The notes beneath the pieces are model-generated. The model worked only from the letters and a program-made list of their open reading frames with translations. It was not told the origin of the DNA and searched no databases. Positions 1 to 64,000 of a stretch of 64,000 nucleotides of DNA are shown here, in pieces. This stretch comes from Kosmotoga olearia TBF 19.5.1 (GTDB lineage: Bacteria > Thermotogota > Thermotogae > Petrotogales > Kosmotogaceae). Location of the stretch: positions 1,488,001 to 1,552,000 of the forward strand of contig NC_012785.1 in the NCBI RefSeq assembly GCF_000023325.1, read 5' to 3'. Made by a program: the position numbers and the translations under genes. Position 1 is the first letter of the stretch. Every line of letters starts with the position of its first letter.

Positions 1-869
1 ACGCTGTTGAATACGATTATGTCACTCCCGACCAGCTTTATCCGACTTTAGAATCAAAATTGGTGGAGAATCTGTATTTTGCCGGTCAGGTTATCGGCAC
101 CAGCGGGTATGAAGAGGCCGCAGGCCTCGGGATCGTTGCGGGTATCAATGCGGCGGCAAAGCTTCTTGGTATGGAGCAGTTTGTTCCAAAACGTTCGGAG
201 TCGTACATAGGTGTGATGATAGATGATCTGGTTACAAAGGGAGTCGATGAGCCTTATCGTTTGTTAACCTCCAGGGCGGAGTATAGGCTGTTGATAAGGC
301 ACGACAATGCTCACATCAGACTCAGCAAGTATGGATACAAATACGGGTTGATTCCAAAATGGTTCTACGAAAAGGTTCTCGATTTAGAAAGACAGATAGA
401 GGGAGAGATAGAGAGATTAAACAATGTAGTCGTAAAGCCTTTGAGTACGCTCAATAATAAACTTGTGGCAGCTGGAACATCGCCGATATACCAATCGACG
501 CGTTTGTCTCAGTTGCTCAAAAGGCCCCAGGTGAGCTATGAAATACTCAAAGAGTTCGATCCTGAACCGATAGAGGATCTTTTACTGAGGGAGCAAGTAG
601 AAATACAGCTAAAATATGAAGGATATATATTAAGAATGGAGCAGGAACTTAAACGCTTCGAAAGGTTGGAAATGGAGATAATTCCGCCAAAGGTCAATTA
701 TGATGAGGTGCCGAATCTCTCCACTGAGAGCCGTGAAAAGCTGAAAAAATTGAGGCCACGGTCCATTGGACAGGCCATGAGAATTCCGGGGATTACACCG
801 GCAGACATAATGAACCTGTCAGTTTATCTAAAATCTTTGAGGAATATTGGCGAGGGGCAAAAAGATTGA
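1..869 (+). CDS. mnmG: tRNA uridine-5-carboxymethylaminomethyl modification enzyme MnmG (GidA), C-terminal part
   Basis: The gene enters from the left edge; the first full codon is at position 3 and reads [12 protein letters not shown], a typical GidA stretch. It then has the FAD-domain signature LYFAGQ...[10 protein letters not shown] (about codons 22-40) and the C-terminal helical domain ending [18 protein letters not shown]. MnmG works with MnmE to modify the wobble uridine (U34) of certain tRNAs in the cytoplasm, using FAD and a folate one-carbon donor (family knowledge). Only the last 288 residues or so are here, so the N-terminal Rossmann motif cannot be checked. The stop codon lies in the first arm of a hairpin terminator. 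Identity is secure. Confidence 0.95.
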
Positions 870-900
870 GGAACGGTTTTCACCGTTCCTCAATTCTTTA
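866..900. terminator. Bidirectional terminator between mnmG and a convergent 59-aa gene
   Basis: A perfect 12-bp stem (TTGAGGAACGGT / ACCGTTCCTCAA) with a TTTC loop is followed by TTCTTT on the plus strand. On the minus strand it is followed by a TCTTTTT run. It lies at the ends of both convergent genes and contains both stop codons. Confidence 0.85.
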
Positions 901-1069
901 GAAGCTTTTCCAAAAAGATTTCCAATTCTTTCAGGCTTAAGCGCTTCCCGTCTTTGAGCATTCTGAATGCGGCTTTCAGCACAAGAACTCTTGGGTAACG
1001 ACAGGTTAGACTTTTGATCGGGTCAGGCTTTGCCCTCTTTGCTAATCGTTTGGCAGGCAAATCTACCAT
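890..1069 (-). CDS. Small conserved-looking basic protein, 59 aa, function unknown
   Basis: An open frame encodes MVDLPAKRLAKRAKPDPIK and ends with a predicted amphipathic helix of the type LSLKELEIFLEKLLKN. It is rich in Lys, Arg and Leu, which suits a small helical, possibly nucleic-acid or ribosome-associated protein (inference only). AGGAG directly abuts the ATG, so the true start may be the in-frame TTG at codon 4, which would be better spaced. The gene ends inside the shared bidirectional terminator with mnmG. Its 5' side faces the tRNA promoter, whose palindromic ATTATAAT could serve both directions. I do not recognise the family. Clean codon use, terminator placement and helix periodicity support a real gene. 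Confidence 0.6.
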   Translation of the reverse strand: MVDLPAKRLAKRAKPDPIKSLTCRYPRVLVLKAAFRMLKDGKRLSLKELEIFLEKLLKN

Positions 1070-1081
1070 CTCCTAAACCTC

Positions 1082-1110
1082 TTGACAGAAGCTTATAAGC
1101 ATATTATAAT
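1082..1110 (+). promoter_or_regulatory. Consensus sigma-70 promoter of the tRNA at 1123
   Basis: TTGACA (1082-1087) and TATAAT (1105-1110) are perfect consensus hexamers separated by exactly 17 bp. The transcript would start just upstream of the tRNA 5' end. Confidence 0.9.
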
Positions 1111-1122
1111 CTCTCTGACTGA

Positions 1123-1200
1123 GGGCTCGTAGCTCAGTTTGGTTAGAGCTTCCGGCTCATAACCGGGCGGTCGGTGGTTCGAATCCACCCGAGCCCACCA
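1123..1200 (+). tRNA. tRNA with CAT anticodon, probably tRNA-Ile2 (lysidine-modified)
   Basis: A full cloverleaf: 7-bp acceptor GGGCTCG/CGAGCCC, D arm, anticodon loop CTCATAA, T arm with GGTTCGAATCC, and encoded ACCA. The acceptor begins with a G-C pair, so it is not the initiator. Another elongator-type tRNA-Met (GGTTCATACCC) and an initiator tRNA are present at 15.5 kb. The GGCTCATAACC anticodon arm here resembles bacterial tRNA-Ile2, which reads AUA after TilS converts C34 to lysidine. The Ile2 assignment is inference; an elongator Met remains possible. Confidence 0.85.
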
Positions 1201-1224
1201 GAGCGGCAAAGGCCGCTCTTTTGT
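1201..1224 (+). terminator. Intrinsic terminator after the CAT tRNA
   Basis: GAGCGGC-AAAG-GCCGCTC forms a 7-bp GC-rich stem immediately after the tRNA and is followed by TTTTGTTG. Confidence 0.85.
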
Positions 1225-1295
1225 TGTACTAATTTAATTTTAACATATTTCACGGTTTTTAGCAATTTGTAATGGTATCGATTGAGGTGATCGTC

Positions 1296-2003
1296 TTGTT
1301 TGCTTTTTTTAGTTCCCTTCCGAATGAACTACTATGGTTTATCTTCATGATGGTGGATTTATCCGTTGCAGTTGTGCTTTTTAAGTTTTTCAAGCGGGAC
1401 GGCCTTTATATGCTAATTGTGGGCAATATCATTCTGGCAAATATACAGGTTGTAAAACTTGTCGAACTTTTTGGTTTCACCGCGACTCTTGGAAATATTT
1501 TGTATGGTTCAATTTTCTTTGCCACTGACATTCTCAGTGAAATCTATGGCAAGAAGGAAGCGAGAAGGGGTGTAATCCTTGGATTCGCATCACTTCTCAT
1601 GATGACGCTGTACATGCAATTTGCACTTTACATAAAGCCAATTGAGGAGGCTAATGCGGTTCAAAATGCTCTCCAGACGATCTTCGGCATCATGCCGAGA
1701 ATTGCTCTGGGAAGTCTCACAGCTTACCTTATATCTCAGTTTCATGATGTCTGGGCCTTTCATTTCTGGAAAAAGATTACTTCCGGGAAGCATTTGTGGT
1801 TGAGAAACAACCTTTCGACAATGGTCAGTCAGTTTATCGATTCTTTTGTGTTCGTTTTCATAGCTTTCTGGGGCGTTTTCGATTTCTCGATCTGGTGGCA
1901 GGTGCTATGGACAACATATATCTTCAAATGGATCGTTGCTGCTATCGATACGCCTTTCATATACCTTGCGAAATGGCTCTGGGAGAAAGAAGTTAAGGCT
2001 TAA
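1296..2003 (+). CDS. yhhQ: Queuosine precursor transporter, YhhQ/QPTR family
   Basis: An integral membrane protein of about 235 aa with six or so hydrophobic segments. The family signature FATDILSEIYGKKEAR follows the third segment, and the conserved RNNLSTMVSQFIDS block lies in the C-terminal half. Family members import preQ0/preQ1 or queuine for tRNA wobble modification (established for E. coli YhhQ; exact substrate here is inference). An upstream ATG at 1272 has no ribosome binding site, whereas GAGGTGAT sits 4 nt before the TTG at 1296, so I prefer TTG. No preQ1 riboswitch is evident in the short leader. The gene follows the tRNA terminator and converges on the amidohydrolase with a 14-bp gap. 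Confidence 0.88.
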   Translation: MFAFFSSLPNELLWFIFMMVDLSVAVVLFKFFKRDGLYMLIVGNIILANIQVVKLVELFGFTATLGNILYGSIFFATDILSEIYGKKEARRGVILGFASLLMMTLYMQFALYIKPIEEANAVQNALQTIFGIMPRIALGSLTAYLISQFHDVWAFHFWKKITSGKHLWLRNNLSTMVSQFIDSFVFVFIAFWGVFDFSIWWQVLWTTYIFKWIVAAIDTPFIYLAKWLWEKEVKA

Positions 2004-2017
2004 AGGTACTAAAAAGG

Positions 2018-3487
2018 CTATTCAGAGCGCGCGTAAACAATCTCGCCATTTACCACGGTCATGTAAACAGACAATTTTGAGAGTTCTTCCTTTGGAAGAG
2101 TAAAAATGTCTTGTTCTGTAACAAAGAAATCTGCTTTTTCTCCCGGTATTAGTCTCCCGCTTTCGTTAGAAAAAGCCTGACGTCTTCCAGATTCGGTATA
2201 AAGCTTAAAAGCCGTCTTTCTGTCGAAAAAGCTCTCGGCAGCAATCAGGTTTTTGAAAGGGTTCGAGCTCTCAACAGGTGAATCTGTAGAAAGCGAGACG
2301 CCTATTCCTTTTTCAAAAAGTTTTTTGAATGGATAAGCTTGCTTGAACCTTCTATCTCCAAGCCTGGAAATAGCCATTTCACGGTCTGATGGATAAAATA
2401 TGGGTTGAACCGAGACTTTAAGGTTAAGTTCTTTTATCTTTTCGATCTGCTCGTTTGAGGCAATTTGAACATGGATAAGCCGGTGTTTTAAAGGATTGCC
2501 TTTTTTTATTCCTTCAAAAGCCGCCAGCGCTTCTTCCAGTGCTCTGTCACCTATGACATGAACGGTTAGTTGAATGCCCCTTTCTTCACAAGCTTTAACG
2601 TATTCCTTCAGCTGGTAACGATCCATATAGAGAATACCTTTATCTTCGGGATCATCAGCATAGGGTTCTATCAAAGCAGCGGTTCTTGCCCCAAAAGAAC
2701 CGTCCAAATAGACTTTAGCGGCTTTTAGATCGAGGAAAGCATTCTGGTAATTTTTGATTTTATCGAAAAACTTAATCTGACTGGCATCCTCGAGGTACAG
2801 CTTTTCAAAAATCCTTATCAATTGCTGAACAGATAAAATCTCCAGAAGGTCATCGAGATCTGAGTCATGATAGTCGTCGGAATGCACAGCGGTTACTCCG
2901 TACTTCAAAAATTCTTCTGCTCCACTTTTCAGGAAAGCCTTTATTTCAGCTTTTGTCAGTTTCACTCTTTTTCGGAATTCGTCCAGAGCACGTTCTTTCA
3001 AGAAACCCTTGCTTATATCAGAGCCATCCATACCATCGAGTTCCTCAAGATTGAATTTTTCTATCATTTTGCTGTTTACCGTGGCGACGTGTCCACACCT
3101 TCTTACGAGTATGGTCGGTATTTCGGTGATGCTATCAATGAAACTCCTATTGGGTATAAATCCGAGTGTTTCCTGATTCCATCCTCTGCCACGAATTATT
3201 TCGGAATATTTTTGAGCTTTTTTGATAGCATCTTTGAGTTCTTCAGCCGTTTTTACATCTGTGATATCGAGGGTATGTCTGGACTTCCCCGTTGCAATAA
3301 GATGGGCGTGTGAATCTACAAATCCAGTATAGACATATTTATCGTTAAGGTCTATGTTTACAAAAGGCTTAGAGATTTCTTCGACGATAACTCCGTCTAC
3401 AACGAGTAAATCCCTTTTGATATATGAATCAATTTTTGGGTCATAAAGTTTTGCGTTTCGGAAGCATACTTTTTTAATCTCTACCAC
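2018..3487 (-). CDS. Metal-dependent amidohydrolase, YtcJ-like (amidohydrolase family 3)
   Basis: A 489-aa protein of the amidohydrolase superfamily. Near residue 60 is the metal-binding VDSHAHL (HxH), later the HVIGDRA block (about residue 310) and near residue 405 the TDSPV aspartate motif, all in the usual order. The composite N- and C-terminal beta-sandwich typical of urease-type amidohydrolases is implied by the ENGEIVYA-like C-terminus. Members hydrolyse amide or N-substituted formamide bonds, but the substrate cannot be read from sequence. It overlaps the end of psuG by 14 bp, so the two are co-transcribed. The functional link between nucleoside catabolism and this hydrolase is unproven. 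Confidence 0.85.
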   Translation of the reverse strand: MVEIKKVCFRNAKLYDPKIDSYIKRDLLVVDGVIVEEISKPFVNIDLNDKYVYTGFVDSHAHLIATGKSRHTLDITDVKTAEELKDAIKKAQKYSEIIRGRGWNQETLGFIPNRSFIDSITEIPTILVRRCGHVATVNSKMIEKFNLEELDGMDGSDISKGFLKERALDEFRKRVKLTKAEIKAFLKSGAEEFLKYGVTAVHSDDYHDSDLDDLLEILSVQQLIRIFEKLYLEDASQIKFFDKIKNYQNAFLDLKAAKVYLDGSFGARTAALIEPYADDPEDKGILYMDRYQLKEYVKACEERGIQLTVHVIGDRALEEALAAFEGIKKGNPLKHRLIHVQIASNEQIEKIKELNLKVSVQPIFYPSDREMAISRLGDRRFKQAYPFKKLFEKGIGVSLSTDSPVESSNPFKNLIAAESFFDRKTAFKLYTESGRRQAFSNESGRLIPGEKADFFVTEQDIFTLPKEELSKLSVYMTVVNGEIVYARSE

Positions 3488-4343
3488 CCCTGCTAAGAGC
3501 CACCGCTATCTCTCCGGCAAGTGAGGCGTTATTTTTGAGTAAAGCAATGTTTGCGGTGAGCGTTTTGCCACCTGAGAGTTCTGTCAATCTGCTTAGAAGG
3601 AAAGGTGTCAGGGATTTTCCTGAAATACCATTTTCCTTTGCTTGAGCGACAGCTTTTTTTATGTATTCTTCCAATTCTTCTCTTGGGATCTCGGATTGTT
3701 CTGGTATGGGGTTGGCAACGAGAATAGCTCCTTCAATTCCAAGTTTTTCTTTTTCGTTGAATATAGCCACGATCTCTTCGGGGGAATCAGCACGTATGTT
3801 GACTTTGTATTCGCTTTCTTTTGTGTGGAATAAGGGCATATAGTCCGTTTGATATCCGACAACGGTCACCTGAAAGGTTTCGAGAAATTCTATAGTTCTT
3901 TCTACGTCTAAAATGCTCTTGAAACCGGCACAAACCACAATCATTCGTGTTTTGGAGAGTTCCATTATGTCCTGTGAAACATCCCAGGGAACGTTCCGAT
4001 GTACCCCGCCTATGCCACCGGTAGCAAAAACGTCTATCCCTGCGTTTTTCGCCAGGCGCATCGTGGCACTGACGGTGGTTGCTGCATTTCTCCTTAAGGC
4101 AATGGCTGCCGCGATTTCAGCCGTACCGATCTTCATAACATTCTTTGCTTTTGCCAGATGTTCTATTTCTTTTTCTGTCAAGCCTATCTTTATCTCGCCG
4201 TTTATTATGCCCAATGTCTTTGGTATGGCACCTTTTTCTTTTACTTTGTTTTCCATGGAAACCGCTGTTTCAAAATTAGTTGGCCATGGTAAGCCATGAG
4301 CTATTACCGTTGATTCTAGAGCTACAATGGGTTGTTTCTTCAT
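3474..4343 (-). CDS. psuG: Pseudouridine-5'-phosphate glycosidase
   Basis: A 289-aa protein matching PsuG over its length: N-terminal VALESTVIAHGLPWP, the IINGEIKIGLTEKEIE segment, the conserved TGGIGGVHR loop near residue 112, and the LTPFLL C-terminal block. PsuG is a manganese-dependent cytosolic enzyme that splits pseudouridine 5'-phosphate into uracil and ribose 5-phosphate during breakdown of RNA-derived pseudouridine. GGAGGG lies 8 nt before the ATG. No psuK kinase lies beside it, so the kinase must be elsewhere or the substrate arrives phosphorylated. Confidence 0.93.
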   Translation of the reverse strand: MKKQPIVALESTVIAHGLPWPTNFETAVSMENKVKEKGAIPKTLGIINGEIKIGLTEKEIEHLAKAKNVMKIGTAEIAAAIALRRNAATTVSATMRLAKNAGIDVFATGGIGGVHRNVPWDVSQDIMELSKTRMIVVCAGFKSILDVERTIEFLETFQVTVVGYQTDYMPLFHTKESEYKVNIRADSPEEIVAIFNEKEKLGIEGAILVANPIPEQSEIPREELEEYIKKAVAQAKENGISGKSLTPFLLSRLTELSGGKTLTANIALLKNNASLAGEIAVALSRGGRD

Positions 4344-4365
4344 TTTTCAATCCCTCCAGCTTAAA

Positions 4366-5076
4366 TTATCTATACCAGTATCCTGGATATTTTGTCTCAA
4401 ATCGTTTGGCCATGTAAAGACCCACAAGGAAGCCTCCAATGTGTGCCCACCATGCAACTCCAGAGAAGTTAGCACCGACTATTGATAGGGTCCCGTTGAA
4501 AAACTGTATTGTAAACCATATGATTAGGAAGATGAATGCCGGTATTTCGATTATGAAAGGGATTATGAAGATAGGAATAAAGGTGAGGATCCTGCTCCAT
4601 GGGAAAAAGAACAGATAAGCTCCCATAACACCAGCGATTGCGCCTGAAGCGCCGATGATGGGGGTAGATGATATGGGCGCCACCAGAAATTGAAACAGGT
4701 TGGCAGCGATTCCCCATGAGAGGTAGTAGAGTAGAAATCTGAAGTGTCCTAATCTATCTTCCACATTATCTCCGAAGACCCACAGTGTCCACATATTTCC
4801 GATTATATGGGTCCAACCTCCGTGTAAAAAAATCGAGGTAACGAAGGGAAAAAGGTTAAATCGATTTAGCTTTAAGACATATGTGTAATAAGGCTCCAAA
4901 GTAGCGTAACCTTTGGTGTATCTTGAAGGAACGAGACCGTGTCTGTACATAAAGAGAAGAAGTTCACCGTCTGAAAGGAGTAACTCGTATAGAAAAACCC
5001 CAACATTTATCAGAATAATCGTCCACATCACATAAGGTTTTTTCTCACTGGGAATTGTGTCTCTTAAAGGGAACAT
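4366..5076 (-). CDS. Rhomboid family intramembrane serine protease
   Basis: A 236-aa multi-pass membrane protein. Residues about 86-100 carry the HGGWTHIIGNMWTLW block, with the His/Asn oxyanion region. The nucleophile motif is GASGAIAG near residue 143, and the base histidine is in AWWAHIGGFLVG near 210. These are the expected Ser-His dyad and order of bacterial rhomboids, which cut single-pass membrane proteins within the bilayer. GGAGG lies 7-8 nt upstream of the ATG. It follows psuG by 22 bp on the same strand in reverse order (rhomboid transcribed first), so the three genes form one operon. The substrate is unknown. Confidence 0.92.
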   Translation of the reverse strand: MFPLRDTIPSEKKPYVMWTIILINVGVFLYELLLSDGELLLFMYRHGLVPSRYTKGYATLEPYYTYVLKLNRFNLFPFVTSIFLHGGWTHIIGNMWTLWVFGDNVEDRLGHFRFLLYYLSWGIAANLFQFLVAPISSTPIIGASGAIAGVMGAYLFFFPWSRILTFIPIFIIPFIIEIPAFIFLIIWFTIQFFNGTLSIVGANFSGVAWWAHIGGFLVGLYMAKRFETKYPGYWYR

Positions 5077-5125
5077 CTACTATCGCCTCCAACTGAGTTA
5101 TCAATAGATTCTACCAAATTGACAG

Positions 5126-5154
5126 TTGAAATGCGAAGGGGGTAATGATATAAT
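5126..5154 (+). promoter_or_regulatory. Promoter of tRNA-Arg
   Basis: TTGAAA (5126-5131), a 17-bp spacer and TATAAT (5149-5154) lie 14 bp before the tRNA. A TTGACA also occurs at 5119 but is 24 bp from the -10, so I prefer the nearer hexamer. Confidence 0.8.
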
Positions 5155-5167
5155 TACCAGCGGTTGT

Positions 5168-5242
5168 GCCCCCGTAGTTCAACGGATAGAACGGCGGATT
5201 CCTAATCCGTAAATGAAGGTTCGATTCCTTCCGGGGGTACCA
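5168..5242 (+). tRNA. tRNA-Arg (CCT anticodon)
   Basis: A complete cloverleaf with acceptor GCCCCCG/CGGGGGT (G-T at the first pair), anticodon stem CGGAT/ATCCG enclosing TTCCTAA, T loop TTCGATT and an encoded CCA. It reads AGG codons. Confidence 0.92.
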
Positions 5243-5244
5243 TT

Positions 5245-5271
5245 GCGGGGGAAGTCCCCGCGTTTTTCTTT
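5245..5271 (+). terminator. Terminator after tRNA-Arg
   Basis: GCGGGG-GAAGT-CCCCGC followed by GTTTTTCTTT, directly after the tRNA. Confidence 0.85.
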
Positions 5272-5462
5272 AGAGAGCTACAAAATGTGAGTTGAGAATG
5301 TATCAATGGTTTCGCATACTCAAAGAGATTGGTGCAATAGAGACATAGAGCATTCTAATTGAAAATAACGCCTTTCCTTTATGATTTTGTGGAGTTGTTC
5401 ACAAATAAAGGCGAGGAATAAAATCAACGTGGAAAACCACTTTTTCTTGAGGAGGGTTACAA

Positions 5463-6716
5463 GTGTCCGACATCAGTCTTTTTGAAAATGCTTTAAAGCA
5501 ATTTCGCAAGGCTGCGGAAGTTATGGAACTCGATCCCTGTATAGCCGAGGTTCTTTCGCACCCTAAAAGGGAGCTTACAGTCCATTTCCCAGTAAGAATG
5601 GATGATGGAAGCATTAAAGTATTCACCGGACACAGGGTCCAGCATAACATTGCAAGAGGACCAGCTAAAGGTGGTATCCGTTATCACCCAAGCGTTACTC
5701 TTGATGAAGTCAAAGCTCTCGCTTTCTGGATGACATGGAAATGTGCCGTTGTTGGGATTCCCTATGGCGGTGGTAAGGGTGGAGTTGCTGTTGATCCAGC
5801 AGAACTTTCACCAGCTGAATTAGAAAGACTCTCTCGAAGGTTCTTCTCCGAAATTCAGGTAATAATCGGTGAGGATAAAGATATACCTGCTCCAGATGTT
5901 AATACGAACCCCCAGGTCATGGCATGGTATATGGATACGTATTCCATGAATGTTGGCCATTCGGTTTTAGGAATCGTTACCGGTAAGCCGTTAGATGTTG
6001 GCGGTTCTGCTGGTAGAACAGAAGCAACTGGTAGAGGTGTCAGGGTAGTCACTGAAGAGGCTATAAACTACAACGGCCTTGATCCCAAGAACTGTACAGT
6101 TGCCGTTCAGGGATTCGGAAATGTTGGTTCTTACGCCGCAAAGCTCATAAAGGAAGAAGTTGGAAGCAAAATCATTGCTGTTAGCGATGTTTCTGGTGCT
6201 ATTTATAATCCGGATGGCCTGGATATAGATGATGTTGTAGCCTACCGCGATCAAAACAATGGACTCATTAAAGGATATCCAAAGGCAACTGCAATGACAA
6301 ACGAGGAACTGCTGACAATGGACGTTGACATCCTTATTCCCGCTGCTCTCGAAAACGCGATCACAATGAACAACGTTGAAGACGTTAAGGCAAAAATAAT
6401 TGTTGAAGGTGCAAACGGACCTGTAACCCCAGAAGCTGAAGAGGTTCTCCTTAAAAAAGGTGTCTTCATAGTTCCGGACTTCCTGGCCAACGCTGGAGGT
6501 GTTACTGTTTCATATTTCGAATGGGTACAGGGTCTTCAGTGGTACTTCTGGGACATCGAAGATGTTAGGAAGGCACTTCATAAAATAATGCGCGATTCCT
6601 TCTACAGTGTTATCAACACGATGAGAAAGTATGACACAGATATGAGAACGGCAGCTTACATCGTTGCCATCGATAGGGTAGCAACTGCGACGAAGCTTAG
6701 AGGTATTTATCCATAA
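5463..6716 (+). CDS. gdhA: Glutamate dehydrogenase
   Basis: A 417-aa GDH of normal bacterial hexameric size. The substrate site GPAKGGIRYHP is near residue 66. The catalytic-lysine motif PYGGGKGGVAVDP is near residue 100, and the Rossmann motif VQGFGNVGS near residue 217 is followed by VSDVSGAI. It interconverts glutamate with 2-oxoglutarate and ammonia. Cofactor preference is not certain from sequence. The start is GTG at 5463, preceded by GAGGAGGG at a 6-nt distance. A weak promoter-like TTGAAA/TATGAT (15-bp spacing) lies at 5359-5385. The gene stands alone and is followed directly by a hairpin-array repeat. Confidence 0.96.
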   Translation: MSDISLFENALKQFRKAAEVMELDPCIAEVLSHPKRELTVHFPVRMDDGSIKVFTGHRVQHNIARGPAKGGIRYHPSVTLDEVKALAFWMTWKCAVVGIPYGGGKGGVAVDPAELSPAELERLSRRFFSEIQVIIGEDKDIPAPDVNTNPQVMAWYMDTYSMNVGHSVLGIVTGKPLDVGGSAGRTEATGRGVRVVTEEAINYNGLDPKNCTVAVQGFGNVGSYAAKLIKEEVGSKIIAVSDVSGAIYNPDGLDIDDVVAYRDQNNGLIKGYPKATAMTNEELLTMDVDILIPAALENAITMNNVEDVKAKIIVEGANGPVTPEAEEVLLKKGVFIVPDFLANAGGVTVSYFEWVQGLQWYFWDIEDVRKALHKIMRDSFYSVINTMRKYDTDMRTAAYIVAIDRVATATKLRGIYP

Positions 6717-7004
6717 GAAAAACGAGAATCCGAGAAAACTGCTTCGCAGCGAAGATACGAATCCCTTCGGGATTGTTGCGAACTCCTTCGGAGTTGTTTC
6801 GAACCATTTCGTGGCTGTCACGAACTGCTGAGCAGTTGTCTAAATCGGCTTCGCCGATGATGCGCATCTTCGGCGGGAGGAGCAAATATCAGGTCTAGGG
6901 TTTGGAAAAACCTGAGATTAGGGAAAAAGGGGACAGTCCTCTGTTGGACAGTCCCCATTTTCTATTTCTAGGCTCTCGGCTCTCGGACTCTCGGTTCTCG
7001 TTAT
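6717..7004. repeat. Hairpin-array repeat element, locus A
   Basis: Immediately after gdhA begins CGAGAATCCGAGAAAA, followed by consecutive mini-hairpins. These are CTGCTTCGCAG; AATCCCTTCGGGATT; AACTCCTTCGGAGTT; ACCA...TGGC; AACTGCTGAGCAGTT; ATCGGCTTCGCCGAT; and CATCTTCGGCGG. Spacers are near-constant 6-8 nt strings such as GTTGCG, GTTTCG and GTCACG. The segment ends with heptamer repeats of CTCTCGG (6971-7000) that are the inverted counterpart of the left end. It contains no credible gene. Relatives lie at 14960, 17137, 34560, 38350 and 39080. Confidence 0.85.
6929..6960. terminator. Terminator-like interrupted palindrome built on GGGGACAGTCC
   Basis: GGGGAC-A-GTCC, a TCTGTT loop and GGAC-A-GTCCCC can form a 10-bp stem with one A/A mismatch, followed by ATTTTCTATTT. 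It may end gdhA read-through. The GGGGACAGTCC motif resembles the REP-type palindromes spread by RAYT transposases in other bacteria (resemblance only). Confidence 0.5.
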
Positions 7005-9092
7005 TTAGCTATCCGAAGAGCTTTCGTTGAAGTCTAATGTTCTCTTCACTTTCCTCTTTACATGGAACTCTAACTGATCACCTTCTTGAATATCGTCAAA
7101 GTTCAGGAATTTGATTCCGCATTCTTTGGGTGCGTCTATTCTGGAGACTTCATCTTTGTAATGTTTAAGCGACTCAATTTCACCATCGAATATCTCTTGA
7201 TTGTTCCTGTATATTCTGACGAAACCTTTTTTTGTTACATAGCCATCGAGTAATTGTACACCGGCTATGCTACCAACTTTCTTTATCTTAAACACTTTTC
7301 TGATTTCGCCATGGCCAACGGTTTCATCAATTTCTTCGGGTTCCAGAAGACCTTCAAGGGCTTTTTTGAGGTCATCGATGAGATCGAAGATTACCTGATA
7401 AACGCGGATCTGAACGCCTTCCTCTTCTGCTTGTCTTCGAGCCTGGCTGTCTGGCTTTACTTTGTAACCTATAATTACGGCATCAGAAGCTGCTGCAAGC
7501 ATAACGTCACTTGCGTTTATCGTACCTATTCCAAAATGAACTACCTCGATATGAACTTCTTCTGTTTCCAGTTTGGCTATCGTTTGTCTCAAAGCTTCGA
7601 CAGAACCAAAGGAGTCGGACTTAAGTATGAGGTTCAGGACTTTTGTTTCGTCTTTACCACCGATACGCATGAATTCTTCCAATCTCACGTGACGCTTGCC
7701 TTTCAGTAGCTTTTCTTTCTTTTGTTTTTCCTGAGCAAAGGCCGCTACTTCTCTCGCTTGATCGAGAGAATCTACCACGTAGAGTATGGCGTGAACATCC
7801 GGTACCTCATTGAACCCTATTATCTGAACAGGGTCGCCCGGGACAGCTTTTTTAACACGCTTACCCTTTTCATCTCTCAAAGCGCGAACTTTACCGTATG
7901 TAGCTCCTGCAACGATATAGTCGCCGGCTTCCAATATCCCATCCTTAACTATAACTGTCGCAAGTGGACCAACACCTTTATCAAGCTCAGACTCGATAAT
8001 AATTCCTCTAGCATTTCCTGTGGGAATACACTTTATTTCCGACATCTCGGCCACAAGCAGAATCATTTCCAGAAGTTCGTCGATACCCTGGCCTGTTTTT
8101 GCCGATATGGGAACAACTATCGTATCTCCGCCCCAATCTTCGGGAACGAGCCCGAGTTTTGAAGCAAGCTGCTGTTTGGTTGCTTCGATACTTGCATTTG
8201 GTTTGTCGATTTTATTTATGGCGACTATTATAGGAACCTGAGCGGTTTTTGCGTGGTTGTAAGCTTCAACGGTTTGAGGCATGACACCATCATCGGCCGC
8301 AACCACAAGGATGACTATATCCGTTGCTTGAGCACCTCTTGCTCTCATTTCTGTGAATGCTTCGTGGCCGGGAGTGTCTATAAAGGTTATTTTTTTTCCG
8401 TTTACCTCTACATGGTACGCACCGATTGATTGTGTGATGCCACCAACTTCTTTTTCTGCTATACTGGTTTTTCTTATTCTATCGAGAAGCGTTGTTTTTC
8501 CATGGTCAACATGACCCATAACCGTTACTACCGGGGGACGTTGTACAAGTCTGGATTCATCTTTGTATAGTTCTTCATATTTCTTCTTGAGTGCTTCCAG
8601 CGGGTCAGCCATCTCTTCTTTTTCTATTTCAAGCTTCCAACCGTATTGAGCGGCAATTTGATTAGCGTCTTCAAGTGATAATGACTGTGCGGGGCGTAAT
8701 ATGATCCCTTTCATAAAATGATCTTTCACGATTTTTGAAACAGGTACCCTCATTTTCTCGGCGAGTAAGTCAAGCTTCAATTCATCGGGGGTGATACGAA
8801 GGACTTTTTCCTCACCAGGGATTTTCTCCTCCTGTTTCTTTTTCTTTTTGGGAGTTTCAATTTCTTCTTCCTCTACTTCTTTTTCGGTTTTCTTCTTGGA
8901 AGAAGCTGACTTCTTAATTTTTGCTGCTTTTTCTTCTTCCTCATACAGGCCGACGATTATATTGACAATTTCATCATCTAAAACGGACATGTGACTTTTA
9001 ACAGAGACTCCCAGCTCCTCCAATTCGTCTATAAGTTCCCTGGTAGTGATTTTCAATCTTTTAGCGAGTTCATAAACTCGGGTCTTCGCCAT
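7005..9092 (-). CDS. infB: Translation initiation factor IF-2
   Basis: About 695 aa. It has an N-terminal helical domain ([18 protein letters not shown]), then a Lys/Glu-rich linker (residues about 60-95) and the second IF2-N domain. The GTPase follows, with [12 protein letters not shown] near residue 200, DTPGHEAF and NKID, then beta-barrel domains and the C-terminal fMet-tRNA-binding domain. IF-2 delivers initiator tRNA to the 30S subunit and promotes subunit joining. The ATG at 9092 sits 6 nt after AGGAGGTG; the GTG three codons earlier lies within that site and is not the start. The start overlaps the end of ylxQ, so they are translationally coupled. Confidence 0.98.
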
Positions 9093-9420
9093 TTTTTTCA
9101 CCTCCTGCTTCGGCTAATCTTACGATCTCAGCTGCGAGTTCTTCATCGGTAACTCCAACGGCTGAAAAGCTGACTTTGCCTAACGCTTTTGCCAAACTTA
9201 TGCGATCAGTATTTTTCAGCAAAACAAAAGGAACCTTTTGGCTCTCACAACGCTTCAGCCAGTCTTTTTTTATAGATTCACTGGCATCGCTTGCCAGAAC
9301 GAGAACTTTTTTCTTTTGTCTTCTGTTTCTGAGATACGCTCTGATTTGATCTTTACCAAAAACAATTTTTCTTGCTTTTGCCGCAAAGCCAAGCATCGCA
9401 AGAATTTTCTGTTCGTTTAT
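9070..9420 (-). CDS. ylxQ: L7Ae-family ribosome-associated protein YlxQ, probable AUA start
   Basis: A small L7Ae/L30e-fold protein ([34 protein letters not shown]), the usual partner upstream of infB in bacteria. The first ATG (9396) gives a protein starting [10 protein letters not shown] and has no ribosome binding site. The family normally has a few residues before LGFA..., and the frame stays open upstream as [25 protein letters not shown] lies at 9428-9434, exactly 7 nt before an in-frame ATA (9418-9420), with another ATA 3 nt nearer. I therefore infer an AUA start, 116 aa. It overlaps infB and follows the UPF0173 gene by about 18 bp. Confidence 0.85.
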
Positions 9421-9438
9421 TATAGAGCACCTCCAGAT

Positions 9439-10077
9439 CTATTCGTAGTCTAAAACAATTACTTTCAAATGGAGATTTTCGACTTCTTTCCTGGAATTAA
9501 GGTTGAGCTCCTTCATTTTTTCAACATTTTCGAATTTACTTGTGAAATTCTCCAGTTCCTTTAGCTCGAATTTTAGGTTTTTTGTTTTGAAATGCATCGG
9601 AATTACAATTGATGGTTTCAACTCGTTTGCCAGATTATGGGCCTCTTTTGGTCCTATTGTGTAAATTCCTCCAACGGGAATCATAAGAATATCAGGGTGC
9701 ATTAGCTTCTGTTCCAGCTCCCTGCTTAGAGATTCTCCCAGATCTCCAAGATGAACGATTCTAAACCCGTCAGGAGTTATGATTTCATAGATGATATTTG
9801 TGCCGCGTTTTTTGCCTTTGAACTCATCATGATAGGTTAGAAATCCGTTAATTCTGTATCCTTCAACGAAAAAGTGCCCCGTTTCTTTGATTAGGTTAAA
9901 ATTGCCTTTTAGTAAATGATGAGCGTTGTGATCAAAGTGTTGATGGCTTTCTGTGACTATATCTGGTTCAATATCTGGAATAGCGTACCCGACACTTGAA
10001 TCAAAAGGATCGGTGAGAAGTGTTTTACCTGCACTTTCTATCGTAAAACAAGCGTGACCGTGCCAGCGTATCAACAT
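9439..10077 (-). CDS. UPF0173-type metal-dependent hydrolase (metallo-beta-lactamase fold)
   Basis: About 212 aa beginning MLIRWHGHACFTIES, the usual N-terminus of UPF0173/YtkL proteins. The metal motif is ESHQHFDHNAHH (HxHxDH) near residue 47, with IVHLGDLGE and a late PMHFKTK histidine supplying further ligands. Members are uncharacterised Zn hydrolases of the MBL fold. The ATG at 10077 follows GGTGGTG at a good distance; the GTG at 10092 lies within that GG-rich site. ATTATA at 10097-10102 could be a -10 for a promoter upstream, but no good -35 is seen. It leads the ylxQ-infB unit, where nusA would be usual. Confidence 0.85.
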   Translation of the reverse strand: MLIRWHGHACFTIESAGKTLLTDPFDSSVGYAIPDIEPDIVTESHQHFDHNAHHLLKGNFNLIKETGHFFVEGYRINGFLTYHDEFKGKKRGTNIIYEIITPDGFRIVHLGDLGESLSRELEQKLMHPDILMIPVGGIYTIGPKEAHNLANELKPSIVIPMHFKTKNLKFELKELENFTSKFENVEKMKELNLNSRKEVENLHLKVIVLDYE

Positions 10078-10263
10078 TTTCACCACCCCCACCGTAATTA
10101 TAGCACGCTTCTCAAATACGGTATTGTACCAACCGTTATGAAAATTAAATGAGCTACCTTTGAAATTTGTAGCTTATTTAAATCACGAATATTTCGGGAG
10201 TTAAAGCAAAAGCGAACCAGCTATTCTCTAAAAAAGCTACCCTTTCTATCTGGTAGTTGTTCT

Positions 10264-10815
10264 TCATTGGATTAGTTCCAATTCTTTTAACAGGTTGCCG
10301 TGAATGTCAAACAAATTGAGCCTTATAATATCAAAGATTTCAATTAAGGCGTAAGTGCCATCTGTAGAATCTTTAGGAAGAGCTACACTTCCCGGATTCA
10401 AATAGATAGTATCTCCGATCATTTTTAGTTGCGAGATATGGGTGTGACCCGAGATAATGATCCTCGATGAATCAGGAATCTTTAGATCCCGATGGCCGTG
10501 GTAAAGAAAAGTTTCCATCCCTCTTAATGAGAAGATCTTGCTTTGCGGTAAATCATCGATTTTCATAACCATAAGGTCTACGTCGGCATCGCAATTCCCG
10601 CGAACTCCTACGAGTTTTGTTCCCAGACTCTGGAAAAGTTCAGATAGTCCAATGGGATCATAACCCTTGGGAATTCTATTTCTGGGTCCATGGTAAAGGT
10701 AATCTCCAGCATGGAGAAGAACATCAAAATCTTTGACTCTATCCAAAACTTTCTGAACGGCTGTCAATGAACCGTGGGTATCTGATATAACTAACAATCT
10801 TCTCGCTTCAACCAT
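10264..10815 (-). CDS. YfcE/MJ0936-family metallophosphoesterase
   Basis: A 183-aa calcineurin-like phosphoesterase with all five short motifs in order: VISDTHGS, LLHAGDYLYHG, VRGNCDAD, LYHGHRD and ISGHTHISQ. The last is followed by YLNPGSVALP, as in YfcE. Such enzymes hydrolyse phosphodiesters with Mn or other divalent metals; the natural substrate is usually unknown. The start overlaps the thiN gene by 25 bp. The ATG at 10815 has only GGTGATT 8-11 nt upstream, so initiation may rely on coupling. A 171-bp gap follows before the next minus-strand gene. Confidence 0.9.
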   Translation of the reverse strand: MVEARRLLVISDTHGSLTAVQKVLDRVKDFDVLLHAGDYLYHGPRNRIPKGYDPIGLSELFQSLGTKLVGVRGNCDADVDLMVMKIDDLPQSKIFSLRGMETFLYHGHRDLKIPDSSRIIISGHTHISQLKMIGDTIYLNPGSVALPKDSTDGTYALIEIFDIIRLNLFDIHGNLLKELELIQ

Positions 10816-11444
10816 CTGTAATAAATCACCGCCCCTCTGCTGGTTTTTATAGATACTGAAGACGAGATGGAAATGTTGGAAACACCATAGGGTTTATCAA
10901 ATGGCATTTCCTTTTCAGTAATGGAGTATTTGAATCCTTTCAATGTTACCACGGGTATTTGACTGCCAATAGGAAATATAGACCAGACCTCTTTTGTTGA
11001 AACCACGAAGGATTTTTCTTCATTATGAACTACACCGATTTCCAATTCTTCAGTTAAGATTTTCAGCTCTAGTTTTTTTGAAAAGGCATAAAGAAGCATG
11101 AGTATAGCGTAAAAATGATCAGGGCGCTCACCAGTAGCCGTTAAAAGAAGAGCGTCTTTAATCCCGCGCTTGACCAATTCATCAATGGCAAGCTCTGTGT
11201 CGGTTTCATCCTTTTCAGAAAGGAATTTCTTTATCTCAGTACCCATACTGGAACACCAGGAAAGGGTTTCTGGAGAAATGGAGTCCATATCACCAATAAG
11301 GAGATGCGGTACGATGTTCAGTCGTCTAAGGACCTCAGCTCCGGAATCGACAGCGACGATCAAATCTGCTGAATTTGCTTTTTCTCTATAAAATTTGTCG
11401 GAATGTCCATCATTCCCGCCAAGAAAAACTGCCGCTAAATTCAT
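10791..11444 (-). CDS. thiN: Thiamine pyrophosphokinase
   Basis: A 217-aa protein with the TPK catalytic signature. FLGGNDG is at the N-terminus, ADLIVAVDSGAEVLRR is near residue 30, and HLLIGDMDSIS is near 50. DETDTELAIDELVKRG follows near 80, and LLTATGERPDHFYAILMLL near 100. It makes thiamine diphosphate from thiamine and ATP. The C-terminal beta sandwich (GSQIPVVTLKGFKY, VSNISISS) is complete. AAAGGTG precedes the ATG by 5 nt. It overlaps rpoN upstream by 4 bp and the phosphodiesterase downstream by 25 bp, within a tight operon. Confidence 0.9.
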   Translation of the reverse strand: MNLAAVFLGGNDGHSDKFYREKANSADLIVAVDSGAEVLRRLNIVPHLLIGDMDSISPETLSWCSSMGTEIKKFLSEKDETDTELAIDELVKRGIKDALLLTATGERPDHFYAILMLLYAFSKKLELKILTEELEIGVVHNEEKSFVVSTKEVWSIFPIGSQIPVVTLKGFKYSITEKEMPFDKPYGVSNISISSSVSIKTSRGAVIYYRWLKREDC

Positions 11445-12604
11445 AGTTCACCTTTTTTGAGAAGAACGTTACGGTATTTATTAACCGTTCTTCGGGCTAT
11501 TTTTATACCTATTTCATTTAGTTTTTTTGCTATCGCTGAATCGCTCAACTTTGGATTCTCTTTCAAAAGCTTGGCTATGATTTCCATGGCCTGTTCGCGT
11601 GTTTGTTCGCTACCAAAAAAGTATCTGAGCGGGAAGGTCCCTATGGGAGTCTGTACGAATTTTCCTTTCACCGCCCTGCTAATGGTTGAAACAACAACAT
11701 CGAGCTTTTCAGCAATGTCTGTCATTTTTAAAGGTCTGAGGGTTTTGCAGTAACCGAGTAGAAAATCAGGATTAGTTCTAACCAGTTCTTCACCTATTGT
11801 GATCAATGTACTGCGTCTTTTTTCAAGGGCATTTACGTAAAACTCCGCCTCCTGGAATTTTTCCTTAAGGAATTTCCCTGCTTCATCCTTTTCGTTTTTT
11901 AGAAGTTCCCGATATACTTCGTCCACCCGTATGGCCAATCCGTAATCCTTTGCAGTAACAATGAATCTATTATCCACGAAATCAATGTAAAGTTCAGGCT
12001 CTATGTACATGATAGGATTTCCATCGTTGTAACCGGATGAGGGAAGTACGATTCCTTCACCGAGTTCCTTCAATTCTTCGAGCTTTTCGGCGAACAGACC
12101 GTCAAATCCGGAATCTCTGAGCTTTTTTATAACTTTTCTTATGTCGCGTTCATTCACCGCAACTTCTCTTGAAATCTCTTCGATTGACCTTTTTAACAGA
12201 CCAAACTCGTTCATGTTGTCCATAAGAATTTCGAATATTTTGAATTCATCGTCCTCTAAAATGTAAAAAGCGAAATTGCGAAGCATTTCTTCAAAAGAAG
12301 GCTGCGGCCCTTCAAGACGTTCAAAGTCCCAACCGTCGAAATCGGGGTTGTAGTGCTTCGGAAAGTAAGGGGAATCACTTTTGGACTCGTAATTTTCTTC
12401 TTCGGGTGTTTCAATATCGTTTTCGTCGATTAATTTGTAATCCTCTCCCTCCAGTTCAAGTAGGGGGTTGCCATCAACAATTTCTCTGAGCTCTGTCATG
12501 AGCTCTAGTGAATTTAGTTGTAATAGTTTCAACACGTGCTGCACTTTCAAAGATAGGTGCAACTTTTGTTCGAGCTTTTGCGAAAGTTTGTGTTCAAGTT
12601 TCAT
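11441..12604 (-). CDS. rpoN: RNA polymerase sigma-54 factor
   Basis: 387 aa, somewhat shorter than the usual 430-480. Region I begins KLSQKLEQKLHLSLKVQHVLKLLQL with many Gln/Leu residues, and NSLELMTELREIVDGNPLLEL matches the activator-interacting segment. An acidic linker follows, then the core-binding domain and a C-terminal helix-turn-helix. The RpoN box reads ARRTVNKYRN near the end. Sigma-54 recognises -24/-12 promoters and needs an AAA+ activator. No such activator and no clear TGGCAC-N5-TTGC site was found in this window. It sits between nnr and thiN with short overlaps. Confidence 0.92.
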   Translation of the reverse strand: MKLEHKLSQKLEQKLHLSLKVQHVLKLLQLNSLELMTELREIVDGNPLLELEGEDYKLIDENDIETPEEENYESKSDSPYFPKHYNPDFDGWDFERLEGPQPSFEEMLRNFAFYILEDDEFKIFEILMDNMNEFGLLKRSIEEISREVAVNERDIRKVIKKLRDSGFDGLFAEKLEELKELGEGIVLPSSGYNDGNPIMYIEPELYIDFVDNRFIVTAKDYGLAIRVDEVYRELLKNEKDEAGKFLKEKFQEAEFYVNALEKRRSTLITIGEELVRTNPDFLLGYCKTLRPLKMTDIAEKLDVVVSTISRAVKGKFVQTPIGTFPLRYFFGSEQTREQAMEIIAKLLKENPKLSDSAIAKKLNEIGIKIARRTVNKYRNVLLKKGEL

Positions 12605-14141
12605 GATTGCCCCCGATTTTTCCTGTAGAAGCCCTAATTGTATTAAGGTGTTTAAATATTTTAGAATAAACAGAACTCACCTGTGACGCGCTCATAGAGG
12701 CTTCATATATCTCGCACATCTCCGCAGCTTTTCCCATGAAATAGGCCCCAAGTATTGTGGCAGCTTTCATATCTATCCCCTGAGCGATAAATCCAGCAAT
12801 TGTTCCTGTTAGGAGGTCTCCACTTCCCGCCTTTGCCAGACCGGTGTTTCCGGTCGTATTTAGCCAGATTTCCCCTGTATACGAACTAAAAATAGAGGTT
12901 GCTCCCTTGAGAAGAACGTTTATTTTGTTTTTCTTTGAGAACTCTTTTACAAGATCTATATTGTTTATCACTTCCTCGATTTTTCGCTCTGTGATAGATG
13001 AGAATTCACCGGGGTGGGGTGTGATGACGATATTTTCCCAGTTAATCTGATCATGGTTGAGACTTTTAAGAGCATGTATGGCATCCGCATCCACGATGAC
13101 CGGGATTTTTCGTGCTGAAGATTCGATCAACAGCTCTTTAATAAGCTCAAAGGTTTCTTCTTTTCTTCCTATTCCCGGACCTATTATAACCACGTTTACC
13201 TTTGAAAGTGTAGACAGAATGCTTTCAAGATCTGTGATAGCCAGATGAGGTTTGTTACCGGCAAGGGCTATTACTTCTGGTATATTGTTTCTGACCACGC
13301 TCTGAACCTTTTCTGGAGTGAAGGTAAAAACCATACCCGCTCCCACTTTTATTGCTCCGAGGGCGGCTAATACAACTGAACCACTGTAATCCTCGCTTCC
13401 CCCTATGGTCAAGACCTTACCGAAGGTTCCCTTGTGTCCGTAAGGTGGGCGTGATGGAAGTAATTCAGAGGCTTCTTTATCGGTAAGTAGATTCAAAGAA
13501 GCCTCTTCGGTCATAAATTTCTCAGGAAAACCTATATTGATGATTTTCAATTTGCCGACAAAAGCTCTTCCGGGATAGAAGAAATGTCCGGGTTTAGCAA
13601 GACCGAACGTTACGGTAAGGTTGGCTTTAAAAGCGGTAGGACGGACCTCACCGTTTTTCCCGTCAACTCCGGAAGGAATGTCCACAGCAACCCGAAAAGC
13701 GTGAATTTTATTGACCGCCTCAAGCAACTCGACGATTTCCGATGATAAATCTCCTTTAAATCCCGTCCCATAAATCCCATCTACAAACACATCAGATTCT
13801 TTGATTTTATTCCAGTGTTTCTTCAGGTCACAGAATTTAATAACGTTTCCACCGAATCTACGAAAGAGCCGATAATTCTTTCTACAATCCTTTGTGGAAG
13901 GTTCAGCTAACATTACGGCGAAAACTTCTACACCGTTCGCTAATAAGTGCCTCCCCACAGCGTAAGCGTCACCGGCGTTGTTTCCTCTACCACACAGCAG
14001 AGTCACCTTTTTTGGCATTTTTTTCATTATTTCGTTGGCGACCGCAATCGCCGCACTTTCCATAAGCACTATTGAGGGAACACCTATTTCGATGGTCCGG
14101 CGATCTATTTTCTTCATTTCATCGGGATAAGCTATTTTCAC
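12594..14141 (-). CDS. nnr: Bifunctional NAD(P)H-hydrate repair enzyme (epimerase plus ADP-dependent dehydratase)
   Basis: About 515 aa with two fused domains. The N-terminal YjeF_N epimerase has LLCGRGNNAGDAYAVGRHL near residue 52 and VDGIYGTGFKG. The C-terminal carbohydrate-kinase-like dehydratase has GGSEDYSGSVVLAALGAIKVGAGMV, PGIGRKEE, TPHPGEFSSI and NTTGNTGLAKAGSGDLLTGTIAG. Together they repair hydrated NADH/NADPH. The likely start is the GTG at 14141, set 6 nt after GGGGGTG; the GTG at 14156 lies before that site. It overlaps rpoN by 11 bp and opens the operon running to 10264. Confidence 0.93.
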   Translation of the reverse strand: MKIAYPDEMKKIDRRTIEIGVPSIVLMESAAIAVANEIMKKMPKKVTLLCGRGNNAGDAYAVGRHLLANGVEVFAVMLAEPSTKDCRKNYRLFRRFGGNVIKFCDLKKHWNKIKESDVFVDGIYGTGFKGDLSSEIVELLEAVNKIHAFRVAVDIPSGVDGKNGEVRPTAFKANLTVTFGLAKPGHFFYPGRAFVGKLKIINIGFPEKFMTEEASLNLLTDKEASELLPSRPPYGHKGTFGKVLTIGGSEDYSGSVVLAALGAIKVGAGMVFTFTPEKVQSVVRNNIPEVIALAGNKPHLAITDLESILSTLSKVNVVIIGPGIGRKEETFELIKELLIESSARKIPVIVDADAIHALKSLNHDQINWENIVITPHPGEFSSITERKIEEVINNIDLVKEFSKKNKINVLLKGATSIFSSYTGEIWLNTTGNTGLAKAGSGDLLTGTIAGFIAQGIDMKAATILGAYFMGKAAEMCEIYEASMSASQVSSVYSKIFKHLNTIRASTGKIGGNHET

Positions 14142-14248
14142 TTTCCACACCCCCACTTAATATTAGCATTAACCCCGGCATATTTCATTTTTTGTTTCAG
14201 AGTTTTTAGGAACATGGAGATGTTATAATCGTTTGTGAGGTGTTTATA

Positions 14249-14959
14249 ATGCGAAAAGCCTTTATATTTTTGGTTTTTTTTGTTTTTGCTACTTTGGTCT
14301 CTGTTTTTTCAGTGGAATCTGAACCGATAACGTTGTTAATAAGCGAACTCAATAGAACCCGTTCCTTTTCTACAGATGTGTCAGTTAATTTCCATATATT
14401 TGACGAAAAGGCTGCTACGCCTTCTTATTTTGATTTTAGTTTTGCTTTTAAATTTGAGACAAACGAGAATTCCGATTGGTTGATCTCCGTAACTGGTCCT
14501 GAAGAGTTGGCCGGCATTGAATTTGTTTATTTAGAAAAGGAAGAGATTTTGTTCAGCGTGATCGATGGGAACCCATGGAAACAGTACCGCACGAAGGACG
14601 ATCTGTATGTTCTCGGAGGATTCCTATCAACCTTCTTCAAGGGATTGCTGGATGAAAGGAATTTTTCCTGGGTAAAGGAGAAAAAAGAAGATCTTTATCT
14701 TTACAAACTGGAACCCAACGAAGCAAAATTGAGGTTTCTTGGATTGATTGGGGGCGGGGGATATATTCCAAACATTATGAGTCTTGAACTTGCTTTGGAA
14801 GGCAAAGAAGGAAGGTTCCCTATTCCACTCTATCTAAAGATTAGCGATCGGTTGAAAAGAGAATCAATAACCATAACCTTCAAAACTTTTGATTTCGAAA
14901 CGCATACGGGTATTTTTGAGAACTTGAGAAAGATTTATTATCAATCCTTTGGTGATTGA
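14249..14959 (+). CDS. Exported protein, possibly LolA/LolB-like beta fold, function unknown
   Basis: About 236 aa starting MRKAFIFLVFFVFATLVSVFS, a clear signal peptide with cleavage expected near residue 22. The mature part alternates hydrophobic and polar residues (DFSFAFKFETN, WLISVTGPEELAGIEFVYLEKEEILFSVIDG), which suggests an extended beta structure like outer-membrane lipoprotein carrier proteins. That resemblance is weak and inferred. GAGGTG lies 6 nt before the ATG at 14249; an ATG at 14240 overlaps the site. TATAAT at 14224-14229 could be a -10. It is transcribed divergently from nnr and followed by hairpin-array locus B. Confidence 0.7.
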   Translation: MRKAFIFLVFFVFATLVSVFSVESEPITLLISELNRTRSFSTDVSVNFHIFDEKAATPSYFDFSFAFKFETNENSDWLISVTGPEELAGIEFVYLEKEEILFSVIDGNPWKQYRTKDDLYVLGGFLSTFFKGLLDERNFSWVKEKKEDLYLYKLEPNEAKLRFLGLIGGGGYIPNIMSLELALEGKEGRFPIPLYLKISDRLKRESITITFKTFDFETHTGIFENLRKIYYQSFGD

Positions 14960-15411
14960 CGTGGGGTTGCGCCCCGGGGGTTCACGACGTTGTCAGCAGG
15001 TAAGCACGCCAGCGCGTGGGTAAGCCTGACTTCATCAGGGTAAGCGCCTGCGGCCGGGCACGCACGCTTCGCGTGGTTGCGACTGGCTTCGCCAGTGTTA
15101 CGAACTCCTGCGGAGTTGTCCCGACCGGCTCCGCCGGTGACTAGTACTTTGGAAATGCCGCACAGCGGCTCTCTCGGATTCTCGGACTCTCGGATTCTAG
15201 TGTTTTTTGTCGCAAGCGTCTATTATTCCCCCACTCCGAAGGAGTGCCTACCCCTGACTTCGTCAGGCTCACCCCCGGCGCAGCCGGGTTACCCACGCGT
15301 CAGCGTGCTTACCGGCTCCCAGACTCTCGGTTCTCGTTTTTTTGCGTACAACGCACAACGTACAACCGACAACGGTCTTTATCGCTGCGTAGCAGCCTTT
15401 CGGAATGATGA
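14960..15411. repeat. Hairpin-array repeat element, locus B, with two types of array and heptamer repeats
   Basis: About 450 bp without a gene. The first part has GGGG-TTGCG-CCCC, then GGTAAG spacers alternating with CACGC..GCGTG and CCTGACTTCATCAGG hairpins. It then switches to CGA-type spacers with CGCTTCGCG, CTGGCTTCGCCAG, AACTCCTGCGGAGTT and ACCGGCTCCGCCGGT. After heptamers of CTCTCGG (15169-15199) come ACTCCGAAGGAGT, CCTGACTTCGTCAGG and CCCGGCGCAGCCGGG. Their spacers are the reverse complement of the first (TACCC/TCACCC/TTACCC). A second CTCGG block (15321-15336) and four 7-bp units of NACAACN (15344-15374) follow. Confidence 0.85.
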
Positions 15412-15414
15412 AAT

Positions 15415-15448
15415 TAAAAAATCCCCTCCAGTTGGAGGGGATTTTTTT
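15415..15448. terminator. Bidirectional terminator following the tRNA-Met/fMet/Leu cluster
   Basis: AAAAAATCCCCTCC-AGTT-GGAGGGGATTTTTTT is a symmetric A/T-flanked GC stem. It lies 4 nt past the tRNA-Met 3' end on the minus strand. Confidence 0.88.
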
Positions 15449-15451
15449 GGT

Positions 15452-15528
15452 TGGTGGCGGCGGACAGACTCGAACTGTCGACTCTGCGGGTATGAACCGC
15501 ATGCTCTAGCCAGCTGAGCTACACCGCC
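15452..15528 (-). tRNA. tRNA-Met, elongator (CAT)
   Basis: On the minus strand the cloverleaf begins GGCGGTGTAGCTCAGC. The anticodon stem-loop is GCGGTTCATACCCGC, the T arm GACAG-TTCGAGT-CTGTC, and the acceptor closes with CGCCGCC and ACCA. G1-C72 pairing and the GGTTCATACCC anticodon arm match elongator Met tRNAs. Confidence 0.92.
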
Positions 15529-15538
15529 ACACAAAAAA

Positions 15539-15615
<77 letters not shown>

Positions 15616-15660
15616 CCGCATATCTATATTACAAAGGCCATTGGCATCATTCTCTCCCAG

Positions 15661-15749
15661 TGGTGCCGGGGATGGGAGTCGAACCCACACGGAGCCTTCG
15701 CTCCAACGGATTTTAAGTCCGTTGCGTCTGCCAATTCCGCCACCCCGGC
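15661..15749 (-). tRNA. tRNA-Leu (TAA anticodon)
   Basis: An 89-nt class II tRNA: acceptor GCCGGGG/CCCCGGC, anticodon stem CGGAC/ATCCG region with loop CTTAAAA, a long variable arm GGAGCGAAGGCTCC and T loop TTCGACT, with CCA encoded. It is the first tRNA of the three-gene minus-strand transcript. Confidence 0.93.
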
Positions 15750-15759
15750 GCCGTTTATT

Positions 15760-15788
15760 ATCATAACACCTACAAAAAAGGTTGTCAA
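15760..15788 (-). promoter_or_regulatory. Promoter of the Leu-fMet-Met tRNA operon
   Basis: Read on the minus strand: TTGACA (15788-15783), a 17-bp spacer and TATGAT (15765-15760), about 11 bp before the tRNA-Leu 5' end. Confidence 0.87.
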
Positions 15789-15810
15789 GATCCTTAGAGC
15801 TTTGTATCCA

Positions 15811-17136
15811 CTAAAGAAGTACCGTTTCGAGGTTCGATGGCACGGATATGTCAAATTCATATTCCAGCTCTTTTGAAAGGTTCAAAAGTGCCTCTTCATC
15901 TCCGTGTACGTATACAAGTTTTGAAGGTTGGAGTTCTCTGGGAAGTGAAATCAGTTCTTCGTAGCTAGCGTGGCCAGAAAAGTTGAATTTTTTAACTGTA
16001 CATCTGAGCTGAATCCTTTCCTCACCATATGAAATTTCTTCTTCTCTGCTTCTGGCGGCTTCAAGTATGGAGTAACCAATGGATTCCGGGCTCTGGTAGC
16101 CCATGAAAAAGATAGCGCTCAGGTTGTCTTGAAGGATTTCCTTTGCGAATAAATAAGATAAAGTATCTTCTATGAGCATTCCTGAGCTGAGAATGAGTAT
16201 CATGGGTCTTTTGTCGTATAGAAGTGTTTTGTAATTTTTTGGAACGGTTCGGACCCTTCTTAAGATGGCATTATTAAACCACTTTTTCTTTTCCGGTGGC
16301 ATGCCGGCGTATTCCTGAAGGTAGAGGTTTGTTATGATGGAAACCATGCCGTTTGTATAAACTGGAACATCCGGGATCTTTTCTTCATCCAGCATTTTTA
16401 GGATCATGTAAAGAACTTCCTGGCCTCTCCCAAGTGCAAAAACTGGCAAGAGTACGCGGCCTTTGTTTTTTAGAACTTTTTTTATTGAGAGCTCCAGCCG
16501 ACGTATTTCAGAATGCCGTGTGTCGGTCGCTTCTTCCTTAAGTCCATAGGTCCCTTCAGAGATTAAAACGTCGACTTTGTCGGGCAAAACAGCAGAAGGA
16601 ATTGTTAATTGGTCAGAAAGAGAGATGTCACCTGTATAGAAAATCTTCTTTCCTTTATATTCGAGCAATATAGAACTGGCCCCCATTACATGCCCGGCTG
16701 GATAAAAGGTTACGAACAGCTTTTTAGAAATCTTGAATGGTTCGTAATATTCCACTCCTATCATTCTCTTTTTAGCTTTCTTCACATCTGAATGGTTGTA
16801 AAGTATCGGCTCGCCATCTTTTTCGTTTTTCTTCTTCATTACCTCTACTGAATTGCGGAGAATCCTTACCGAAAGCTTTTTGTTTTCTCTTGAGGTTAAA
16901 ACACGAACATTTGGAAAAAATTTCACAAGATGTGGTAATGATGAAAGATGATCGTAGTGAGAGTGAGATATGAAAACATAATCGAGCTTGTCTATTTCAT
17001 CGATAGCTGGTAACGATTCGTAACCCTCTTTAATCGGGTGCCGACCGCAATCTATCAGGATATTCTTTCCATCAACCTGCAACAGATAACTGTTTGCTCC
17101 TATTTCTTTTCCACCACCTAATGGTACAAAACGCAT
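15811..17136 (-). CDS. MBL-fold/beta-CASP RNA-processing exonuclease (YSH1/RNase J-related)
   Basis: About 441 aa starting MRFVPLGGGKEIGANSYLL. The MBL motif FISHSHYDHLSSLP (HxHxDH) is near residue 58. AGHVMGASSILLEYKGKKIFYTGDIS carries the motif 3 histidine and motif 4 aspartate near 165-185. A beta-CASP domain has LLPVFALGRGQEVLYM, and the C-terminal HASYEEL and VYVHGDEEAL supply the A/B/C motifs. Family members are Zn-dependent ribonucleases of mRNA/rRNA processing. The start at 17136 has AGGAGG 8 nt upstream. The frame stays open to 17397 but that part is repeat DNA and is not coding. Confidence 0.9.
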   Translation of the reverse strand: MRFVPLGGGKEIGANSYLLQVDGKNILIDCGRHPIKEGYESLPAIDEIDKLDYVFISHSHYDHLSSLPHLVKFFPNVRVLTSRENKKLSVRILRNSVEVMKKKNEKDGEPILYNHSDVKKAKKRMIGVEYYEPFKISKKLFVTFYPAGHVMGASSILLEYKGKKIFYTGDISLSDQLTIPSAVLPDKVDVLISEGTYGLKEEATDTRHSEIRRLELSIKKVLKNKGRVLLPVFALGRGQEVLYMILKMLDEEKIPDVPVYTNGMVSIITNLYLQEYAGMPPEKKKWFNNAILRRVRTVPKNYKTLLYDKRPMILILSSGMLIEDTLSYLFAKEILQDNLSAIFFMGYQSPESIGYSILEAARSREEEISYGEERIQLRCTVKKFNFSGHASYEELISLPRELQPSKLVYVHGDEEALLNLSKELEYEFDISVPSNLETVLL

Positions 17137-17515
17137 ACATTTCCTCCTATTTTTCGCTATGATCGAGAACCAAGAGCCGGAAATCGAGATCCGAGAATCC
17201 GAGAAAGCCGCTGCGCGGCAATTGTACGTTGTTGGTTGTACGAAAAACACAAGAGTCTCGGCTTTTATCCGCCGAAGGCGCACAGCCGTGACGAAGTCAC
17301 GCACAGCGTCTGCAAGCCTCTTGTTTTTCCCCACTCCAAAGGAGTGCTTACCCCTGGCATAACCGGGCTTACCCCCAGCGTAGTTGTGCTTACCCACGCG
17401 AAGCGTGCTTACCAGCTAACAGCCTCGCAAGCGTCAATGGCGTAGCCATTCCAAGCATCAGTCAGCGAAGCTGATTCCCAGCCTCCGGAGTTTTGCTCCG
17501 CACTCATTATAACAG
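17137..17515. repeat. Hairpin-array repeat element, locus C
   Basis: The segment begins with CCGAGAA-type heptamers (17161-17207) running into GCCGCTGCGCGGC, the same left boundary as locus E and close to locus A. Three TTGTACG-type heptamers follow at 17222-17242. Later hairpins include CGCCGAAGGCG and GTGACGAAGTCAC with CACAG spacers, then ACTCCAAAGGAGT, CTGGCATAACCGG and ACGCGAAGCGT with CTTACCC spacers. The last group, AATGGCGTAGCCATT and TCAGCGAAGCTGA, has TTCC(C)A spacers. No gene is supported. Confidence 0.83.
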
Positions 17516-17563
17516 TTATTTGCATAACTTGAGAGAACTTTTCAAAAACCTGAGTAAGAGTGC

Positions 17564-17592
17564 TTTTTAAATGTTAAGGACATTATTATAAT
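17564..17592 (+). promoter_or_regulatory. Possible promoter of gltS
   Basis: TATAAT at 17587-17592 is a consensus -10. The position 17 bp upstream reads TTTTTA, a poor -35, so the call is tentative. Confidence 0.4.
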
Positions 17593-17679
17593 AGTATAGG
17601 TTCATGGTATCACGAAACCGGGAAAGATCAATCTGTATAAATCAATTTGAGGTTGCACCTGATAGGGGGGTAACAAAGC

Positions 17680-19035
17680 ATGGATGGAAGCTGGGATCTT
17701 GTTATGGATTTCATGTATCTTTCTTTTCTTCTTGGTCTTTCTGCTGTCATTAAACGGAGCATTCCGGGAATGAGAAAATTACTCATTCCAAATTCAATCA
17801 TCGCTGGCTTTTTAGCGGTGTTGTTTGGCCCTGATGTTCTTGGGATTTTCAACTTCAATAGCGATAATCTTGGGTTCATGATATACCATATGCTCGCAAT
17901 AGGTTTTATAGCAGTTGCCTTGAAGAAAAGTAATTCAAAACTTTCCAAAACCGGGTTCAATACCGGGTTGATAATTACGATGTCTTTGACGATTCAAGCT
18001 ATCGCTGGCTTTGCTGTAAGTCTATTTCTCTATTATCTTATTACAAAGGATGTATTCCCGTTAATGGGGCTTTTGTTGCCTCTTGCATTTGACCAGGGAC
18101 CCGGCCAGGCCTTTTCGATAGGGTCACAATGGGAAGCACTTGGTTTTCGTTCGGGTGGGGCAATAGGGCTTGTGATGGCTACCATAGGATTTCTCTGGGC
18201 TACCATCGGAGGAATATTTCTTTTGAATATCATTGTTTTCTTTAAGAAAAAGAGCAAGCTCGTATCTGAAAAAAAGTTTATCAAAAAAAGTGTTGTTTCA
18301 ACAGTAAGGGATTACGAGTTTTCGGACATAGACGGTATGACTATTCAGTTACTGGCAATTGGTATCGTTTACCTGGTTACCTTTGGTTTTATAAAATGGA
18401 TAACAGCAGTTCTTGGTATCGGCGGCAACTCTTATGGCGAGACGTTTGCCCGGGTTCTCTGGGGATTACACTTTGTCGTGGGCGTGCTGTTCGCGTTTTT
18501 ATTCAGGAAAGTCTACGATTTTCTAAGAAGAGATGAGAAATACACAACACAGTATCTGAATGACTTTCTTCTTCAAAGAATTGCCGGTGCGGTGTTCGAC
18601 TATATGGTTGCTGCATCGATTGCAGCCATACCGCTTAAAATGGTGAAAGAGAATTTTGTTCCAATTCTTCTGATAACCACCATTGGAGGGGTTCTTACTG
18701 TTTTTTACACAATCTGGTTCAGTAAAAGAACGTACAGGGAATCGGTACTGGAAAACACCCTCGCGCTTTTTGGAATGGAAACCGGTACAATATCTACGGG
18801 TATGGCACTTCTCAGGGAGATAGACCCAAACTTTGAAAGCGGTGCGGCTGAAAATATGGTTCTTGGCAGCGGGGTGGCCTTGATTTTCGGGATTCCATTG
18901 TTGGTGATCATTAATATTCCGATTATCGGGATAAAGACGAATAATCCAACATATTTCTTCTATACTCTTCTTGCCCTTGGTGTGTATCTTTTAGCGATCT
19001 TTTTTACTTGGTATTTAAGCGTTAGGAGAAAATAA
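17680..19035 (+). CDS. gltS: Sodium/glutamate symporter, GltS family
   Basis: A 451-aa inner-membrane protein with about 11-12 hydrophobic segments. GltS features include the IPNSIIAGFLAVLFGPDVLG N-terminal stretch and the DQGPGQAFSIGSQWE re-entrant motif near residue 150. The second repeat has ALFGMETGTISTGMALLREIDP near 370. It is about 50 residues longer than E. coli GltS because of a charged cytoplasmic loop near residues 190-230. It probably imports glutamate with Na+, though other dicarboxylates are possible. GGGGGG lies 10 nt before the ATG. It is monocistronic with its own terminator. Confidence 0.88.
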   Translation: MDGSWDLVMDFMYLSFLLGLSAVIKRSIPGMRKLLIPNSIIAGFLAVLFGPDVLGIFNFNSDNLGFMIYHMLAIGFIAVALKKSNSKLSKTGFNTGLIITMSLTIQAIAGFAVSLFLYYLITKDVFPLMGLLLPLAFDQGPGQAFSIGSQWEALGFRSGGAIGLVMATIGFLWATIGGIFLLNIIVFFKKKSKLVSEKKFIKKSVVSTVRDYEFSDIDGMTIQLLAIGIVYLVTFGFIKWITAVLGIGGNSYGETFARVLWGLHFVVGVLFAFLFRKVYDFLRRDEKYTTQYLNDFLLQRIAGAVFDYMVAASIAAIPLKMVKENFVPILLITTIGGVLTVFYTIWFSKRTYRESVLENTLALFGMETGTISTGMALLREIDPNFESGAAENMVLGSGVALIFGIPLLVIINIPIIGIKTNNPTYFFYTLLALGVYLLAIFFTWYLSVRRK

Positions 19036-19062
19036 AAAACCGGGCTCTAAAGCCCGGTTTTT
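19036..19062. terminator. Bidirectional terminator between gltS and the VWA lipoprotein gene
   Basis: AAAAACCGGGCT-CTAA-AGCCCGGTTTTTT, a symmetric stem with A and T tracts, lies between convergent genes. Confidence 0.9.
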
Positions 19063-19080
19063 TATTCCATGTCTATTATA

Positions 19081-20178
19081 TCAGTAAGTTACTCCCGCCA
19101 GGTGAAGTTCTCCACGTTTACCATCGGGTCCTTCAAAGTAAACATCTACATTATGAGTAGTGGCTGGTGAATCGCTTTCAAAGATGATAAGCCACGAAGA
19201 GGCTATATATTCAGTGATTCCGATGGCGGACAGATCGGGTTCTCCGTAAGGATCCTGATAAATGATCAAACCACCGGTTAAAAGCGCGATTTCTCTGGGA
19301 TCGCCGGGGTGAGAGAAATCAGTATCAGTGGTATTGTAGTACCCGCCGGTAGATGCGACGATGTGAAGGGTAGCAAAGCCATAAAGGGCATTTATAACTT
19401 CATCTTTTGTGTATTTTGGGTCGAAGTCGTTTGAGGGGCCCCAACCACTCGGCCATTCGAGACCATCAGCGATATCACCAGTATAATGACTAAAAGCATC
19501 GGTAATAAGGATGAAAATCCTCTGAGTTCCTCTTCGCCAGGCCATATTGTTCCATGCGTACATTATGGCTCCATAGGCATTTTCAGGGCCATCAGCTCCA
19601 TAACCAACACCGAGGCCATTAGCGTAACCCTCTGCTACGGTAGGATCCGACAGATTTAGAAATGCCGGGTCAAAACCTATATTATCCGAAGTATCGGCTC
19701 TTGCTGGTGCGTAATCACCGTAAGGAACGATACCAACCCTTACATCGAGACCTCCAGCCTCAAGGGCCTGAATGAAGTTAACCATGCTGTTCTTTACACC
19801 AGCTATTTCTGTGCCCATACTTCCTGTTACATCGACAATAAAGACAATGTCGGCGCCTCTTCTTTCTTCAGCTTCCTTAACCAGAGCGAATCCTTGAGCC
19901 CGATCGTCTTCAAAAACGAGGAAATTATCTGGAGTTAATCCTTCTGCGTATCCAGGTATGCTGACACGGATTTTAACCGCAAGAGGCAGATCAATAGGTG
20001 TTAAAATAGGTGCTTTATCAACACTTCCATAAATTGGAACTTCGTCACCCCAAAAATCAGGTTTTGATACCCCAAATGGATCTGGCGGAATAAGGCCAGG
20101 AAGCGTTGGAACGATGCCACAGGCTGCAAGAATTATGACTCCCAGTATTATTAAAGCCAGTTTTGTTCTCGTTTTCAT
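19081..20178 (-). CDS. VWA-domain lipoprotein
   Basis: About 365 aa. A lipoprotein signal (MKTRTKLALIILGVIILAAC, lipobox LAAC) is followed by a Pro-rich linker. The von Willebrand A domain begins near residue 105 with ADIVFIVDVTGSMG, a MIDAS metal site of the DxTxS type. FILITDAFSHYTGD carries the later MIDAS aspartate, and the C-terminus is a short beta domain (VDVYFEGPDGKRGELHL). It is likely anchored at the outer face of a membrane or under the toga. The function is protein binding of unknown target. GGAGGTG is 7 nt before the chosen ATG. It follows the exported gene at 20192 by 13 bp. Confidence 0.82.
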   Translation of the reverse strand: MKTRTKLALIILGVIILAACGIVPTLPGLIPPDPFGVSKPDFWGDEVPIYGSVDKAPILTPIDLPLAVKIRVSIPGYAEGLTPDNFLVFEDDRAQGFALVKEAEERRGADIVFIVDVTGSMGTEIAGVKNSMVNFIQALEAGGLDVRVGIVPYGDYAPARADTSDNIGFDPAFLNLSDPTVAEGYANGLGVGYGADGPENAYGAIMYAWNNMAWRRGTQRIFILITDAFSHYTGDIADGLEWPSGWGPSNDFDPKYTKDEVINALYGFATLHIVASTGGYYNTTDTDFSHPGDPREIALLTGGLIIYQDPYGEPDLSAIGITEYIASSWLIIFESDSPATTHNVDVYFEGPDGKRGELHLAGVTY

Positions 20179-20191
20179 TCCCATCACCTCC

Positions 20192-20695
20192 TCAGAACAC
20201 CAGTCCGGCACCAACGTGGATGCTGTAAATGCCGGACCAACCAAAACCTATAGGACCACCGATAAGGCCTATTGAGGTCATTGCTTCAGCGAAAATGCGT
20301 ATGCTACCTAACATTAAACTTGCTCCACCTTTTACGTGGAAAATCCTGTCTGAGTAAATTATGAAAGCAGGAGCCTTTATATCTGCGAGTATGATGGGAC
20401 CGCCTCCAAGGTAAATTGCAAGGCCTTTGGCTAATCTAATGTTTAAAAGTAACATTGGATCAATTTCTAAAACGCTGATCTCTTTCCAGTCAAGATCCGG
20501 TACATCCGATAATGAAGATACCGGGAGAAATGCATTTACTTCGAGTCTCAGTAGACCGTTACCAAGGCCTACGCCAGCTCCTATGAACTGCCTGTTCAAA
20601 CCACCAAACTCGCTTCCTGCAAGTCCGTGAAAACTGAGAGAAAAAGCATATGTGATCAAAAGAAGAACAGAAAATGTGATCAAAAGCTTTTTCAT
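20192..20695 (-). CDS. Exported protein of 167 aa, possible small outer-membrane beta-barrel
   Basis: A signal peptide (KKLLITFSVLLLITYAFS) precedes a Gly-rich, alternating hydrophobic sequence: FIGAGVGLGNGLLRLEVNAFLP, GLAIYLGGGPIILAD, GGASLMLGSIRIFAEAM. It ends in SIHVGAGLVF, a terminal aromatic residue as in many outer-membrane barrels. This suggests an outer-membrane protein (inference). GGGAGGTG lies 7 nt upstream of the ATG. It leads a two-gene operon with the VWA lipoprotein, so the two may act together at the cell surface. I do not recognise a named family. Confidence 0.65.
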   Translation of the reverse strand: MKKLLITFSVLLLITYAFSLSFHGLAGSEFGGLNRQFIGAGVGLGNGLLRLEVNAFLPVSSLSDVPDLDWKEISVLEIDPMLLLNIRLAKGLAIYLGGGPIILADIKAPAFIIYSDRIFHVKGGASLMLGSIRIFAEAMTSIGLIGGPIGFGWSGIYSIHVGAGLVF

Positions 20696-20724
20696 AACTT
20701 ACACCTCCCTTCGAGTATGTTTGT

Positions 20725-20752
20725 ATTTTATCAATATGCAAATATTTGACAA
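20725..20752 (-). promoter_or_regulatory. Promoter of the beta-barrel/VWA operon
   Basis: On the minus strand TTGTCA (20752-20747), 16 bp and TAAAAT (20730-20725) lie about 30 bp before the start codon. Confidence 0.6.
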
Positions 20753-21090
20753 AGATTTTTATACACTCGAATTTGTATAAACTGTCAAGAATTGTTAACA
20801 GTTCCAAACAACAGTTGTAATTCGTAAAGAAATATTTCCAGAGGCCTTTAACGTTTTCTGTGATGATAGTACTTAAGAGTTTGTAACATGATGTTTGAAT
20901 TTTTCTGCGAATTATTTTGAAATTGCCACATTTAACCTGAAAGAAATAAATATATTTATTATTTGACTTTATACAAAGCAAACTTTCAGGTAACTAAATT
21001 ATTATTTCTTACGCAAGGGGAGAATAAAAAGCGCTGCTTTAATTTTGTTGATTGAAGATTAAAGTGAAGGATTGGAATGAAATGAATTGT
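20753..21090. other. AT-rich gap with no supported gene
   Basis: No open frame with a ribosome binding site is seen on either strand. A CCTGAAAG / CTTTCAGG inverted pair (around 20936-20993) flanks an AT-rich loop. The rest looks like decayed sequence. Confidence 0.4.
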
Positions 21091-21111
21091 TGACTCATCC
21101 TGACATGATAC

Positions 21112-21267
21112 TCATGAAACTGGCATTAATATAACCAAAGAAAGGACCAGAAGAATAAATGAATGGGATAAAATCCTTGCCACTTTGATGATAGAATTTG
21201 ATTGGGTGAAATCCTATGTCTGATCTTTTCCGGAGTTTGGGGTTTACACAAAATATGTGACACACCC
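21112..21267 (+). pseudogene. Possible decayed right end of an IS256-type element
   Basis: A short frame ending at 21223 encodes ERTRRINEWDKILATLMIEF. Its pattern resembles the NW...LNQF.I.FE ends of IS256/Mutator transposases. Just downstream, 21239-21267 reads GGGGTTTACACAAAATATG...CACACCC, similar to IS256 terminal repeats. No transposase core or left end is present. The assignment is by pattern memory only and is weak. Confidence 0.35.
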
Positions 21268-21294
21268 ATTCAGTCAGAAGGATTTAATCTTGAT

Positions 21295-21334
21295 AAAAAA
21301 GCACCGAGGATGTCCTATTCCTCGGTGCTTTTTT
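21295..21334. terminator. Terminator of the microprotein operon
   Basis: GCACCGAGG and CCTCGGTGC form a 9-bp perfect stem around a 10-nt loop, with AAAAAA before and TTTTTT after. On the minus strand it comes 13 bp after the second microprotein's stop. Confidence 0.88.
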
Positions 21335-21346
21335 ATATTTGGCCTT

Positions 21347-21442
21347 TTAGCTTTGAACGTACAGACGCCTTAAAACTTCAATCTTTATCTTTTCTAATTG
21401 GTTGTCTATTTCTTTGTAATGAATCTTTTTTTCCTTGTCCAT
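21347..21442 (-). CDS. Charged 31-aa microprotein, second of a paralogous pair
   Basis: The peptide MDKEKKIHYKEIDNQLEKIK continues IEVLRRLYVQS. It starts with an ATG preceded by AAAGGGGGA at 8 nt. The core I-x-x-Q-L-E-x-x-K-I-E-V-L-R-R-L-Y matches the upstream microprotein, so the two are duplicates. It is predicted to be one amphipathic charged helix, cytosolic. It is followed by a strong terminator. A longer 69-aa reading of this frame would need a non-supported start inside the first gene. Function unknown. Confidence 0.6.
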   Translation of the reverse strand: MDKEKKIHYKEIDNQLEKIKIEVLRRLYVQS

Positions 21443-21473
21443 AGTTGTGCTCCCCCTTTCTGCCTGCCCGCTT

Positions 21474-21572
21474 TCAGAATGCACGGGGCTCGGAATACAA
21501 CCTCTGTAATGCTTCGATCTTTCTTTCCTCGATCTGTCTTTCAATCTTTCTTTCAACGATTCTCTTTTTCAT
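21474..21572 (-). CDS. Charged 32-aa microprotein, first of a paralogous pair
   Basis: The peptide MKKRIVERKIERQIEERKIE continues ALQRLYSEPRAF. GGAGGG lies 6 nt before the ATG, and a consensus promoter sits upstream at 21615-21643. It shares the IxxQxExxKIExLxRLY pattern with the second gene, 31 nt downstream. About half of the residues are charged in an i, i+3/4 helix pattern, which suggests a helix that dimerises or binds nucleic acid or another protein (inference). I know no named family. Confidence 0.6.
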   Translation of the reverse strand: MKKRIVERKIERQIEERKIEALQRLYSEPRAF

Positions 21573-21614
21573 TTTTATCCCTCCTATGTGAGGATTTTTA
21601 TCTTTGACATCAAT

Positions 21615-21643
21615 AATATACCATCAATAATTAAAAATGTCAA
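21615..21643 (-). promoter_or_regulatory. Promoter of the microprotein operon
   Basis: On the minus strand TTGACA (21643-21638), 17 bp and TATATT (21620-21615), with about 30 nt of leader to the ribosome binding site. Confidence 0.85.
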
Positions 21644-21911
21644 GCATAACATTATAAATTTTATGATTGGCTTCCAAATTTTTTTGAGAGAGGAATGGAC
21701 ATACTAATTGGTATTGAATAAAAGTGGCTTTAATAGCCGAGTTGTGTTTATGAGGGGAGAATGGTCATGTACAAAAAATTATAGTGCACTTTAAAATTTT
21801 ATGGAATATCCAACAAATTTATTCGAGGTGATCGGATAAATTCCAAAGATGGTGGTATTATATTGATGGGTAAAGAAGAAATTTTTGTTGTTGTGAAAGA
21901 GGTGCTGAGGG
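21644..21911. other. AT-rich intergenic region upstream of the GNAT gene
   Basis: It has only tiny frames of 7-8 codons after AGAGAGGA and GGGGAGA (near 21690 and 21755), and a 29-codon frame at 21866-21955 without a ribosome binding site that overlaps the next gene. No convincing feature. Confidence 0.35.
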
Positions 21912-22685
21912 ATGAAACTGATCAGGAAAAACATGAAGATTTTCGAAATTACTGAAAGCGGAAAAATCACTGCCAGACTTATTAATTTCAGAACAGAACC
22001 AGAACTTTTCACTGCCAGGCTTGTTATGGATGAGAAAATACACAAAGAGGTTTTTTCTAATTATCTGGACAAATTGGCGGAACTTCTAAAAAGGACCTTT
22101 CCTGATAAAACTATTGTTTTGAACATAGGAAGGGTAGACAAAGAAATCAACGGGCCCCATTTTGAGGTAATTAAAAGGGTCCAGATGGAGTTAGAGATCG
22201 ATAAGTTTGGCCCTTACCCTGAAAATGAAAAGGTTGAGGCTTTAACCTTTGAAGATATTGTAGAAAACATTGATAAAATCTACGATGCGTTTTCTCCAGT
22301 TGATAAGAAAGCTTTTGGCATAAAGATGAGAGATCAGCTGTTACGCATGTTCGAAGATCTCATGATAAATGAAAAATTCGGGCATTGGCTTCCGGAACTG
22401 TCCATTAAAATAGGAACCCCATTAAAAGGATTTGTGACCTGCGCCAAGATGGACGGCCCATCAACGAACGGGGCTTTCTTGATAGCAGATCTTCTTGTGT
22501 TCGAAAAATTCAGAAGGCAGGGGATTGCAACCTCTTTGATGAGAGAGGTCCTCAGGCGTGGAAAAACCAAGGGCTTTTCTAGGGCGATATTATCAGTGGC
22601 GGTTAAGAATCCTGCAATGCATCTTTATGAAAGGCTCGGTTTTACGATTACTGATTGGAGTTGTTTTATGGTGGTAGATAATTGA
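21912..22685 (+). CDS. GNAT-family N-acetyltransferase with an N-terminal extension
   Basis: 257 aa. The C-terminal 100 residues are a GNAT domain. FLIADLLVFEKFRRQGIATSLMREVLRR is motif A with the acetyl-CoA loop, near residues 193-222. ILSVAVKNPAMHLYERLGF is motif B. The N-terminal half (residues 1-150) has beta-rich and helical stretches that I do not recognise, possibly a second degenerate GNAT fold. The acceptor substrate is unknown. GCTGAGGG precedes the ATG with short spacing, and a second ATG (codon 8) is possible. It stands alone and is followed by repeat sequence and then proA. Confidence 0.8.
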   Translation: MKLIRKNMKIFEITESGKITARLINFRTEPELFTARLVMDEKIHKEVFSNYLDKLAELLKRTFPDKTIVLNIGRVDKEINGPHFEVIKRVQMELEIDKFGPYPENEKVEALTFEDIVENIDKIYDAFSPVDKKAFGIKMRDQLLRMFEDLMINEKFGHWLPELSIKIGTPLKGFVTCAKMDGPSTNGAFLIADLLVFEKFRRQGIATSLMREVLRRGKTKGFSRAILSVAVKNPAMHLYERLGFTITDWSCFMVVDN

Positions 22686-23026
22686 AATGCGGAACTTCGT
22701 TCCGGATACTGGAATTGCCTTCGACAATGTTGCTATTTTTTATCATAGGGGTAGAACATGTTCTGCCCTTTATAAAAACCTATTACAGGGCACAGCATGC
22801 TATGCCCCTACAATAATGGTTCTCGGTTATCGGTTTTTCAATTCTCTAGTACCTAACATCCAATCTCGCTCTTTTAGCAGGCGCTCCCAGCATAATTACC
22901 GTAAACAAACCCAAACATCAACGGTGTTAGCCGTTCTCGAATCTTGAATATCGCTTCTCCTTAAATTGCTTCTAACCGCAATTTCATAAAAAAACTGTAA
23001 AATTCAAAAAATTCCAAGATCTCGTA
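22686..23026. repeat. Repeat-rich gap: mini-hairpin, REP-like palindromes and heptamer fragments
   Basis: CGGAAC-TTC-GTTCCG (about 22689-22703) is a single mini-hairpin. GGAATTGCCTTCGACAATG (22711-22729) recurs after proB. GGGGTAGAACATGTTCTGCC (near 22748) and GGGCACAGCATGCTATGCCC (near 22788) are two CATG-centred palindromes of REP type. TTCTCGG-TTATCGG follows near 22820. No gene is supported. Confidence 0.6.
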
Positions 23027-23077
23027 TTGATTAAACAGTTGATAAATCCCGAGAATGGGATAAAGGGGGATGAAAAA

Positions 23078-24322
23078 ATGGAAGAATTAATCCAAAAAGC
23101 ACGTTCGGTGAAAAAAGCCAGCATAAAACTTCAATCCGTTTCAACCGTCCAGAAGAATGAAGCGTTACTTCAGATTGGGGCTGCGCTCAAAAGAAAGGAA
23201 GATGCCATTCTTAAAGCCAACAAAATGGACGTAAAGGAAGCACGAGATAAGGGAATCAGAGATTCCTTAATTGACCGTCTCGCTTTGAATCAAAAACGAA
23301 TCGATGACATGATTCAATCATGTCACCGTGTTGCAGGTCTTAAAGATCCCGTAGGTGAGGTTATCGCTTCCTGGGTGCAAAGTGATGGTTTACGTATAAG
23401 TAAGGTCAGGGTTCCCATCGGGGCGATTGGAATAATATATGAATCCAGGCCAAATGTTACCGTAGAAGCTTCTATCCTGGCCCTAAAAACAGGTAATTCA
23501 ATCCTTTTGCGTGGTGGCTCGGACGCATTTCACTCCAATATGGCTATCGTAAAAGCGATCAAAGAGGGACTTTCTCGCAGTTCTCTTCCCGTGGAATCAA
23601 TTGAAATTGTTGAAAGCACAGACAGAAAACTGGTAGAACAGATGTTGAAACTTCGGGAGTATCTTTCGCTTATCGTTCCCCGCGGTAGTAACAGGTTGAT
23701 TCAATACGTCGTTGAAAATTCCTCCATACCGGTACTTGAAACGGGTGTTGGTAACTGCCACATATTCGTAGACGATTCTGCGGATCTTGAAAAAGCCTTA
23801 GAAATTGTGGACAATGCAAAAACCCAGCGCCCGGGAACTTGCAATGCTGTTGAGACACTTCTGGTGCACCAAAGTATTGCAGCAGCCTTCCTCCCTATGA
23901 TGGCAGATCGCCTTTCAAAGAAAGGTGTCGAAATTAGGGGATGTAGCCAGACACAGAAATTTATAAAAGTTAAACCCGCAACCGATTCTGATTGGGAAAC
24001 CGAATTTCTCGACCTCATTTTGGCCGTTCGCGTGGTCAATTCACTGGATGAAGCGATAGCCCATATACAGAAATATTCAAGCGGTCACTCTGAGGCGATC
24101 CTTACGGAGAACTATTTCAACGCAAAAAAATTCGTTGAGAATATCGATGCCGCTGCGGTTTACGTGAACGCATCCACCAGATTCACTGACGGTGGGCAGT
24201 TTGGCTTCGGCGGTGAAATCGGAATCAGTACGCAGAGACTCCACGCAAGAGGGCCTGTAGGACTCGAAGGCTTGACCACTTATAAATACGTGATTCTTGG
24301 TGATTACAACGTGAGGAGATAA
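23078..24322 (+). CDS. proA: Glutamate-5-semialdehyde dehydrogenase (gamma-glutamyl phosphate reductase)
   Basis: About 414 aa of the aldehyde dehydrogenase superfamily with the ProA signature throughout. IYESRPNVTVEASILALKTGN is near residue 120, SLIVPRGSNRLIQYV near 195, and the catalytic-cysteine segment NAKTQRPGTCNAVETLLVH near 260. FTDGGQFGFGGEIGISTQRLHARGPVGLEGLTTYKY is near the end. It reduces gamma-glutamyl phosphate to the semialdehyde in proline synthesis. The ATG at 23078 is 7 nt after AAGGGGG; the TTG at 23027 is too early. proB starts 2 bp after the stop. Confidence 0.96.
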   Translation: MEELIQKARSVKKASIKLQSVSTVQKNEALLQIGAALKRKEDAILKANKMDVKEARDKGIRDSLIDRLALNQKRIDDMIQSCHRVAGLKDPVGEVIASWVQSDGLRISKVRVPIGAIGIIYESRPNVTVEASILALKTGNSILLRGGSDAFHSNMAIVKAIKEGLSRSSLPVESIEIVESTDRKLVEQMLKLREYLSLIVPRGSNRLIQYVVENSSIPVLETGVGNCHIFVDDSADLEKALEIVDNAKTQRPGTCNAVETLLVHQSIAAAFLPMMADRLSKKGVEIRGCSQTQKFIKVKPATDSDWETEFLDLILAVRVVNSLDEAIAHIQKYSSGHSEAILTENYFNAKKFVENIDAAAVYVNASTRFTDGGQFGFGGEIGISTQRLHARGPVGLEGLTTYKYVILGDYNVRR

Positions 24323-24324
24323 TT

Positions 24325-25404
24325 ATGGCAAAGATAACCATAAAAGTTGGTAGCAACCTGTTAGTGCAACAAGACGGTCAGCTAGATAAACGATATATAG
24401 TAGAACTCTGTCGTGAAATCGGTAATTTAATGTCTGAAGGACATCAGGTAGTTCTAGTGTCTTCAGGTGCACGTGCCGCAGGGTATGGGTATCTCAACAA
24501 GAGCAATGCACAGGAAGCGGATCTCTACATGAAGCAAGCCTTGTGCGCTGTTGGACAGGTGCAGCTTATGAAACTCTATGAAAGTGCTATGAGCTTTTAC
24601 GGGATCAAAGTAGCCCAAATCCTGCTTACACGCGAAGACTTCAGTCATCGCAAACGTTTTTTGAATCTTCGCAACACGTTAATCGGTCTCACAGAAATGG
24701 GAATTCTGCCCATAGTAAATGAGAACGACTCTGTGGCAACCGAGGAAATCATGTTCGGGGATAACGATGTTCTTGCCTCAATGTTTGCAATTGGATGGAA
24801 TGCCGATTATCTCTTATTGATGACCTCCGTAGATGGAGTTATAGACCAAAATGGGAAAGTAATACCTTTTTACCGTGAGGATACTACAAACATGGCGATT
24901 GCCAAAAACGCCTCTTCACGCTGGGGATCTGGGGGAATCACTTCCAAAATCCGTGCAGCCAGAGCTGCAGCCGCAGCGGGGATACAAACTTCTATTTGTA
25001 ATGGGAAAAAACTAGAAAATATTGCACAATTCGTCCTCACCGGCCAAACTGGAACCGTATTCGAAAGGGTTGGGCCTATAAAAGCCAAAAAAGCGTGGAT
25101 TGGATTCCTTTCAAAACCAAAAGGCAGTATCTTCATCAATGAAGGAGCAAAAATAGCAATCGAAAACAACCGCAGCCTCCTTCCCGTTGGTGTTGTTCAC
25201 ATAGAAGGGGACTTTCAAGCCGGGGATGTTGTAGAAATCAGATTAGATGATGGTACGTTCCTCGGAAAAGGAATTATAAATTTCTCATCCGCAGAAGCAA
25301 AAAAAATAGTTGGTCTAAAGAGCGACCAACTGGAAGATGTGCTCGGATATTCTTGCAGTAAGGTTCTTATACATATCGATAACCTATGGAAACGGGATAA
25401 TTGA
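24325..25404 (+). CDS. proB: Glutamate 5-kinase with PUA domain
   Basis: 359 aa, normal length for two-domain ProB. The amino-acid-kinase domain has KITIKVGSNLL, VVLVSSGARAAGYG near residue 50, NENDSVATEEIMFGDND near 135 and GGITSKIRAARAAAAAGI near 215. The PUA domain occupies about residues 270-350. It phosphorylates glutamate, the first and feedback-inhibited step of proline synthesis. A gene pair with proA first and proB second, 2 bp apart, implies coupled translation. A short repeat shared with the proA upstream region follows the stop. Confidence 0.96.
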   Translation: MAKITIKVGSNLLVQQDGQLDKRYIVELCREIGNLMSEGHQVVLVSSGARAAGYGYLNKSNAQEADLYMKQALCAVGQVQLMKLYESAMSFYGIKVAQILLTREDFSHRKRFLNLRNTLIGLTEMGILPIVNENDSVATEEIMFGDNDVLASMFAIGWNADYLLLMTSVDGVIDQNGKVIPFYREDTTNMAIAKNASSRWGSGGITSKIRAARAAAAAGIQTSICNGKKLENIAQFVLTGQTGTVFERVGPIKAKKAWIGFLSKPKGSIFINEGAKIAIENNRSLLPVGVVHIEGDFQAGDVVEIRLDDGTFLGKGIINFSSAEAKKIVGLKSDQLEDVLGYSCSKVLIHIDNLWKRDN

Positions 25405-25550
25405 TAATTGCGATGTTGGAATCCAGTAGAGCTGACCGATGCTAGGATTGCCTTCGACAATGATGTTACTTCTCGCTTCGCTCATCATCGTTGTCGGTTG
25501 TGGGTTGTACGAAAAAGCATCCGGTCTGACCCCCAATAATGAGACAAGGA
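25405..25550. repeat. Repeat remnants between proB and the ABC transporter genes
   Basis: AGGATTGCCTTCGACAATG (25442-25460) nearly repeats the string upstream of proA. Three heptamers TTGTCGG, TTGTGGG and TTGTACG lie at 25491-25511 and match those of locus C. GGTCTGACCCCC near 25523 resembles a REP half-site. Confidence 0.6.
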
Positions 25551-26390
25551 TTAACCCTTGATTCCAGATCTTACGAGACTCTTCACAAAGACACTCTGTA
25601 ATAGGAAAAACATAAGAAGTGTCGGAAACACCGCACTAACCGTTCCAGCCATGATAATTCCCCAGTTGTTGGCGCCTTCGGCGTCTATTAGCATCTTTAC
25701 GCCAATTTGAACGGTCTTCATTCTATCTTCCATAGTAACTATCAATGGCCATAAATACAAATTCCAAGCATATACAAAATTTATAATAGCAGCTCCACCT
25801 ATCATTGATTTGGAAAGCGGGAGCAGAATCTTCACAAAATACGTCATTGGTCCAGCGCCGTCTATCTTCGCAGAATCCTCGAGTTCTTTGGGGATTGTTA
25901 AAAAATGCTGTCGCATCAAAAAAGTGTTGGTTGCGCTTGCCATAAAAGGTATTGTTAAAGCCCAATAAGTATTCACCCAACCAAATTTTTTCATTATAGA
26001 GAAGAGAGGAACAATCATGAGCGTTTCAGCAGGTAAAAACAGTGTGGCAAAAAGAAATGCGAAGGCAAAGTTTTTTCCAAAGAATTTGAAACTACTAAAA
26101 GCATAGCCTGCCAGCGTTCCTGTAATTAATTTTCCAACCGTGATCATAATAGCAACCAATGTACTGTTTAAAAGTAACCTTCCAAACGGAACCGTTTTGA
26201 AAGCATCAACATAATTTTGCCAGTGAAACCCCGTGGGATAGAATTTGGGTGGAAATGAAAAAACACTCTGAGGCGGTTGTATACTCATGATCACTGCCAA
26301 TATTAAAGGCAATATAAAGATAAAGGATACTATTATAAGAACAGTCTCACTTAAAATCGTGTTCATTCGTTTTCTAGAAGAGATCCTCAT
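25551..26390 (-). CDS. ABC sugar transporter permease, MalG-type
   Basis: About 279 aa with six membrane segments and the binding-protein-dependent permease EAA loop EDSAKIDGAGPMTYFVKILLPLSK near residue 195. The N-terminus SETVLIIVSFIFILPLILAVIMS and the LMRQHFLTIPKEL segment match the MalG/UgpE family. The ATG at 26390 follows GAGGTGAGG; an in-frame upstream start lies in the malF end. It follows the MalF-type gene by 10 bp, so the two permeases form the heterodimeric channel. The sugar imported is not readable from sequence. Confidence 0.92.
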   Translation of the reverse strand: MRISSRKRMNTILSETVLIIVSFIFILPLILAVIMSIQPPQSVFSFPPKFYPTGFHWQNYVDAFKTVPFGRLLLNSTLVAIMITVGKLITGTLAGYAFSSFKFFGKNFAFAFLFATLFLPAETLMIVPLFSIMKKFGWVNTYWALTIPFMASATNTFLMRQHFLTIPKELEDSAKIDGAGPMTYFVKILLPLSKSMIGGAAIINFVYAWNLYLWPLIVTMEDRMKTVQIGVKMLIDAEGANNWGIIMAGTVSAVFPTLLMFFLLQSVFVKSLVRSGIKG

Positions 26391-26400
26391 AGGCCTCACC

Positions 26401-27267
26401 TCATTGATAATGGACACGGCGTTCGCCAAAAGTAAAATATACTATGGTAACCACTATCATTATCGCCATCAAAATGATGCTTTGTGCGGAAGCAACTCCG
26501 GCTTTCTGAAAGTAAAAAGCATCAAGGTATAACCTGTAAATCATATTTGTTGTGTAATTTCCGGGTCCCCCCTTCGTCATGACATCGATTATCGCAAAAG
26601 ACGAAAACATCGTCGTCACAACATTCATTATTACGAGGTAAAAGGTTATCGGGGAAACTAAAGGAAAAATAATTTTCCATACTCTGGTCATGGTTTTGGC
26701 TCCATCAAGAGTGGCAGACTCAAGTAATTCTCCGGGCACATCTTGGATACTTGCGATGTAGAAAAGCATATCAAAAGGAAGCATTTTCCATACTGTTGCA
26801 AATATCAAAGCATAGAAAGCATAAGGCTTGGTGGTCAACCACTCGACTTGAAGTCCGAAAACCTTTTGGAAAAAGTAGCTCACATGTCCCACAACAGGAT
26901 TCAGTAAAAATGTCCATAAGGTTCCTGCGATAGCTGGGGAAATCGCATAAGGTGCAAAAAGAAGAGTTCTATAAACTCTTGTTCCAGGTAGCTTTTGACT
27001 CAACAATAAAGCGATTATGAATGCAAGGAAAATAGTAATCGTGACGGAAACAACTACATAGATCAGCGTAAAAACAACCGAATGTATATAATCCGGATTT
27101 TCAAAAAGCCTTTGAAAGTTCCTCCATCCAACGTAGCGCATCCCTCTACCAAATGGAAGAACTTTGTAAAAGCTATTTTTCAAAGAATATCCGGCTGGTA
27201 TATAAATAAATAGCACGATGATCAAAAATGTAGGAATGAGAAGGAGGTATGGTACCCATCTCCGCAT
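26401..27267 (-). CDS. ABC sugar transporter permease, MalF-type
   Basis: About 288 aa with a hydrophobic N-terminus (VPYLLLIPTFLIIVLFIYIPAG) and six membrane segments. The EAA motif is LESATLDGAKTMTRVWKIIFPLVSP near residue 205. These are typical for UgpA/MalF permeases. GGGGGTG lies 6 nt before the ATG at 27267. It is separated from the solute-binding-protein gene by a strong palindrome that may limit its expression relative to that protein. No ATPase gene is near; sharing an MsmX-type ATPase encoded elsewhere is likely (inference from this transporter class). Confidence 0.92.
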   Translation of the reverse strand: MRRWVPYLLLIPTFLIIVLFIYIPAGYSLKNSFYKVLPFGRGMRYVGWRNFQRLFENPDYIHSVVFTLIYVVVSVTITIFLAFIIALLLSQKLPGTRVYRTLLFAPYAISPAIAGTLWTFLLNPVVGHVSYFFQKVFGLQVEWLTTKPYAFYALIFATVWKMLPFDMLFYIASIQDVPGELLESATLDGAKTMTRVWKIIFPLVSPITFYLVIMNVVTTMFSSFAIIDVMTKGGPGNYTTNMIYRLYLDAFYFQKAGVASAQSIILMAIMIVVTIVYFTFGERRVHYQ

Positions 27268-27315
27268 CTTTGCACCCCCAATACGACACACAAAAATTTG
27301 AAATAGAACTATAAT

Positions 27316-27337
27316 CGGGGCGGATATATCCGCCCCG
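27316..27337. promoter_or_regulatory. Intercistronic 22-nt perfect palindrome between solute-binding-protein and permease genes
   Basis: CGGGGCGGATA/TATCCGCCCCG gives an 11-bp arm on each side with no intervening base. It lies 21 bp past the solute-binding-protein stop and is not followed by a T run, so it looks more like an mRNA-stabilising or partial-attenuation hairpin than a full terminator. Confidence 0.75.
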
Positions 27338-27358
27338 AACGGACTAAATCAAATTTTA

Positions 27359-28669
27359 TCAATAACCTTCGTATTCTCTTATTGCTTTAGTAGCTTCCCT
27401 TTCTGCAGCCGCCAATGCCTCTTCAGGTGTCATATCACCGTTGAGCATCTTCTGTACATAGTTCTCTACAATTGATCTAACTTCAGCAAAAGCACCGATT
27501 ATAGCACCATTTGTGTTGTAATTTTGAGTCGAAAGGAGAAGTTGCAGGATTGCGGTGAGATTGTGAGGATTTTCACTGTAGTATCCGCTGGCTAATAAAG
27601 TCTCTATAGCGTCTTTCCGAACCGGGAAGTAACCGGTACCTTTGTGCCATTTTATTTGTTGTTCCGGTTCAGCCATGAACTTGACAAAACGCCAGGCAGC
27701 GTCAATTTCTTCTTTGGGATGTCCAGCAATGATCCATAGGCTCCCTCCACCTATGGCTACACCACCTGATTCGGCATCTTTTGGTCTCGGGAGGAAAGCA
27801 GTACCAAGTTCGAAACCATTTTCCTTTGAGGAATCTACCATCAACCTAACGTCAGAAGTGGAACTTATCAACATGGCAACTTTCTGTGATATGAAGAGAT
27901 TCCTGGCGCCGGTCCAATCGTGAACCTTCGTATTGATCATGTATCCATTCTTCGTCAGATCATACCACAACTTAAAGAACCTTAAACCTGCTTCAGAATT
28001 AAAAACAGCCTTCGTGGGCCTTCCGGTTCTACCATTGTTGTTATCAACAAGTGGAGCATTCTGAACAGCCATAAATTGTTCAAAGAACCAACTGTGGAGG
28101 TTCCATGTGATCCCAGCCTGGATTATGTTTCCTTTTTCATCCCTAATAGTTAATTTCTTGGCGTATTCAATCAGTTCTTCGAAGGTTCTTGGAGGTTTGT
28201 TTGGATCTAGCCCAGCTTTTTTAAAGAGGGTTTTATTATAGTAGAGAATGGGGTTCGAAGAATTAAATGGCATACAATAGAGTTTTCCATTTACTTTATA
28301 GTAGTTAAGTACCTGTGGTAAGAAAGTGTTGATATCGAAGTCAGGATCCTTGTCTATAAGGTCCTGCATCGGGACAGCAATCTGTCCATCGATGAGCATT
28401 TGTGTAGCGATATCATAACCCTGAACGACATGTGGTGCTGTGTTCGACTGCACGGCGACATTCAGCTTGTTGATTGTATCACCGTAACCCCCTGTATACT
28501 GTACTTCAACTTCGATGTCTGGATTTTGAGCCATGAATTCTTCTGCCATTTCCTGGAGGAGCGCTATCCTCCAGCCTCCCATTGCATGCCAGAACTGGAT
28601 TTTTACCTTGGCAAGCCCAAGAGTTGCTAAAAGGGCTACCAACAATACAATCAGAAAAAACTTTCTCAT
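27359..28669 (-). CDS. ABC sugar transporter solute-binding protein
   Basis: About 436 aa, MalE/UgpB type (extracellular family 1). Signal peptide MRKFFLIVLLVALLATLGLA, then VKIQFWHAMGGWRIALLQEM as in the family's WH...G N-terminus. The mature part has YNKTLFKKAGLDPNKPPRTFEELIEYAKKL near 155-185 and IGGGSLWIIAGHPKEEIDAAWRFVKFMAEPEQQIKW near 330. The ATG at 28669 follows GGGGGAGGTG at 6 nt; about 36 upstream in-frame codons are not coding. It is the first gene of a three-gene operon with the two permeases. Ligand unknown. Confidence 0.93.
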   Translation of the reverse strand: MRKFFLIVLLVALLATLGLAKVKIQFWHAMGGWRIALLQEMAEEFMAQNPDIEVEVQYTGGYGDTINKLNVAVQSNTAPHVVQGYDIATQMLIDGQIAVPMQDLIDKDPDFDINTFLPQVLNYYKVNGKLYCMPFNSSNPILYYNKTLFKKAGLDPNKPPRTFEELIEYAKKLTIRDEKGNIIQAGITWNLHSWFFEQFMAVQNAPLVDNNNGRTGRPTKAVFNSEAGLRFFKLWYDLTKNGYMINTKVHDWTGARNLFISQKVAMLISSTSDVRLMVDSSKENGFELGTAFLPRPKDAESGGVAIGGGSLWIIAGHPKEEIDAAWRFVKFMAEPEQQIKWHKGTGYFPVRKDAIETLLASGYYSENPHNLTAILQLLLSTQNYNTNGAIIGAFAEVRSIVENYVQKMLNGDMTPEEALAAAEREATKAIREYEGY

Positions 28670-28897
28670 ACAAACACCTCCCCCAAAATTAGGCGCACGA
28701 AAGACGCCCCACTCAAGAACAAAATATATTAACAGATTTATAGATGTTTTTGCTACTCCAAAAAAACAAGATATCAACGTTTTGGTATATCAGTTAAAAG
28801 AAAAACCACCGCAACAAATTAGTGCGGTGGTTTTCTCTTTGGTCTCTACCACTGCTCTTAGTATAGCAAAATGTGATGTACAAAGTCAAGATTTCGA
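28670..28897. other. Upstream region of the ABC operon
   Basis: GGCG..CGCC (about 28692-28712) could form a weak hairpin in the leader. A stable terminator-like hairpin lies at 28803-28834. No gene is supported. The insertion sequence begins at its right end. Confidence 0.45.
28803..28834. terminator. Terminator-like hairpin CCACCGCA...TGCGGTGG
   Basis: A perfect 8-bp stem (28806-28813 with 28823-28830), extended by A/T pairs, with T-rich sequence on both strands. It may insulate the ABC operon from the neighbouring insertion sequence. Confidence 0.7.
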
Positions 28898-30259
28898 ATT
28901 GCTTCAAAAAAAATCTACTCGAAAAGGGAACGTTGCGTCAAAAATAAATCTACTCAAAAAAGAGGGATAATCTTCTCGAATACCCGGGAAGGTAGGCGAG
29001 AAGATGAAGAGGTTAGATATGAAAAATGTGGTGGAAGATTATTCAAAAAGGTACAGGAAAGCTCGCAAAAAGGAAAAATCCGAAATTCTAGAAGAGTTCA
29101 CCCGAGTTACCAAATATAATCGTAGTTATGCATCGTTTTTACTACGAGGAGCTTCAAAAAAGCGAAAGACAACCTCACCCAGCCAGAAAAAGGGTCGAAA
29201 GAAAAAATATGATCACAAAGTCTTCGTGAAACTCGTGAAGATATGGGAGATAATGGATTTTCCATGTGGTAAAAGGCTCGAAGCAGTGATGGACGAAGTA
29301 ATAGATAATCTTGTTCGTAATGGGCATCTAACATTGACTGAAGAAACAAAGAGGAAGCTTCTTAATATAAGTGCTTCCACTATCGATAGATTGTTATCCA
29401 GCGAGAGGAAAAAGATGGAACTCAAAGGACGATCTCATACAAAACCCGGAACACTTCTGAAAAAGCACATACGAATAAAAACACATTACGAGTGGGACGA
29501 TACAAGACCAGGCTTTGTTGAGATTGACCTCGTTGGGCATGATGGCGGGAGTGTAAGTGGTGATTTTTGCTACAGCCTCAACATGGTAGATGTAGCAAGT
29601 GGTTGGAGTGTAGTGGCACCAATAAGAAACAAAGCGCAAATTTGGACATTAAAAGCTATAATTCAGTTGAGGAAAACGCTTCCCTTCACTTTATTAGGTA
29701 TTCACTCAGATAACGGATCAGAATTTATTAATAGACACATATACCGTTATTGTGAAGATGAAGGGCTTCTATTCACCAGAACCCGGAGTTACAACAAGAA
29801 TGATAATTGTCATGTCGAACAAAAGAACTGGTCTGTTGTAAGAAGAGCCGTTGGATATTACAGATACGACACAGAGGAAGAATTCCAAATACTAAAGGAG
29901 TTGTATGCGTCTCTGAATCTGTACAATAATCATTTTCAGCCAAATCAGAAAATCATTGAGAAAATTAGAAAAGGAAACAAGGTAAGCAAGAAATACGACC
30001 GCCCTACTACACCATACGAAAGGATCATGCAATCACCCTGGGTTGACCAAAATACAAAAGACAGGCTTCGCAAACAACACGAAGCCCTAGACATTTACAA
30101 ACTCAAGAGTATAATAACTCATTTCCAAGAACAATTAGTGAACATCCAGATTGATAAATCGAAAGGAGGGATCCTCAACTATGTCCCTCTCAATTTCAAG
30201 TAGATTCTATTTTGAGGCGTCCATCCTATTTCAAGTAGATTTATTTTTGAGGCATTACG
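28898..30259 (+). mobile_element. Insertion sequence with rve-type DDE transposase and doubled terminal sites
   Basis: The left end has two copies of TGCNTCAAAAATAAATCTAC (28900 and 28934, 34 bp apart). The right end has two inverted copies starting at 30254 and 30219, 35 bp apart. GATTTCGA flanks both sides (28890-28897 and 30260-30267), a candidate 8-bp target duplication. The single transposase gene fills the interior and is intact, so the element may be active. Confidence 0.8.
29004..30203 (+). CDS. Integrase-core (rve, DDE) transposase
   Basis: 399 aa. The N-terminal region (residues 1-140) is basic and helical, with a likely helix-turn-helix (LEEFTRVTKYNRSYASFLLRG) and RKKKY basic block. 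The rve core has the first Asp in FVEIDLVGHDGG near 173, the second in LGIHSDNGSEFIN near 235, and the Glu in NDNCHVEQKNW near 275, a complete DDE triad. It resembles ISNCY/IS481-like integrase-catalytic transposases; I do not assign a named IS family. AAGGTAGGCGAGAAG precedes the ATG weakly, and a second ATG (codon 6) is possible. Confidence 0.85.
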   Translation: MKRLDMKNVVEDYSKRYRKARKKEKSEILEEFTRVTKYNRSYASFLLRGASKKRKTTSPSQKKGRKKKYDHKVFVKLVKIWEIMDFPCGKRLEAVMDEVIDNLVRNGHLTLTEETKRKLLNISASTIDRLLSSERKKMELKGRSHTKPGTLLKKHIRIKTHYEWDDTRPGFVEIDLVGHDGGSVSGDFCYSLNMVDVASGWSVVAPIRNKAQIWTLKAIIQLRKTLPFTLLGIHSDNGSEFINRHIYRYCEDEGLLFTRTRSYNKNDNCHVEQKNWSVVRRAVGYYRYDTEEEFQILKELYASLNLYNNHFQPNQKIIEKIRKGNKVSKKYDRPTTPYERIMQSPWVDQNTKDRLRKQHEALDIYKLKSIITHFQEQLVNIQIDKSKGGILNYVPLNFK

Positions 30260-30514
30260 GATTTCGAGTTACCCGAAAAAATCTTAGCAGTAGGATATTC
30301 GAAGACCGCGATCTAGGAAAAAACCAAGCCCTTCCCGAGGTAGTAAGAGCAAAGAGCGAAGCAGGATATTGAAGAGTGGGTTTGGGGGTAGAAAATCCAA
30401 GAATTACAGACTAACAACTATCAACTGGCAACCAGCAACCAAAGCTTTTTTCTACCCGAAGGAATCAGCGCTCCTTATGGGGTCAGGCTTATCCCTCAAA
30501 AAAAGGGCAGTACC
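30260..30514. repeat. Sequence between the IS and the group II intron with heptamer repeats
   Basis: Four 7-bp units ending CAAC (TAACAAC, TATCAAC, TGGCAAC, CAGCAAC) lie at 30412-30439. GGGTCAGGCTTATCCCTC near 30481 echoes GGGTCAGGCTTTGCCCTC near 1021. No gene is seen. Confidence 0.55.
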
Positions 30515-31439
30515 GTGTGTCCAGAAAAGGCAAGTGCATTCAGTGGGAGATAAACCCACCAAGGCAAAAGCCAGAACCTTGTAGCTTGGTCAGCAAGGGG
30601 GAAGGAAACTGAACTCTTGAAGCCTGACGACAAAGCCATCGGAAGGATGGTGAGGGAGTATCCGGGCCGTAACGAAAGTGAACGCACAGGTAGCCTCGAA
30701 ACCCTTATTCCCGGAAGCCGAATCCATGGTACAGGGATGAAGGCAACATGAATTCACGAAAACTGGATGAAACGTGGATTCATTCTGGCGGGGTGATAGC
30801 GACGGCACGAATACAAGGGTGCACAATGCAACTGGAGAAGCCCTCCTCATCCCTGGGAGAAATCCCTTGAGAAAGGTAGGCCATATAACCAGAATGGGAA
30901 ATTGGCTGAAAGATGAGAGGGTGGCGGATGGGTTCGTAGTAGCGATGAAGGAGGGTAATGCCTCTAGAGCGAAGGAACCCTGCTGTTTGTAGTTTCTCTA
31001 ACAAAAAGGAGGCAGAGGCGAAAATGAGGAAAACGCCTATCACCCTGCAGGAATTGAGGCAGAGGATATATGCCAAGGCGAAGGCTGAACCGGACTGGCG
31101 TTTCTGGGGTTTGTACGTTCATGTATGCAAAATGGAAACCCTCAAACAGGCGTACAAAATGGCTAAAAGAAACAACGGAGCGCCAGGCGTGGATGGAATG
31201 ACCTTTGAAGAGATAGAAGAACTTGGAGTAGAAGAATATCTTCAAGGGTTAAGAGGGGAACTCCTCAATGGAAATTATTTTCCGTTGAAATACCGAGAAG
31301 TTAGAATTCCAAAAGGCAACGGAAAAGAAAGGATATTGAGGATACCTGCGATTAGAGACCGGATAGTACAGGGAGCATTAAAACTCATTGTCAACATCGA
31401 CCAAAAAAGCATAAAAACATCGAACAAAATTGCGTAGTT

Positions 31440-32237
31440 TCATCGATCAGATTTGCGTAGTTTGTCACTTCTATCAATCGTCGTCTGTATACCAACAAGC
31501 CCCGTTTTCTGTTTTTCTTTCAGTCTGTAGCTTTTTCCACGAATGTTGACAATTGTACAATGATGTAAGAGTCTATCTAATACCGCTGTTGCTAATACTT
31601 CGTCTTCGAATATCTTGTCCCATTCGGTAAAGCTTCTGTTGGATGTCAGGATTATGCTTCCTTGTTCGTATTTCTGGCTTACTAGTTCAAAGAATAGCTT
31701 CGCTCCTTCTGTATCCAGTGGCAGGTATCCCAGTTCGTCTATTATTAGGAGGTCAAGGGATTTGTAGAATCTAATGGTTTTTTCCAGATGTCTTTCAATA
31801 AAAGCTTTCTTTAATCGATCCACCAATGTTATTGCGTTAACAAAGTATATTTTCTTTCCTTCCCTTAGGGCTTCCATTCCAAGACCTACCGCCAGGTGTG
31901 TTTTCCCTACTCCAGGAGGTCCAAGGAATACCACGTTCTCTTTTTCGTACATGAATCTCAGGGTCTTCAATTCCATTATCTGTTTTCTGTCTATACTGGG
32001 TTGGAAACTGAAATCGAATTCTTCCAGGGTTTTGTGGAAAGGTAATCCGCTGTATCTGAGAGCCGTTATGTATTTCTTGTTCTCGTTTTCTTTCTTCTGG
32101 GCTATTAGTAGTTCTTCAATCAATTCGAGAACGTCTTTATCCCCTTTACTCCAGTTTTGAAGAGAAGAATCCAGTACCCTGGAGATTCCTTCCAGTTTCA
32201 GTTCTTTCAACAGGCTGTGTACGTTTTCGTAGCTCAT
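31440..32237 (-). CDS. istB: IS21 helper ATPase IstB
   Basis: 265 aa, AAA+ DnaC-like ATPase. Walker A is GPPGVGKTHLAVGLG near residue 105, Walker B is LLIIDELGYLPLD near 168, and sensor 1 is ILTSNRSFTEWDKIF near 198. These match IstB in order and length. It assembles on target DNA and activates the IstA transposase. It overlaps istA by 4 bp. The C-terminus ends in a short basic tail (IDRSDKLRKSDR) that runs into the IS end. Confidence 0.95.
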   Translation of the reverse strand: MSYENVHSLLKELKLEGISRVLDSSLQNWSKGDKDVLELIEELLIAQKKENENKKYITALRYSGLPFHKTLEEFDFSFQPSIDRKQIMELKTLRFMYEKENVVFLGPPGVGKTHLAVGLGMEALREGKKIYFVNAITLVDRLKKAFIERHLEKTIRFYKSLDLLIIDELGYLPLDTEGAKLFFELVSQKYEQGSIILTSNRSFTEWDKIFEDEVLATAVLDRLLHHCTIVNIRGKSYRLKEKQKTGLVGIQTTIDRSDKLRKSDR

Positions 32238-33337
32238 ACCGCATCACCCACAAGAGCCTGGTATTCTCTCAAAGACCTTTTTTCTACCTGGTCTTTCAAG
32301 GGATGTACTGTAATGAGTTCATCGCCATCGTATATCTTCAGTAGTGAACCTTCCACCTGGAGATTGACTCTTTCCCCTGTGTATTTTTTACCAACATGGT
32401 ATGCCCTTTCTTTGTAGACTATCTGGCCTTTGTCTCTTACGAGTCTTGTATTTAATCTGCGAATCGGATACGATTTACTTAGTTTGTTTAGGTGATTCTT
32501 TTCCCTCTCGAATCTTTCGAGAGGGGTTTCTTTTAATTCGGAATGGAGTCGCTGGTTTGCTATTGCTAACCAATCTCTTAATACGTTCTTCAATTCCGTT
32601 AGGCTCGAATAACTCTGGCCGTAAAGAATATTCTCCCTTACGTAAGGAACCAACCTCTCGACCTTTCCTTTGGCTTTTGGATTATATGGCCTGTGAGTAA
32701 TCACTTTAAAGCCGTAGAAGTTTGCAAAATCCATGAATCTGGCGTTGTATTCCTTCTGTTTCTGAAGCTTCTTTACAACGGTTTTCATGTTGTCGTACAG
32801 ACCTTCTGAGGGATAACCACCAAAGTACTCAAAGGCATGCAGATGAGCTTGGATCAAGGTCTCAAGCTTTTCATCTGGTACTATCTCCGCGTACAGCATC
32901 CGTGAATAGCTCAACACCATAATGAAGAACTTAACGGTCGTCTTTTCGCCTGCAATAACCGTTGTACCCGTTCCCCAATCAACCTGAAATTGTCTACCAG
33001 GTTCTGTTTCGAATCTGACAACAATTTCAGGTTTCCCCTTGGGTCTTATTGAGGACACATACATCCGGAGTATTGTCAGTTTACCGGTATAACCTCTCTC
33101 CACCAATTCCTTAAACAACACTGTCGCTGTAAGTTCGGGATACTCCTGGAGCCTTTTCTCGATGTAATCCTTGAAAGGATCCAGTTTCGAACCTCTTTTT
33201 GCCATTTGACACCACTCCTTTTCAAGATATTTCTTTACGGTGTTGGGAGCAATGCCAAGGCGCCTGGCTATTGCTAGCTTGCTTAACCCCTCTCTGTACA
33301 ATATTCTGATTTCAAAGACCTGCTTTTCCGTTAACAT
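32234..33337 (-). CDS. istA: IS21 transposase IstA
   Basis: 367 aa. The N-terminal helix-turn-helix (LSKLAIARRLGIAPNTVKKYL) is at residues 18-38. The rve core has the first Asp in RQFQVDWGTG near 121, the second in GGYPSEGLYDNMKTVV near 183, and the Glu in KAKGKVERLVPYV near 230. The C-terminal beta domain is YHVGKKYTGERVNLQVEG. Full length for compact IS21 members. GGAGGTATTCAG precedes the ATG at 33337. It transposes the element together with IstB. Confidence 0.95.
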   Translation of the reverse strand: MLTEKQVFEIRILYREGLSKLAIARRLGIAPNTVKKYLEKEWCQMAKRGSKLDPFKDYIEKRLQEYPELTATVLFKELVERGYTGKLTILRMYVSSIRPKGKPEIVVRFETEPGRQFQVDWGTGTTVIAGEKTTVKFFIMVLSYSRMLYAEIVPDEKLETLIQAHLHAFEYFGGYPSEGLYDNMKTVVKKLQKQKEYNARFMDFANFYGFKVITHRPYNPKAKGKVERLVPYVRENILYGQSYSSLTELKNVLRDWLAIANQRLHSELKETPLERFEREKNHLNKLSKSYPIRRLNTRLVRDKGQIVYKERAYHVGKKYTGERVNLQVEGSLLKIYDGDELITVHPLKDQVEKRSLREYQALVGDAV

Positions 33338-34425
33338 CTGAATACCTCCTTTTCTATCTGAGATATTCAGATGTTACTACTCAATTCTTACCGATGTTTT
33401 TGCTCATTTTTGACCGACGTTTTTACTATTTTATAATCGATGTCGACACTCATCCTCGAACCAATCTTCGAAGCAGACTTCCAGGAAGGTTCCTTTGGAT
33501 TCAGACCGAAAAGAAAAGCACATGATGCCATACACGCGGTGGCAAGGGCGATAACTGAAAACAAAACAACGGTAATAGATTTAGACCTCAGTGAGTTCTT
33601 CGACAACGTGAGACACCATATACTTTTCGAAAAAGTAGCGAAGAGGGTCAACGATCCAAAGGTCATGCATTTATTGAAGCTCATCTGCAAAACGGCGGGA
33701 AAGAAAGGAATCCCTCAAGGCGGGGTAATCTCGCCACTGCTGGCCAACATATACCTCAACGATGTGGATAAAATGCTGGAAAAAGCCAAAACAGTAACAG
33801 GAGACAAAATAGCATACGCCAGATATGCAGATGACCTGGTTGTCTTAGTCAATCCAACTAACAATAGTCTGACAGAAAAGGTTCACAAAAGACTGCTGGA
33901 AGAATTCGACAAATTGCAGGTCTAAAGTAAATGAAGAGAAAAGCAAAATTGTTGACCTGGCAAGAGGCGGAAGCTTCACCTTTCTCGGGTTTGAGTTCAG
34001 ACGGGTCAAAAGCAAGAATGGAAAATGGAGACCCGATTACAAACCGAACCGAAAGGCAAGAAGGAGATTGCTGACAAAACTGAAGCACGAATTCCGAAAG
34101 AATCGGTCACAATCTGTCGAAAAGGTGGTTGAAAAAGTAAATCCAATACTCAGAGGATGGTTGAACTACTTCCGGATAGGTCATTCCTCCAAATGCTTCG
34201 GATATGTAAGACAGAGAGTGGAAATGAAACTCAGAAGGCATATGATGAGGTCCCGAGGCAGGGAAGGATTCGGCTGGAAAAGGTGGAGTAGGGAAGAGAT
34301 ACAGAAAATCACCGGAATATACAACGACTACGAAATACGATATTACATCCCGAAAGCACTTCCAGACCGATAGGTCACATAACCCTTGGCACGAAGCAGA
34401 CAGGAAAGCCGTATGCGGGAAAACC

Positions 34426-34456
<31 letters not shown>

Positions 34457-34475
34457 AACCTGGGTACGGCAATAC

Positions 34476-34598
34476 TAGTGAGGCACTCCCGAAGGAAACG
34501 GGGAGAAACCGGATAGGTGTTGCCTAAACCTAAGGCGCCATCTCTTGACCCTGCTGTTTTTCGAGGTTCACCCCCGGCGAAGCCGGGCTTACCGGCTT
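34476..34598. repeat. 3' flank of the intron with a hairpin-array fragment (locus D)
   Basis: CCCCGGCGAAGCCGGG with TCACC and CTTACC spacers (about 34567-34595) is one unit of the CTTACC-type array seen in loci B and C. It directly precedes the histidine-kinase stop. The rest has no recognisable feature. Confidence 0.6.
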
Positions 34599-35909
34599 TT
34601 AACTGATTCTCGGAAGGTAGATCGCAAAACAGTTTAGACCATTTTTGTAGTTGTAAATTACATCGCCACCGTGTAATTTTGCAACAGCCCGGGCAACCGA
34701 CAGGCCAAGCCCGTAACCTTCTATTTTATCCACGTTCTTTCTCCTGTAGAAGTTCTCGAAGATTCTTTCAAGCTCTTGAGGAGGAATCTCTTCACCGGGA
34801 TTAATAATTTCAATAATGATAGATTTGTCATCGCATTTGAGTTTTATTTCAATTGTGCCTTCCCTGGAGTATTTGACGGCATTTTCTATGAGATTGGCAA
34901 CGGCACGTGCGAGCAGAGTTTCTACCCCGTTGAACGTTACAGCTGGTGGAACGTTTATGTGGAATTGTTTATCGGGATTAAGGACCATTTGATTTTCTAT
35001 CACATCCAGAACTGTCTGCGAAAGGTCGAAAGGTTTAAACCTATTTACGATCCCTTTTTCGATGTTGGAGATTAGTAATAGATCGTTTGAGGTTTGAATA
35101 AGGTTATCTAATTCGCGGAGGCTTTCTTTGAGTGAGCGTTTCATGGAGTCAACTGAATCATTGCGGGCTAAGGCTAATTGGAGAGTTGATTTTAGAACTG
35201 AAAGAGGGGTTCTCAATTCGTGTGCGATTTTAGCGGACAAAGCTTTGGCGTCTTTGATGAGTAGTTCAAGCCTTTTAAGTGATTTGTTAACCTCGCTTTG
35301 AAGCCTCGCAATTTCTGAACCGGTGATTTTTACATTCACCCTTCTCCCGTCTATTTCTGTGTGGCTGATCTCTTCAAGCTGTTTTCCGATTTCTCCAATC
35401 GGATTGAGTAGCTTTCTGGTTATGAATATTCCTATAAGTGTTATCAATATCACGACAAAAAGGGAACCTGCAATCAACGCAATCAGGAGATTCTTGAGGA
35501 AATTCCTAATGGGTGCCAGGTTGTGAGCAACCACGAACTTGTATTGAGCACCGTTGACCGATTCTTCTGAGATATAGTAGCGATAATTTCCGTAATTACC
35601 GAATCCAGTACCTGGGGCTTCCACGTTTTTGAATAAACCACCTTTAATGCGAAAAGAAGCAATTAGCCTATCGTTCTTGTAGATTTCAAATCCCAGGTCT
35701 TCACTACCCGGTAGATTTAACAGCCCTGTACGGGGTGCATTTCCTATTGTATATGCTCTAACGATATTTCCATAAAAAGCCAGCAATCTATTGTCGACTT
35801 CTCGATATTTCAGATCGTATACGATAGCGTAGAGAAAGGCGGCTAAAAAAAGCAAAGATGAACCGTACGCAATAAGGTACAGCAGAGAGATCTTTGCTTT
35901 TAAAGTCAC
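34599..35909 (-). CDS. Two-component sensor histidine kinase
   Basis: 436 aa. Two membrane helices (about residues 8-30 and 140-165) flank a 110-residue extracytoplasmic sensor segment rich in Tyr/Asn/Gly. A HAMP-like linker follows, then the HisKA motif AKIAHELRTPLSVLKS near 232. The ATPase domain has NLIENAVKYSREG near 346 (N box), FENFYRR and GYGLGLSVARAVAKLHGG (G2). The layout is that of OmpR-linked kinases. It overlaps its response regulator by 4 bp. The signal is unknown; the exported PepSY-like protein upstream could modulate it. Confidence 0.93.
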   Translation of the reverse strand: MTLKAKISLLYLIAYGSSLLFLAAFLYAIVYDLKYREVDNRLLAFYGNIVRAYTIGNAPRTGLLNLPGSEDLGFEIYKNDRLIASFRIKGGLFKNVEAPGTGFGNYGNYRYYISEESVNGAQYKFVVAHNLAPIRNFLKNLLIALIAGSLFVVILITLIGIFITRKLLNPIGEIGKQLEEISHTEIDGRRVNVKITGSEIARLQSEVNKSLKRLELLIKDAKALSAKIAHELRTPLSVLKSTLQLALARNDSVDSMKRSLKESLRELDNLIQTSNDLLLISNIEKGIVNRFKPFDLSQTVLDVIENQMVLNPDKQFHINVPPAVTFNGVETLLARAVANLIENAVKYSREGTIEIKLKCDDKSIIIEIINPGEEIPPQELERIFENFYRRKNVDKIEGYGLGLSVARAVAKLHGGDVIYNYKNGLNCFAIYLPRIS

Positions 35910-36592
35910 GTTTTATCATCTTCTTTCTTGAGTCTATACCCGATGTTATGAACTGTCTCTATTTTTTCGTCGTAACCAAAAGGTTTGAGCTTTTTTCTCA
36001 GGTAGAGCACATAAACGTCAACGATATTACTGCGCGGTTCGAACCCGCTTTCCCATAACTTATCAAGAATTTGTTCTCTGCTAAATACGACACCAGGATT
36101 ACGCATGAAAAGCTCAAGGAGTGAAAATTCTTTACTGCTGAGATTCAGAGGTTCCCCTTTACAGCTGACTTCCCTGGTTTGCAGGTTCATTACAAGGTCG
36201 CCGTATTTGAGAGTTTCCTGACGAACAACCTGATTTCTCCTGATGAGTGCACGGACTCTTGCCACAAGTTCTCTAAGGTCAAAGGGTTTTGGCATGTAAT
36301 CATCAGCACCGACATTAAGTCCTTCCACCCGATTTTCCACACTGCCCAGTGCCGTGAGCATCAGTATCGGTACCTGGCTCTTTTCTTCATCTCTCAAAAA
36401 ACGACAAATTTCAATGCCTGACATACCGGGCAAGATTATGTCCAGTATTATACAGTCGTAGTTATAGGAAAGCGCGAGATCCAGACCTTCGTTTCCGTCA
36501 TATGCCAGGTCAACGATGAAACCTTCGAGTTCAAGATATTTTTTTATATTTTCTGCAAGTTTTTTGTTGTCCTCAACAACCAGTATTTTCAC
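35906..36592 (-). CDS. OmpR/PhoB-family response regulator
   Basis: 228 aa. The receiver has the acidic pair VVEDNKK, phospho-acceptor Asp in CIILDIILPGMSG near residue 52, Thr in LMLTALGS and Lys in MPKPFDLREL. A winged-helix DNA-binding domain follows, with LNLSSKEFSLLELFMRNPGVVFSREQIL, SNIVDVYVLYLRKKL and the terminal IETVHNIGYRL. It is the transcription-factor partner of the overlapping kinase. The start is 6 bp past the PepSY-like gene, with GGTGAGACCCGG upstream. Confidence 0.95.
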   Translation of the reverse strand: MKILVVEDNKKLAENIKKYLELEGFIVDLAYDGNEGLDLALSYNYDCIILDIILPGMSGIEICRFLRDEEKSQVPILMLTALGSVENRVEGLNVGADDYMPKPFDLRELVARVRALIRRNQVVRQETLKYGDLVMNLQTREVSCKGEPLNLSSKEFSLLELFMRNPGVVFSREQILDKLWESGFEPRSNIVDVYVLYLRKKLKPFGYDEKIETVHNIGYRLKKEDDKT

Positions 36593-36598
36593 CGGGTC

Positions 36599-37258
36599 TC
36601 ACCTACCGTCCTTTTTCCCGCCGGGCGGTTTGGGTTTTGGTTTTTCGTGGTCATCTGACGGTTTGGTTGGGTGATCTGGTTTTGGTACTACAATTGGTGG
36701 TTCTGGTTTCTTTTCTTTTTCAATCATTACTTTGAGTTCTTTGATTCTTTCGTTTGGTGTGATGACATCGAGCACCATAGGGATTTCAGAATCTATTGTT
36801 ATTACAGCATCACGGGTAAATATCTCCCATCGGAGTTCTTTGCCTTTTTTTACGAGCAAACCGGCAATTGGTTCTACACCTGTCTGTAAATACGCCAGGG
36901 CAAAGGCATCTTCAAGGGAAACAGCAGGCGCACCAAGATCAAGGTCACAATTTTTCTCCTCTATTGTAATAATTTTTCCAGAATCCCCGGAAATCGTTAT
37001 GGAGGCTGTTGGAGTTATGACTCTCCATAACTGATTCTCGGAAGAAAGCGGATAGATAGCGAGAACATTCTCGCCTGTTAGTTCCTGTACTTTAAAGATT
37101 AGTTCAAGAGAGATGTTGCCAATATTCTCGGAAGACAGGATAGTGTTCAGCACGCCGAACTCAAACTCAGGGTCGAACAACCCTGAAGCTGCCAGCAAGG
37201 ATCCTGATAATACTGCCAATATTGTTAATGCTATAGATATAATGCGAACAGCTATCAC
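36599..37258 (-). CDS. Exported PepSY-like protein with a Pro/Lys-rich tail
   Basis: 219 aa. An N-terminal signal or anchor (IISIALTILAVLSGSLLAASG) is followed by a region with two PepSY-like units. One is near residues 50-100 (VLAIYPL...WRVITPTASITISGDSGKIITIEE), and the other near 110-165 (LEDAFALAYLQTG...LRWEIFTRDAVITIDSEIPMVLDV). The C-terminal 45 residues are Pro/Lys/Asp repeats. PepSY proteins often sit with histidine kinases, as here. The GTG at 37258 is only 2 nt after AGGAGG, while an in-frame ATA one codon later is 5 nt away, so the start is uncertain. Confidence 0.7.
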   Translation of the reverse strand: MIAVRIISIALTILAVLSGSLLAASGLFDPEFEFGVLNTILSSENIGNISLELIFKVQELTGENVLAIYPLSSENQLWRVITPTASITISGDSGKIITIEEKNCDLDLGAPAVSLEDAFALAYLQTGVEPIAGLLVKKGKELRWEIFTRDAVITIDSEIPMVLDVITPNERIKELKVMIEKEKKPEPPIVVPKPDHPTKPSDDHEKPKPKPPGGKKDGR

Positions 37259-37282
37259 TCCCTCCTAAAAAGTATAACACCT

Positions 37283-37316
37283 AAAAAGGGCCCACCGAAC
37301 GGAGGTGGGCCCGGTA
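37283..37316. terminator. Terminator after the DUF4382 lipoprotein gene
   Basis: GGGCCCACC and GGTGGGCCC form a 9-bp GC stem with a 7-nt loop. On the minus strand it is followed by TTTTTAGG. It separates the lipoprotein gene from the PepSY/two-component genes. Confidence 0.85.
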
Positions 37317-37329
37317 AAACTCTTATCTA

Positions 37330-38241
37330 TTATTCCGCGTTAATTTCTCCGAGATCGATATCTTCGCCATTAACTTCGATAATCTCCGGATACACAAAGA
37401 TGGCTTCAGTTGTGCTTGCAGCAACATCAAAGTCTTCCTGAGAGTACACGGAGTAATCGTATACGTAGAGCATGTATTTTCCGTCTTCTACTTTCTTGAA
37501 CTTGAATTCGCCTTCTTCCCACTTAGTGCACTCTTTGTGAGTGAATGTTGCGAGGACTTCGTTTTCATCTTCATCTTCACCTGGCATCGACAACAAAGCA
37601 GTTGCTTCTTCCGTATCATCAACAGGGTTTAGTGTTACGAGGAATGGTGTGGCAGAGGGGGTAGTGATTATACCAGTGACATCGTAGAGGTCATCACCGT
37701 GTCTTGAGTGGATAACAGGTGTCATATGAACATTGTCGACATTTTCTGGATCCCAGCGTCCCTGAACTATCAGAGATCTGGAGAGATCGAAATCAAGTAG
37801 AAGAACGTCGGTTTCTGAGATATCAAGTCCTTCTAATGGGCATATTAACTTACCTGCTACGACTTCTATTGGGTATTCCACGCCCAAAACGGTGATAGTT
37901 GCAACGTCGCCTACATAGAAACGTAGCTGGTCATAGGTGCCGGTTCCTTCAACGGTTCCAAGATCAATGTCTTCTCCGACGAGATCAAGGAGATTAACAA
38001 CGGTGGATTCGTCGCTTATTACAAGTTCTGTAGGACTTGCATCTGAACCAATCAAGACTATCTCGTCTATCTGGACTTCAAGTCTCTCGATGTCATTGAT
38101 CGGTACGACAGCATCAGTCAGGAAGACCTGCAAAGTCCCAACCTCTTCCTCGTCTTCAAAATCATTGATCCAATTAACACAACCTGTGATTGCAAACAAC
38201 GTAGTAATAGCAACAAGCAGTAATACAGTGATCTTTTTCAT
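37330..38241 (-). CDS. DUF4382-type lipoprotein
   Basis: About 303 aa starting MKKITVLLLVAITTLFAITGC, a lipoprotein signal with lipobox ITGC. An acidic linker leads to VGTLQVFLTDAVVPINDIERLEVQIDEIVL, the opening of DUF4382 domains, with TYDQLRFYVG and DFDLSRSLIV further on. The C-terminal half is a carboxypeptidase-regulatory-like beta domain (VTGIITTPSATPFLVTLNP). Very acidic, so likely surface exposed. GGGGAGGTG is 7 nt before the ATG; the in-frame GTG lies in that site. The domain is of unknown function. It has its own terminator. Confidence 0.85.
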   Translation of the reverse strand: MKKITVLLLVAITTLFAITGCVNWINDFEDEEEVGTLQVFLTDAVVPINDIERLEVQIDEIVLIGSDASPTELVISDESTVVNLLDLVGEDIDLGTVEGTGTYDQLRFYVGDVATITVLGVEYPIEVVAGKLICPLEGLDISETDVLLLDFDLSRSLIVQGRWDPENVDNVHMTPVIHSRHGDDLYDVTGIITTPSATPFLVTLNPVDDTEEATALLSMPGEDEDENEVLATFTHKECTKWEEGEFKFKKVEDGKYMLYVYDYSVYSQEDFDVAASTTEAIFVYPEIIEVNGEDIDLGEINAE

Positions 38242-38347
38242 GAAACTCACCTCCCCAAAATAATTTCTCCTTCATTCTTGTTGATACACACACATTTAGA
38301 ATCCATTATTAGAATACACATTTGAGATTAAAAGGAAATTAAAAGAC

Positions 38348-38447
38348 TTATAGAACCGAGATCCGAGAACCGAGAATCCGAGAAAGCTGCTGCGCAGCGG
38401 GCACGAATCCTTTCCGGATTGATGCGACCGGCTTCGCCGGGGCTATG
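38348..38447. repeat. Hairpin-array repeat element, locus E (left part)
   Basis: Heptamers ACCGAGA, TCCGAGA, ACCGAGA and ATCCGAGA (38354-38382) run into GCTGCTGCGCAGC. Then come ACGA, AATCCTTTCCGGATT, GATGCGA and CCGGCTTCGCCGG. The order and spacers match locus A. The group II intron begins 7-8 nt after the last hairpin, and the array resumes on its other side. Confidence 0.85.
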
Positions 38448-39079
38448 GTGTGCCCGGCATGACATACAACTATAGGGTGAAAGTCCCGAATGCGGGGAGC
38501 GAGATAAGCATTAGCTGAGGGCAAGGGTGTCACTGGTAACGGTGAATCTGAAGGAAGCCTAAGGCAAAATCTGGAACTGAACGAAAGTGACCAGTGTTGG
38601 CCGGTAGAGTGGGTAACCTTGCCGTGTATGGGGAAGCCCGAGCTCCAACTCTACAGGTTTGGATGGCAGACGAACCCGTAGTAGTGTTGAACCTCTCTGA
38701 AAGGAGAAGGGACTATCGCCTTGAGCGATGGGGGTAACAGGAACCGAAAGGGTCTGTTACTTGCGAAGGGGTGAAGGGTTGAGGAAATGGCACAAAGGGA
38801 AGCGAGTATAACAGGAGCCCGTAATGGAGGCTGAAATGCCGACGGTGGTCTGAAATGGCTGGGGCAGGCAAGTAATCCATTATAGGGTTGGGTATATTCC
38901 TCGAAAGGGGTAGAAAACCGATCCTGTTATATGCGACTTATTCTGAAGGCCATGCGGAGGTCGTATAATGGTACTCAACCACCGTCGGAGAATCCGATAC
39001 TCAATCCATGAGCCGTGTACGTTGGCCCGTATGCACGGTTCTGTGAGAGGACGGGGGGTTCTCCCCCCTCCTACTCGAT
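38448..39079 (+). mobile_element. ORF-less group II intron, about 632 nt
   Basis: It starts GTGTGCCCGGCATG, has the conserved GGGTGAAAGTCCCGAA and GGGGAGCGAGATAAGC domain I segments, and shows no reading frame. Domain V (GAGCCGTGTACG...CGTATGCACGGTTC) is at about 39010-39041. Domain VI (GAGGACGGGGGG-TTCT-CCCCCCTCCTACTC) has the expected unpaired A and is followed by the terminal GAT at 39079. The DV/DVI signals make the class secure; boundaries are good to a few bases. Splicing would need a maturase supplied in trans. Confidence 0.85.
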
Positions 39080-39100
39080 AACTGCTTCGCAGTTGAAAAA
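39080..39100. repeat. Locus E hairpin array, right part after the intron
   Basis: AACTGCTTCGCAGTT begins one base after the intron 3' end. It is the same hairpin type as those left of the intron. Confidence 0.7.
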
Positions 39101-39162
39101 ATTAGATGTTTGCAAGGTTGTCAGCTGATAGAGCAAGGCTTACAAAGGCTGACTTGTCATCA

Positions 39163-39218
39163 ATTAAAAGGCCTTCCAGCTTTTACTATAAGAAAAAGAA
39201 AGCTGGAAGGCCTTTTCG
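39163..39218. terminator. Terminator of the arcB-arcC operon
   Basis: AAAAGGCCTTCCAGCTTT and AAAGCTGGAAGGCCTTTT form an 18-bp stem around a 14-16 nt loop, just past the arcC stop on the minus strand. Confidence 0.88.
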
Positions 39219-39233
39219 TTATTTGAATTACAA

Positions 39234-40172
39234 TTACTTAGTTATATGTGTTCCAGATTTTCCCTGAATTGCTTCTTTGACTTTTTCCAGGGAGGTGATG
39301 ATCGCCTCTTTTCCGGTGGATTCCACGAAATCAATGGCGGATTCTATTTTTGGATACATACTGCCCTTTGCAAAGTGACCCTCATCCATCAATTTTTTGG
39401 CTTCGTTGACTGATATGCGTTCGAGAGCTTTTTGATCAGGTTTGCCGAAGTTGATGTAAGCGTGGTCTACGGCTGTGAGAATCAGGAAGAGATCAGCATC
39501 TAGGAGTCTTGCCAGTAAAGCGGAAGCGCGATCTTTATCGATGACGGCTTCTACACCTTCAAGTGTTCCGTCATCTTTCTTTACAACGGGTATTCCACCG
39601 CCACCGCCGGCTACGAGGATGAAATCATTTCCTGTAAGAGCCTTGATTGCTTCAATCTCAACTACATCCAGAGGTTTTGGGGAAGGGACAACTCTCCTCC
39701 AGCCACGTCCGGCATCCTCTTTCATTATCCAGCCTTTTTCTGCTTGAAGTTTTTTCGCGGTTTCTTCATCGTAGAATGGTCCTACTGGTTTTGTGGGGTT
39801 TTCAAAACCCGGATCGTTTCTATCAACGATTATCTGGGTTAGAACACAGGCTATTTGTCTTTCTGTTCCCCGGCTTTTCAGTTCGTTGCCGAGAGTTTGG
39901 GTTATCAGATAACCTATTGATCCTTGAGTCATAGCATCATTTACGTCGATCGGGAATGGTGGTAATGTGTCCTTGGCAATTTCCTGCTGGACAAGGAGAT
40001 TTCCAACCTGTGGGCCATTACCGTGTGTTATTACCAGATCATAGCCGTCTTCAATAAGATCTGCAAGATGTTTGACGGTACCAAGCAGATTTTTCTTCAT
40101 TGCCTCTGCGCTTGGCTTTTCGCCGGGCTTGTTCAGTGCGTTGCCGCCGATAGCTACGACTGCTTTTTTCAT
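39234..40172 (-). CDS. arcC: Carbamate kinase
   Basis: 312 aa of the amino-acid-kinase family. VVAIGGNALNKPGEKPSAEAM is at the N-terminus, ITHGNGPQVGNLLVQQEIA near residue 48, and VVPSPKPLDVVEIEAIKAL near 160. LVAGGGGGIPVV is near 185, and KGSMYPKIESAIDFVESTGKEAIIT near 270. It transfers phosphate from carbamoyl phosphate to ADP, giving ATP, CO2 and ammonia in catabolism. It lies 15 bp after the carbamoyltransferase gene. GGAGGTTTGGAGC precedes the ATG. The terminator downstream ends the operon. Confidence 0.96.
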   Translation of the reverse strand: MKKAVVAIGGNALNKPGEKPSAEAMKKNLLGTVKHLADLIEDGYDLVITHGNGPQVGNLLVQQEIAKDTLPPFPIDVNDAMTQGSIGYLITQTLGNELKSRGTERQIACVLTQIIVDRNDPGFENPTKPVGPFYDEETAKKLQAEKGWIMKEDAGRGWRRVVPSPKPLDVVEIEAIKALTGNDFILVAGGGGGIPVVKKDDGTLEGVEAVIDKDRASALLARLLDADLFLILTAVDHAYINFGKPDQKALERISVNEAKKLMDEGHFAKGSMYPKIESAIDFVESTGKEAIITSLEKVKEAIQGKSGTHITK

Positions 40173-40187
40173 GCTCCAAACCTCCCA

Positions 40188-41129
40188 TTACAACAAAGTT
40201 GCTATCATAACAGCTTTAATAGTATGCTTTCTGTTTTCGGCTTCTTCGAATACCCTTGACTGTGGTCCTTCTATAACATCTCTCGTTACCTCGTTGCCTT
40301 TAACAGCAGGCAAACAATGGAGGAATATGGTATCTTTTCTGTCTGTTAGTTCCATCAATTCCTGGTTTACCTGATAAGGTCTGAGTAAAGCAATTCTTTC
40401 TTTAAGTTTGTCTTCTTCACCCATTGAGGCCCAGACATCTGTATAGATAGCGTCAGCGTTCTTTACCGCTTCAGCTGGATCGTCGGTTATTTCGATAACA
40501 GCGTTGGTACTTTCGGAAATCTCCCTGCATTTTTTTACCAATTCCTCAGAAGGCCAGAGATCCTTTGGACCACAAGCAACAAAATGCAGTCCCATTTTAG
40601 CAGAACCAATCATAAGGGAATTTGCCACATTGTTTCTGGCATCTCCCATAAAGACAAGTTTTCTTCCTCTGAGGCTTCCGAAATATTCCTCTATTGTCAT
40701 GAAGTCGGCGAGTATCTGGGTGGGGTGGTAGAGATCTGTGAGACCGTTGTAAACAGGTATTCCAGACCATTTTGCAAGGCCTTCAACAGTTTTCTGTTTA
40801 AATCCTCTGAATGCTATTGCATCGAACATTCTTCCGAGAACCCTTGCGGTGTCTTCGAGATCTTCCTTGACACCGAGGTGGATATCGTCTTTTGATAGAA
40901 ACACCGGGTGCCCGCCTTCTTCACCGAAAGCCGTTTCGAAAGCAGTTCGCGTTCTTGTTGATCTTTTCTCGAAGATTATGGCAAGTGTTTTCCCGAGAAA
41001 TCTTTGTGTTGTTAAACCTGCTCTTTTTTCTGCTTTTACTTCTCTGGCTATATCGAGGAGATAGCGTATTTCATCCGGTTTAAAATCCAAGAGAGTGAGA
41101 AAGCTTTTTCCTTTAAGATTTACTCCCAC
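40188..41129 (-). CDS. arcB: Ornithine carbamoyltransferase
   Basis: 313 aa. The carbamoyl-phosphate motif FEKRSTRTRTAFETAFGEEGGH is near residue 53, DTARVLGRMFDAIAFRG near 93 and YNGLTDLYHPTQILADFMTI near 128. The ornithine-binding region (WASMGEEDKLKER) is near 230, and HCLPAVKGNEVTRDVIEG near 270. Beside arcC it probably works catabolically, splitting citrulline to ornithine and carbamoyl phosphate. A biosynthetic (argF) role is possible. The start is GTG at 41129 with AGGAGG 8 nt upstream. No arginine deiminase gene is present nearby. Confidence 0.94.
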   Translation of the reverse strand: MGVNLKGKSFLTLLDFKPDEIRYLLDIAREVKAEKRAGLTTQRFLGKTLAIIFEKRSTRTRTAFETAFGEEGGHPVFLSKDDIHLGVKEDLEDTARVLGRMFDAIAFRGFKQKTVEGLAKWSGIPVYNGLTDLYHPTQILADFMTIEEYFGSLRGRKLVFMGDARNNVANSLMIGSAKMGLHFVACGPKDLWPSEELVKKCREISESTNAVIEITDDPAEAVKNADAIYTDVWASMGEEDKLKERIALLRPYQVNQELMELTDRKDTIFLHCLPAVKGNEVTRDVIEGPQSRVFEEAENRKHTIKAVMIATLL

Positions 41130-41167
41130 ACAAACTCCCTCCTTTAGTAAAGTGGTATTCTTCTTAT

Positions 41168-41196
41168 ATGATACCCATTAAAAAAAATGCTTTCAA
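41168..41196 (-). promoter_or_regulatory. Promoter of arcB-arcC
   Basis: On the minus strand TTGAAA (41196-41191), 17 bp and TATCAT (41173-41168), about 38 bp before the GTG start. Confidence 0.75.
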
Positions 41197-41250
41197 TCAT
41201 GTTAACCTCTTTCTGTAAACTTAGATTAAATTATATTGTCGCAATACAAT

Positions 41251-41290
41251 GTTATGCTTCAGTATGCAAGAGTATGCGAGGTTATGCGAG
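41251..41290. repeat. Four 10-bp tandem repeats in the argS leader
   Basis: GTTATGCTTC, AGTATGCAAG, AGTATGCGAG and GTTATGCGAG follow each other with exact 10-bp period, all containing TATGC. They end 12 bp before the GGAGGTG of argS. Confidence 0.85.
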
Positions 41291-41313
41291 TATATTCATA
41301 TGGAGGTGTGATC

Positions 41314-42942
41314 GTGATAAAAGAACTTCTTAAGAACGATATAAAGCGAGTTGTCTCCGATCTTGGAATTGATGAAGTACCAGATTTCAAGGTCGAAATA
41401 CCGCCGGAGGAATTTGGAGATTATTCTACGAATGTTGCTTTTCTTCTGACAAAAAAACTCAGGAAAAGCCCGAAGATGATCGCCGAGGAACTTTCTGGAC
41501 GTTTTTCAGAATTAGAGTATGTCTTGAAAGTCACTGTTGCCGGTCCGGGATTTATAAACTTTGTTTTGAACGATTCGATATACAGAAAGAGCCTTTTTCA
41601 TATTGTAGATAATCCTCGATTCTGGGAAAAAGAAGGAGATACGCTTATTCAATTTGAATTTGGCAGTGCTAATCCCACGGGTCCGTACACCATTGGCCAC
41701 GGAAGGCAGTTGATATTCGGTGATGTGCTTTGCAATGTTTTTCAGGCGAGAGGTTATCGCGTACACCGTGAGATGTATATAAATGATGCTGGACGGCAGA
41801 TAAAGCTTCTGGGAAGATCTTTGTGGGTTAGATATAACGAGCTTTTTGGGAAGGAATACGAGCTTCCAGAGGATGGTTATCGCGGTGAATACCTGATCGA
41901 TCTTGCCGAAGAATTGAAAATCAGTTATGGTGATAGGTTTGTAGATCGTTGGGACTCTGAGATCGAGGAGTTCTTTAAGAGTTATGCTGTTGGGAAGATA
42001 ATGGAAGGAATGAAAGAATCCCTTGAACGCCTTGGGATGTCCTTTGATAATTATTTCAGTGAGAAGTCGCTCGTAGATGATGGAAGTGTTGAAGAGATAC
42101 TCCGAAAGTTCGATGAAATGGGTTTGACATATAGAAAGGATGGAGCTCTCTGGTTCGCCGTTTCAAAGTTTGTCGATGATGACGATAAGGTTCTTGTACG
42201 TTCTGATGGAACATACACCTATTTTCTGACTGATATAGCCTATCACTACAACAAGTACAAAAGAGGTTATAGAAGGGCTTACGACATATGGGGCGCTGAT
42301 CACATGGGACATATTCCACGAATGAGAGCAGCTATGAAAGCGTTGGGAATTGCCGATGATTTCCTTTATTTTATAATTCACCAATACGTCAATATAAAAC
42401 GCGGCGGAGAAGTGATTAAGATGTCAACAAGGAAAGGGCAATTCTCCACTCTCGATGAGCTCGTCGAGTCCGTTGGTAAGGATGCCACGAGATACTTTTT
42501 CGCTATGTTTGACCCTGATACCCACATGCTTTTTGATATAGATCTTGCAAAGAAGAAAAACAACGAAAATCCTGTATTTTACGTTCAATATGCCCACGCC
42601 AGGATAGCAAGTATCTTTCGAACGGCTTCACAACGCGGGATGAAATTAGATACCAGGATTCCTGAAGTTCTTATGAATGAAGAAGAAAAGCGTTTAATAA
42701 AGCAACTCGGGAACTTCCCTGAGATACTGGATCAGATTACTGAGGATTATAAAACAAACCGGCTCACGAATTACCTTGAAAGCCTTGCGGGAGCTTTTCA
42801 TGCTTTTTACAATAAACACGTTGTTGTGGATGCGGATTCGCCGGAGCTAAGTATGTTCAGGCTTACACTTTGTAAAGCTGTTAAGAATGTTCTTAGTGAT
42901 GGGCTGAGCCTTATCGGGGTTTCGGCGCCTGAAAGTATGTAG
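41314..42942 (+). CDS. argS: Arginyl-tRNA synthetase
   Basis: About 542 aa, class I synthetase. The N-terminal Add1 tRNA D-loop-binding domain occupies residues 1-80. The HIGH motif appears as TGPYTIGHGRQLIFGDV near residue 122, and the KMSKS loop as VIKMSTRKGQFSTL near 367. The C-terminal anticodon-binding domain includes YVQYAHARIASIFR and ends LSLIGVSAPE. It charges tRNA-Arg with arginine. The start is GTG at 41314, 4 nt after GGAGGTG; the ATG at 41236 is not supported. Divergent from arcBC, with the rRNA methyltransferase gene following in 9 bp. Confidence 0.96.
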   Translation: MIKELLKNDIKRVVSDLGIDEVPDFKVEIPPEEFGDYSTNVAFLLTKKLRKSPKMIAEELSGRFSELEYVLKVTVAGPGFINFVLNDSIYRKSLFHIVDNPRFWEKEGDTLIQFEFGSANPTGPYTIGHGRQLIFGDVLCNVFQARGYRVHREMYINDAGRQIKLLGRSLWVRYNELFGKEYELPEDGYRGEYLIDLAEELKISYGDRFVDRWDSEIEEFFKSYAVGKIMEGMKESLERLGMSFDNYFSEKSLVDDGSVEEILRKFDEMGLTYRKDGALWFAVSKFVDDDDKVLVRSDGTYTYFLTDIAYHYNKYKRGYRRAYDIWGADHMGHIPRMRAAMKALGIADDFLYFIIHQYVNIKRGGEVIKMSTRKGQFSTLDELVESVGKDATRYFFAMFDPDTHMLFDIDLAKKKNNENPVFYVQYAHARIASIFRTASQRGMKLDTRIPEVLMNEEEKRLIKQLGNFPEILDQITEDYKTNRLTNYLESLAGAFHAFYNKHVVVDADSPELSMFRLTLCKAVKNVLSDGLSLIGVSAPESM

Positions 42943-42951
42943 GTGGCTTGT

Positions 42952-44274
42952 ATGAAGCAATTTACAGTTGAGAAGCTGATTTCTGACGGATACAGTTTTG
43001 CCAGAGATGAAAATGGAAAGGTTGTGCTGTTAACAGAGGGGCTTCCGGGAGAGACCGTTGAAGCTGTTAAGCTGAAAGGAAAGGAAAGTGTAGAATTCTG
43101 GAAGACAGTCAGAGTGGTTCAGTCCTCACCGGATAGAAAAATTAAAGGATGCAAGGGTTTTCCCGACTGTGGGGGTTGCGACTGGGGAGGTCTTCAATAT
43201 AGTAACCAGCTTCTCTGGAAAAAGAGAATAGTTCAGGAACAATTTCGAAGGGTCGGTAAATTCTATGAACTACCGGATTTTGAGATGATACCATCTAAAA
43301 AAACCAACCATTACAGGAACAGGATGGAATATGTGGCTTACCAGAAAGGTAAAAAGATCGGGTTTGGGATGTATAAAAGGTTTAGTAATGAAGTTGTGGA
43401 TGTAGAGGATTGCGATCTGGGTTATGAGGGATTTGGGAAGGTTAGAAGGACGTTTGAGGAAATCCTTTCCAGATTTGGTGTAAAGCCTTACAATAGAGAA
43501 TCAAAGAGAGGTTTTTTGAAGCATCTGGTTCTCAGGGGTAACCGTAATGGTGATATTGTTGCTTTGCTAATAACGAAAAGGGAATCTTTTCCCGAAATAG
43601 ATAAAATAAGTCGGGAAGTCAAAGAGCAATTGCCTGAAGTTACTTCACTGGTACATGTATTTAATTCCCGTGATGATGTTGTGCTTCGTGGACCCTACCG
43701 TGTTATATATGGAGAAGGGATTATCACGGAAACCCTCGGGGATGCTGTGTTTCAGGTTCCACCGGTTTCTTTTTTTCAAGCGAATGTTTTTGTTATGGAG
43801 GAACTTTTGAAGTACGTTCAACAGGAATTAAATCCATCGCCATCGGAGACCTTTCTGGACCTTTATAGCGGAATAGGAACTTTCGCATTTTACTTTGCAA
43901 GGATGTTTAAGAAAGTCGTAGCAGTGGAGGGAATAAAAATCTCTTCCAGAGCCATGCTTTCAAATGCAAGGATAAATATGATAAGTAATCTTGAGGCTGT
44001 TAACATGGATACCAGAGATTTTCTTGAAAAGAATGAAGAAAAATTTGATAAAGTGATCCTCGATCCTCCAAGAGCTGGTATCGGTAAAGATATCGAACTG
44101 ATTGGGAAAGCTTTACCAAAGAGAATTGTTTACATCTCCTGTAATCCAACTACTCTTGCCAGAGATTCCAGATACTTGAGCAACAAAGGCTTTTCTCTCA
44201 AGGCTCTGAGAGCGTTCGATATGTTTCCAGATACTCACCACGTTGAGGTTGTAGCAATCTTCAATCGAGTTTGA
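42952..44274 (+). CDS. Class I SAM-dependent RNA (uracil-5-)methyltransferase, RlmD/TrmA family
   Basis: About 440 aa. An N-terminal TRAM-type beta domain (KQFTVEKLISDGYSFARDENG) is followed by a cysteine cluster (GCKGFPDCGGCDWGGLQY) for a 4Fe-4S site. The methyltransferase domain has LDLYSGIGTFAFYFAR near 305, DPPRAGIG near 370 and the catalytic Cys in YISCNPTTLARD near 395. The family methylates C5 of specific uridines in 23S rRNA or tRNA; the Fe-S cysteines favour the RlmD/RlmCD side. The ATG at 42952 follows TAGGTGG. The end overlaps the convergent suhB by 14 bp. Confidence 0.92.
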   Translation: MKQFTVEKLISDGYSFARDENGKVVLLTEGLPGETVEAVKLKGKESVEFWKTVRVVQSSPDRKIKGCKGFPDCGGCDWGGLQYSNQLLWKKRIVQEQFRRVGKFYELPDFEMIPSKKTNHYRNRMEYVAYQKGKKIGFGMYKRFSNEVVDVEDCDLGYEGFGKVRRTFEEILSRFGVKPYNRESKRGFLKHLVLRGNRNGDIVALLITKRESFPEIDKISREVKEQLPEVTSLVHVFNSRDDVVLRGPYRVIYGEGIITETLGDAVFQVPPVSFFQANVFVMEELLKYVQQELNPSPSETFLDLYSGIGTFAFYFARMFKKVVAVEGIKISSRAMLSNARINMISNLEAVNMDTRDFLEKNEEKFDKVILDPPRAGIGKDIELIGKALPKRIVYISCNPTTLARDSRYLSNKGFSLKALRAFDMFPDTHHVEVVAIFNRV

Positions 44275-45037
44275 TACTTGAAAGTATTTTTGACAGTGGC
44301 TCAAGGATTTTACCGTTGGTGAAGAGCATTTCATTTGTCTGGTGGACTTCTACGTCTTCACCATACCAGTTTGTTACCCTTCCACCGGCCTCTTTTACTA
44401 TCAAGTAAGCGGCCGCAATATCCCAGATTTTCATTTTGTATCCTATAAAGGCTTCGGATACTCCCCAACCAACGTATGCTCCTTGAATGGCCGCGCTTCC
44501 AAGGAGTCTGACGCGTCTGACCTTTCGATGCAGGTGCTTTAAAAGTTCTGAGGCACCAAGTACGGAAGTGCCGAGCGTAACGAGAGATTCATTGAGGTTC
44601 ATGGTGTTCGATACGTGTATTCTTTCCCCGTTTAGAAAAGCTCCTTTGCCTTCAAGTGCATGGAAAAGAGTGTTGTTGCGGGGTTCATAAATGAGGCCAA
44701 ACTTTTCTTCTTTTCCGTAAAAGGCTAGAGAGATGCAAAAGATAGGGAATCGATGAATGAAATTGACGGTTCCATCTATTGGATCTATTATCCACTGGTT
44801 CTCCTGAAATGTGTTTTGCGAGGCTTCGCCTTCTTCTGCCAGTATTTTATCTTCAGGAAATTGTTTTTGGATCTCGTTTGTTAGCATTTTTTGAATGCTA
44901 AGGTCAAACTGAGTTACCAGATCGAATTGATCACTTTTATGAGCAATCTTTCTAACTTTTGTGAAGTTTTCGTTTAGTTCAATGCCGGCTTTTTCAATTA
45001 TTTTAAGAGCTAATTCCAGACGATCCGTTTGAATCAC
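44261..45037 (-). CDS. suhB: Inositol monophosphatase family protein
   Basis: 258 aa. The Li-sensitive phosphatase motifs are complete. ILAEEGE is near residue 65. WIIDPIDGTVNFIHRFPIFCISLAF is near 85-110 with the metal ligands DPIDGT. The late motif is VGWGVSEAFIGYKMKIWDIAAAYLIVKEAGG near 195-225. It dephosphorylates inositol-1-phosphate and sometimes fructose-1,6-bisphosphate. GGGGG abuts the GTG at 45037, so the exact start is uncertain. It is alone on this strand and convergent with the methyltransferase gene. Confidence 0.93.
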   Translation of the reverse strand: MIQTDRLELALKIIEKAGIELNENFTKVRKIAHKSDQFDLVTQFDLSIQKMLTNEIQKQFPEDKILAEEGEASQNTFQENQWIIDPIDGTVNFIHRFPIFCISLAFYGKEEKFGLIYEPRNNTLFHALEGKGAFLNGERIHVSNTMNLNESLVTLGTSVLGASELLKHLHRKVRRVRLLGSAAIQGAYVGWGVSEAFIGYKMKIWDIAAAYLIVKEAGGRVTNWYGEDVEVHQTNEMLFTNGKILEPLSKILSSIKLD

Positions 45038-45206
45038 CCCCAGAGATATTTTCGATGTTATTATAAAACCTCAACCTCATGCGAAAAAGCACTTCCTTCA
45101 AGAATTTGGTGAAATGTCAGTCACAGTATAGCTCTTTCAATTTACAAAAGCACTGTGATAAAATTAAAGTCGAAAAGTTGTATAGTATCTTAAGGGGGGG
45201 ACACCA

Positions 45207-48200
45207 ATGAGAAAAAAGTTCATGTTTCTTTTGGTTGTACTTTTTTCGTTAATTGGTTTTGCTTTTAATATTATCGAAGTAGAACCGATAGTGATTGTTT
45301 ATAATGATTCCTTTGGTAAATTTGAATTAGCAGATGAAGATGTTGCCAAAACTATAGTTAGTTCAAACCCTTTAGTTTCATTTTATGAGGTTCAGGTTGA
45401 TCGAGAGGAACTACCTTCTTTAAAGGAGAATTCAGAGTTCTACCGGCTTATATTCATTAAGTATACAGATGGTAGAGCTGTTCCCGTTATAATAGACTCT
45501 TCTGGAATGGTGATCAAGGATAAGGGAGCTCTTTTTCGGATTTATATAGCTTTATCAAAATGGGATATTTCTCCTGATACAGTTCAGAGGTATTATAACT
45601 TCGCTAAGAAAAACGCTGAATATCTTGAAAGCTTATTTCGAAGACCAGGTAGAAACAGAAAATGGCTTTATAATAAAGCAAAAGAATATGTTGAAAAAAT
45701 ATCCTTTGATAGAACTAAAGATTTCCTAGACAACGCTTACAGCTTCACAGGAGATTACCGGGAATTTATCGGGTACGAAACGGCTATTATACTTCTTGAC
45801 AGAATTACAGAACTTAAGAATTCAATAGAACAGCGCTATCGTTTGTATCGTGAAGAGCGCGGGACGCTGCGTTCTTTTGAAAGTGTTCGGGAAATAATTA
45901 AGGCTGCCGCTGAAATCGATAGTTATTATAATGCTTTTAAAGGGATTTCAAAAACCAGCATAGAAGAAACACTGGCGAGAAAACACAGAGAATCAGTGGA
46001 AAAAAGGTTAGAAGAGTTTGATAATGTGGGCAAAGCCGAACTTCTAGAAATATTACTTGTTATTGACAAAGAAGCTTTTTTGGACACTCTCCGGTCTGAT
46101 GAAGTGCTCAAAGGATTCCGTGAGCTTGAGTTCTTAAAAAATATCGAAAAAATCGTAACTGAAAGTAGTTCTACCGTATTCAGTGTTCTGCCAAAGTTCG
46201 TAACAGATCCTGCCGATGGAAATGTTGTCCCCGTTAGTTCAGGTATGTCCTATGTTAAATTAAGATGGGCTTATTTGTATCCATATGGAGAAAAGGGTAC
46301 TTTTACAGTTCGTTATGGGGAAGAAGGAGATGCCAGGTTTGTTGAAAGGGTTTTTACATTTTCTTCCAATTCTATAAGCATACCGGTTGTTCCATTCAAA
46401 AATTATGTGTGGATGATAGCAATTACAGGCCAGGAATTCCAGAAACAACGTTTCTCAACGGTTTCAAAGGAGGTAACCGCACCTGCAGTTGAGGTAGACA
46501 GCGAAAGAAATCCGGTAAAGATTTTTATCAGCCCGGATCCACTTATTGAAGGTACTCGCATCACTTACGACTACTACGTTAAAAAAGCGGGACTCCCGTT
46601 TACCACCTCTGATATAAAACGAAGCGCTAAAAACGAGATAATGATCTATTTAGATGAGTATGAGCGATATGAATTAGGTGTAAAGATTTCTACTGTGGAT
46701 GGGAAAGAGGTTACCGGTGATTGGGTAAAGAAAAGTGTATGGGTTGGCATCTCTCCCAGAATATCCAAATTGGATCACAACTTGTTCCGTTTCGAGTGGG
46801 CTAAGCCTTTTAGAAAAGATGTCACCAAGTATAGGTTGAAGATCAAAAAAGCCAATGGCGAACTTGAAACGTATTTAACAACAAAAGAGTTCTTTGAAAT
46901 TTCTCTTGAGCCTGATACTGTGTATAAATGGACTGTTTCGTTGATACTTGATGATGGAAAAGAATTGAAATGTCTTGATAAAAATGGCCAGGAGATCTAT
47001 TGGACTCTTAATACTCGCGTGAATTCCACACCCGAGGTTGATCTTAAATTCCGCAGAATCTGGGACGAGACACGTGGTGATTCGATATTCCTTTTGACTC
47101 TTACGGCAACTGATATCGATGATGATGAGATAACTCTTGGACTGGAATCCTCAGAAGATCCTGAATTCACCGTTATTACAGAACTTGCTTCTTCTACAAG
47201 TACCTATTCTGGTAGATTAGAACGTCATTTGCATCTAAAACCCGGCGAAAAGCGCTACCTGAGAGCTTATGCAGATGATGGAATAAGCCCGAGAACGTAT
47301 TCGACGACCTTATTCCTGCAACGACATTCGTGGGTGGCTGTAGAACCTGCGCACAAAGCAATAGACGTTGGATTGAATCCTATGTTAAGATGGAAACTTG
47401 AAGATGTTCCCAATGCGAAGGGTTTTATACTCTGGATATCAGACCCGAATGCACCAGAAAGTGAACCATTCGAGGTTGAGGACAATTTCTATGTTCTATC
47501 GTCACTCAAACCCCATACTGAATACTCGTGGCATGTTACTTACAAGGCAGATGGAAGTACCAGCCCTTCCTGGCGCTTCGTAACGTTGAATAGAAACCCA
47601 TCTGTATATAATCTAAAACCAGCGGACAAAGCTATCATTTCTCCTGCAGAAACCGAGTTATCCTGGGAAGTGAAGGATCTTGATGAAGATACGGTGACTC
47701 CGGTGGTTGAGATTGTAGATGCTGATTACAACCCTGTCTATAAAAAGGTTCTTGACCCTGACGCCACCAATATATCTCTTGATGGTATACCGTTGAAAGG
47801 TAATTGTCGTTATTATTGGCGTGTCAGTGTTACCGATGGATTTGGTGGCAAAGGGATTTCTGACTGGTTGGAATTTGTGGTTAAGAACACACCACCTCAT
47901 CTTGAAATCATTTTGCCTGAAAAAGATTCCGTTGTAAACCCGGATGAGGTCGCTTTTGCGTGTGAAACAAAGGATGTTGACGATGGAAGGGTTGCTTTGA
48001 AACTCTATATTAATGGCAAGTATCTTATGACGGTGAATGCTACCTCTTTTGTTCTTTCTGATGCTTATGAGTTTATCGGTCACAGTAAATACGAATTGAA
48101 GGTTCTGGCCCAGGATAATCATGGTGGTATGGTCGAGAAGCGTGTGGTCTTCTATACGAGCAATAGAAATCCGGAAAAACCTGTGGTTGTTTATCCAGTT

Positions 48201-51200
48201 AATGGTGGTTCTCTTAGCTATGTCCAAGGTATAAAATGGTCCTGTGTGGACGAAGATGGTGATGTTCTCAGTTACAAAGTAATCGTGAAGGATGCAATCA
48301 CTGAAAAGGCTTTGACTTTTGATACTACGATGACGCGTCTCGTTTTGAAGAAAGAGCTTCCTGGAAACAAAAATTATCAGCTCAAGATCATTGCAGAAGA
48401 CGCTAATGGTGGTAAGGCTGAAAGTGATGAAGTAGTTTTCTACGCTCCCAATCATGAACCAGAAATCCCGGTGTTTGAGCTAGAGCCTCTGCCCTATCCT
48501 ACCCTTGGGGCAAGTCTAACATGGAAAGCGATGGATTATGATCATGAACCGCTTTCCACTATTTTGATGTTTAAACTTAAGCAGGGTGAGTTTAGCAAGT
48601 TTGAGGATCTTGAACCGGAAGTCGCTCCAACAACCTCAAAACAGTATAAAGTTCTATTGCCCATTCGCGGATGGTACGATGTGATACTTTCTGTGAAAGA
48701 CGAAAAAGCGGAAACGAAGAAAGTAGCGACTTTGTTCCTTGATAATAGAGCACCTACTATTGATGAGGTAGAAATTGTCACTTCACAGTTACCATTGCTA
48801 GAGGTGAACCCGAATGGTTATGAGACAGTTGTTACTGTTAAGGGATCCGACCTTGATGGCGATGATATAAACTTCAACATTAAGTTAAAAGATTCCTTTG
48901 GAAATGTACTTGACCCAGCGAGCATTGAGAGAAGTAAGGTAGAGCAGGAAGTAGTTGCAACTGCTACATTCTATGGATTGAGGGGACACACGAAATATGA
49001 AGTGGCCATAGATATTGTTGATGTTCCTTACGCAGCATTTAAGCCAAAAAGCGATAGTTACGTTGAGCGTTTTGAAACTCCAAATACTCCACCGAATCTT
49101 ACGGTAATAGGGCCTGAAGATCGTATTGTGGATTATAAAAACGTCAGGTTTGAGTGGACTGGTTCTGATTTTGAAGGGGATGTTCTCACTTATGAACTTC
49201 ATTACAGATTGGTTAGTGAAGAAGCTACCGAAACTATTTCTACTGACAGAGGATTTGTAGAAATACCTTCTCTTAAACCTCATGCGAAATATGTATGGCA
49301 GGTGGTTGCATGGGATGGACATCGGGGTTCTTCACGAACGGAACGGAGAACTTTCTGGACGAAAAACTACGCCCCTGTTGTTGAAATTGAAAAGCCGACA
49401 TACTATGTAGACGAGATTTATCCGAAGATAAGCTGGACAGCGATAGATCCGGATGGGGACTCCCTTACCTTTGAAGTTAAGGTGTTCGATAGCGAAGGGA
49501 TGTTGATTTTCCAGGCTACCACCGATGCAACTTTTGTACAGTTAACAAAAAACAACACAAAGTTTGAGATGATGGGTAACAGAGAATATACAATTGAGAT
49601 TACAGCAAGAGAAGGAAAAGAGGTGCCATCGCACGTGACAGAACCGATAACGAAGGTTTTAACCTTTGTTACTCCGAATAGAAAGCCTTTGGTTTCAATT
49701 AAGGAGATTCAGGATGAATATGGGAGCCGTGTGTTAGATCTTACCCGGGTTCCCAAGAGCGGGCTCGGATTCTTCTGGGAAGCTACTGATCCTGATGATG
49801 ATCCTCTAGTATATAATGTTGTTCTCAAGGAGATTAAAGGTGCAGATACCACAACGGTACTTGAAGTAGGTTCATACATGAAGAATTATTACCAACTTCC
49901 AGAGGATGTGAAGCTTAATGGTCATAGCACCTATGTTTTGATTGTCGAAGCTGCGGACAAATATGGAGGCAGAACATCTGATTCTTTGAGGTTCGTTACT
50001 GTGAATATAGCGCCAAAGATAGTGAAAATATTGTCACCTAAAAATGATCAAGAAGTCGAGGCAGAAAATGTTGTCTTTTCCTGGCTTGCCTATGACGATG
50101 ATGATGACATTCTCACTTACTATCTTTATCTTAAGAAAAAAGGAGAAGATTACCCGACTGAGCCAATCATTGTCAAAAAGAATACCAGCATAGAGCTTGA
50201 AAAAAACCTTGCTGGCCATACCAAATATAAGTGGAAACTGGTGGCTTTCGATGGAAGGGTATACAGTGATGTAGTAGAAGCAGAATTTACAACAGCGAAC
50301 CATCCGCCGGTTTTCGAGGGAACAGAGAATATTTTCCCGAAAAACAATCAAGAAAACGTTCCGTTATCGGTGATGTTGAGCTGGGAATTCAGCGATGTTG
50401 ATGGAGATCCTCTGGTTTATGAGGTGAGGGTTAACTTTGGAAAGGCCACATATTCTGCAACAACATCAAACAATTATCTGTTGCTAACAGAACTTCCAGG
50501 TAATAGTACCATTAATTGGAAGGTTATCGCGAAAGATCCTTATGGTGGTTTGACCGAAATGGATCAAATGTCATTTGTCACGAGAAATCATGATCCTGTG
50601 GCGAAGTTGTTGCTCGAACCGAACGCCGTTGTGGATCCAGAAAAAGCGATTATTTATTGGAAGGCTTTTGATATGGATGGAGATTCTCTTAAGAGTATAG
50701 TAGAAATCAAAGAAATTAACACAACGGAGAAACCATTTACAGCTGTTTATAGAACAACGGATACTAAATGGAGAGTTGAAGGACTTAAAGGCAATAGAAA
50801 GTACAGGATAATCTTGAAAGTCATGGAGGCATTCAAAAAAGGTTATGATACTGATGAGGTCGTTATAACAACCGCAAATAGACCTCCGTTAAAGCCAAAT
50901 GCATTGGTACCCGCGAATGGTGAAATTGTTCCCGCTGATTCTTTTGAGTTCAGCTGGAAAGGGGAAGATCCGGATGGCGATTCATTGGTGTATAGCCTCG
51001 TAATTGAAAATATCTTGGTGGATCAGTTCCTGAAGGTGGAAAAGCTGATTTCTAATAAAGTAGAGATGAAACCCTTGATGCCTTATTCAATATATAGGTG
51101 GAAAGTTGTTGCTGAGGATTTCCATGGAGGGAATACCGAAAGCGATTACTGGTACTTTATGACAGGGCCTGGAGAACGTTTGGATGACGGGATACGATTT

Positions 51201-51494
51201 ACTGCTTTCATGATATATCGTATCTTTGGCGAGGAAGTTGTGGTAGCCGGAACAGTAGATGGAAAGATCATGGTATTCAAAGATAAAGAACCAATCGGTG
51301 AGTTAGAAATCTCAAGCGAATCCGTTTCAAAGATTTATGCTGATGATCTTGGAATCATTCACTGCGAAGATGTTTCTGGAAACAAGTACAAAATAATTCT
51401 TACATCAGAGTCGGGTGAAGCTGAAGATAGTTGCCGATTGAAGATCGAGTATTTTGAAGAGAACAGGAATATGTTCAAGTATTCACATCACTAA
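45207..51494 (+). CDS. Giant exported protein (2095 aa) with tandem Ig/FnIII-like repeats
   Basis: A signal peptide (KKFMFLLVVLFSLIGFAF) leads to about 350 residues of mostly helical, charged sequence of unknown type. From about residue 590 to 2000 come some 13 repeats of roughly 95-105 aa. Each carries an acidic loop of the D-x-D-x-D type followed by L.YE. These sit near residues 636, 824, 924, 1015, 1110, 1216, 1322, 1414, 1528, 1629, 1731, 1822 and 1921. The usual flanks are NHPP/NRPP starts, W.(V)A and YKW.V.A.D..GG. Such repeats suit a Ca-binding surface or periplasmic fibre (inference). The last 110 residues form a different small domain. AGGGGGGG is 7 nt before the ATG. Confidence 0.85.
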   Translation: MRKKFMFLLVVLFSLIGFAFNIIEVEPIVIVYNDSFGKFELADEDVAKTIVSSNPLVSFYEVQVDREELPSLKENSEFYRLIFIKYTDGRAVPVIIDSSGMVIKDKGALFRIYIALSKWDISPDTVQRYYNFAKKNAEYLESLFRRPGRNRKWLYNKAKEYVEKISFDRTKDFLDNAYSFTGDYREFIGYETAIILLDRITELKNSIEQRYRLYREERGTLRSFESVREIIKAAAEIDSYYNAFKGISKTSIEETLARKHRESVEKRLEEFDNVGKAELLEILLVIDKEAFLDTLRSDEVLKGFRELEFLKNIEKIVTESSSTVFSVLPKFVTDPADGNVVPVSSGMSYVKLRWAYLYPYGEKGTFTVRYGEEGDARFVERVFTFSSNSISIPVVPFKNYVWMIAITGQEFQKQRFSTVSKEVTAPAVEVDSERNPVKIFISPDPLIEGTRITYDYYVKKAGLPFTTSDIKRSAKNEIMIYLDEYERYELGVKISTVDGKEVTGDWVKKSVWVGISPRISKLDHNLFRFEWAKPFRKDVTKYRLKIKKANGELETYLTTKEFFEISLEPDTVYKWTVSLILDDGKELKCLDKNGQEIYWTLNTRVNSTPEVDLKFRRIWDETRGDSIFLLTLTATDIDDDEITLGLESSEDPEFTVITELASSTSTYSGRLERHLHLKPGEKRYLRAYADDGISPRTYSTTLFLQRHSWVAVEPAHKAIDVGLNPMLRWKLEDVPNAKGFILWISDPNAPESEPFEVEDNFYVLSSLKPHTEYSWHVTYKADGSTSPSWRFVTLNRNPSVYNLKPADKAIISPAETELSWEVKDLDEDTVTPVVEIVDADYNPVYKKVLDPDATNISLDGIPLKGNCRYYWRVSVTDGFGGKGISDWLEFVVKNTPPHLEIILPEKDSVVNPDEVAFACETKDVDDGRVALKLYINGKYLMTVNATSFVLSDAYEFIGHSKYELKVLAQDNHGGMVEKRVVFYTSNRNPEKPVVVYPVNGGSLSYVQGIKWSCVDEDGDVLSYKVIVKDAITEKALTFDTTMTRLVLKKELPGNKNYQLKIIAEDANGGKAESDEVVFYAPNHEPEIPVFELEPLPYPTLGASLTWKAMDYDHEPLSTILMFKLKQGEFSKFEDLEPEVAPTTSKQYKVLLPIRGWYDVILSVKDEKAETKKVATLFLDNRAPTIDEVEIVTSQLPLLEVNPNGYETVVTVKGSDLDGDDINFNIKLKDSFGNVLDPASIERSKVEQEVVATATFYGLRGHTKYEVAIDIVDVPYAAFKPKSDSYVERFETPNTPPNLTVIGPEDRIVDYKNVRFEWTGSDFEGDVLTYELHYRLVSEEATETISTDRGFVEIPSLKPHAKYVWQVVAWDGHRGSSRTERRTFWTKNYAPVVEIEKPTYYVDEIYPKISWTAIDPDGDSLTFEVKVFDSEGMLIFQATTDATFVQLTKNNTKFEMMGNREYTIEITAREGKEVPSHVTEPITKVLTFVTPNRKPLVSIKEIQDEYGSRVLDLTRVPKSGLGFFWEATDPDDDPLVYNVVLKEIKGADTTTVLEVGSYMKNYYQLPEDVKLNGHSTYVLIVEAADKYGGRTSDSLRFVTVNIAPKIVKILSPKNDQEVEAENVVFSWLAYDDDDDILTYYLYLKKKGEDYPTEPIIVKKNTSIELEKNLAGHTKYKWKLVAFDGRVYSDVVEAEFTTANHPPVFEGTENIFPKNNQENVPLSVMLSWEFSDVDGDPLVYEVRVNFGKATYSATTSNNYLLLTELPGNSTINWKVIAKDPYGGLTEMDQMSFVTRNHDPVAKLLLEPNAVVDPEKAIIYWKAFDMDGDSLKSIVEIKEINTTEKPFTAVYRTTDTKWRVEGLKGNRKYRIILKVMEAFKKGYDTDEVVITTANRPPLKPNALVPANGEIVPADSFEFSWKGEDPDGDSLVYSLVIENILVDQFLKVEKLISNKVEMKPLMPYSIYRWKVVAEDFHGGNTESDYWYFMTGPGERLDDGIRFTAFMIYRIFGEEVVVAGTVDGKIMVFKDKEPIGELEISSESVSKIYADDLGIIHCEDVSGNKYKIILTSESGEAEDSCRLKIEYFEENRNMFKYSHH

Positions 51495-51529
51495 GATGTT
51501 TAAGCCCGTTACCCCAGGAGGTGTCATGC

Positions 51530-52432
51530 TTGTTCAGAACCCTTGATGAAGTGATTGAAAAAGCCAGAAGTGTTAAAGGCAAGAAAGCCGTTCTTGTTGG
51601 AGCTGAGGATAGAGAAGGGTTGATTGCCCTTAAAACCGCGGCTGGAGAGGGTGTTGTAGAGCCAATTCTTGTTGGGGATAAAAATAAAGTTGACGTGCTT
51701 CTTGATGAATTCGGGCTTCAGTGCGAAGTTGTTGATGCCAAAACGCCGGATGAAGCTGCTGAAAAAGGGGTAAAGTTGGTTCGCAATGGTAAAGCTGATA
51801 TCCTTATGAAGGGACTTGTAAAGACAGCCATATTGCTCAAAGCAGTTCTCAACAAGGAGTGGGGGTTGAGAAGTGGGAGTTTATTGAGTCATATCGCCGT
51901 TCTTGATGTTCCCGCGCTCGATAGGCTTGTTTACGTTTCTGATGGGGGTATGGTAATTCGGCCGGACCTTTCTCAAAAGAAGGCTATTATCGAAAACGCT
52001 GTCAAATTCCTTCACAGTTTGGGTTACGAAAGGCCCAGAGTAGCTTTGTTAGCAGCTGTTGAAGTGGTTAATCCTGACATGCCTGAAACCCTTGAAGCTG
52101 CTGTGATCGCTAAAATGGCTGAACGCGGCCAGCTTCCTGCGTGTGAGGTAGATGGGCCCCTAGGACTGGACAATGCCCTGAACATGACCGCAGCGAAGAT
52201 AAAGAAAGTTAAAGGAAATGTTGCAGGACTAGCTGAACTGTTGATAGTACCTGATATACACTCAGGTAATTTTCTCGGAAAATCGGCGGTGTATCTCGCC
52301 GGTGGAACAATTGCCGGTTTGGTTCTTGGTGCTACTGCGCCTGTTGTGATTGTCTCAAGGGCAGACAACGCGAAGTCAAAACTTGCATCTCTGGCGCTTG
52401 CTGTTCTTAGTGTGGCAGGTGATATGAAATGA
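51530..52432 (+). CDS. ptb: Phosphate butyryltransferase/acetyltransferase-type enzyme
   Basis: About 300 aa of the PTA/PTB family. It starts FRTLDEVIEKARSVKGKKAVLVGAED, has ADILMKGLVKTAILLKAVLNKEWGLR near residue 90, and LLSHIAVLDVPALDRLVYVSDGGMVIRPDL near 118-147. It ends with NFLGKSAVYLAGGTIAGLVLGATAPVVIVSRADNAKSKLAS, as in Ptb. It swaps phosphate and CoA on short acyl groups. No buk or ack kinase gene is adjacent. The start is probably TTG at 51530, 6 nt after AGGAGGTG; the GTG at 51521 lies in that site. Confidence 0.9.
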   Translation: MFRTLDEVIEKARSVKGKKAVLVGAEDREGLIALKTAAGEGVVEPILVGDKNKVDVLLDEFGLQCEVVDAKTPDEAAEKGVKLVRNGKADILMKGLVKTAILLKAVLNKEWGLRSGSLLSHIAVLDVPALDRLVYVSDGGMVIRPDLSQKKAIIENAVKFLHSLGYERPRVALLAAVEVVNPDMPETLEAAVIAKMAERGQLPACEVDGPLGLDNALNMTAAKIKKVKGNVAGLAELLIVPDIHSGNFLGKSAVYLAGGTIAGLVLGATAPVVIVSRADNAKSKLASLALAVLSVAGDMK

Positions 52433-52617
52433 TTGTAAAATTCGACGATAAAACTTACCAGTTCGATAAACGCATGACGGTGAGGAGGCTTTTGGAGGAA
52501 CTTAGACTGAATCCCGAAGCCCATATTGTGATCGTAGATGGCCAGATCAAAACGCCAGATATCGTAATCAGCGAAACTTCCGAAGTGAGGATCGTTAGAG
52601 CTGTTTCTGGAGGCTAA
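52429..52617 (+). CDS. ThiS/MoaD-like ubiquitin-fold sulfur-carrier protein
   Basis: 62 aa with MIVKFDDKTYQFDKRMTVRR, the beta-grasp opening, VIVDGQIKTPD in the middle and a C-terminal VSGG. The terminal Gly-Gly is the site for adenylation and thiocarboxylation in ThiS, MoaD and TtuB-type carriers. It may serve thiamine, molybdopterin or tRNA 2-thiouridine synthesis; no partner gene is adjacent to decide. It overlaps ptb by 4 bp, with AGGTGATATGAAATG supplying a ribosome binding site inside ptb. Confidence 0.8.
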   Translation: MIVKFDDKTYQFDKRMTVRRLLEELRLNPEAHIVIVDGQIKTPDIVISETSEVRIVRAVSGG

Positions 52618-52889
52618 TACTTAATCACGTTATCGTAAAACCACGTCAAATAGCTGCTAAAAATAGTCTTAACGAACCAATGCCAAAGTATATCTCCATC
52701 ATAGATGGAAATATTAAGTTTTGGTACGTTATTGTGTGTATAATATTGGCATGCTAGTAGTTGCCAATTAGTAAGTCGCTCGGAGTTGTGTGATGTAGAC
52801 AATTTGATATTGCTGTAATCTATACTAAAAATCTATACTAAAATGATAAAGTAATTGAAATTTAAAGACTCAAAAAAGGAGGGACTAAA
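52618..52889. other. AT-rich gap upstream of the kinase gene, with a 13-bp tandem duplication
   Basis: ATCTATACTAAAA occurs twice in direct tandem at 52818-52830 and 52831-52843, each copy holding a TATACT -10-like hexamer. TTGCTG at 52810 is 18 bp before the second TATACT. A minus-strand frame of 62 codons at 52614-52802 has no ribosome binding site and looks incidental. Confidence 0.55.
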
Positions 52890-53732
52890 ATAGAATATCT
52901 TCCTTACGGAACGCTTCTTAAAAAAAGATACCGCATAGTTTTTTTTCTCGGACGCGGTGGGTTTGGTATAACGTATCTTTGTGTTGACAATGCTAAAAGC
53001 AAAAATACAGCCGTTAAGGAGTTCTTTCCAAAGGGTGCCAGGCGCGAAGGACTAAACGTCTTGCCACCGGAGGGTATAGAACCTGAGCAATACTATGAAA
53101 AAGTCAAGCGCTTTCTTGTTGAAGCTGAAATACTGGAGAAGGTTAATGATCACAGAGTGGTGAGACTTCTTGACTCTTTTGAAGAAAATAACACCGCGTA
53201 TTATGTTATGGAGTATGTTGAAGGACCAACATTACAACAATTTATAAGAGACCGGGGGCCTCTTGGGACCAAAGAGGCTCTTGACCTCATAAGAGAAATA
53301 GCATTGGGATTGAAAGCTATTCATGAGTATGGGTTTGTACATGGTGACTTGAAGCCCTCTAATATCCTTTTGAAAAGCGGAATGTTTGTCAGAATAGCAG
53401 ATTTTGGAGCTTCCGGGATAAAAGACAGCTTTTTCAGATTAGGAGAACATAATGTGGTTTCCTTGAATTATTCTGCTCCTGAACTTTTTACCAGCCAGGC
53501 AGTTCCAAACGTTCAGACTGATATATACTCCCTGGGCGGTGTCCTCTATTTCCTGGTTACCGGAGAAAGTCCGGTGCCCGCTACCCAAAGAGCTAAAGGG
53601 AAAGAACTAATGATTCCTGATGTTGGAAGGAAAATAAAGAAGCTTATCCTTAAGGCGATGGCATTAAGCCCCGAAAAAAGATTTTACAGCGTGGACAGTT
53701 TCTTAAAAGCATTGGACTCCTTCTTTTTTTGA
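52890..53732 (+). CDS. Hanks-type Ser/Thr protein kinase, apparent AUA start
   Basis: About 280 aa with a complete kinase fold. The Gly loop is LGRGGFGITYL near residues 19-29 and the VAIK-type lysine is in AVKEFF near 42. FVHGDLKPSNILL is the catalytic loop near 150, and IADFGASG the DFG motif near 171. NYSAPELF matches the APE region near 195, and TDIYSLGGVLYFLVTGESP follows. No membrane helix is present, so it is cytosolic. The frame has a TAA nine codons upstream and no ATG/GTG/TTG before the Gly loop. AGGAGG (52878-52883) lies 6-7 nt before ATA (52890-52892), which I take as the start. The first standard start, TTG 53061, would remove the ATP site. Confidence 0.85.
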   Translation: MEYLPYGTLLKKRYRIVFFLGRGGFGITYLCVDNAKSKNTAVKEFFPKGARREGLNVLPPEGIEPEQYYEKVKRFLVEAEILEKVNDHRVVRLLDSFEENNTAYYVMEYVEGPTLQQFIRDRGPLGTKEALDLIREIALGLKAIHEYGFVHGDLKPSNILLKSGMFVRIADFGASGIKDSFFRLGEHNVVSLNYSAPELFTSQAVPNVQTDIYSLGGVLYFLVTGESPVPATQRAKGKELMIPDVGRKIKKLILKAMALSPEKRFYSVDSFLKALDSFFF

Positions 53733-53733
53733 A

Positions 53734-54591
53734 TCAAGCCTTCACGATGAGTTTCCACAGCTTTTTAAGACCTTCGCAAACCTCTGGATATTCTATATTT
53801 TCCAGAAGTGTTTTGAAGTCTTTTTCAGAGGTGTTCAGAGCTTCTTCGGGAGACATGAATCGCAGAATTGACGGACGATTAAGCTTTTCATCTTTGCCCG
53901 GTGTTTTTCCAAGAATTTCTATAGGTTGAAGCTTGTCTTTGATATCGTCAAGGACCTGAAAGATGTGCCCGAAGCGTAATCCTGTTTCTTTCATCTTCTT
54001 TGCTTCTTCCATTCGGTCGGCGCAGATGAATGGTGATGAGAAACAAAAGCCAAAAAGCTCGGCTGTTTTCAATCTATGAATCCTGTTAACATCTTTCGTG
54101 TTTGAAGATGGTTCGTACGTTACGTCGAGATATTCACCTTCAATAATTGATAACGCTGTACGAATCCATTCATTTATCAGAAGGAATTTTAAGTGTTCGT
54201 TTATTGTCAGTTCCTGAAGCACTTTTACAGGGTACAGCATTAGAAAGTCCCCGGCAAGAATGGCACTGGCTTCATCGAAAGCCTTATGAAGTGAGGGCTT
54301 TCCCCTTCTGAAATCGTCGTTGTCTATCGCTGGAAGGTCATCGTGTATGAGACTGCCACTATGAAAGAGTTCGACAGCTACTCCGAGCTTCATATAAAGT
54401 TCTGAAGGCAAACCGATAGCTTGCGAGAAGAGAGCTATTAAATAGGGTCTTAACCTTTTGCCCCCTGTTAATGGGGTGTAGTTGATTATACTGGAAAAAG
54501 ATGAACATACCATCAGTCTTTCGAGATGATCTCGAAGAAACTTATCGAATTCTTTTCTAAAATCATTTATCTTCAGCGTCTTCGTCTTCAT
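53734..54591 (-). CDS. ispA: Polyprenyl (farnesyl/geranylgeranyl) diphosphate synthase
   Basis: About 285 aa. GGKRLRPYLIALFSQAIG is near residue 40. The first Asp-rich motif is SLIHDDLPAIDNDDFRRGKPSLHKAF near 76-100, with the two-residue insertion of short-chain bacterial enzymes. The second is FQVLDDIKDKL near 215, followed by GKDEKLNRPSIL. It condenses IPP with allylic diphosphates; chain length (C15 or C20) cannot be fixed from sequence. The ATG at 54591 has AGGA 5 nt upstream; a TTG at 54615 is possible. It overlaps the DUF151 gene. Confidence 0.92.
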   Translation of the reverse strand: MKTKTLKINDFRKEFDKFLRDHLERLMVCSSFSSIINYTPLTGGKRLRPYLIALFSQAIGLPSELYMKLGVAVELFHSGSLIHDDLPAIDNDDFRRGKPSLHKAFDEASAILAGDFLMLYPVKVLQELTINEHLKFLLINEWIRTALSIIEGEYLDVTYEPSSNTKDVNRIHRLKTAELFGFCFSSPFICADRMEEAKKMKETGLRFGHIFQVLDDIKDKLQPIEILGKTPGKDEKLNRPSILRFMSPEEALNTSEKDFKTLLENIEYPEVCEGLKKLWKLIVKA

Positions 54592-55126
54592 CGTTTTCCT
54601 GCTGCCTTCTTTCAAAATATTCTCTTAAATCTTCAATATCGAACCGTTTTACGAATTCTTTAAACTCCTGATCTTCGTCTTTATCAGTTTTTTCATCTTC
54701 TCCACTTTCGTAAGCACCCTGAAGTTTGCTGAGGTCGATAGCACTTTCGGTGAATACCGATTCTTCAACAAAGACCGGAAACCCACACTTCGCAGCAAGA
54801 ACAAGACAATCGGAGGGTCTCGCATCTAGAGATTTCGTGTTTCCTGTTGAATCGGTTACATAAAGCGAAGCATAGTAAACATTGTCTCTAACGGAATGTA
54901 TAACTGCTTTCTCAAACTTTCCGCCAAGAGATTTTATCGATTCGATGAAAAGATCGTAGGTCAAGGGTCTTTGGAAGCTTTCACCGCTTACAGCAAGCGC
55001 CAGCGACTCTGCTTCAAAGGGACCAATCCAGATCGCAAATCCCATATTAGATTCATCTACTTCTAAAATAACAACAGGAGAGCTTGATTGATCCAAAGCC
55101 AAACCTCTAATTCTAATTTGAAGCAT
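54563..55126 (-). CDS. Bifunctional-nuclease (BFN/DUF151) family protein
   Basis: About 187 aa. It opens MLQIRIRGLALDQSSSPVVIL and has IWIGPFEAESLALAVSGESFQRPLTYDL near residue 35 and LDARPSDCLVLAAKCGFPVFVEESVF near 100, the DUF151 signature. The C-terminus (about 40 residues) is very acidic (EDEKTDKDEDQEF, QQENDEDEDAEDK). Family members are proposed DNases/RNases; the biochemical role here is unknown. The ATG at 55126 follows GGGGTGA. It overlaps plsC by 14-20 bp and ispA by about 29 bp in a tight operon. Confidence 0.87.
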   Translation of the reverse strand: MLQIRIRGLALDQSSSPVVILEVDESNMGFAIWIGPFEAESLALAVSGESFQRPLTYDLFIESIKSLGGKFEKAVIHSVRDNVYYASLYVTDSTGNTKSLDARPSDCLVLAAKCGFPVFVEESVFTESAIDLSKLQGAYESGEDEKTDKDEDQEFKEFVKRFDIEDLREYFERRQQENDEDEDAEDK

Positions 55127-55898
55127 ATTCTTCACCCCGATTTCGCATTTGCACGATTGCTTCTGAAATCATTTTCCTGATTTCTTCCCTCAATTCATCT
55201 TCTGTATTGAATTTACCCGGATATACAGGTTTCAGGATTCTAATTTTCACGATAGCCGGATGTATTAAAAGTTCTCCTTTTTTCATTATGTCTTTGGTTC
55301 CATCAATAGCAACGGGAAGTATTGGAATGTTAAGTTTGTGAGGTATCGAAAGGGACCCTTTCTTGAATTTCTTAATACTACCGTCCAGACTTCTGGTGCC
55401 TTCCGGGAACAACATGATTGTACCACCGTTGCGCAGTATATTGAAAATCCTCTTTATTGCTGCCGCTGTTTGAATTTTATTTCCTCGATCAATGAAGACA
55501 CCATCTAATCTCTTCACAAACCACGAGAAGCCTGGTATCTTTGAGACTTCTATTTTTGCTATAAACGATATTCTACCTTTAACATATCCAACTATTAATG
55601 GAATATCGAAAGCGCTTTGATGGTTTGATACTATGACCAGAGGTCCTTTTGGAGGAATGTTTTCGGCACCTTCCACGCTCACTTTTGAACCTATGACGAA
55701 AAACGCCACCCTACCAAACCTTCCAACCTCTTGCGCAACATAGTCTTTTGCTGCTTCAATGCCTCGAAACTTTTCAATGAACCAGCTGATGAGAAGAACG
55801 AAAGCACCATATACCAACACATAACCTGTAACGGCTATCGCTACCCAGATTGTCAGAAAAAAATCACGAATTTGTTTTATCCATTCCCGGCTTTTCAA
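55113..55898 (-). CDS. plsC: 1-acyl-sn-glycerol-3-phosphate acyltransferase
   Basis: 261 aa with an N-terminal membrane segment (FFLTIWVAIAVTGYVLVYGAFVLLISW). The acyltransferase motifs are VSNHQSAFDIPLI (HX4D) near residue 92, GVFIDRGNK near 132, and LFPEGTRSLDGSIKKFKKGS near 162. PILPVAIDGTKDIM is near 195. It adds the second acyl chain to make phosphatidic acid. The start is TTG at 55898, 7 nt after AAAGGTG, inside the thiI gene with a 35-bp overlap. Translation is likely coupled to thiI. Confidence 0.92.
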   Translation of the reverse strand: MKSREWIKQIRDFFLTIWVAIAVTGYVLVYGAFVLLISWFIEKFRGIEAAKDYVAQEVGRFGRVAFFVIGSKVSVEGAENIPPKGPLVIVSNHQSAFDIPLIVGYVKGRISFIAKIEVSKIPGFSWFVKRLDGVFIDRGNKIQTAAAIKRIFNILRNGGTIMLFPEGTRSLDGSIKKFKKGSLSIPHKLNIPILPVAIDGTKDIMKKGELLIHPAIVKIRILKPVYPGKFNTEDELREEIRKMISEAIVQMRNRGEEYASN

Positions 55899-57078
55899 TT
55901 TCTATCACCTTTCCTTGCCTTAGTTTATAAATTTCTACCATCTTCATTGTTTCATCCAATAATGGAGCTAAATCGAGTTTCGACTCTTCGATTTCAACGT
56001 CAACGATTCTTGCTTTTGTGGCTGGTTGTTGTGGAACGAAAACGGTGCAGCAGTCTTCGTATGGTTGTATCGAGATTTCAAAAGTCTCGATTTTTTTCGC
56101 AATCTGTATTGTTTCGATCTTATCGAATCCTGTTAAAGGCCTTAAAACAAGTATATCAGTTGCGCTTCCGATAGTGTGAAGATTTTCTATTGTTTGGCTG
56201 GCTACCTGTCCAAGATTCTCACCCGTAACTATCGCTTTGTAACCATGTTCTTTTGCTATTTTTGTGGCAATCCTCATCATAGCGCGTCGTTGTATAACGA
56301 GACTAAGGCTTTCTCGGACGTTGCGGTGAATAGCCAGCTGTAATTTTGTAAAATGGACCCGGTACAGCAACATGTCCCTACCGCCATTGTATTTTGTCAA
56401 CGCTTTTGCGAGATCAAGGACTTTTTCAAAGGCTTTTTCACCGGTGTAAGGTGGACTTGCGAAATGAATGGCGTGAAGGGTGATCCCTCTCTTTAGGGCA
56501 TACCATCCAGCAACGGGACTGTCAATACCTCCCGAAAGCAGCAGTAATGCTGATCCGCTGACTCCGACAGGAAGACCACCGGGACCAGGAATCTTGTCCC
56601 CAAAAACAAGAACTCCTTCGTTTCTAACTTCAACACCTATTTTGAAATCCGGAGTATGGACATCTACCTTCAATTCCGGAAAAGCATCCAGTATCTTTTC
56701 ACCGAGATACGCATTCAACTCCTGGCTTGTCATCGGGAAACGTTTATTGGCACGGCGGGTCTCTACTTTGAAGGTCCTTTTTCCAGTGTTTACCTCCATG
56801 GAAACAAGCTCTCTGGCAACTTTTTCGATTTCAGAGATTTCAAAGTTGGTTTGAACACCAAGACTGTAATTTTGAACACCAAATGTCCTGGAAACAATTT
56901 CCATAGCTTCAGATATGAATTCCTCAGGAATATCGATCAGGAATCTTTTCTTCTTGTTATAAACTTTTGCACCGGGAATCTGGGATTTTAAGTTTCTGAT
57001 GAGCGCTTTTTCGAAATAGCTTCTGTTTTTGCCTTTTAATCCTATTTCACCGTATCGTATGATGATGATTTTTTTCAT
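55864..57078 (-). CDS. thiI: tRNA 4-thiouridine synthetase ThiI (no rhodanese domain)
   Basis: 404 aa. The N-terminal ferredoxin-like domain has IIIRYGEIGLKGKNRSYFE. The THUMP domain spans about 60-165 (FKVETRRANKRFPMTSQELNAYLGEKI). The PP-loop is LLLSGGIDSPVAGWYALKRG near 180, and VTGENLGQVASQTIENL is near 285. It ends without the rhodanese domain found in E. coli ThiI, as in archaeal and many Firmicute forms. It thiolates U8 of tRNA from a cysteine desulfurase or other sulfur source. It heads the run thiI-plsC-DUF151-ispA on the minus strand. Confidence 0.94.
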   Translation of the reverse strand: MKKIIIIRYGEIGLKGKNRSYFEKALIRNLKSQIPGAKVYNKKKRFLIDIPEEFISEAMEIVSRTFGVQNYSLGVQTNFEISEIEKVARELVSMEVNTGKRTFKVETRRANKRFPMTSQELNAYLGEKILDAFPELKVDVHTPDFKIGVEVRNEGVLVFGDKIPGPGGLPVGVSGSALLLLSGGIDSPVAGWYALKRGITLHAIHFASPPYTGEKAFEKVLDLAKALTKYNGGRDMLLYRVHFTKLQLAIHRNVRESLSLVIQRRAMMRIATKIAKEHGYKAIVTGENLGQVASQTIENLHTIGSATDILVLRPLTGFDKIETIQIAKKIETFEISIQPYEDCCTVFVPQQPATKARIVDVEIEESKLDLAPLLDETMKMVEIYKLRQGKVIEIEKPGMDKTNS

Positions 57079-57142
57079 TTCTTAGGCCTCCTGGATAGTA
57101 CAATGATATAATTATTTTAACTCAACTTACGAAGTAGGGGGG

Positions 57143-57871
57143 ATGAAAATGAAAAAGATTCTTTTAATGGGAATACTTTTGATGGGATTGATGGTAGTAG
57201 CAGCAAGTTTCGATGAATTGTGGGAGAGGTTTGTCGAGATCAGATCGTATCAGGATACTGAAGCTATGAAAACGTTTATAGAAGAGTTAGAAAACGATCC
57301 ACAGACTTTTGAAGATGTCAGGATCCTTGCACTGTATGCTGATTGTCTCAGAGAATATGCGAACTGGATAGAAGGGGATGCGAAAAAAGAATACTATGAA
57401 AAAGCCAGAAAGTATGCAGAAGAAGCTATCGAAATGGATCCAAATTATGGATATTCTTATTATGTTGCAGGTGCCGCAATAGGTCAACTTGCTCAATATG
57501 AAGGCATAGTTAAATCTCTTTTTATGCTCGGTGATTTTGATAAATACATTAAAAAGGCTATGGAATTAATGCCTGATAACCCGTTCCCGATTATAGCGAT
57601 GGCAATGAGATATCGAGATACACCATGGCCTTTCAAAGATTTCGAGAAATCTGAAGAGCTTTTCATGAAAGCCATTAGACTCGATCCGAAATATGTGAAC
57701 GCATATCTTGAACTTGCCATCCTTTATGATAAGTGGAAGAAATACGATAATGCAGCCAGATATTACAGGAAAGTAGTAACAATGCCCCTGCATCCGAATT
57801 TCATAAAGGCTGGAGAAAAATCTAAAGAGGAAGCAAAAGAATGGCTTGAGGAGCACGGTTACGGGTGGTAA
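57143..57871 (+). CDS. Exported TPR-repeat protein
   Basis: About 242 aa. A signal peptide (MKKILLMGILLMGLMVVAAS) is followed by helical repeats. TPR-like pairs appear near 95-130 (YEKARKYAEEAIEMDPNYGYSYYVAG) and 175-220 (KSEELFMKAIRLDPKYVNAYLELAILYDKWKKYDNAARYYRKVV). It likely acts in the periplasm as a protein-binding scaffold. GTAGGGGGG lies just before the start; the ATG at 57149 (codon 3) is equally possible. TATAAT at 57107-57112 could be the -10. The membrane-protein gene follows immediately. Confidence 0.8.
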   Translation: MKMKKILLMGILLMGLMVVAASFDELWERFVEIRSYQDTEAMKTFIEELENDPQTFEDVRILALYADCLREYANWIEGDAKKEYYEKARKYAEEAIEMDPNYGYSYYVAGAAIGQLAQYEGIVKSLFMLGDFDKYIKKAMELMPDNPFPIIAMAMRYRDTPWPFKDFEKSEELFMKAIRLDPKYVNAYLELAILYDKWKKYDNAARYYRKVVTMPLHPNFIKAGEKSKEEAKEWLEEHGYGW

Positions 57872-57872
57872 G

Positions 57873-58340
57873 ATGGTCTACAGAATAGTTTTTTCTATTC
57901 TTCCAATTCTGTTTATGCCCAAAATAGGCTATTCTCTTGGTTATAGTGTTTTTTTGGCGGGGTTATTGTTCTTTGGGACAGTTATTTCAAAGGATGTTGA
58001 ATGGATCCCTCAGCTTCAGGGGATTACCCTGGTTTTGCTTTATGCTTTACTCTTGTTGGGATATGCCAAAGGTGCTTCGCCTTCAGATTATTATATGGTG
58101 TTGCCGTTAATAAGCATTGGTTATTTGTTTTCAGGTTTTGAAGGATTGCTATTGAGCAAAAAAACGGCAGCGATATTATTTTCTGCTCTGTTCTGGAGCG
58201 CTGTTGCTATCGGGCTTTCGTTTATAGCCTATAAGAAACTTGGAAGCCCTGGAATCGTAATGGCGGTAGTTTTATTCTTTTTTATCGCTATGCAAGATAT
58301 CAAAAAGATACTCAAGAAAGGAGAAGACAGTCCAATTTGA
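57873..58340 (+). CDS. Integral membrane protein, 155 aa, function unknown
   Basis: Five or six hydrophobic stretches (IVFSILPILFMPKIGYSLGYSVFLAGLLFFG, ITLVLLYALLLLG, TAAILFSALFWSAVAIGLSFIAY, IVMAVVLFFFIAM) and a basic C-terminus (KKILKKGEDS). The ATG starts 1 nt after the TPR gene's stop, with GGGTGG upstream, so the two are coupled. Its own stop overlaps the TTG start of the radical SAM gene. I recognise no family. Confidence 0.7.
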   Translation: MVYRIVFSILPILFMPKIGYSLGYSVFLAGLLFFGTVISKDVEWIPQLQGITLVLLYALLLLGYAKGASPSDYYMVLPLISIGYLFSGFEGLLLSKKTAAILFSALFWSAVAIGLSFIAYKKLGSPGIVMAVVLFFFIAMQDIKKILKKGEDSPI

Positions 58341-59506
58341 AGTTAGTGTTTGTGTTATCAAAAACAAACAGATACAGTATTGCTGCGTTGTTTGGAGCCA
58401 TTGAAGACCTTGAAGTTGATGTCGAAGTAATCGGTGAATCTGAGTTTATAAATGCTAATTACATTGGGAGCGATGATGCTATCATCGCTCTATCTTTTAT
58501 GTCTCCAGAGGCAAAAAAGAATGAGAAGTTAATACGAAAGTTAAGTTCCGCTGGAAACAGGGTGATCGTTGGAGGTCCGCATGCTTCAGCAAAACCTGAG
58601 GAAATTCTGGGGATGGGAGCATATGCCGTTTTTGTCGGTGAAGGAGAAAGGACTTTAAGGAAGTTCCTTTTGAATCCTACTCCTGGTATTTGGTATGGTG
58701 AAAAGTTACAGCAACTCGACACATTTCCGCCGTTTTCATTGAAACATGAGTTCTTTTCACCAATGGAAATCTCCAGAGGTTGTCCTTTTGGTTGTAACTA
58801 CTGTCAGACACCTAGAATTTTCGGAAGACGTGTTCGGCACAGGAGTGTGGAAAATATCCTTCATTTTGCAAGAGAAAGTGTTGAGCGTGGAAGAAAAGTG
58901 GCACGTTTTATAACTCCGAATGCTTTTGGATATGGTTCTAAAAATGGGGTTACTCCCAATACGAAAGTTATTTACGAACTCCTATCCGGGATGAGAAAGA
59001 TCGGTATGCGCGAGGTTTATTTTGGTTCTTTTCCATCAGATGTGAGGCCGGAATCCGTAAGCGATGATGTTCTTGCTATTGTTCAGGAGTTTTGTGATAA
59101 TAAGGTTATTGTTGTCGGCTTGCAGAGCGGCAGTGATCGGATCTTGAAACAGCTGAACCGCGGTCATGACGTTCAAACGGCTATTAACACTATCAGGAAA
59201 ATTTCAAGATACGGGTTCACACCTTATGTGGACATGATCTTTGGATTTCCCTTTGAAGAGGACAGTGATATCGAAAAATCCTTTGAAGTAGCGTATTACC
59301 TTTACGAAAAATACGGTGCGGTAATCCACGGCCATACTTTTATGCCGCTTCCAGGTACACCCTTTGAGAACTTAAAATCAAAACTCAGTTCCAAAACTTT
59401 GAGGGAACTTGGAAGACTTTCCGCAAAAGGTATAATGAAGGGACAATGGCAGAATCAAATAACGATTTCCCAGGAAATTTCGCACAGTGAACCAAAAGGA
59501 GAGTGA
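58337..59506 (+). CDS. B12-binding-domain-like radical SAM protein
   Basis: 389 aa. The N-terminal 120 residues resemble a B12-binding Rossmann domain (VIVGGPHASAKPEEILGMGAYAVFVGEGE). The radical SAM cysteines are in EISRGCPFGCNYCQTPRIFGRR (CxxxCxxC) near residue 150. The later core has VIVVGLQSGSDRILKQLNRGHD, TPYVDMIFGFPFEEDSD and GHTFMPLPGTPFENLKS. It resembles a family of B12/radical SAM proteins typical of archaea (MJ_1487-like, from memory). The reaction is unknown. The TTG start overlaps the previous stop (TTGA); AAGGAG is 12-13 nt away. Confidence 0.85.
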   Translation: MKLVFVLSKTNRYSIAALFGAIEDLEVDVEVIGESEFINANYIGSDDAIIALSFMSPEAKKNEKLIRKLSSAGNRVIVGGPHASAKPEEILGMGAYAVFVGEGERTLRKFLLNPTPGIWYGEKLQQLDTFPPFSLKHEFFSPMEISRGCPFGCNYCQTPRIFGRRVRHRSVENILHFARESVERGRKVARFITPNAFGYGSKNGVTPNTKVIYELLSGMRKIGMREVYFGSFPSDVRPESVSDDVLAIVQEFCDNKVIVVGLQSGSDRILKQLNRGHDVQTAINTIRKISRYGFTPYVDMIFGFPFEEDSDIEKSFEVAYYLYEKYGAVIHGHTFMPLPGTPFENLKSKLSSKTLRELGRLSAKGIMKGQWQNQITISQEISHSEPKGE

Positions 59507-59513
59507 GTGATCA

Positions 59514-60320
59514 ATGGGAAAAACGACAAAGATAACAATAGGAAGTGTTCAATTCAATCCTCTACAAAAAAACGGCGGCGAGAATCTGGAAAGAGCTGTA
59601 AACTATATAGAACTTCTTGTAGAAAAAGGAGTAGATTTAGTGCTCTTGCCGGAGATGTTCAATACGGGTTATGGAACAGACGATGAGACCCTGCAACTTG
59701 CAACCGAACTGTACGAAGAAACGCTGGAAACTCTATCGGCTATTGCCGATTACAATGATGTCGCTATTATAGGAGGAATGATTCGTAAAAAGACCGATAG
59801 ATATTTCAATTCAACGGTGATTGTGCTTCCATATCGTGAACCGGTTTTTTACGACAAAACGCACCTTTTCCGAGATGAAAAGGGGGTATTTTCACCGGGA
59901 GAAAAATTTGTGACTTTTGTGTATCTCGATGTTACTTTTGGAGTAGTCATGTGTTATGAAATTGGATTTCCCGAGATCTCAAGAATTCTCTGCAAACAAA
60001 GTGGTGCACAAGTTTTGCTGGCTCCTTTTGCTTTTGGAGCGGAAAGGCACAGAATATACGACGTTGCGACGAGATCAAGAGCGATGGAGAACGGAGCATT
60101 TTTGGTTACTTCCAGCCAAAACGGAAATTCAGGGAAAATGAATTTTATTGGAAAAAGCCGTATTGTTTCTCCTTCAGGCGAAATAATAACAGAAGCCGGC
60201 AATGCTGAAGGCATCATCTTAGGAAAACTTGATTTGGGACTGGTGGAAAAGTATAGGTACAGGGAGGTTGATGATTCCCACGCTTATTATGCCAACTTTA
60301 GAAATGACCTCTACAAGTGA
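59514..60320 (+). CDS. Carbon-nitrogen hydrolase (nitrilase superfamily)
   Basis: 268 aa with the Glu-Lys-Cys triad: LLPEMFNTGYGTDDE near residue 45, FYDKTHLFRDEKGVFSPGE near 112, and GVVMCYEIGFPEISRILCKQSGAQVLLAPFAF near 147. It probably belongs to the amidase branch (omega-amidase or N-carbamoyl type). The substrate is uncertain. GAGTGAGTGATCA precedes the ATG. It follows the radical SAM gene by 7 bp, ending the four-gene run that starts at 57143. Confidence 0.88.
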   Translation: MGKTTKITIGSVQFNPLQKNGGENLERAVNYIELLVEKGVDLVLLPEMFNTGYGTDDETLQLATELYEETLETLSAIADYNDVAIIGGMIRKKTDRYFNSTVIVLPYREPVFYDKTHLFRDEKGVFSPGEKFVTFVYLDVTFGVVMCYEIGFPEISRILCKQSGAQVLLAPFAFGAERHRIYDVATRSRAMENGAFLVTSSQNGNSGKMNFIGKSRIVSPSGEIITEAGNAEGIILGKLDLGLVEKYRYREVDDSHAYYANFRNDLYK

Positions 60321-60328
60321 TTTGGGTA

Positions 60329-60357
60329 TTGACAGTTAGGAATTTATGAGATACAAT
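60329..60357 (+). promoter_or_regulatory. Promoter of tRNA-Lys (and possibly of the infC operon)
   Basis: TTGACA (60329-60334), 17 bp, TACAAT (60352-60357), 20 bp before the tRNA. Confidence 0.85.
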
Positions 60358-60377
60358 AGCATTCGGAAACTGCGGAA

Positions 60378-60453
60378 GGGCCGTTAGCTCAACAGGCAGA
60401 GCGGCTGATTCTTAATCAGTAGGCTGCAGGTTCGATTCCTGCACGGCCCACCA
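60378..60453 (+). tRNA. tRNA-Lys (CTT anticodon)
   Basis: Acceptor GGGCCGT/ACGGCCC, anticodon stem CTGAT/ATCAG with loop TCTTAAT reading CTT, T arm GCAGG-TTCGATT-CCTGC and encoded ACCA. Confidence 0.92.
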
Positions 60454-60560
60454 GAGTAAAAGTAAGAGGAGCTGTGCTCCCACCCCCGCCAGAAAAGCCA
60501 AGGGGTCAATACTCGGTTTCAGTACCAGGCGGGTGTTTTGCCGCCTGTTTTTTTTGAGAG
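60454..60560 (+). promoter_or_regulatory. Leader of infC-rpmI-rplT with a terminator/antiterminator pair
   Basis: CAGGCGG (60526-60532), an 8-nt loop and CCGCCTG (60541-60547), followed by eight T (60548-60555), is a strong intrinsic terminator ending just before the infC ribosome binding site. CCCGCC at 60485-60490 can instead pair with GGCGGG (60528-60533), and GGAGC/GCTCC near 60464-60477 forms a small hairpin. This resembles attenuation leaders of infC-rpmI-rplT operons, some controlled by L20. The L20 link is inference. Confidence 0.7.
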
Positions 60561-60569
60561 GTGATGGAT

Positions 60570-61118
60570 ATCGGTAGCAAAAAGGGTTCTTCATATGCCC
60601 CGAGAAACAGTGAGATAAGAGTTGCAAAGGTCAGGGTAATCGATGAAAATGGTCAACAACTAGGAATAATGCCAACTCCACAGGCACTCGACGTTGCGAG
60701 AGAAAAAGGCTTGGATCTTGTTCTGGTATCGCCAAATGCGAATCCGCCTGTAGCCAGAATAATGGATTATGGGAAGTACAAGTACGAAAAGGAAAAGCGT
60801 GCCAAGGAAGCAAAGAAAAAAGCAAAGCAGGTTCAGCTCAAGCAGATGAAATTCCGTTTGCGTATTGAAGACCATGATTTTCACACAAAGGTTAACAGAA
60901 TAAGGCAATTTCTCTCCAAGGGTAACAAAGTGCGAGTGGTGATTATGTTCAGGGGAAGAGAAATGGCTTTCACAGATCAAGGTAAACAGCTTCTTGATAG
61001 AGTAGCTGAAGAACTCAAGGAGATAGCAGAGATCGATAAAAGTGCGAAGCTTGAAGGAAGAGATATGTGGATGATTTTAAGACCAAAATCACCTCAAGGA
61101 GGTAAGTCTGATGGCTAA
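60570..61118 (+). CDS. infC: Translation initiation factor IF-3, probable AUC start
   Basis: About 182 aa. The N-terminal domain has NSEIRVAKVRVIDENGQQLGIMPTPQALDVAREKGLDLVLVSPNANPPVARIMDYGKYKYE. A Lys-rich linker follows, and the C-terminal domain has KQMKFRLRIEDHDFHTKVNRIRQFLSKGNKVRVVIMFRGREM. IF-3 prevents premature subunit joining and checks the start codon. AGAGGTG (60557-60563) is 6 nt before an in-frame ATC (60570), whereas the ATG at 60564 abuts it. The sequence from ATC (IGSKKG) aligns with the N-terminus of E. coli IF-3 from its AUU start (IKGGKR). Autoregulation through a weak start codon is the known theme for infC. Confidence 0.95.
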   Translation: MGSKKGSSYAPRNSEIRVAKVRVIDENGQQLGIMPTPQALDVAREKGLDLVLVSPNANPPVARIMDYGKYKYEKEKRAKEAKKKAKQVQLKQMKFRLRIEDHDFHTKVNRIRQFLSKGNKVRVVIMFRGREMAFTDQGKQLLDRVAEELKEIAEIDKSAKLEGRDMWMILRPKSPQGGKSDG

Positions 61119-61314
61119 GACGAAAATGAAGACACACAAGGCAACTGCTAAACGTTTTAAGATAACCGGTAGCGGCAAGGTAATGCGCCAGCACTCCGGG
61201 AAAAACCATAATACTGGAAAAAAGAAAGAAAACAACAGAAGAGAAGTTAAAAAGTGGGAACAGGTGAAAAACAGCCCGTTAGCAAAGAGAATAAAAAACA
61301 ACATAGCAAGATAA
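61111..61314 (+). CDS. rpmI: 50S ribosomal protein L35
   Basis: 67 aa: MAKTKMKTHKATAKRFKITG, then SGKVMRQHSGKNHNTGKK, the typical L35 pattern of a small, very basic protein. AAGGAGG precedes the ATG at 7 nt, within the end of infC (8-bp overlap). It is the second gene of the canonical infC-rpmI-rplT operon. Confidence 0.96.
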   Translation: MAKTKMKTHKATAKRFKITGSGKVMRQHSGKNHNTGKKKENNRREVKKWEQVKNSPLAKRIKNNIAR

Positions 61315-61345
61315 GATCAAAAACGATTTGAAGAGGTGATACAGG

Positions 61346-61702
61346 ATGCGCGTCAAAGGTGGTGTCAATTCCAAGAAAAAGAAAAGAAAATATTTGAAGG
61401 CTGCGAAGGGTTACAGAGGAGCTCTTAGCAGAAGGTATCGTCTTGCAAAGCAGTACTACATCCGCTCGGGCGTTTACGCTTATGTTGGCAGAAAACAGAA
61501 GAAGAGAGATTTCCGCAAGTTGTGGATTACAAGGATCAACGCTGCTGCGAGAATGGAAGGCATAAAATATAGCGAACTTATCCACGGTTTGAAGCTTTCA
61601 GGTGTGAACATCAACAGAAAGATGCTCGCTGATCTTGCGGTTAATGATTTTGAGGCTTTTAAGGAGTACGTGGCTTTGGCCAAAGAGGCGCTAGGGAAGT
61701 AA
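61346..61702 (+). CDS. rplT: 50S ribosomal protein L20
   Basis: 118 aa, normal length. It begins [20 protein letters not shown] and has [15 protein letters not shown] and [44 protein letters not shown], the globular 23S-rRNA-binding domain. L20 is needed early in 50S assembly and in several bacteria represses its own operon. GAGGTG is 7 nt before the ATG. The terminator follows 13 bp after the stop. Confidence 0.97.
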
Positions 61703-61713
61703 GATATGAATAA

Positions 61714-61742
61714 CAGGGGCTTGGAAAGCCCCTTTTTTTTGG
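61714..61742 (+). terminator. Terminator of the infC operon
   Basis: GGGGCTT-GGA-AAGCCCC followed by eight T. Confidence 0.93.
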
Positions 61743-61794
61743 GAGTTAGTCAGGCATTTCGATAAAGAGAGGCCGAAAATAAGGAGGAATGTTT

Positions 61795-62211
61795 ATGGAA
61801 ATCACAATGAAACAGGTTGGAAGTATGGCTTTTTACACTAAGACACCATCTGGACATGATGTCCACGTGGATGCGAGCCCTAAGGTTGGTGGAATGGATT
61901 CTGCTCCGAGGCCAACGGAACTGGTATTGATTGGTCTTGCCGGATGTACATCGATGGATGTTGTTTCCATATTGAGAAAAATGAAAGTTGAAAATTATAC
62001 TTATGAGATTGTCGTTTCAGCAGAAAGGGCTGAAGAATATCCAAAGGTTTTCACAGCCATCCATCTTAAATATATATTCAAGGGTAAGGAACTTCCGCAT
62101 GATAAGATAGAAAAAGCGGTAAGGCTTTCACAGGAGAGATATTGTTCGGTTTCAGCAATGCTGGGGCAGGTTGCTAAGTTGACTTACGAAGTCGTATACG
62201 AGGAGGAATAA
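61795..62211 (+). CDS. OsmC/Ohr-family protein
   Basis: About 138 aa. The redox-active cysteines are in [16 protein letters not shown] near residue 45 and [19 protein letters not shown] near 117, as in the YhfA/OsmC branch. [14 protein letters not shown] is the family signature. Members are thiol peroxidases acting on organic hydroperoxides or have unassigned roles. The ATG at 61795 is 7 nt after AAGGAGG; the ATG at 61789 abuts it. It is followed by mrp after 3 bp, so both belong to one operon with mtnA. Confidence 0.9.
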
Positions 62212-62214
62212 TAC

Positions 62215-63024
62215 ATGGCAACTGCGAGAAATTTGGCAGAGACGATGAAGAAAGTGCGCGAGAACATGTCACATATAAAGCATAAGATACTCGTTATGTC
62301 AGGAAAAGGCGGAGTTGGAAAATCCACTGTAGCCGTTAATCTGGCTGTGGCTCTTGCAGATGAAGGATTTAAAACAGGGTTGATAGATATTGATCTTCAT
62401 GGTCCAAATGTCGCAAAAATGGTTGGTTTAAACAAAAAGCCGGTTGTTGTGGAAGATCAGATAATTCCCCAAGAGCTGCTCCCGAATTTGAAGGTTGTAT
62501 CGTTGGCGAGTTTTGTTGAAGAAGATACGCCTGTCATCTGGCGAGGTCCCATGAAAACATCTGCGATATATCAGTTTCTTGGTGACGTAGCCTGGGGTGA
62601 ACTTGATTTCCTGATTATTGATGCACCTCCCGGTACAGGTGATGAACCGTTAACGATCCTTCAAACTGTTCCGGATATTCGACCTCTTGTGGTCACGACC
62701 CCACAAGAGGTTTCCGTTCTGGATGTTGGAAGAGCATTAAAGTTCGTAGAGTCAATGAAAAAAAAGCTGTTAGGAATAGTGGAAAATATGTCTTACATGG
62801 TATGTCCGCATTGTGGTGGAAAAATAGAACTTTTCGGAAAGGGTGGAGGTGAAAAACTGGCCAAAGAGTTCTCTGCCACGCTTCTTGGACAGATTCCTTT
62901 CGATCCAAAAGTTGTTTCAAATTCTGATAGAGGGGAAACAATAATCACTCATATGCGTGGTTCAATAGTGGAAAAATCTTTTAGGGATTTAGTAAAAAAG
63001 ATAGTTGAAGAGGTGGAGAGGTAA
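62215..63024 (+). CDS. mrp: Mrp/NBP35-type Fe-S carrier P-loop ATPase
   Basis: 269 aa. The deviant Walker A is [24 protein letters not shown] near residue 24, with DIDLHGPN near 60 and [18 protein letters not shown] (Walker B) near 140. The C-terminal [20 protein letters not shown] near 202 carries the CxxC used to bridge a 4Fe-4S cluster in dimers. It likely delivers Fe-S clusters to apoproteins. Overlap-free and 3 bp after the OsmC gene, with GAGGAGG upstream. Confidence 0.95.
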
Positions 63025-63025
63025 A

Positions 63026-64000
63026 ATGTCGAAGTTAAAAACTATGACGTTGGAATGGACAGGTGAATCCGTTATTTTTATCGACCAGCGCAAACTCCCA
63101 ACCCAGGAAATTTACGTTGAATGCGAAACGTACGAAGATGTTTACGTGGCTATAAAGGATATGATCGTTCGCGGAGCTCCTGCTATCGGTGCAAGTGCTG
63201 CCTTCGGTTATGTTTTGGGAGCCCAAAAATTCAATGGGGCCTTCGATTCAGCTGAAGGGTTAGCCTATATGGAAAAGGTCAAAGAAAAACTAGCATCGAG
63301 CCGCCCAACGGCCGTTAATCTTTTCTGGGCTTTAGACAGAATGCATAGAACCTTTGAAAGTTTTAGAAATGAACCTGATGTAGTGAAGCTTTTAGAAGAA
63401 GAAGCTTTGAAAATTGCCTATGAAGATATAGAGGTTAACCGTGCCATCGGAAAGCATGGTGCTGAGGTCTTAAGAGACGGTGATACTGTTTTAACCCACT
63501 GTAATGCTGGAGCTCTTGCAACGGTAGATTATGGAACGGCCCTTGGTGTTATAAGAGCAGCGGTAGAACAAGGAAAGAAGATAAAGGTGTTCGCTGATGA
63601 GACAAGACCTTATCTTCAGGGTGCCAGGCTAACCGCATGGGAACTAATGAAGGATGGCATAGATGTTACTTTGATTTCTGATAATATGGCTGGCTGGGTA
63701 ATGAAAAAAGGATGGATTAATGCTGTTGTTGTCGGCGCTGACAGGATTGCAGCCAATGGAGATGTTGCAAATAAAATCGGGACGTACTCCGTTGCCATCC
63801 TCGCACAGAAACATGGTATTCCTTTTTATGTGGCGGCACCTTTATCAACGATTGATTTGAACACACCAACAGGTGATGAAATACCGATAGAGGAACGAAG
63901 TCATAGAGAGATCACCCACGTTCAGGGAGTCCAGATTGCTCCCGATAATATCAAATGTTATAATCCTGCTTTCGATGTTACACCCTCACACCTGATAACA
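63026..64000 (+). CDS. mtnA: S-methyl-5-thioribose-1-phosphate isomerase, 5' part
   Basis: 325 codons are open to the right edge without a stop. [18 protein letters not shown] is near residue 48, [22 protein letters not shown] near 157 with the catalytic Cys, [19 protein letters not shown] near 194 and [21 protein letters not shown] near 235 with the catalytic Asp. It converts methylthioribose-1-phosphate to the ribulose form in methionine salvage. GGAGAGGT lies just before the ATG, which follows the mrp stop by 1 nt. The C-terminal 20 or so residues are outside the window. Confidence 0.96.

Follow-up and report, generated by a model that had tools for sequence, protein, structure and literature searches.

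A dispersed family of DNA mini-hairpin arrays with a 21-nt period in Kosmotoga olearia as a candidate REP/BIME-type mobile repeat

Introduction

What is a string of seven different hairpins, set at almost constant distances, doing between the ends of two convergent genes? The question arises in the genome of the heat-loving bacterium Kosmotoga olearia TBF 19.5.1, whose one contig measures 2,302,126 bp, in agreement with the published genome size (PMC5217533). Within the window, i.e. the whole stretch of 64,000 nucleotides analysed here, the block at 6717-7004 constitutes the entire intergenic gap between gdh (stop codon at 6714-6716) and infB on the minus strand (stop codon at 7005-7007). A first-pass annotation had read this block as an array of TTCG-type mini-hairpins with varying stems, preserved pairing and near-constant spacers, closed as a unit by inverted CTCGG repeats, and knew of no described element with such a layout.

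Results

Layout of the block between gdh and infB

Two CGAGA tracts, the second of them inverted, bracket the block; between them lie, in this order, the seven mini-hairpins, a remnant of the GGGTCTAGGG type and the GGGGACAGTCC inverted repeat. The heptamer-type left tract (CGAGAATCCGAGA, 6723-6735, plus strand) is followed by seven hairpins of the 15-nt type on the plus strand, five of them good and two degenerate. Unit 1 is CTGC(TTC)GCAG (6739-6749), a slot that reads GCCGC or GCTGC in other copies. It is followed by AATCCC(TTC)GGGATT (6760-6774), AACTCC(TTC)GGAGTT (6781-6795), AACCAT(TTC)GTGGCT (6802-6816; a degenerate copy of an AACCAC unit with one A.C and one T.G), AACTGC(TGA)GCAGTT (6823-6837) and ATCGGC(TTC)GCCGAT (6844-6858). 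Unit 7 is the degenerate GCGCATCTTCGGCG (6862-6875), whereas the usual terminal unit elsewhere is CGCC(TTC)GGCG. Reading the letters thus confirmed the seven hairpins with near-constant spacers, and the spacers between the central units (gttgcg, gtttcg, gtcacg, gtctaa) are exactly 6 nt long.

Behind the array lie the module remnant, which contains a CAGGT/ACCTG hairpin (6890-6928, plus strand), and the inverted repeat GGGGACAGTCC-TCTGTT-GGACAGTCCCC (6929-6956), which fits the GGGGWSAS motif of the terminal inverted repeats (TIRs) flanking RAYT-like (TIRYT) genes (PMC3733652). The right tract (CTCTCGG three times plus TTCTCG; 6973-7000, minus strand) is an inverted copy of the CGAGA tract, so that the two ends of the block are mutually inverted. 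No match at gathering score to the Rfam 15 covariance models was found in 6717-7004; elsewhere in the window, Rfam group II intron models match at 30541-30677, 38530-38692 and 39008-39079.

The window contains a second, related array with CACGC, ACTGGC, AACTCC and ACCGGC units (15063-15138, genome 1503063-1503138, plus strand) and a sub-class 2 array with CACTCC, CCTGAC, CCCGGC and CACGC units and cctacc/ctcacc/ttacc spacers (15232-15307, genome 1503232-1503307, minus strand).

A genome-wide family with fixed geometry

A BLAST search with segment 6717-7004 gave 60 matches in the K. olearia genome, and the block is therefore a repeated element and not a single occurrence. In the approximately 0.54 Mb of K. 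olearia sequence read, there were 46 arrays with at least four units. The array also exceeds chance, with 43 chains of at least four hairpins in these 537 kb, which were partly picked around hits, against none in Markov shuffles. As an unbiased sample, 20 evenly spaced stretches of 20 kb (400 kb) were taken from K. olearia and from each of three other genomes. In the K. olearia sample, C(GNA)G/C(TNC)G hairpins were enriched about 30-fold (92 versus 3 expected), other hairpins with 3-nt loops numbered 538 versus 464 expected, and centre-to-centre distances of exactly 21 nt occurred 53 times versus 0 expected. This period results from spacers of exactly 6 nt in 119 of the 152 cases in the 537 kb.

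The copies have a slot order in common: GCNGC, AATCCC, sometimes ACCGGC, AACTCC, AACCAC, AACTGC or AACCGC, sometimes ATCGAC, and then CGCC..GGCG. Three sub-classes differ in stems and spacers and have the 15+6 layout in common; two of them, with other stems than the main one and with ggtaag and gctatg spacer types, show the same loop and geometry as the main one. That the sub-classes share loop and geometry points to shape as the conserved property.

Arrays and other repeat modules form composite mosaics, whose ends are ragged across 62 arrays. A left CGAGA-type tract lies within 90 nt upstream of 38/62 arrays, and the first right tract is inverted in 16, direct in 21 and lacking in 25 of them. 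The proposed closure of the block by inverted CTCGG repeats holds here and at the speE-typA locus described below, but with 16/62 arrays it applies to a minority of copies and is not general to arrays. Other roughly heptameric intergenic tracts (CGAGANN, GTTGTAG, GGTCTAG, GATTGGA) are mixed with arrays in K. olearia, for example at loci L009, L017 and L018, and CGAGA and GTTGTAG tracts are also present in genomes G002 and G009.

Stem, loop and folding of the unit

Across 334 units, the skeleton reads C G A A y x x C T n C G x x r T T G n n n, the inner stem pairs varying by slot. T-N-C accounts for 83% of the loops and T-N-pyrimidine (TNY) for 96%, and 90% of the units have C-G as the closing pair. 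Read on the opposite strand, the loop is C(GNA)G, with N mostly A, then C, T and G. Within an array, the units stand head to tail with their TNC loops on one strand. A UUCG tetraloop was rejected because the arms pair in triloop register around a 3-nt loop; the label "TTCG-type" is accordingly misleading, and the structure is a C(TNC)G or C(GNA)G triloop. With G-C closing pairs and a sheared G.A pair, GNA loops form the extraordinarily stable DNA mini-hairpins (PMC4686876, PMC6479982).

Wobble-type mismatches take the form of G.T on the GNA strand 35 times and on the TNC strand 16 times (p about 0.01), an asymmetry that could instead reflect the shared ancestry of the copies. Over 46 arrays, the folding excess was stronger for DNA, with a mean z of -3.55, than for RNA, with -2.3 to -2.6, and the folding energies favoured the GNA strand no more than the TNC strand.

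The idea that stems vary while pairing is kept is supported. Stem variants in which changes in the two arms compensate each other fully number 31, against a mean of 5.5 and a maximum of 13 in a shuffle control that preserves column make-up, not the relatedness of copies. Part of this pattern, however, is whole-unit exchange between arrays and not point-by-point covariation, since two loci that are 97% identical but belong to different species differ by replacement of the whole unit ACCGGC(GCA)GCCGGT by AACTCT(GAA)AGAGTT. The flanking modules of these loci diverge beyond the CGAGA tract. A 1.2 kb stretch with an ATPase-like gene (genome 1384273-1384427, compared with L054) is 97% identical to another Kosmotogaceae species, array included; judged by this identity, gene and array were probably transferred recently.

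Insertion sites and gene ends

In K. olearia, a composite of about 200 nt (CGAGA tract, array, inverted CTCGG tract) lies between the speE stop codon and a terminator at the speE-typA locus, gene names that rest on our reading of the proteins. In two relatives, only a few bases separate speE from the same terminator, and the composite is lacking. As the terminator is present in relatives that have no block, the block inserts. Among the filled and empty sites compared in relatives, this was the one clear empty site; its borders are inexact and no target duplication was seen.

At gdh-infB, the empty-site comparison reveals only a rearrangement, as the two genes are not neighbours in the relatives. 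In genomes G002 and G006, gdh and prfA lie side by side in convergent orientation and share one terminator, while in K. olearia they lie about 600 kb apart, each with an array at its end (window 6717-7004 and genome 887568-887688), and arrays thus mark rearrangement breakpoints. The gdh-infB gap yielded no strong terminator, whereas the relatives have one after gdh; the terminator search in the block gave one weak match (minus strand, 6754-6742). Some array copies end in a T run, as at 1384 kb, where eight T follow the last unit.

Of the gene ends at most 150 nt away from an array, 26/32 are 3' ends (p 0.0003, with genes called as long open reading frames). Furthermore, arrays more often follow a gene on the TNC strand (18 versus 8, p 0.04).

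RAYT and other Y1 transposase genes

Only two Y1_Tnp genes were found in the K. olearia genome, both of RAYT type (1341980, L060; 1355579, L061). The 3' flanks of both reach array sequence within about 60 nt; this flank is common to the two copies, which therefore represent one event. On their 5' side lies a GGGACAG repeat close to the RAYT-like element motif (PMC3733652); it is different from the array units, which counts against a RAYT link. The coding sequences of the two genes also contain a GGGGACAC..GTCCCC-type repeat in frame, and their 5' flanks carry AAAATAGGGACAG; this repeat type also occurs at window 6929-6956. In two genomes of genus g4, a 34-aa remnant of a RAYT C-terminus stands directly before an array, and no array was found behind the RAYT gene of K. 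pacifica. Within the family, RAYT genes occur in 6/6 genomes with arrays versus 2/10 without (genome G004 left out, kinship ignored), a co-occurrence that is suggestive.

At two Bacteroidota loci recovered by the unit scan, hairpins flank a Y1 gene, with AAGCCC and AACTCC on the left and AACCAC and AATCCC on the right, and neighbouring copies of this hairpin set exist without tnpA. Across 30 Bacteroidales IS200-like Y1 loci, 6-bp mini-hairpins reach 6.1 per kb within 150 nt of the gene versus 1.4 per kb beyond 500 nt; most have GNA/TNC loops, with the GNA loops lying to the left and the TNC loops to the right. The encoded protein is of the IS200/IS605 type with the Y---Q--HH motif of subclass 1.2, whose elements have been described as generally without terminal structures (PMC6006769). 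One Bacteroidales locus (L122:941-2390, G042:C200) carries its Y1 gene between AAGCCC/CCACAGG/AACTCC and AACCAC/CCCCGC/AATCCC, with tnpA-less copies on both sides, and looks like an insertion sequence plus MITEs of this same subclass. These genomes were chosen by a stem-sequence search; the shared AACTCC and AACCAC stems are therefore not independent evidence of homology, and we do not claim homology between the Bacteroidales and the K. olearia hairpins. The K. olearia RAYT genes do not have a hairpin set of the Bacteroidales kind on both sides. A Y1/HUH enzyme acting on the Kosmotoga arrays is our best guess, by analogy.

Distribution in other genomes

In the 400 kb samples of the three other genomes, GNA/TNC hairpins numbered 30 versus 12 expected in G002, 24 versus 8 in a genus-g4 genome and 13 versus 2 in a genome of another family, and no hairpin chains occurred in these three (20 x 20 kb each). 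The amplification is specific to the K. olearia lineage, with sparse copies in relatives. A scan for two adjacent units across about 85,000 species genomes returned two contigs of Kosmotogales/Thermotogaceae metagenome-assembled genomes and, besides these, only four Bacteroidota genomes. Two metagenome-assembled genomes (L092 and L097) have one array contig each and no genome-wide family, and a contig of G004 (L046) is 96.6% identical to the K. olearia genome. These three contigs, each about 6.3 kb long and carrying an array, come from bins assigned to other lineages; given the identity of L046, they probably represent either Kosmotoga DNA that was mis-binned or an island with a methylase-like gene that was transferred recently. 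Since the G004 contig is likely mis-binned and the other two genomes are without the family, we base no statement on distribution on them. Searches of phage and plasmid collections gave no match to the array.

Discussion

The observations described above comprise a dispersed family with a fixed skeleton and C(GNA)G loops, exchange of units, insertion and a preference for gene 3' ends. On this basis, we consider block 6717-7004 to be a copy of a non-autonomous intergenic mobile repeat amplified in this lineage, a mosaic of the REP/BIME type that would be handled as single-stranded DNA and moved by a Y1/HUH enzyme, and we assign this reading a probability of roughly 0.55. Its core module would be the 21-nt-period array of 15-nt mini-hairpins. 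Whenever the GNA strand is single, on the lagging strand or in a transposition intermediate, the units would fold into very stable DNA mini-hairpins. A structure-reading enzyme of the Y1/HUH type (RAYT or IS200-like), present now or formerly, may then have moved or copied the block, although we infer this transposase action, which is putative. Homologous recombination would afterwards have shuffled units and modules, and copies would persist where they are harmless, directly behind genes.

Recombination could also have done all of the work. After a single seeding, passive repeats may have multiplied and been reshuffled with no dedicated enzyme, through homologous recombination, gene conversion and slippage of replication on templates that form hairpins. 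The swapping of units and the exchange of modules inside CGAGA tracts between near-identical loci are in line with this explanation, as are the ragged mosaic borders, higher-order tandem copies (e.g. at 132350 and 132519) and the splitting of the relatives' convergent gdh-prfA pair with arrays on both broken ends. Nevertheless, the presence of about 50 copies in unrelated gaps is not readily accounted for by recombination alone, nor is the clean addition between stop codon and terminator at speE-typA, and the constraint on the loop is strong. We therefore regard a purely passive origin as unlikely.

Still less probable in our view is an element acting at the RNA level, transcribed as a 3' UTR, whose hairpins stabilise mRNA ends or end transcription. 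The preference for gene 3' ends and for the TNC strand downstream of genes would fit such a role, and so would the gdh-infB gap with its lack of the strong terminator seen in relatives and the eight T behind the 1384 kb copy. However, the arms pair in the triloop register and not in that of the stable RNA UUCG loop, the strand on which wobble pairs are favoured would be antisense to most upstream genes, the folding excess is weaker as RNA, no Rfam family matches, and the typA locus retains its terminator next to the array. Moreover, REP-like elements also occupy 3' ends, because insertions elsewhere harm genes. Finally, a double-stranded array in which 21 bp, or two helical turns, place palindromes on one face to load a dimeric nucleoid or regulatory protein would account for the exact period common to three sub-classes, yet it is very improbable, as the stem sequence is free to change but the hairpins keep their pairing and their asymmetric loop, neither of which a reader of double strands would need.

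Beyond K. olearia, the mobile-repeat reading may extend to a class of single-strand-DNA repeats defined by shape, with C(GNA)G mini-hairpins and free stems that would be read structurally by Y1/HUH enzymes and that would be present independently in Thermotogota, as tight 21-nt arrays, and in Bacteroidota, as terminal hairpin sets with and without transposase. This generalisation is tentative and we hold it to be doubtful. If the mobile-repeat reading is correct, the extraordinarily stable GNA DNA mini-hairpin would have a clear genomic use in nature, and the arrays would serve as a test case for transposases guided by the shape of a hairpin instead of its sequence, as well as for stem diversification with pairing kept. 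The arrays also account for some of the intergenic repeats in K. olearia and mark rearrangement breakpoints there, and the Bacteroidales data suggest terminal hairpins at some loci of a Y1 subclass described as generally without them.

Comparison with known systems

A CRISPR array was ruled out, as here the repeats differ and the spacers are alike. The d(GCGNAGC) DNA mini-hairpins (Hirao/Yoshizawa, cited in PMC4686876) have the C(GNA)G loop and closing pair of most array units and are described as a chemical motif; in the open-licence literature, we found no report tying them to a bacterial repeat family. Like the arrays, the IS200/IS605-like Y1 elements of Bacteroidales combine 6-bp mini-hairpins with GNA/TNC loops at their ends, varied stems and non-autonomous copies, but their hairpins are 20-50 nt apart and inverted from left to right, whereas the K. 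olearia arrays are tight, head-to-tail and geneless. In contrast to an IS200/IS605-type MITE, there is no autonomous Y1 element with the same terminal hairpins in the K. olearia genome.

A resemblance in overall organisation is to REP/BIME elements with RAYT genes, with which the arrays have in common short intergenic palindromes in many copies, mosaic composites, the 3'-end preference and a RAYT gene with adjoining array sequence. They differ in their unidirectional 21-nt period with different stems and C(GNA)G triloops, and in having no single stem consensus, as the skeleton is shared and the inner pairs vary. Units stand head to tail and not in the alternating (inverted) orientation of BIMEs, and no GTAG tag as in the GTAG REPs of RAYT genes was seen, the units being flanked by CG...G. 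The TIRs of TIRYT genes (GGGGWSAS, PMC3733652) resemble the GGGGACAGTCC inverted repeat at 6929-6956 and the related GGGACAG on the 5' side of the K. olearia RAYT genes, but this resemblance does not concern the hairpin array itself. CGTC-tagged REPs of family CGTC-3 have been reported from K. olearia and M. prima (PMC3733652), and the ATTCTGGA..TCCAGAAT module, which often abuts arrays, fits the description of this family; with a CGTC/TGTC tag, a 9-bp stem starting with A-T and a loop of about 5 nt, the family is unlike the 6-bp stems and 3-nt loops of the head-to-tail arrays.

The initial statement that no described element has this layout therefore needs qualification. Neither the unit strings nor a 21-nt GNA mini-hairpin array turned up in a limited search of open-licence papers, and no Rfam family matches the block, but REP/BIME mosaics have been described and two modules inside these mosaics are known repeat types (PMC3733652). 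Overall, the REP/BIME kind is known, with CGTC-3 REPs already reported in K. olearia, and, within the range of this limited search, the 21-nt GNA mini-hairpin array is new.
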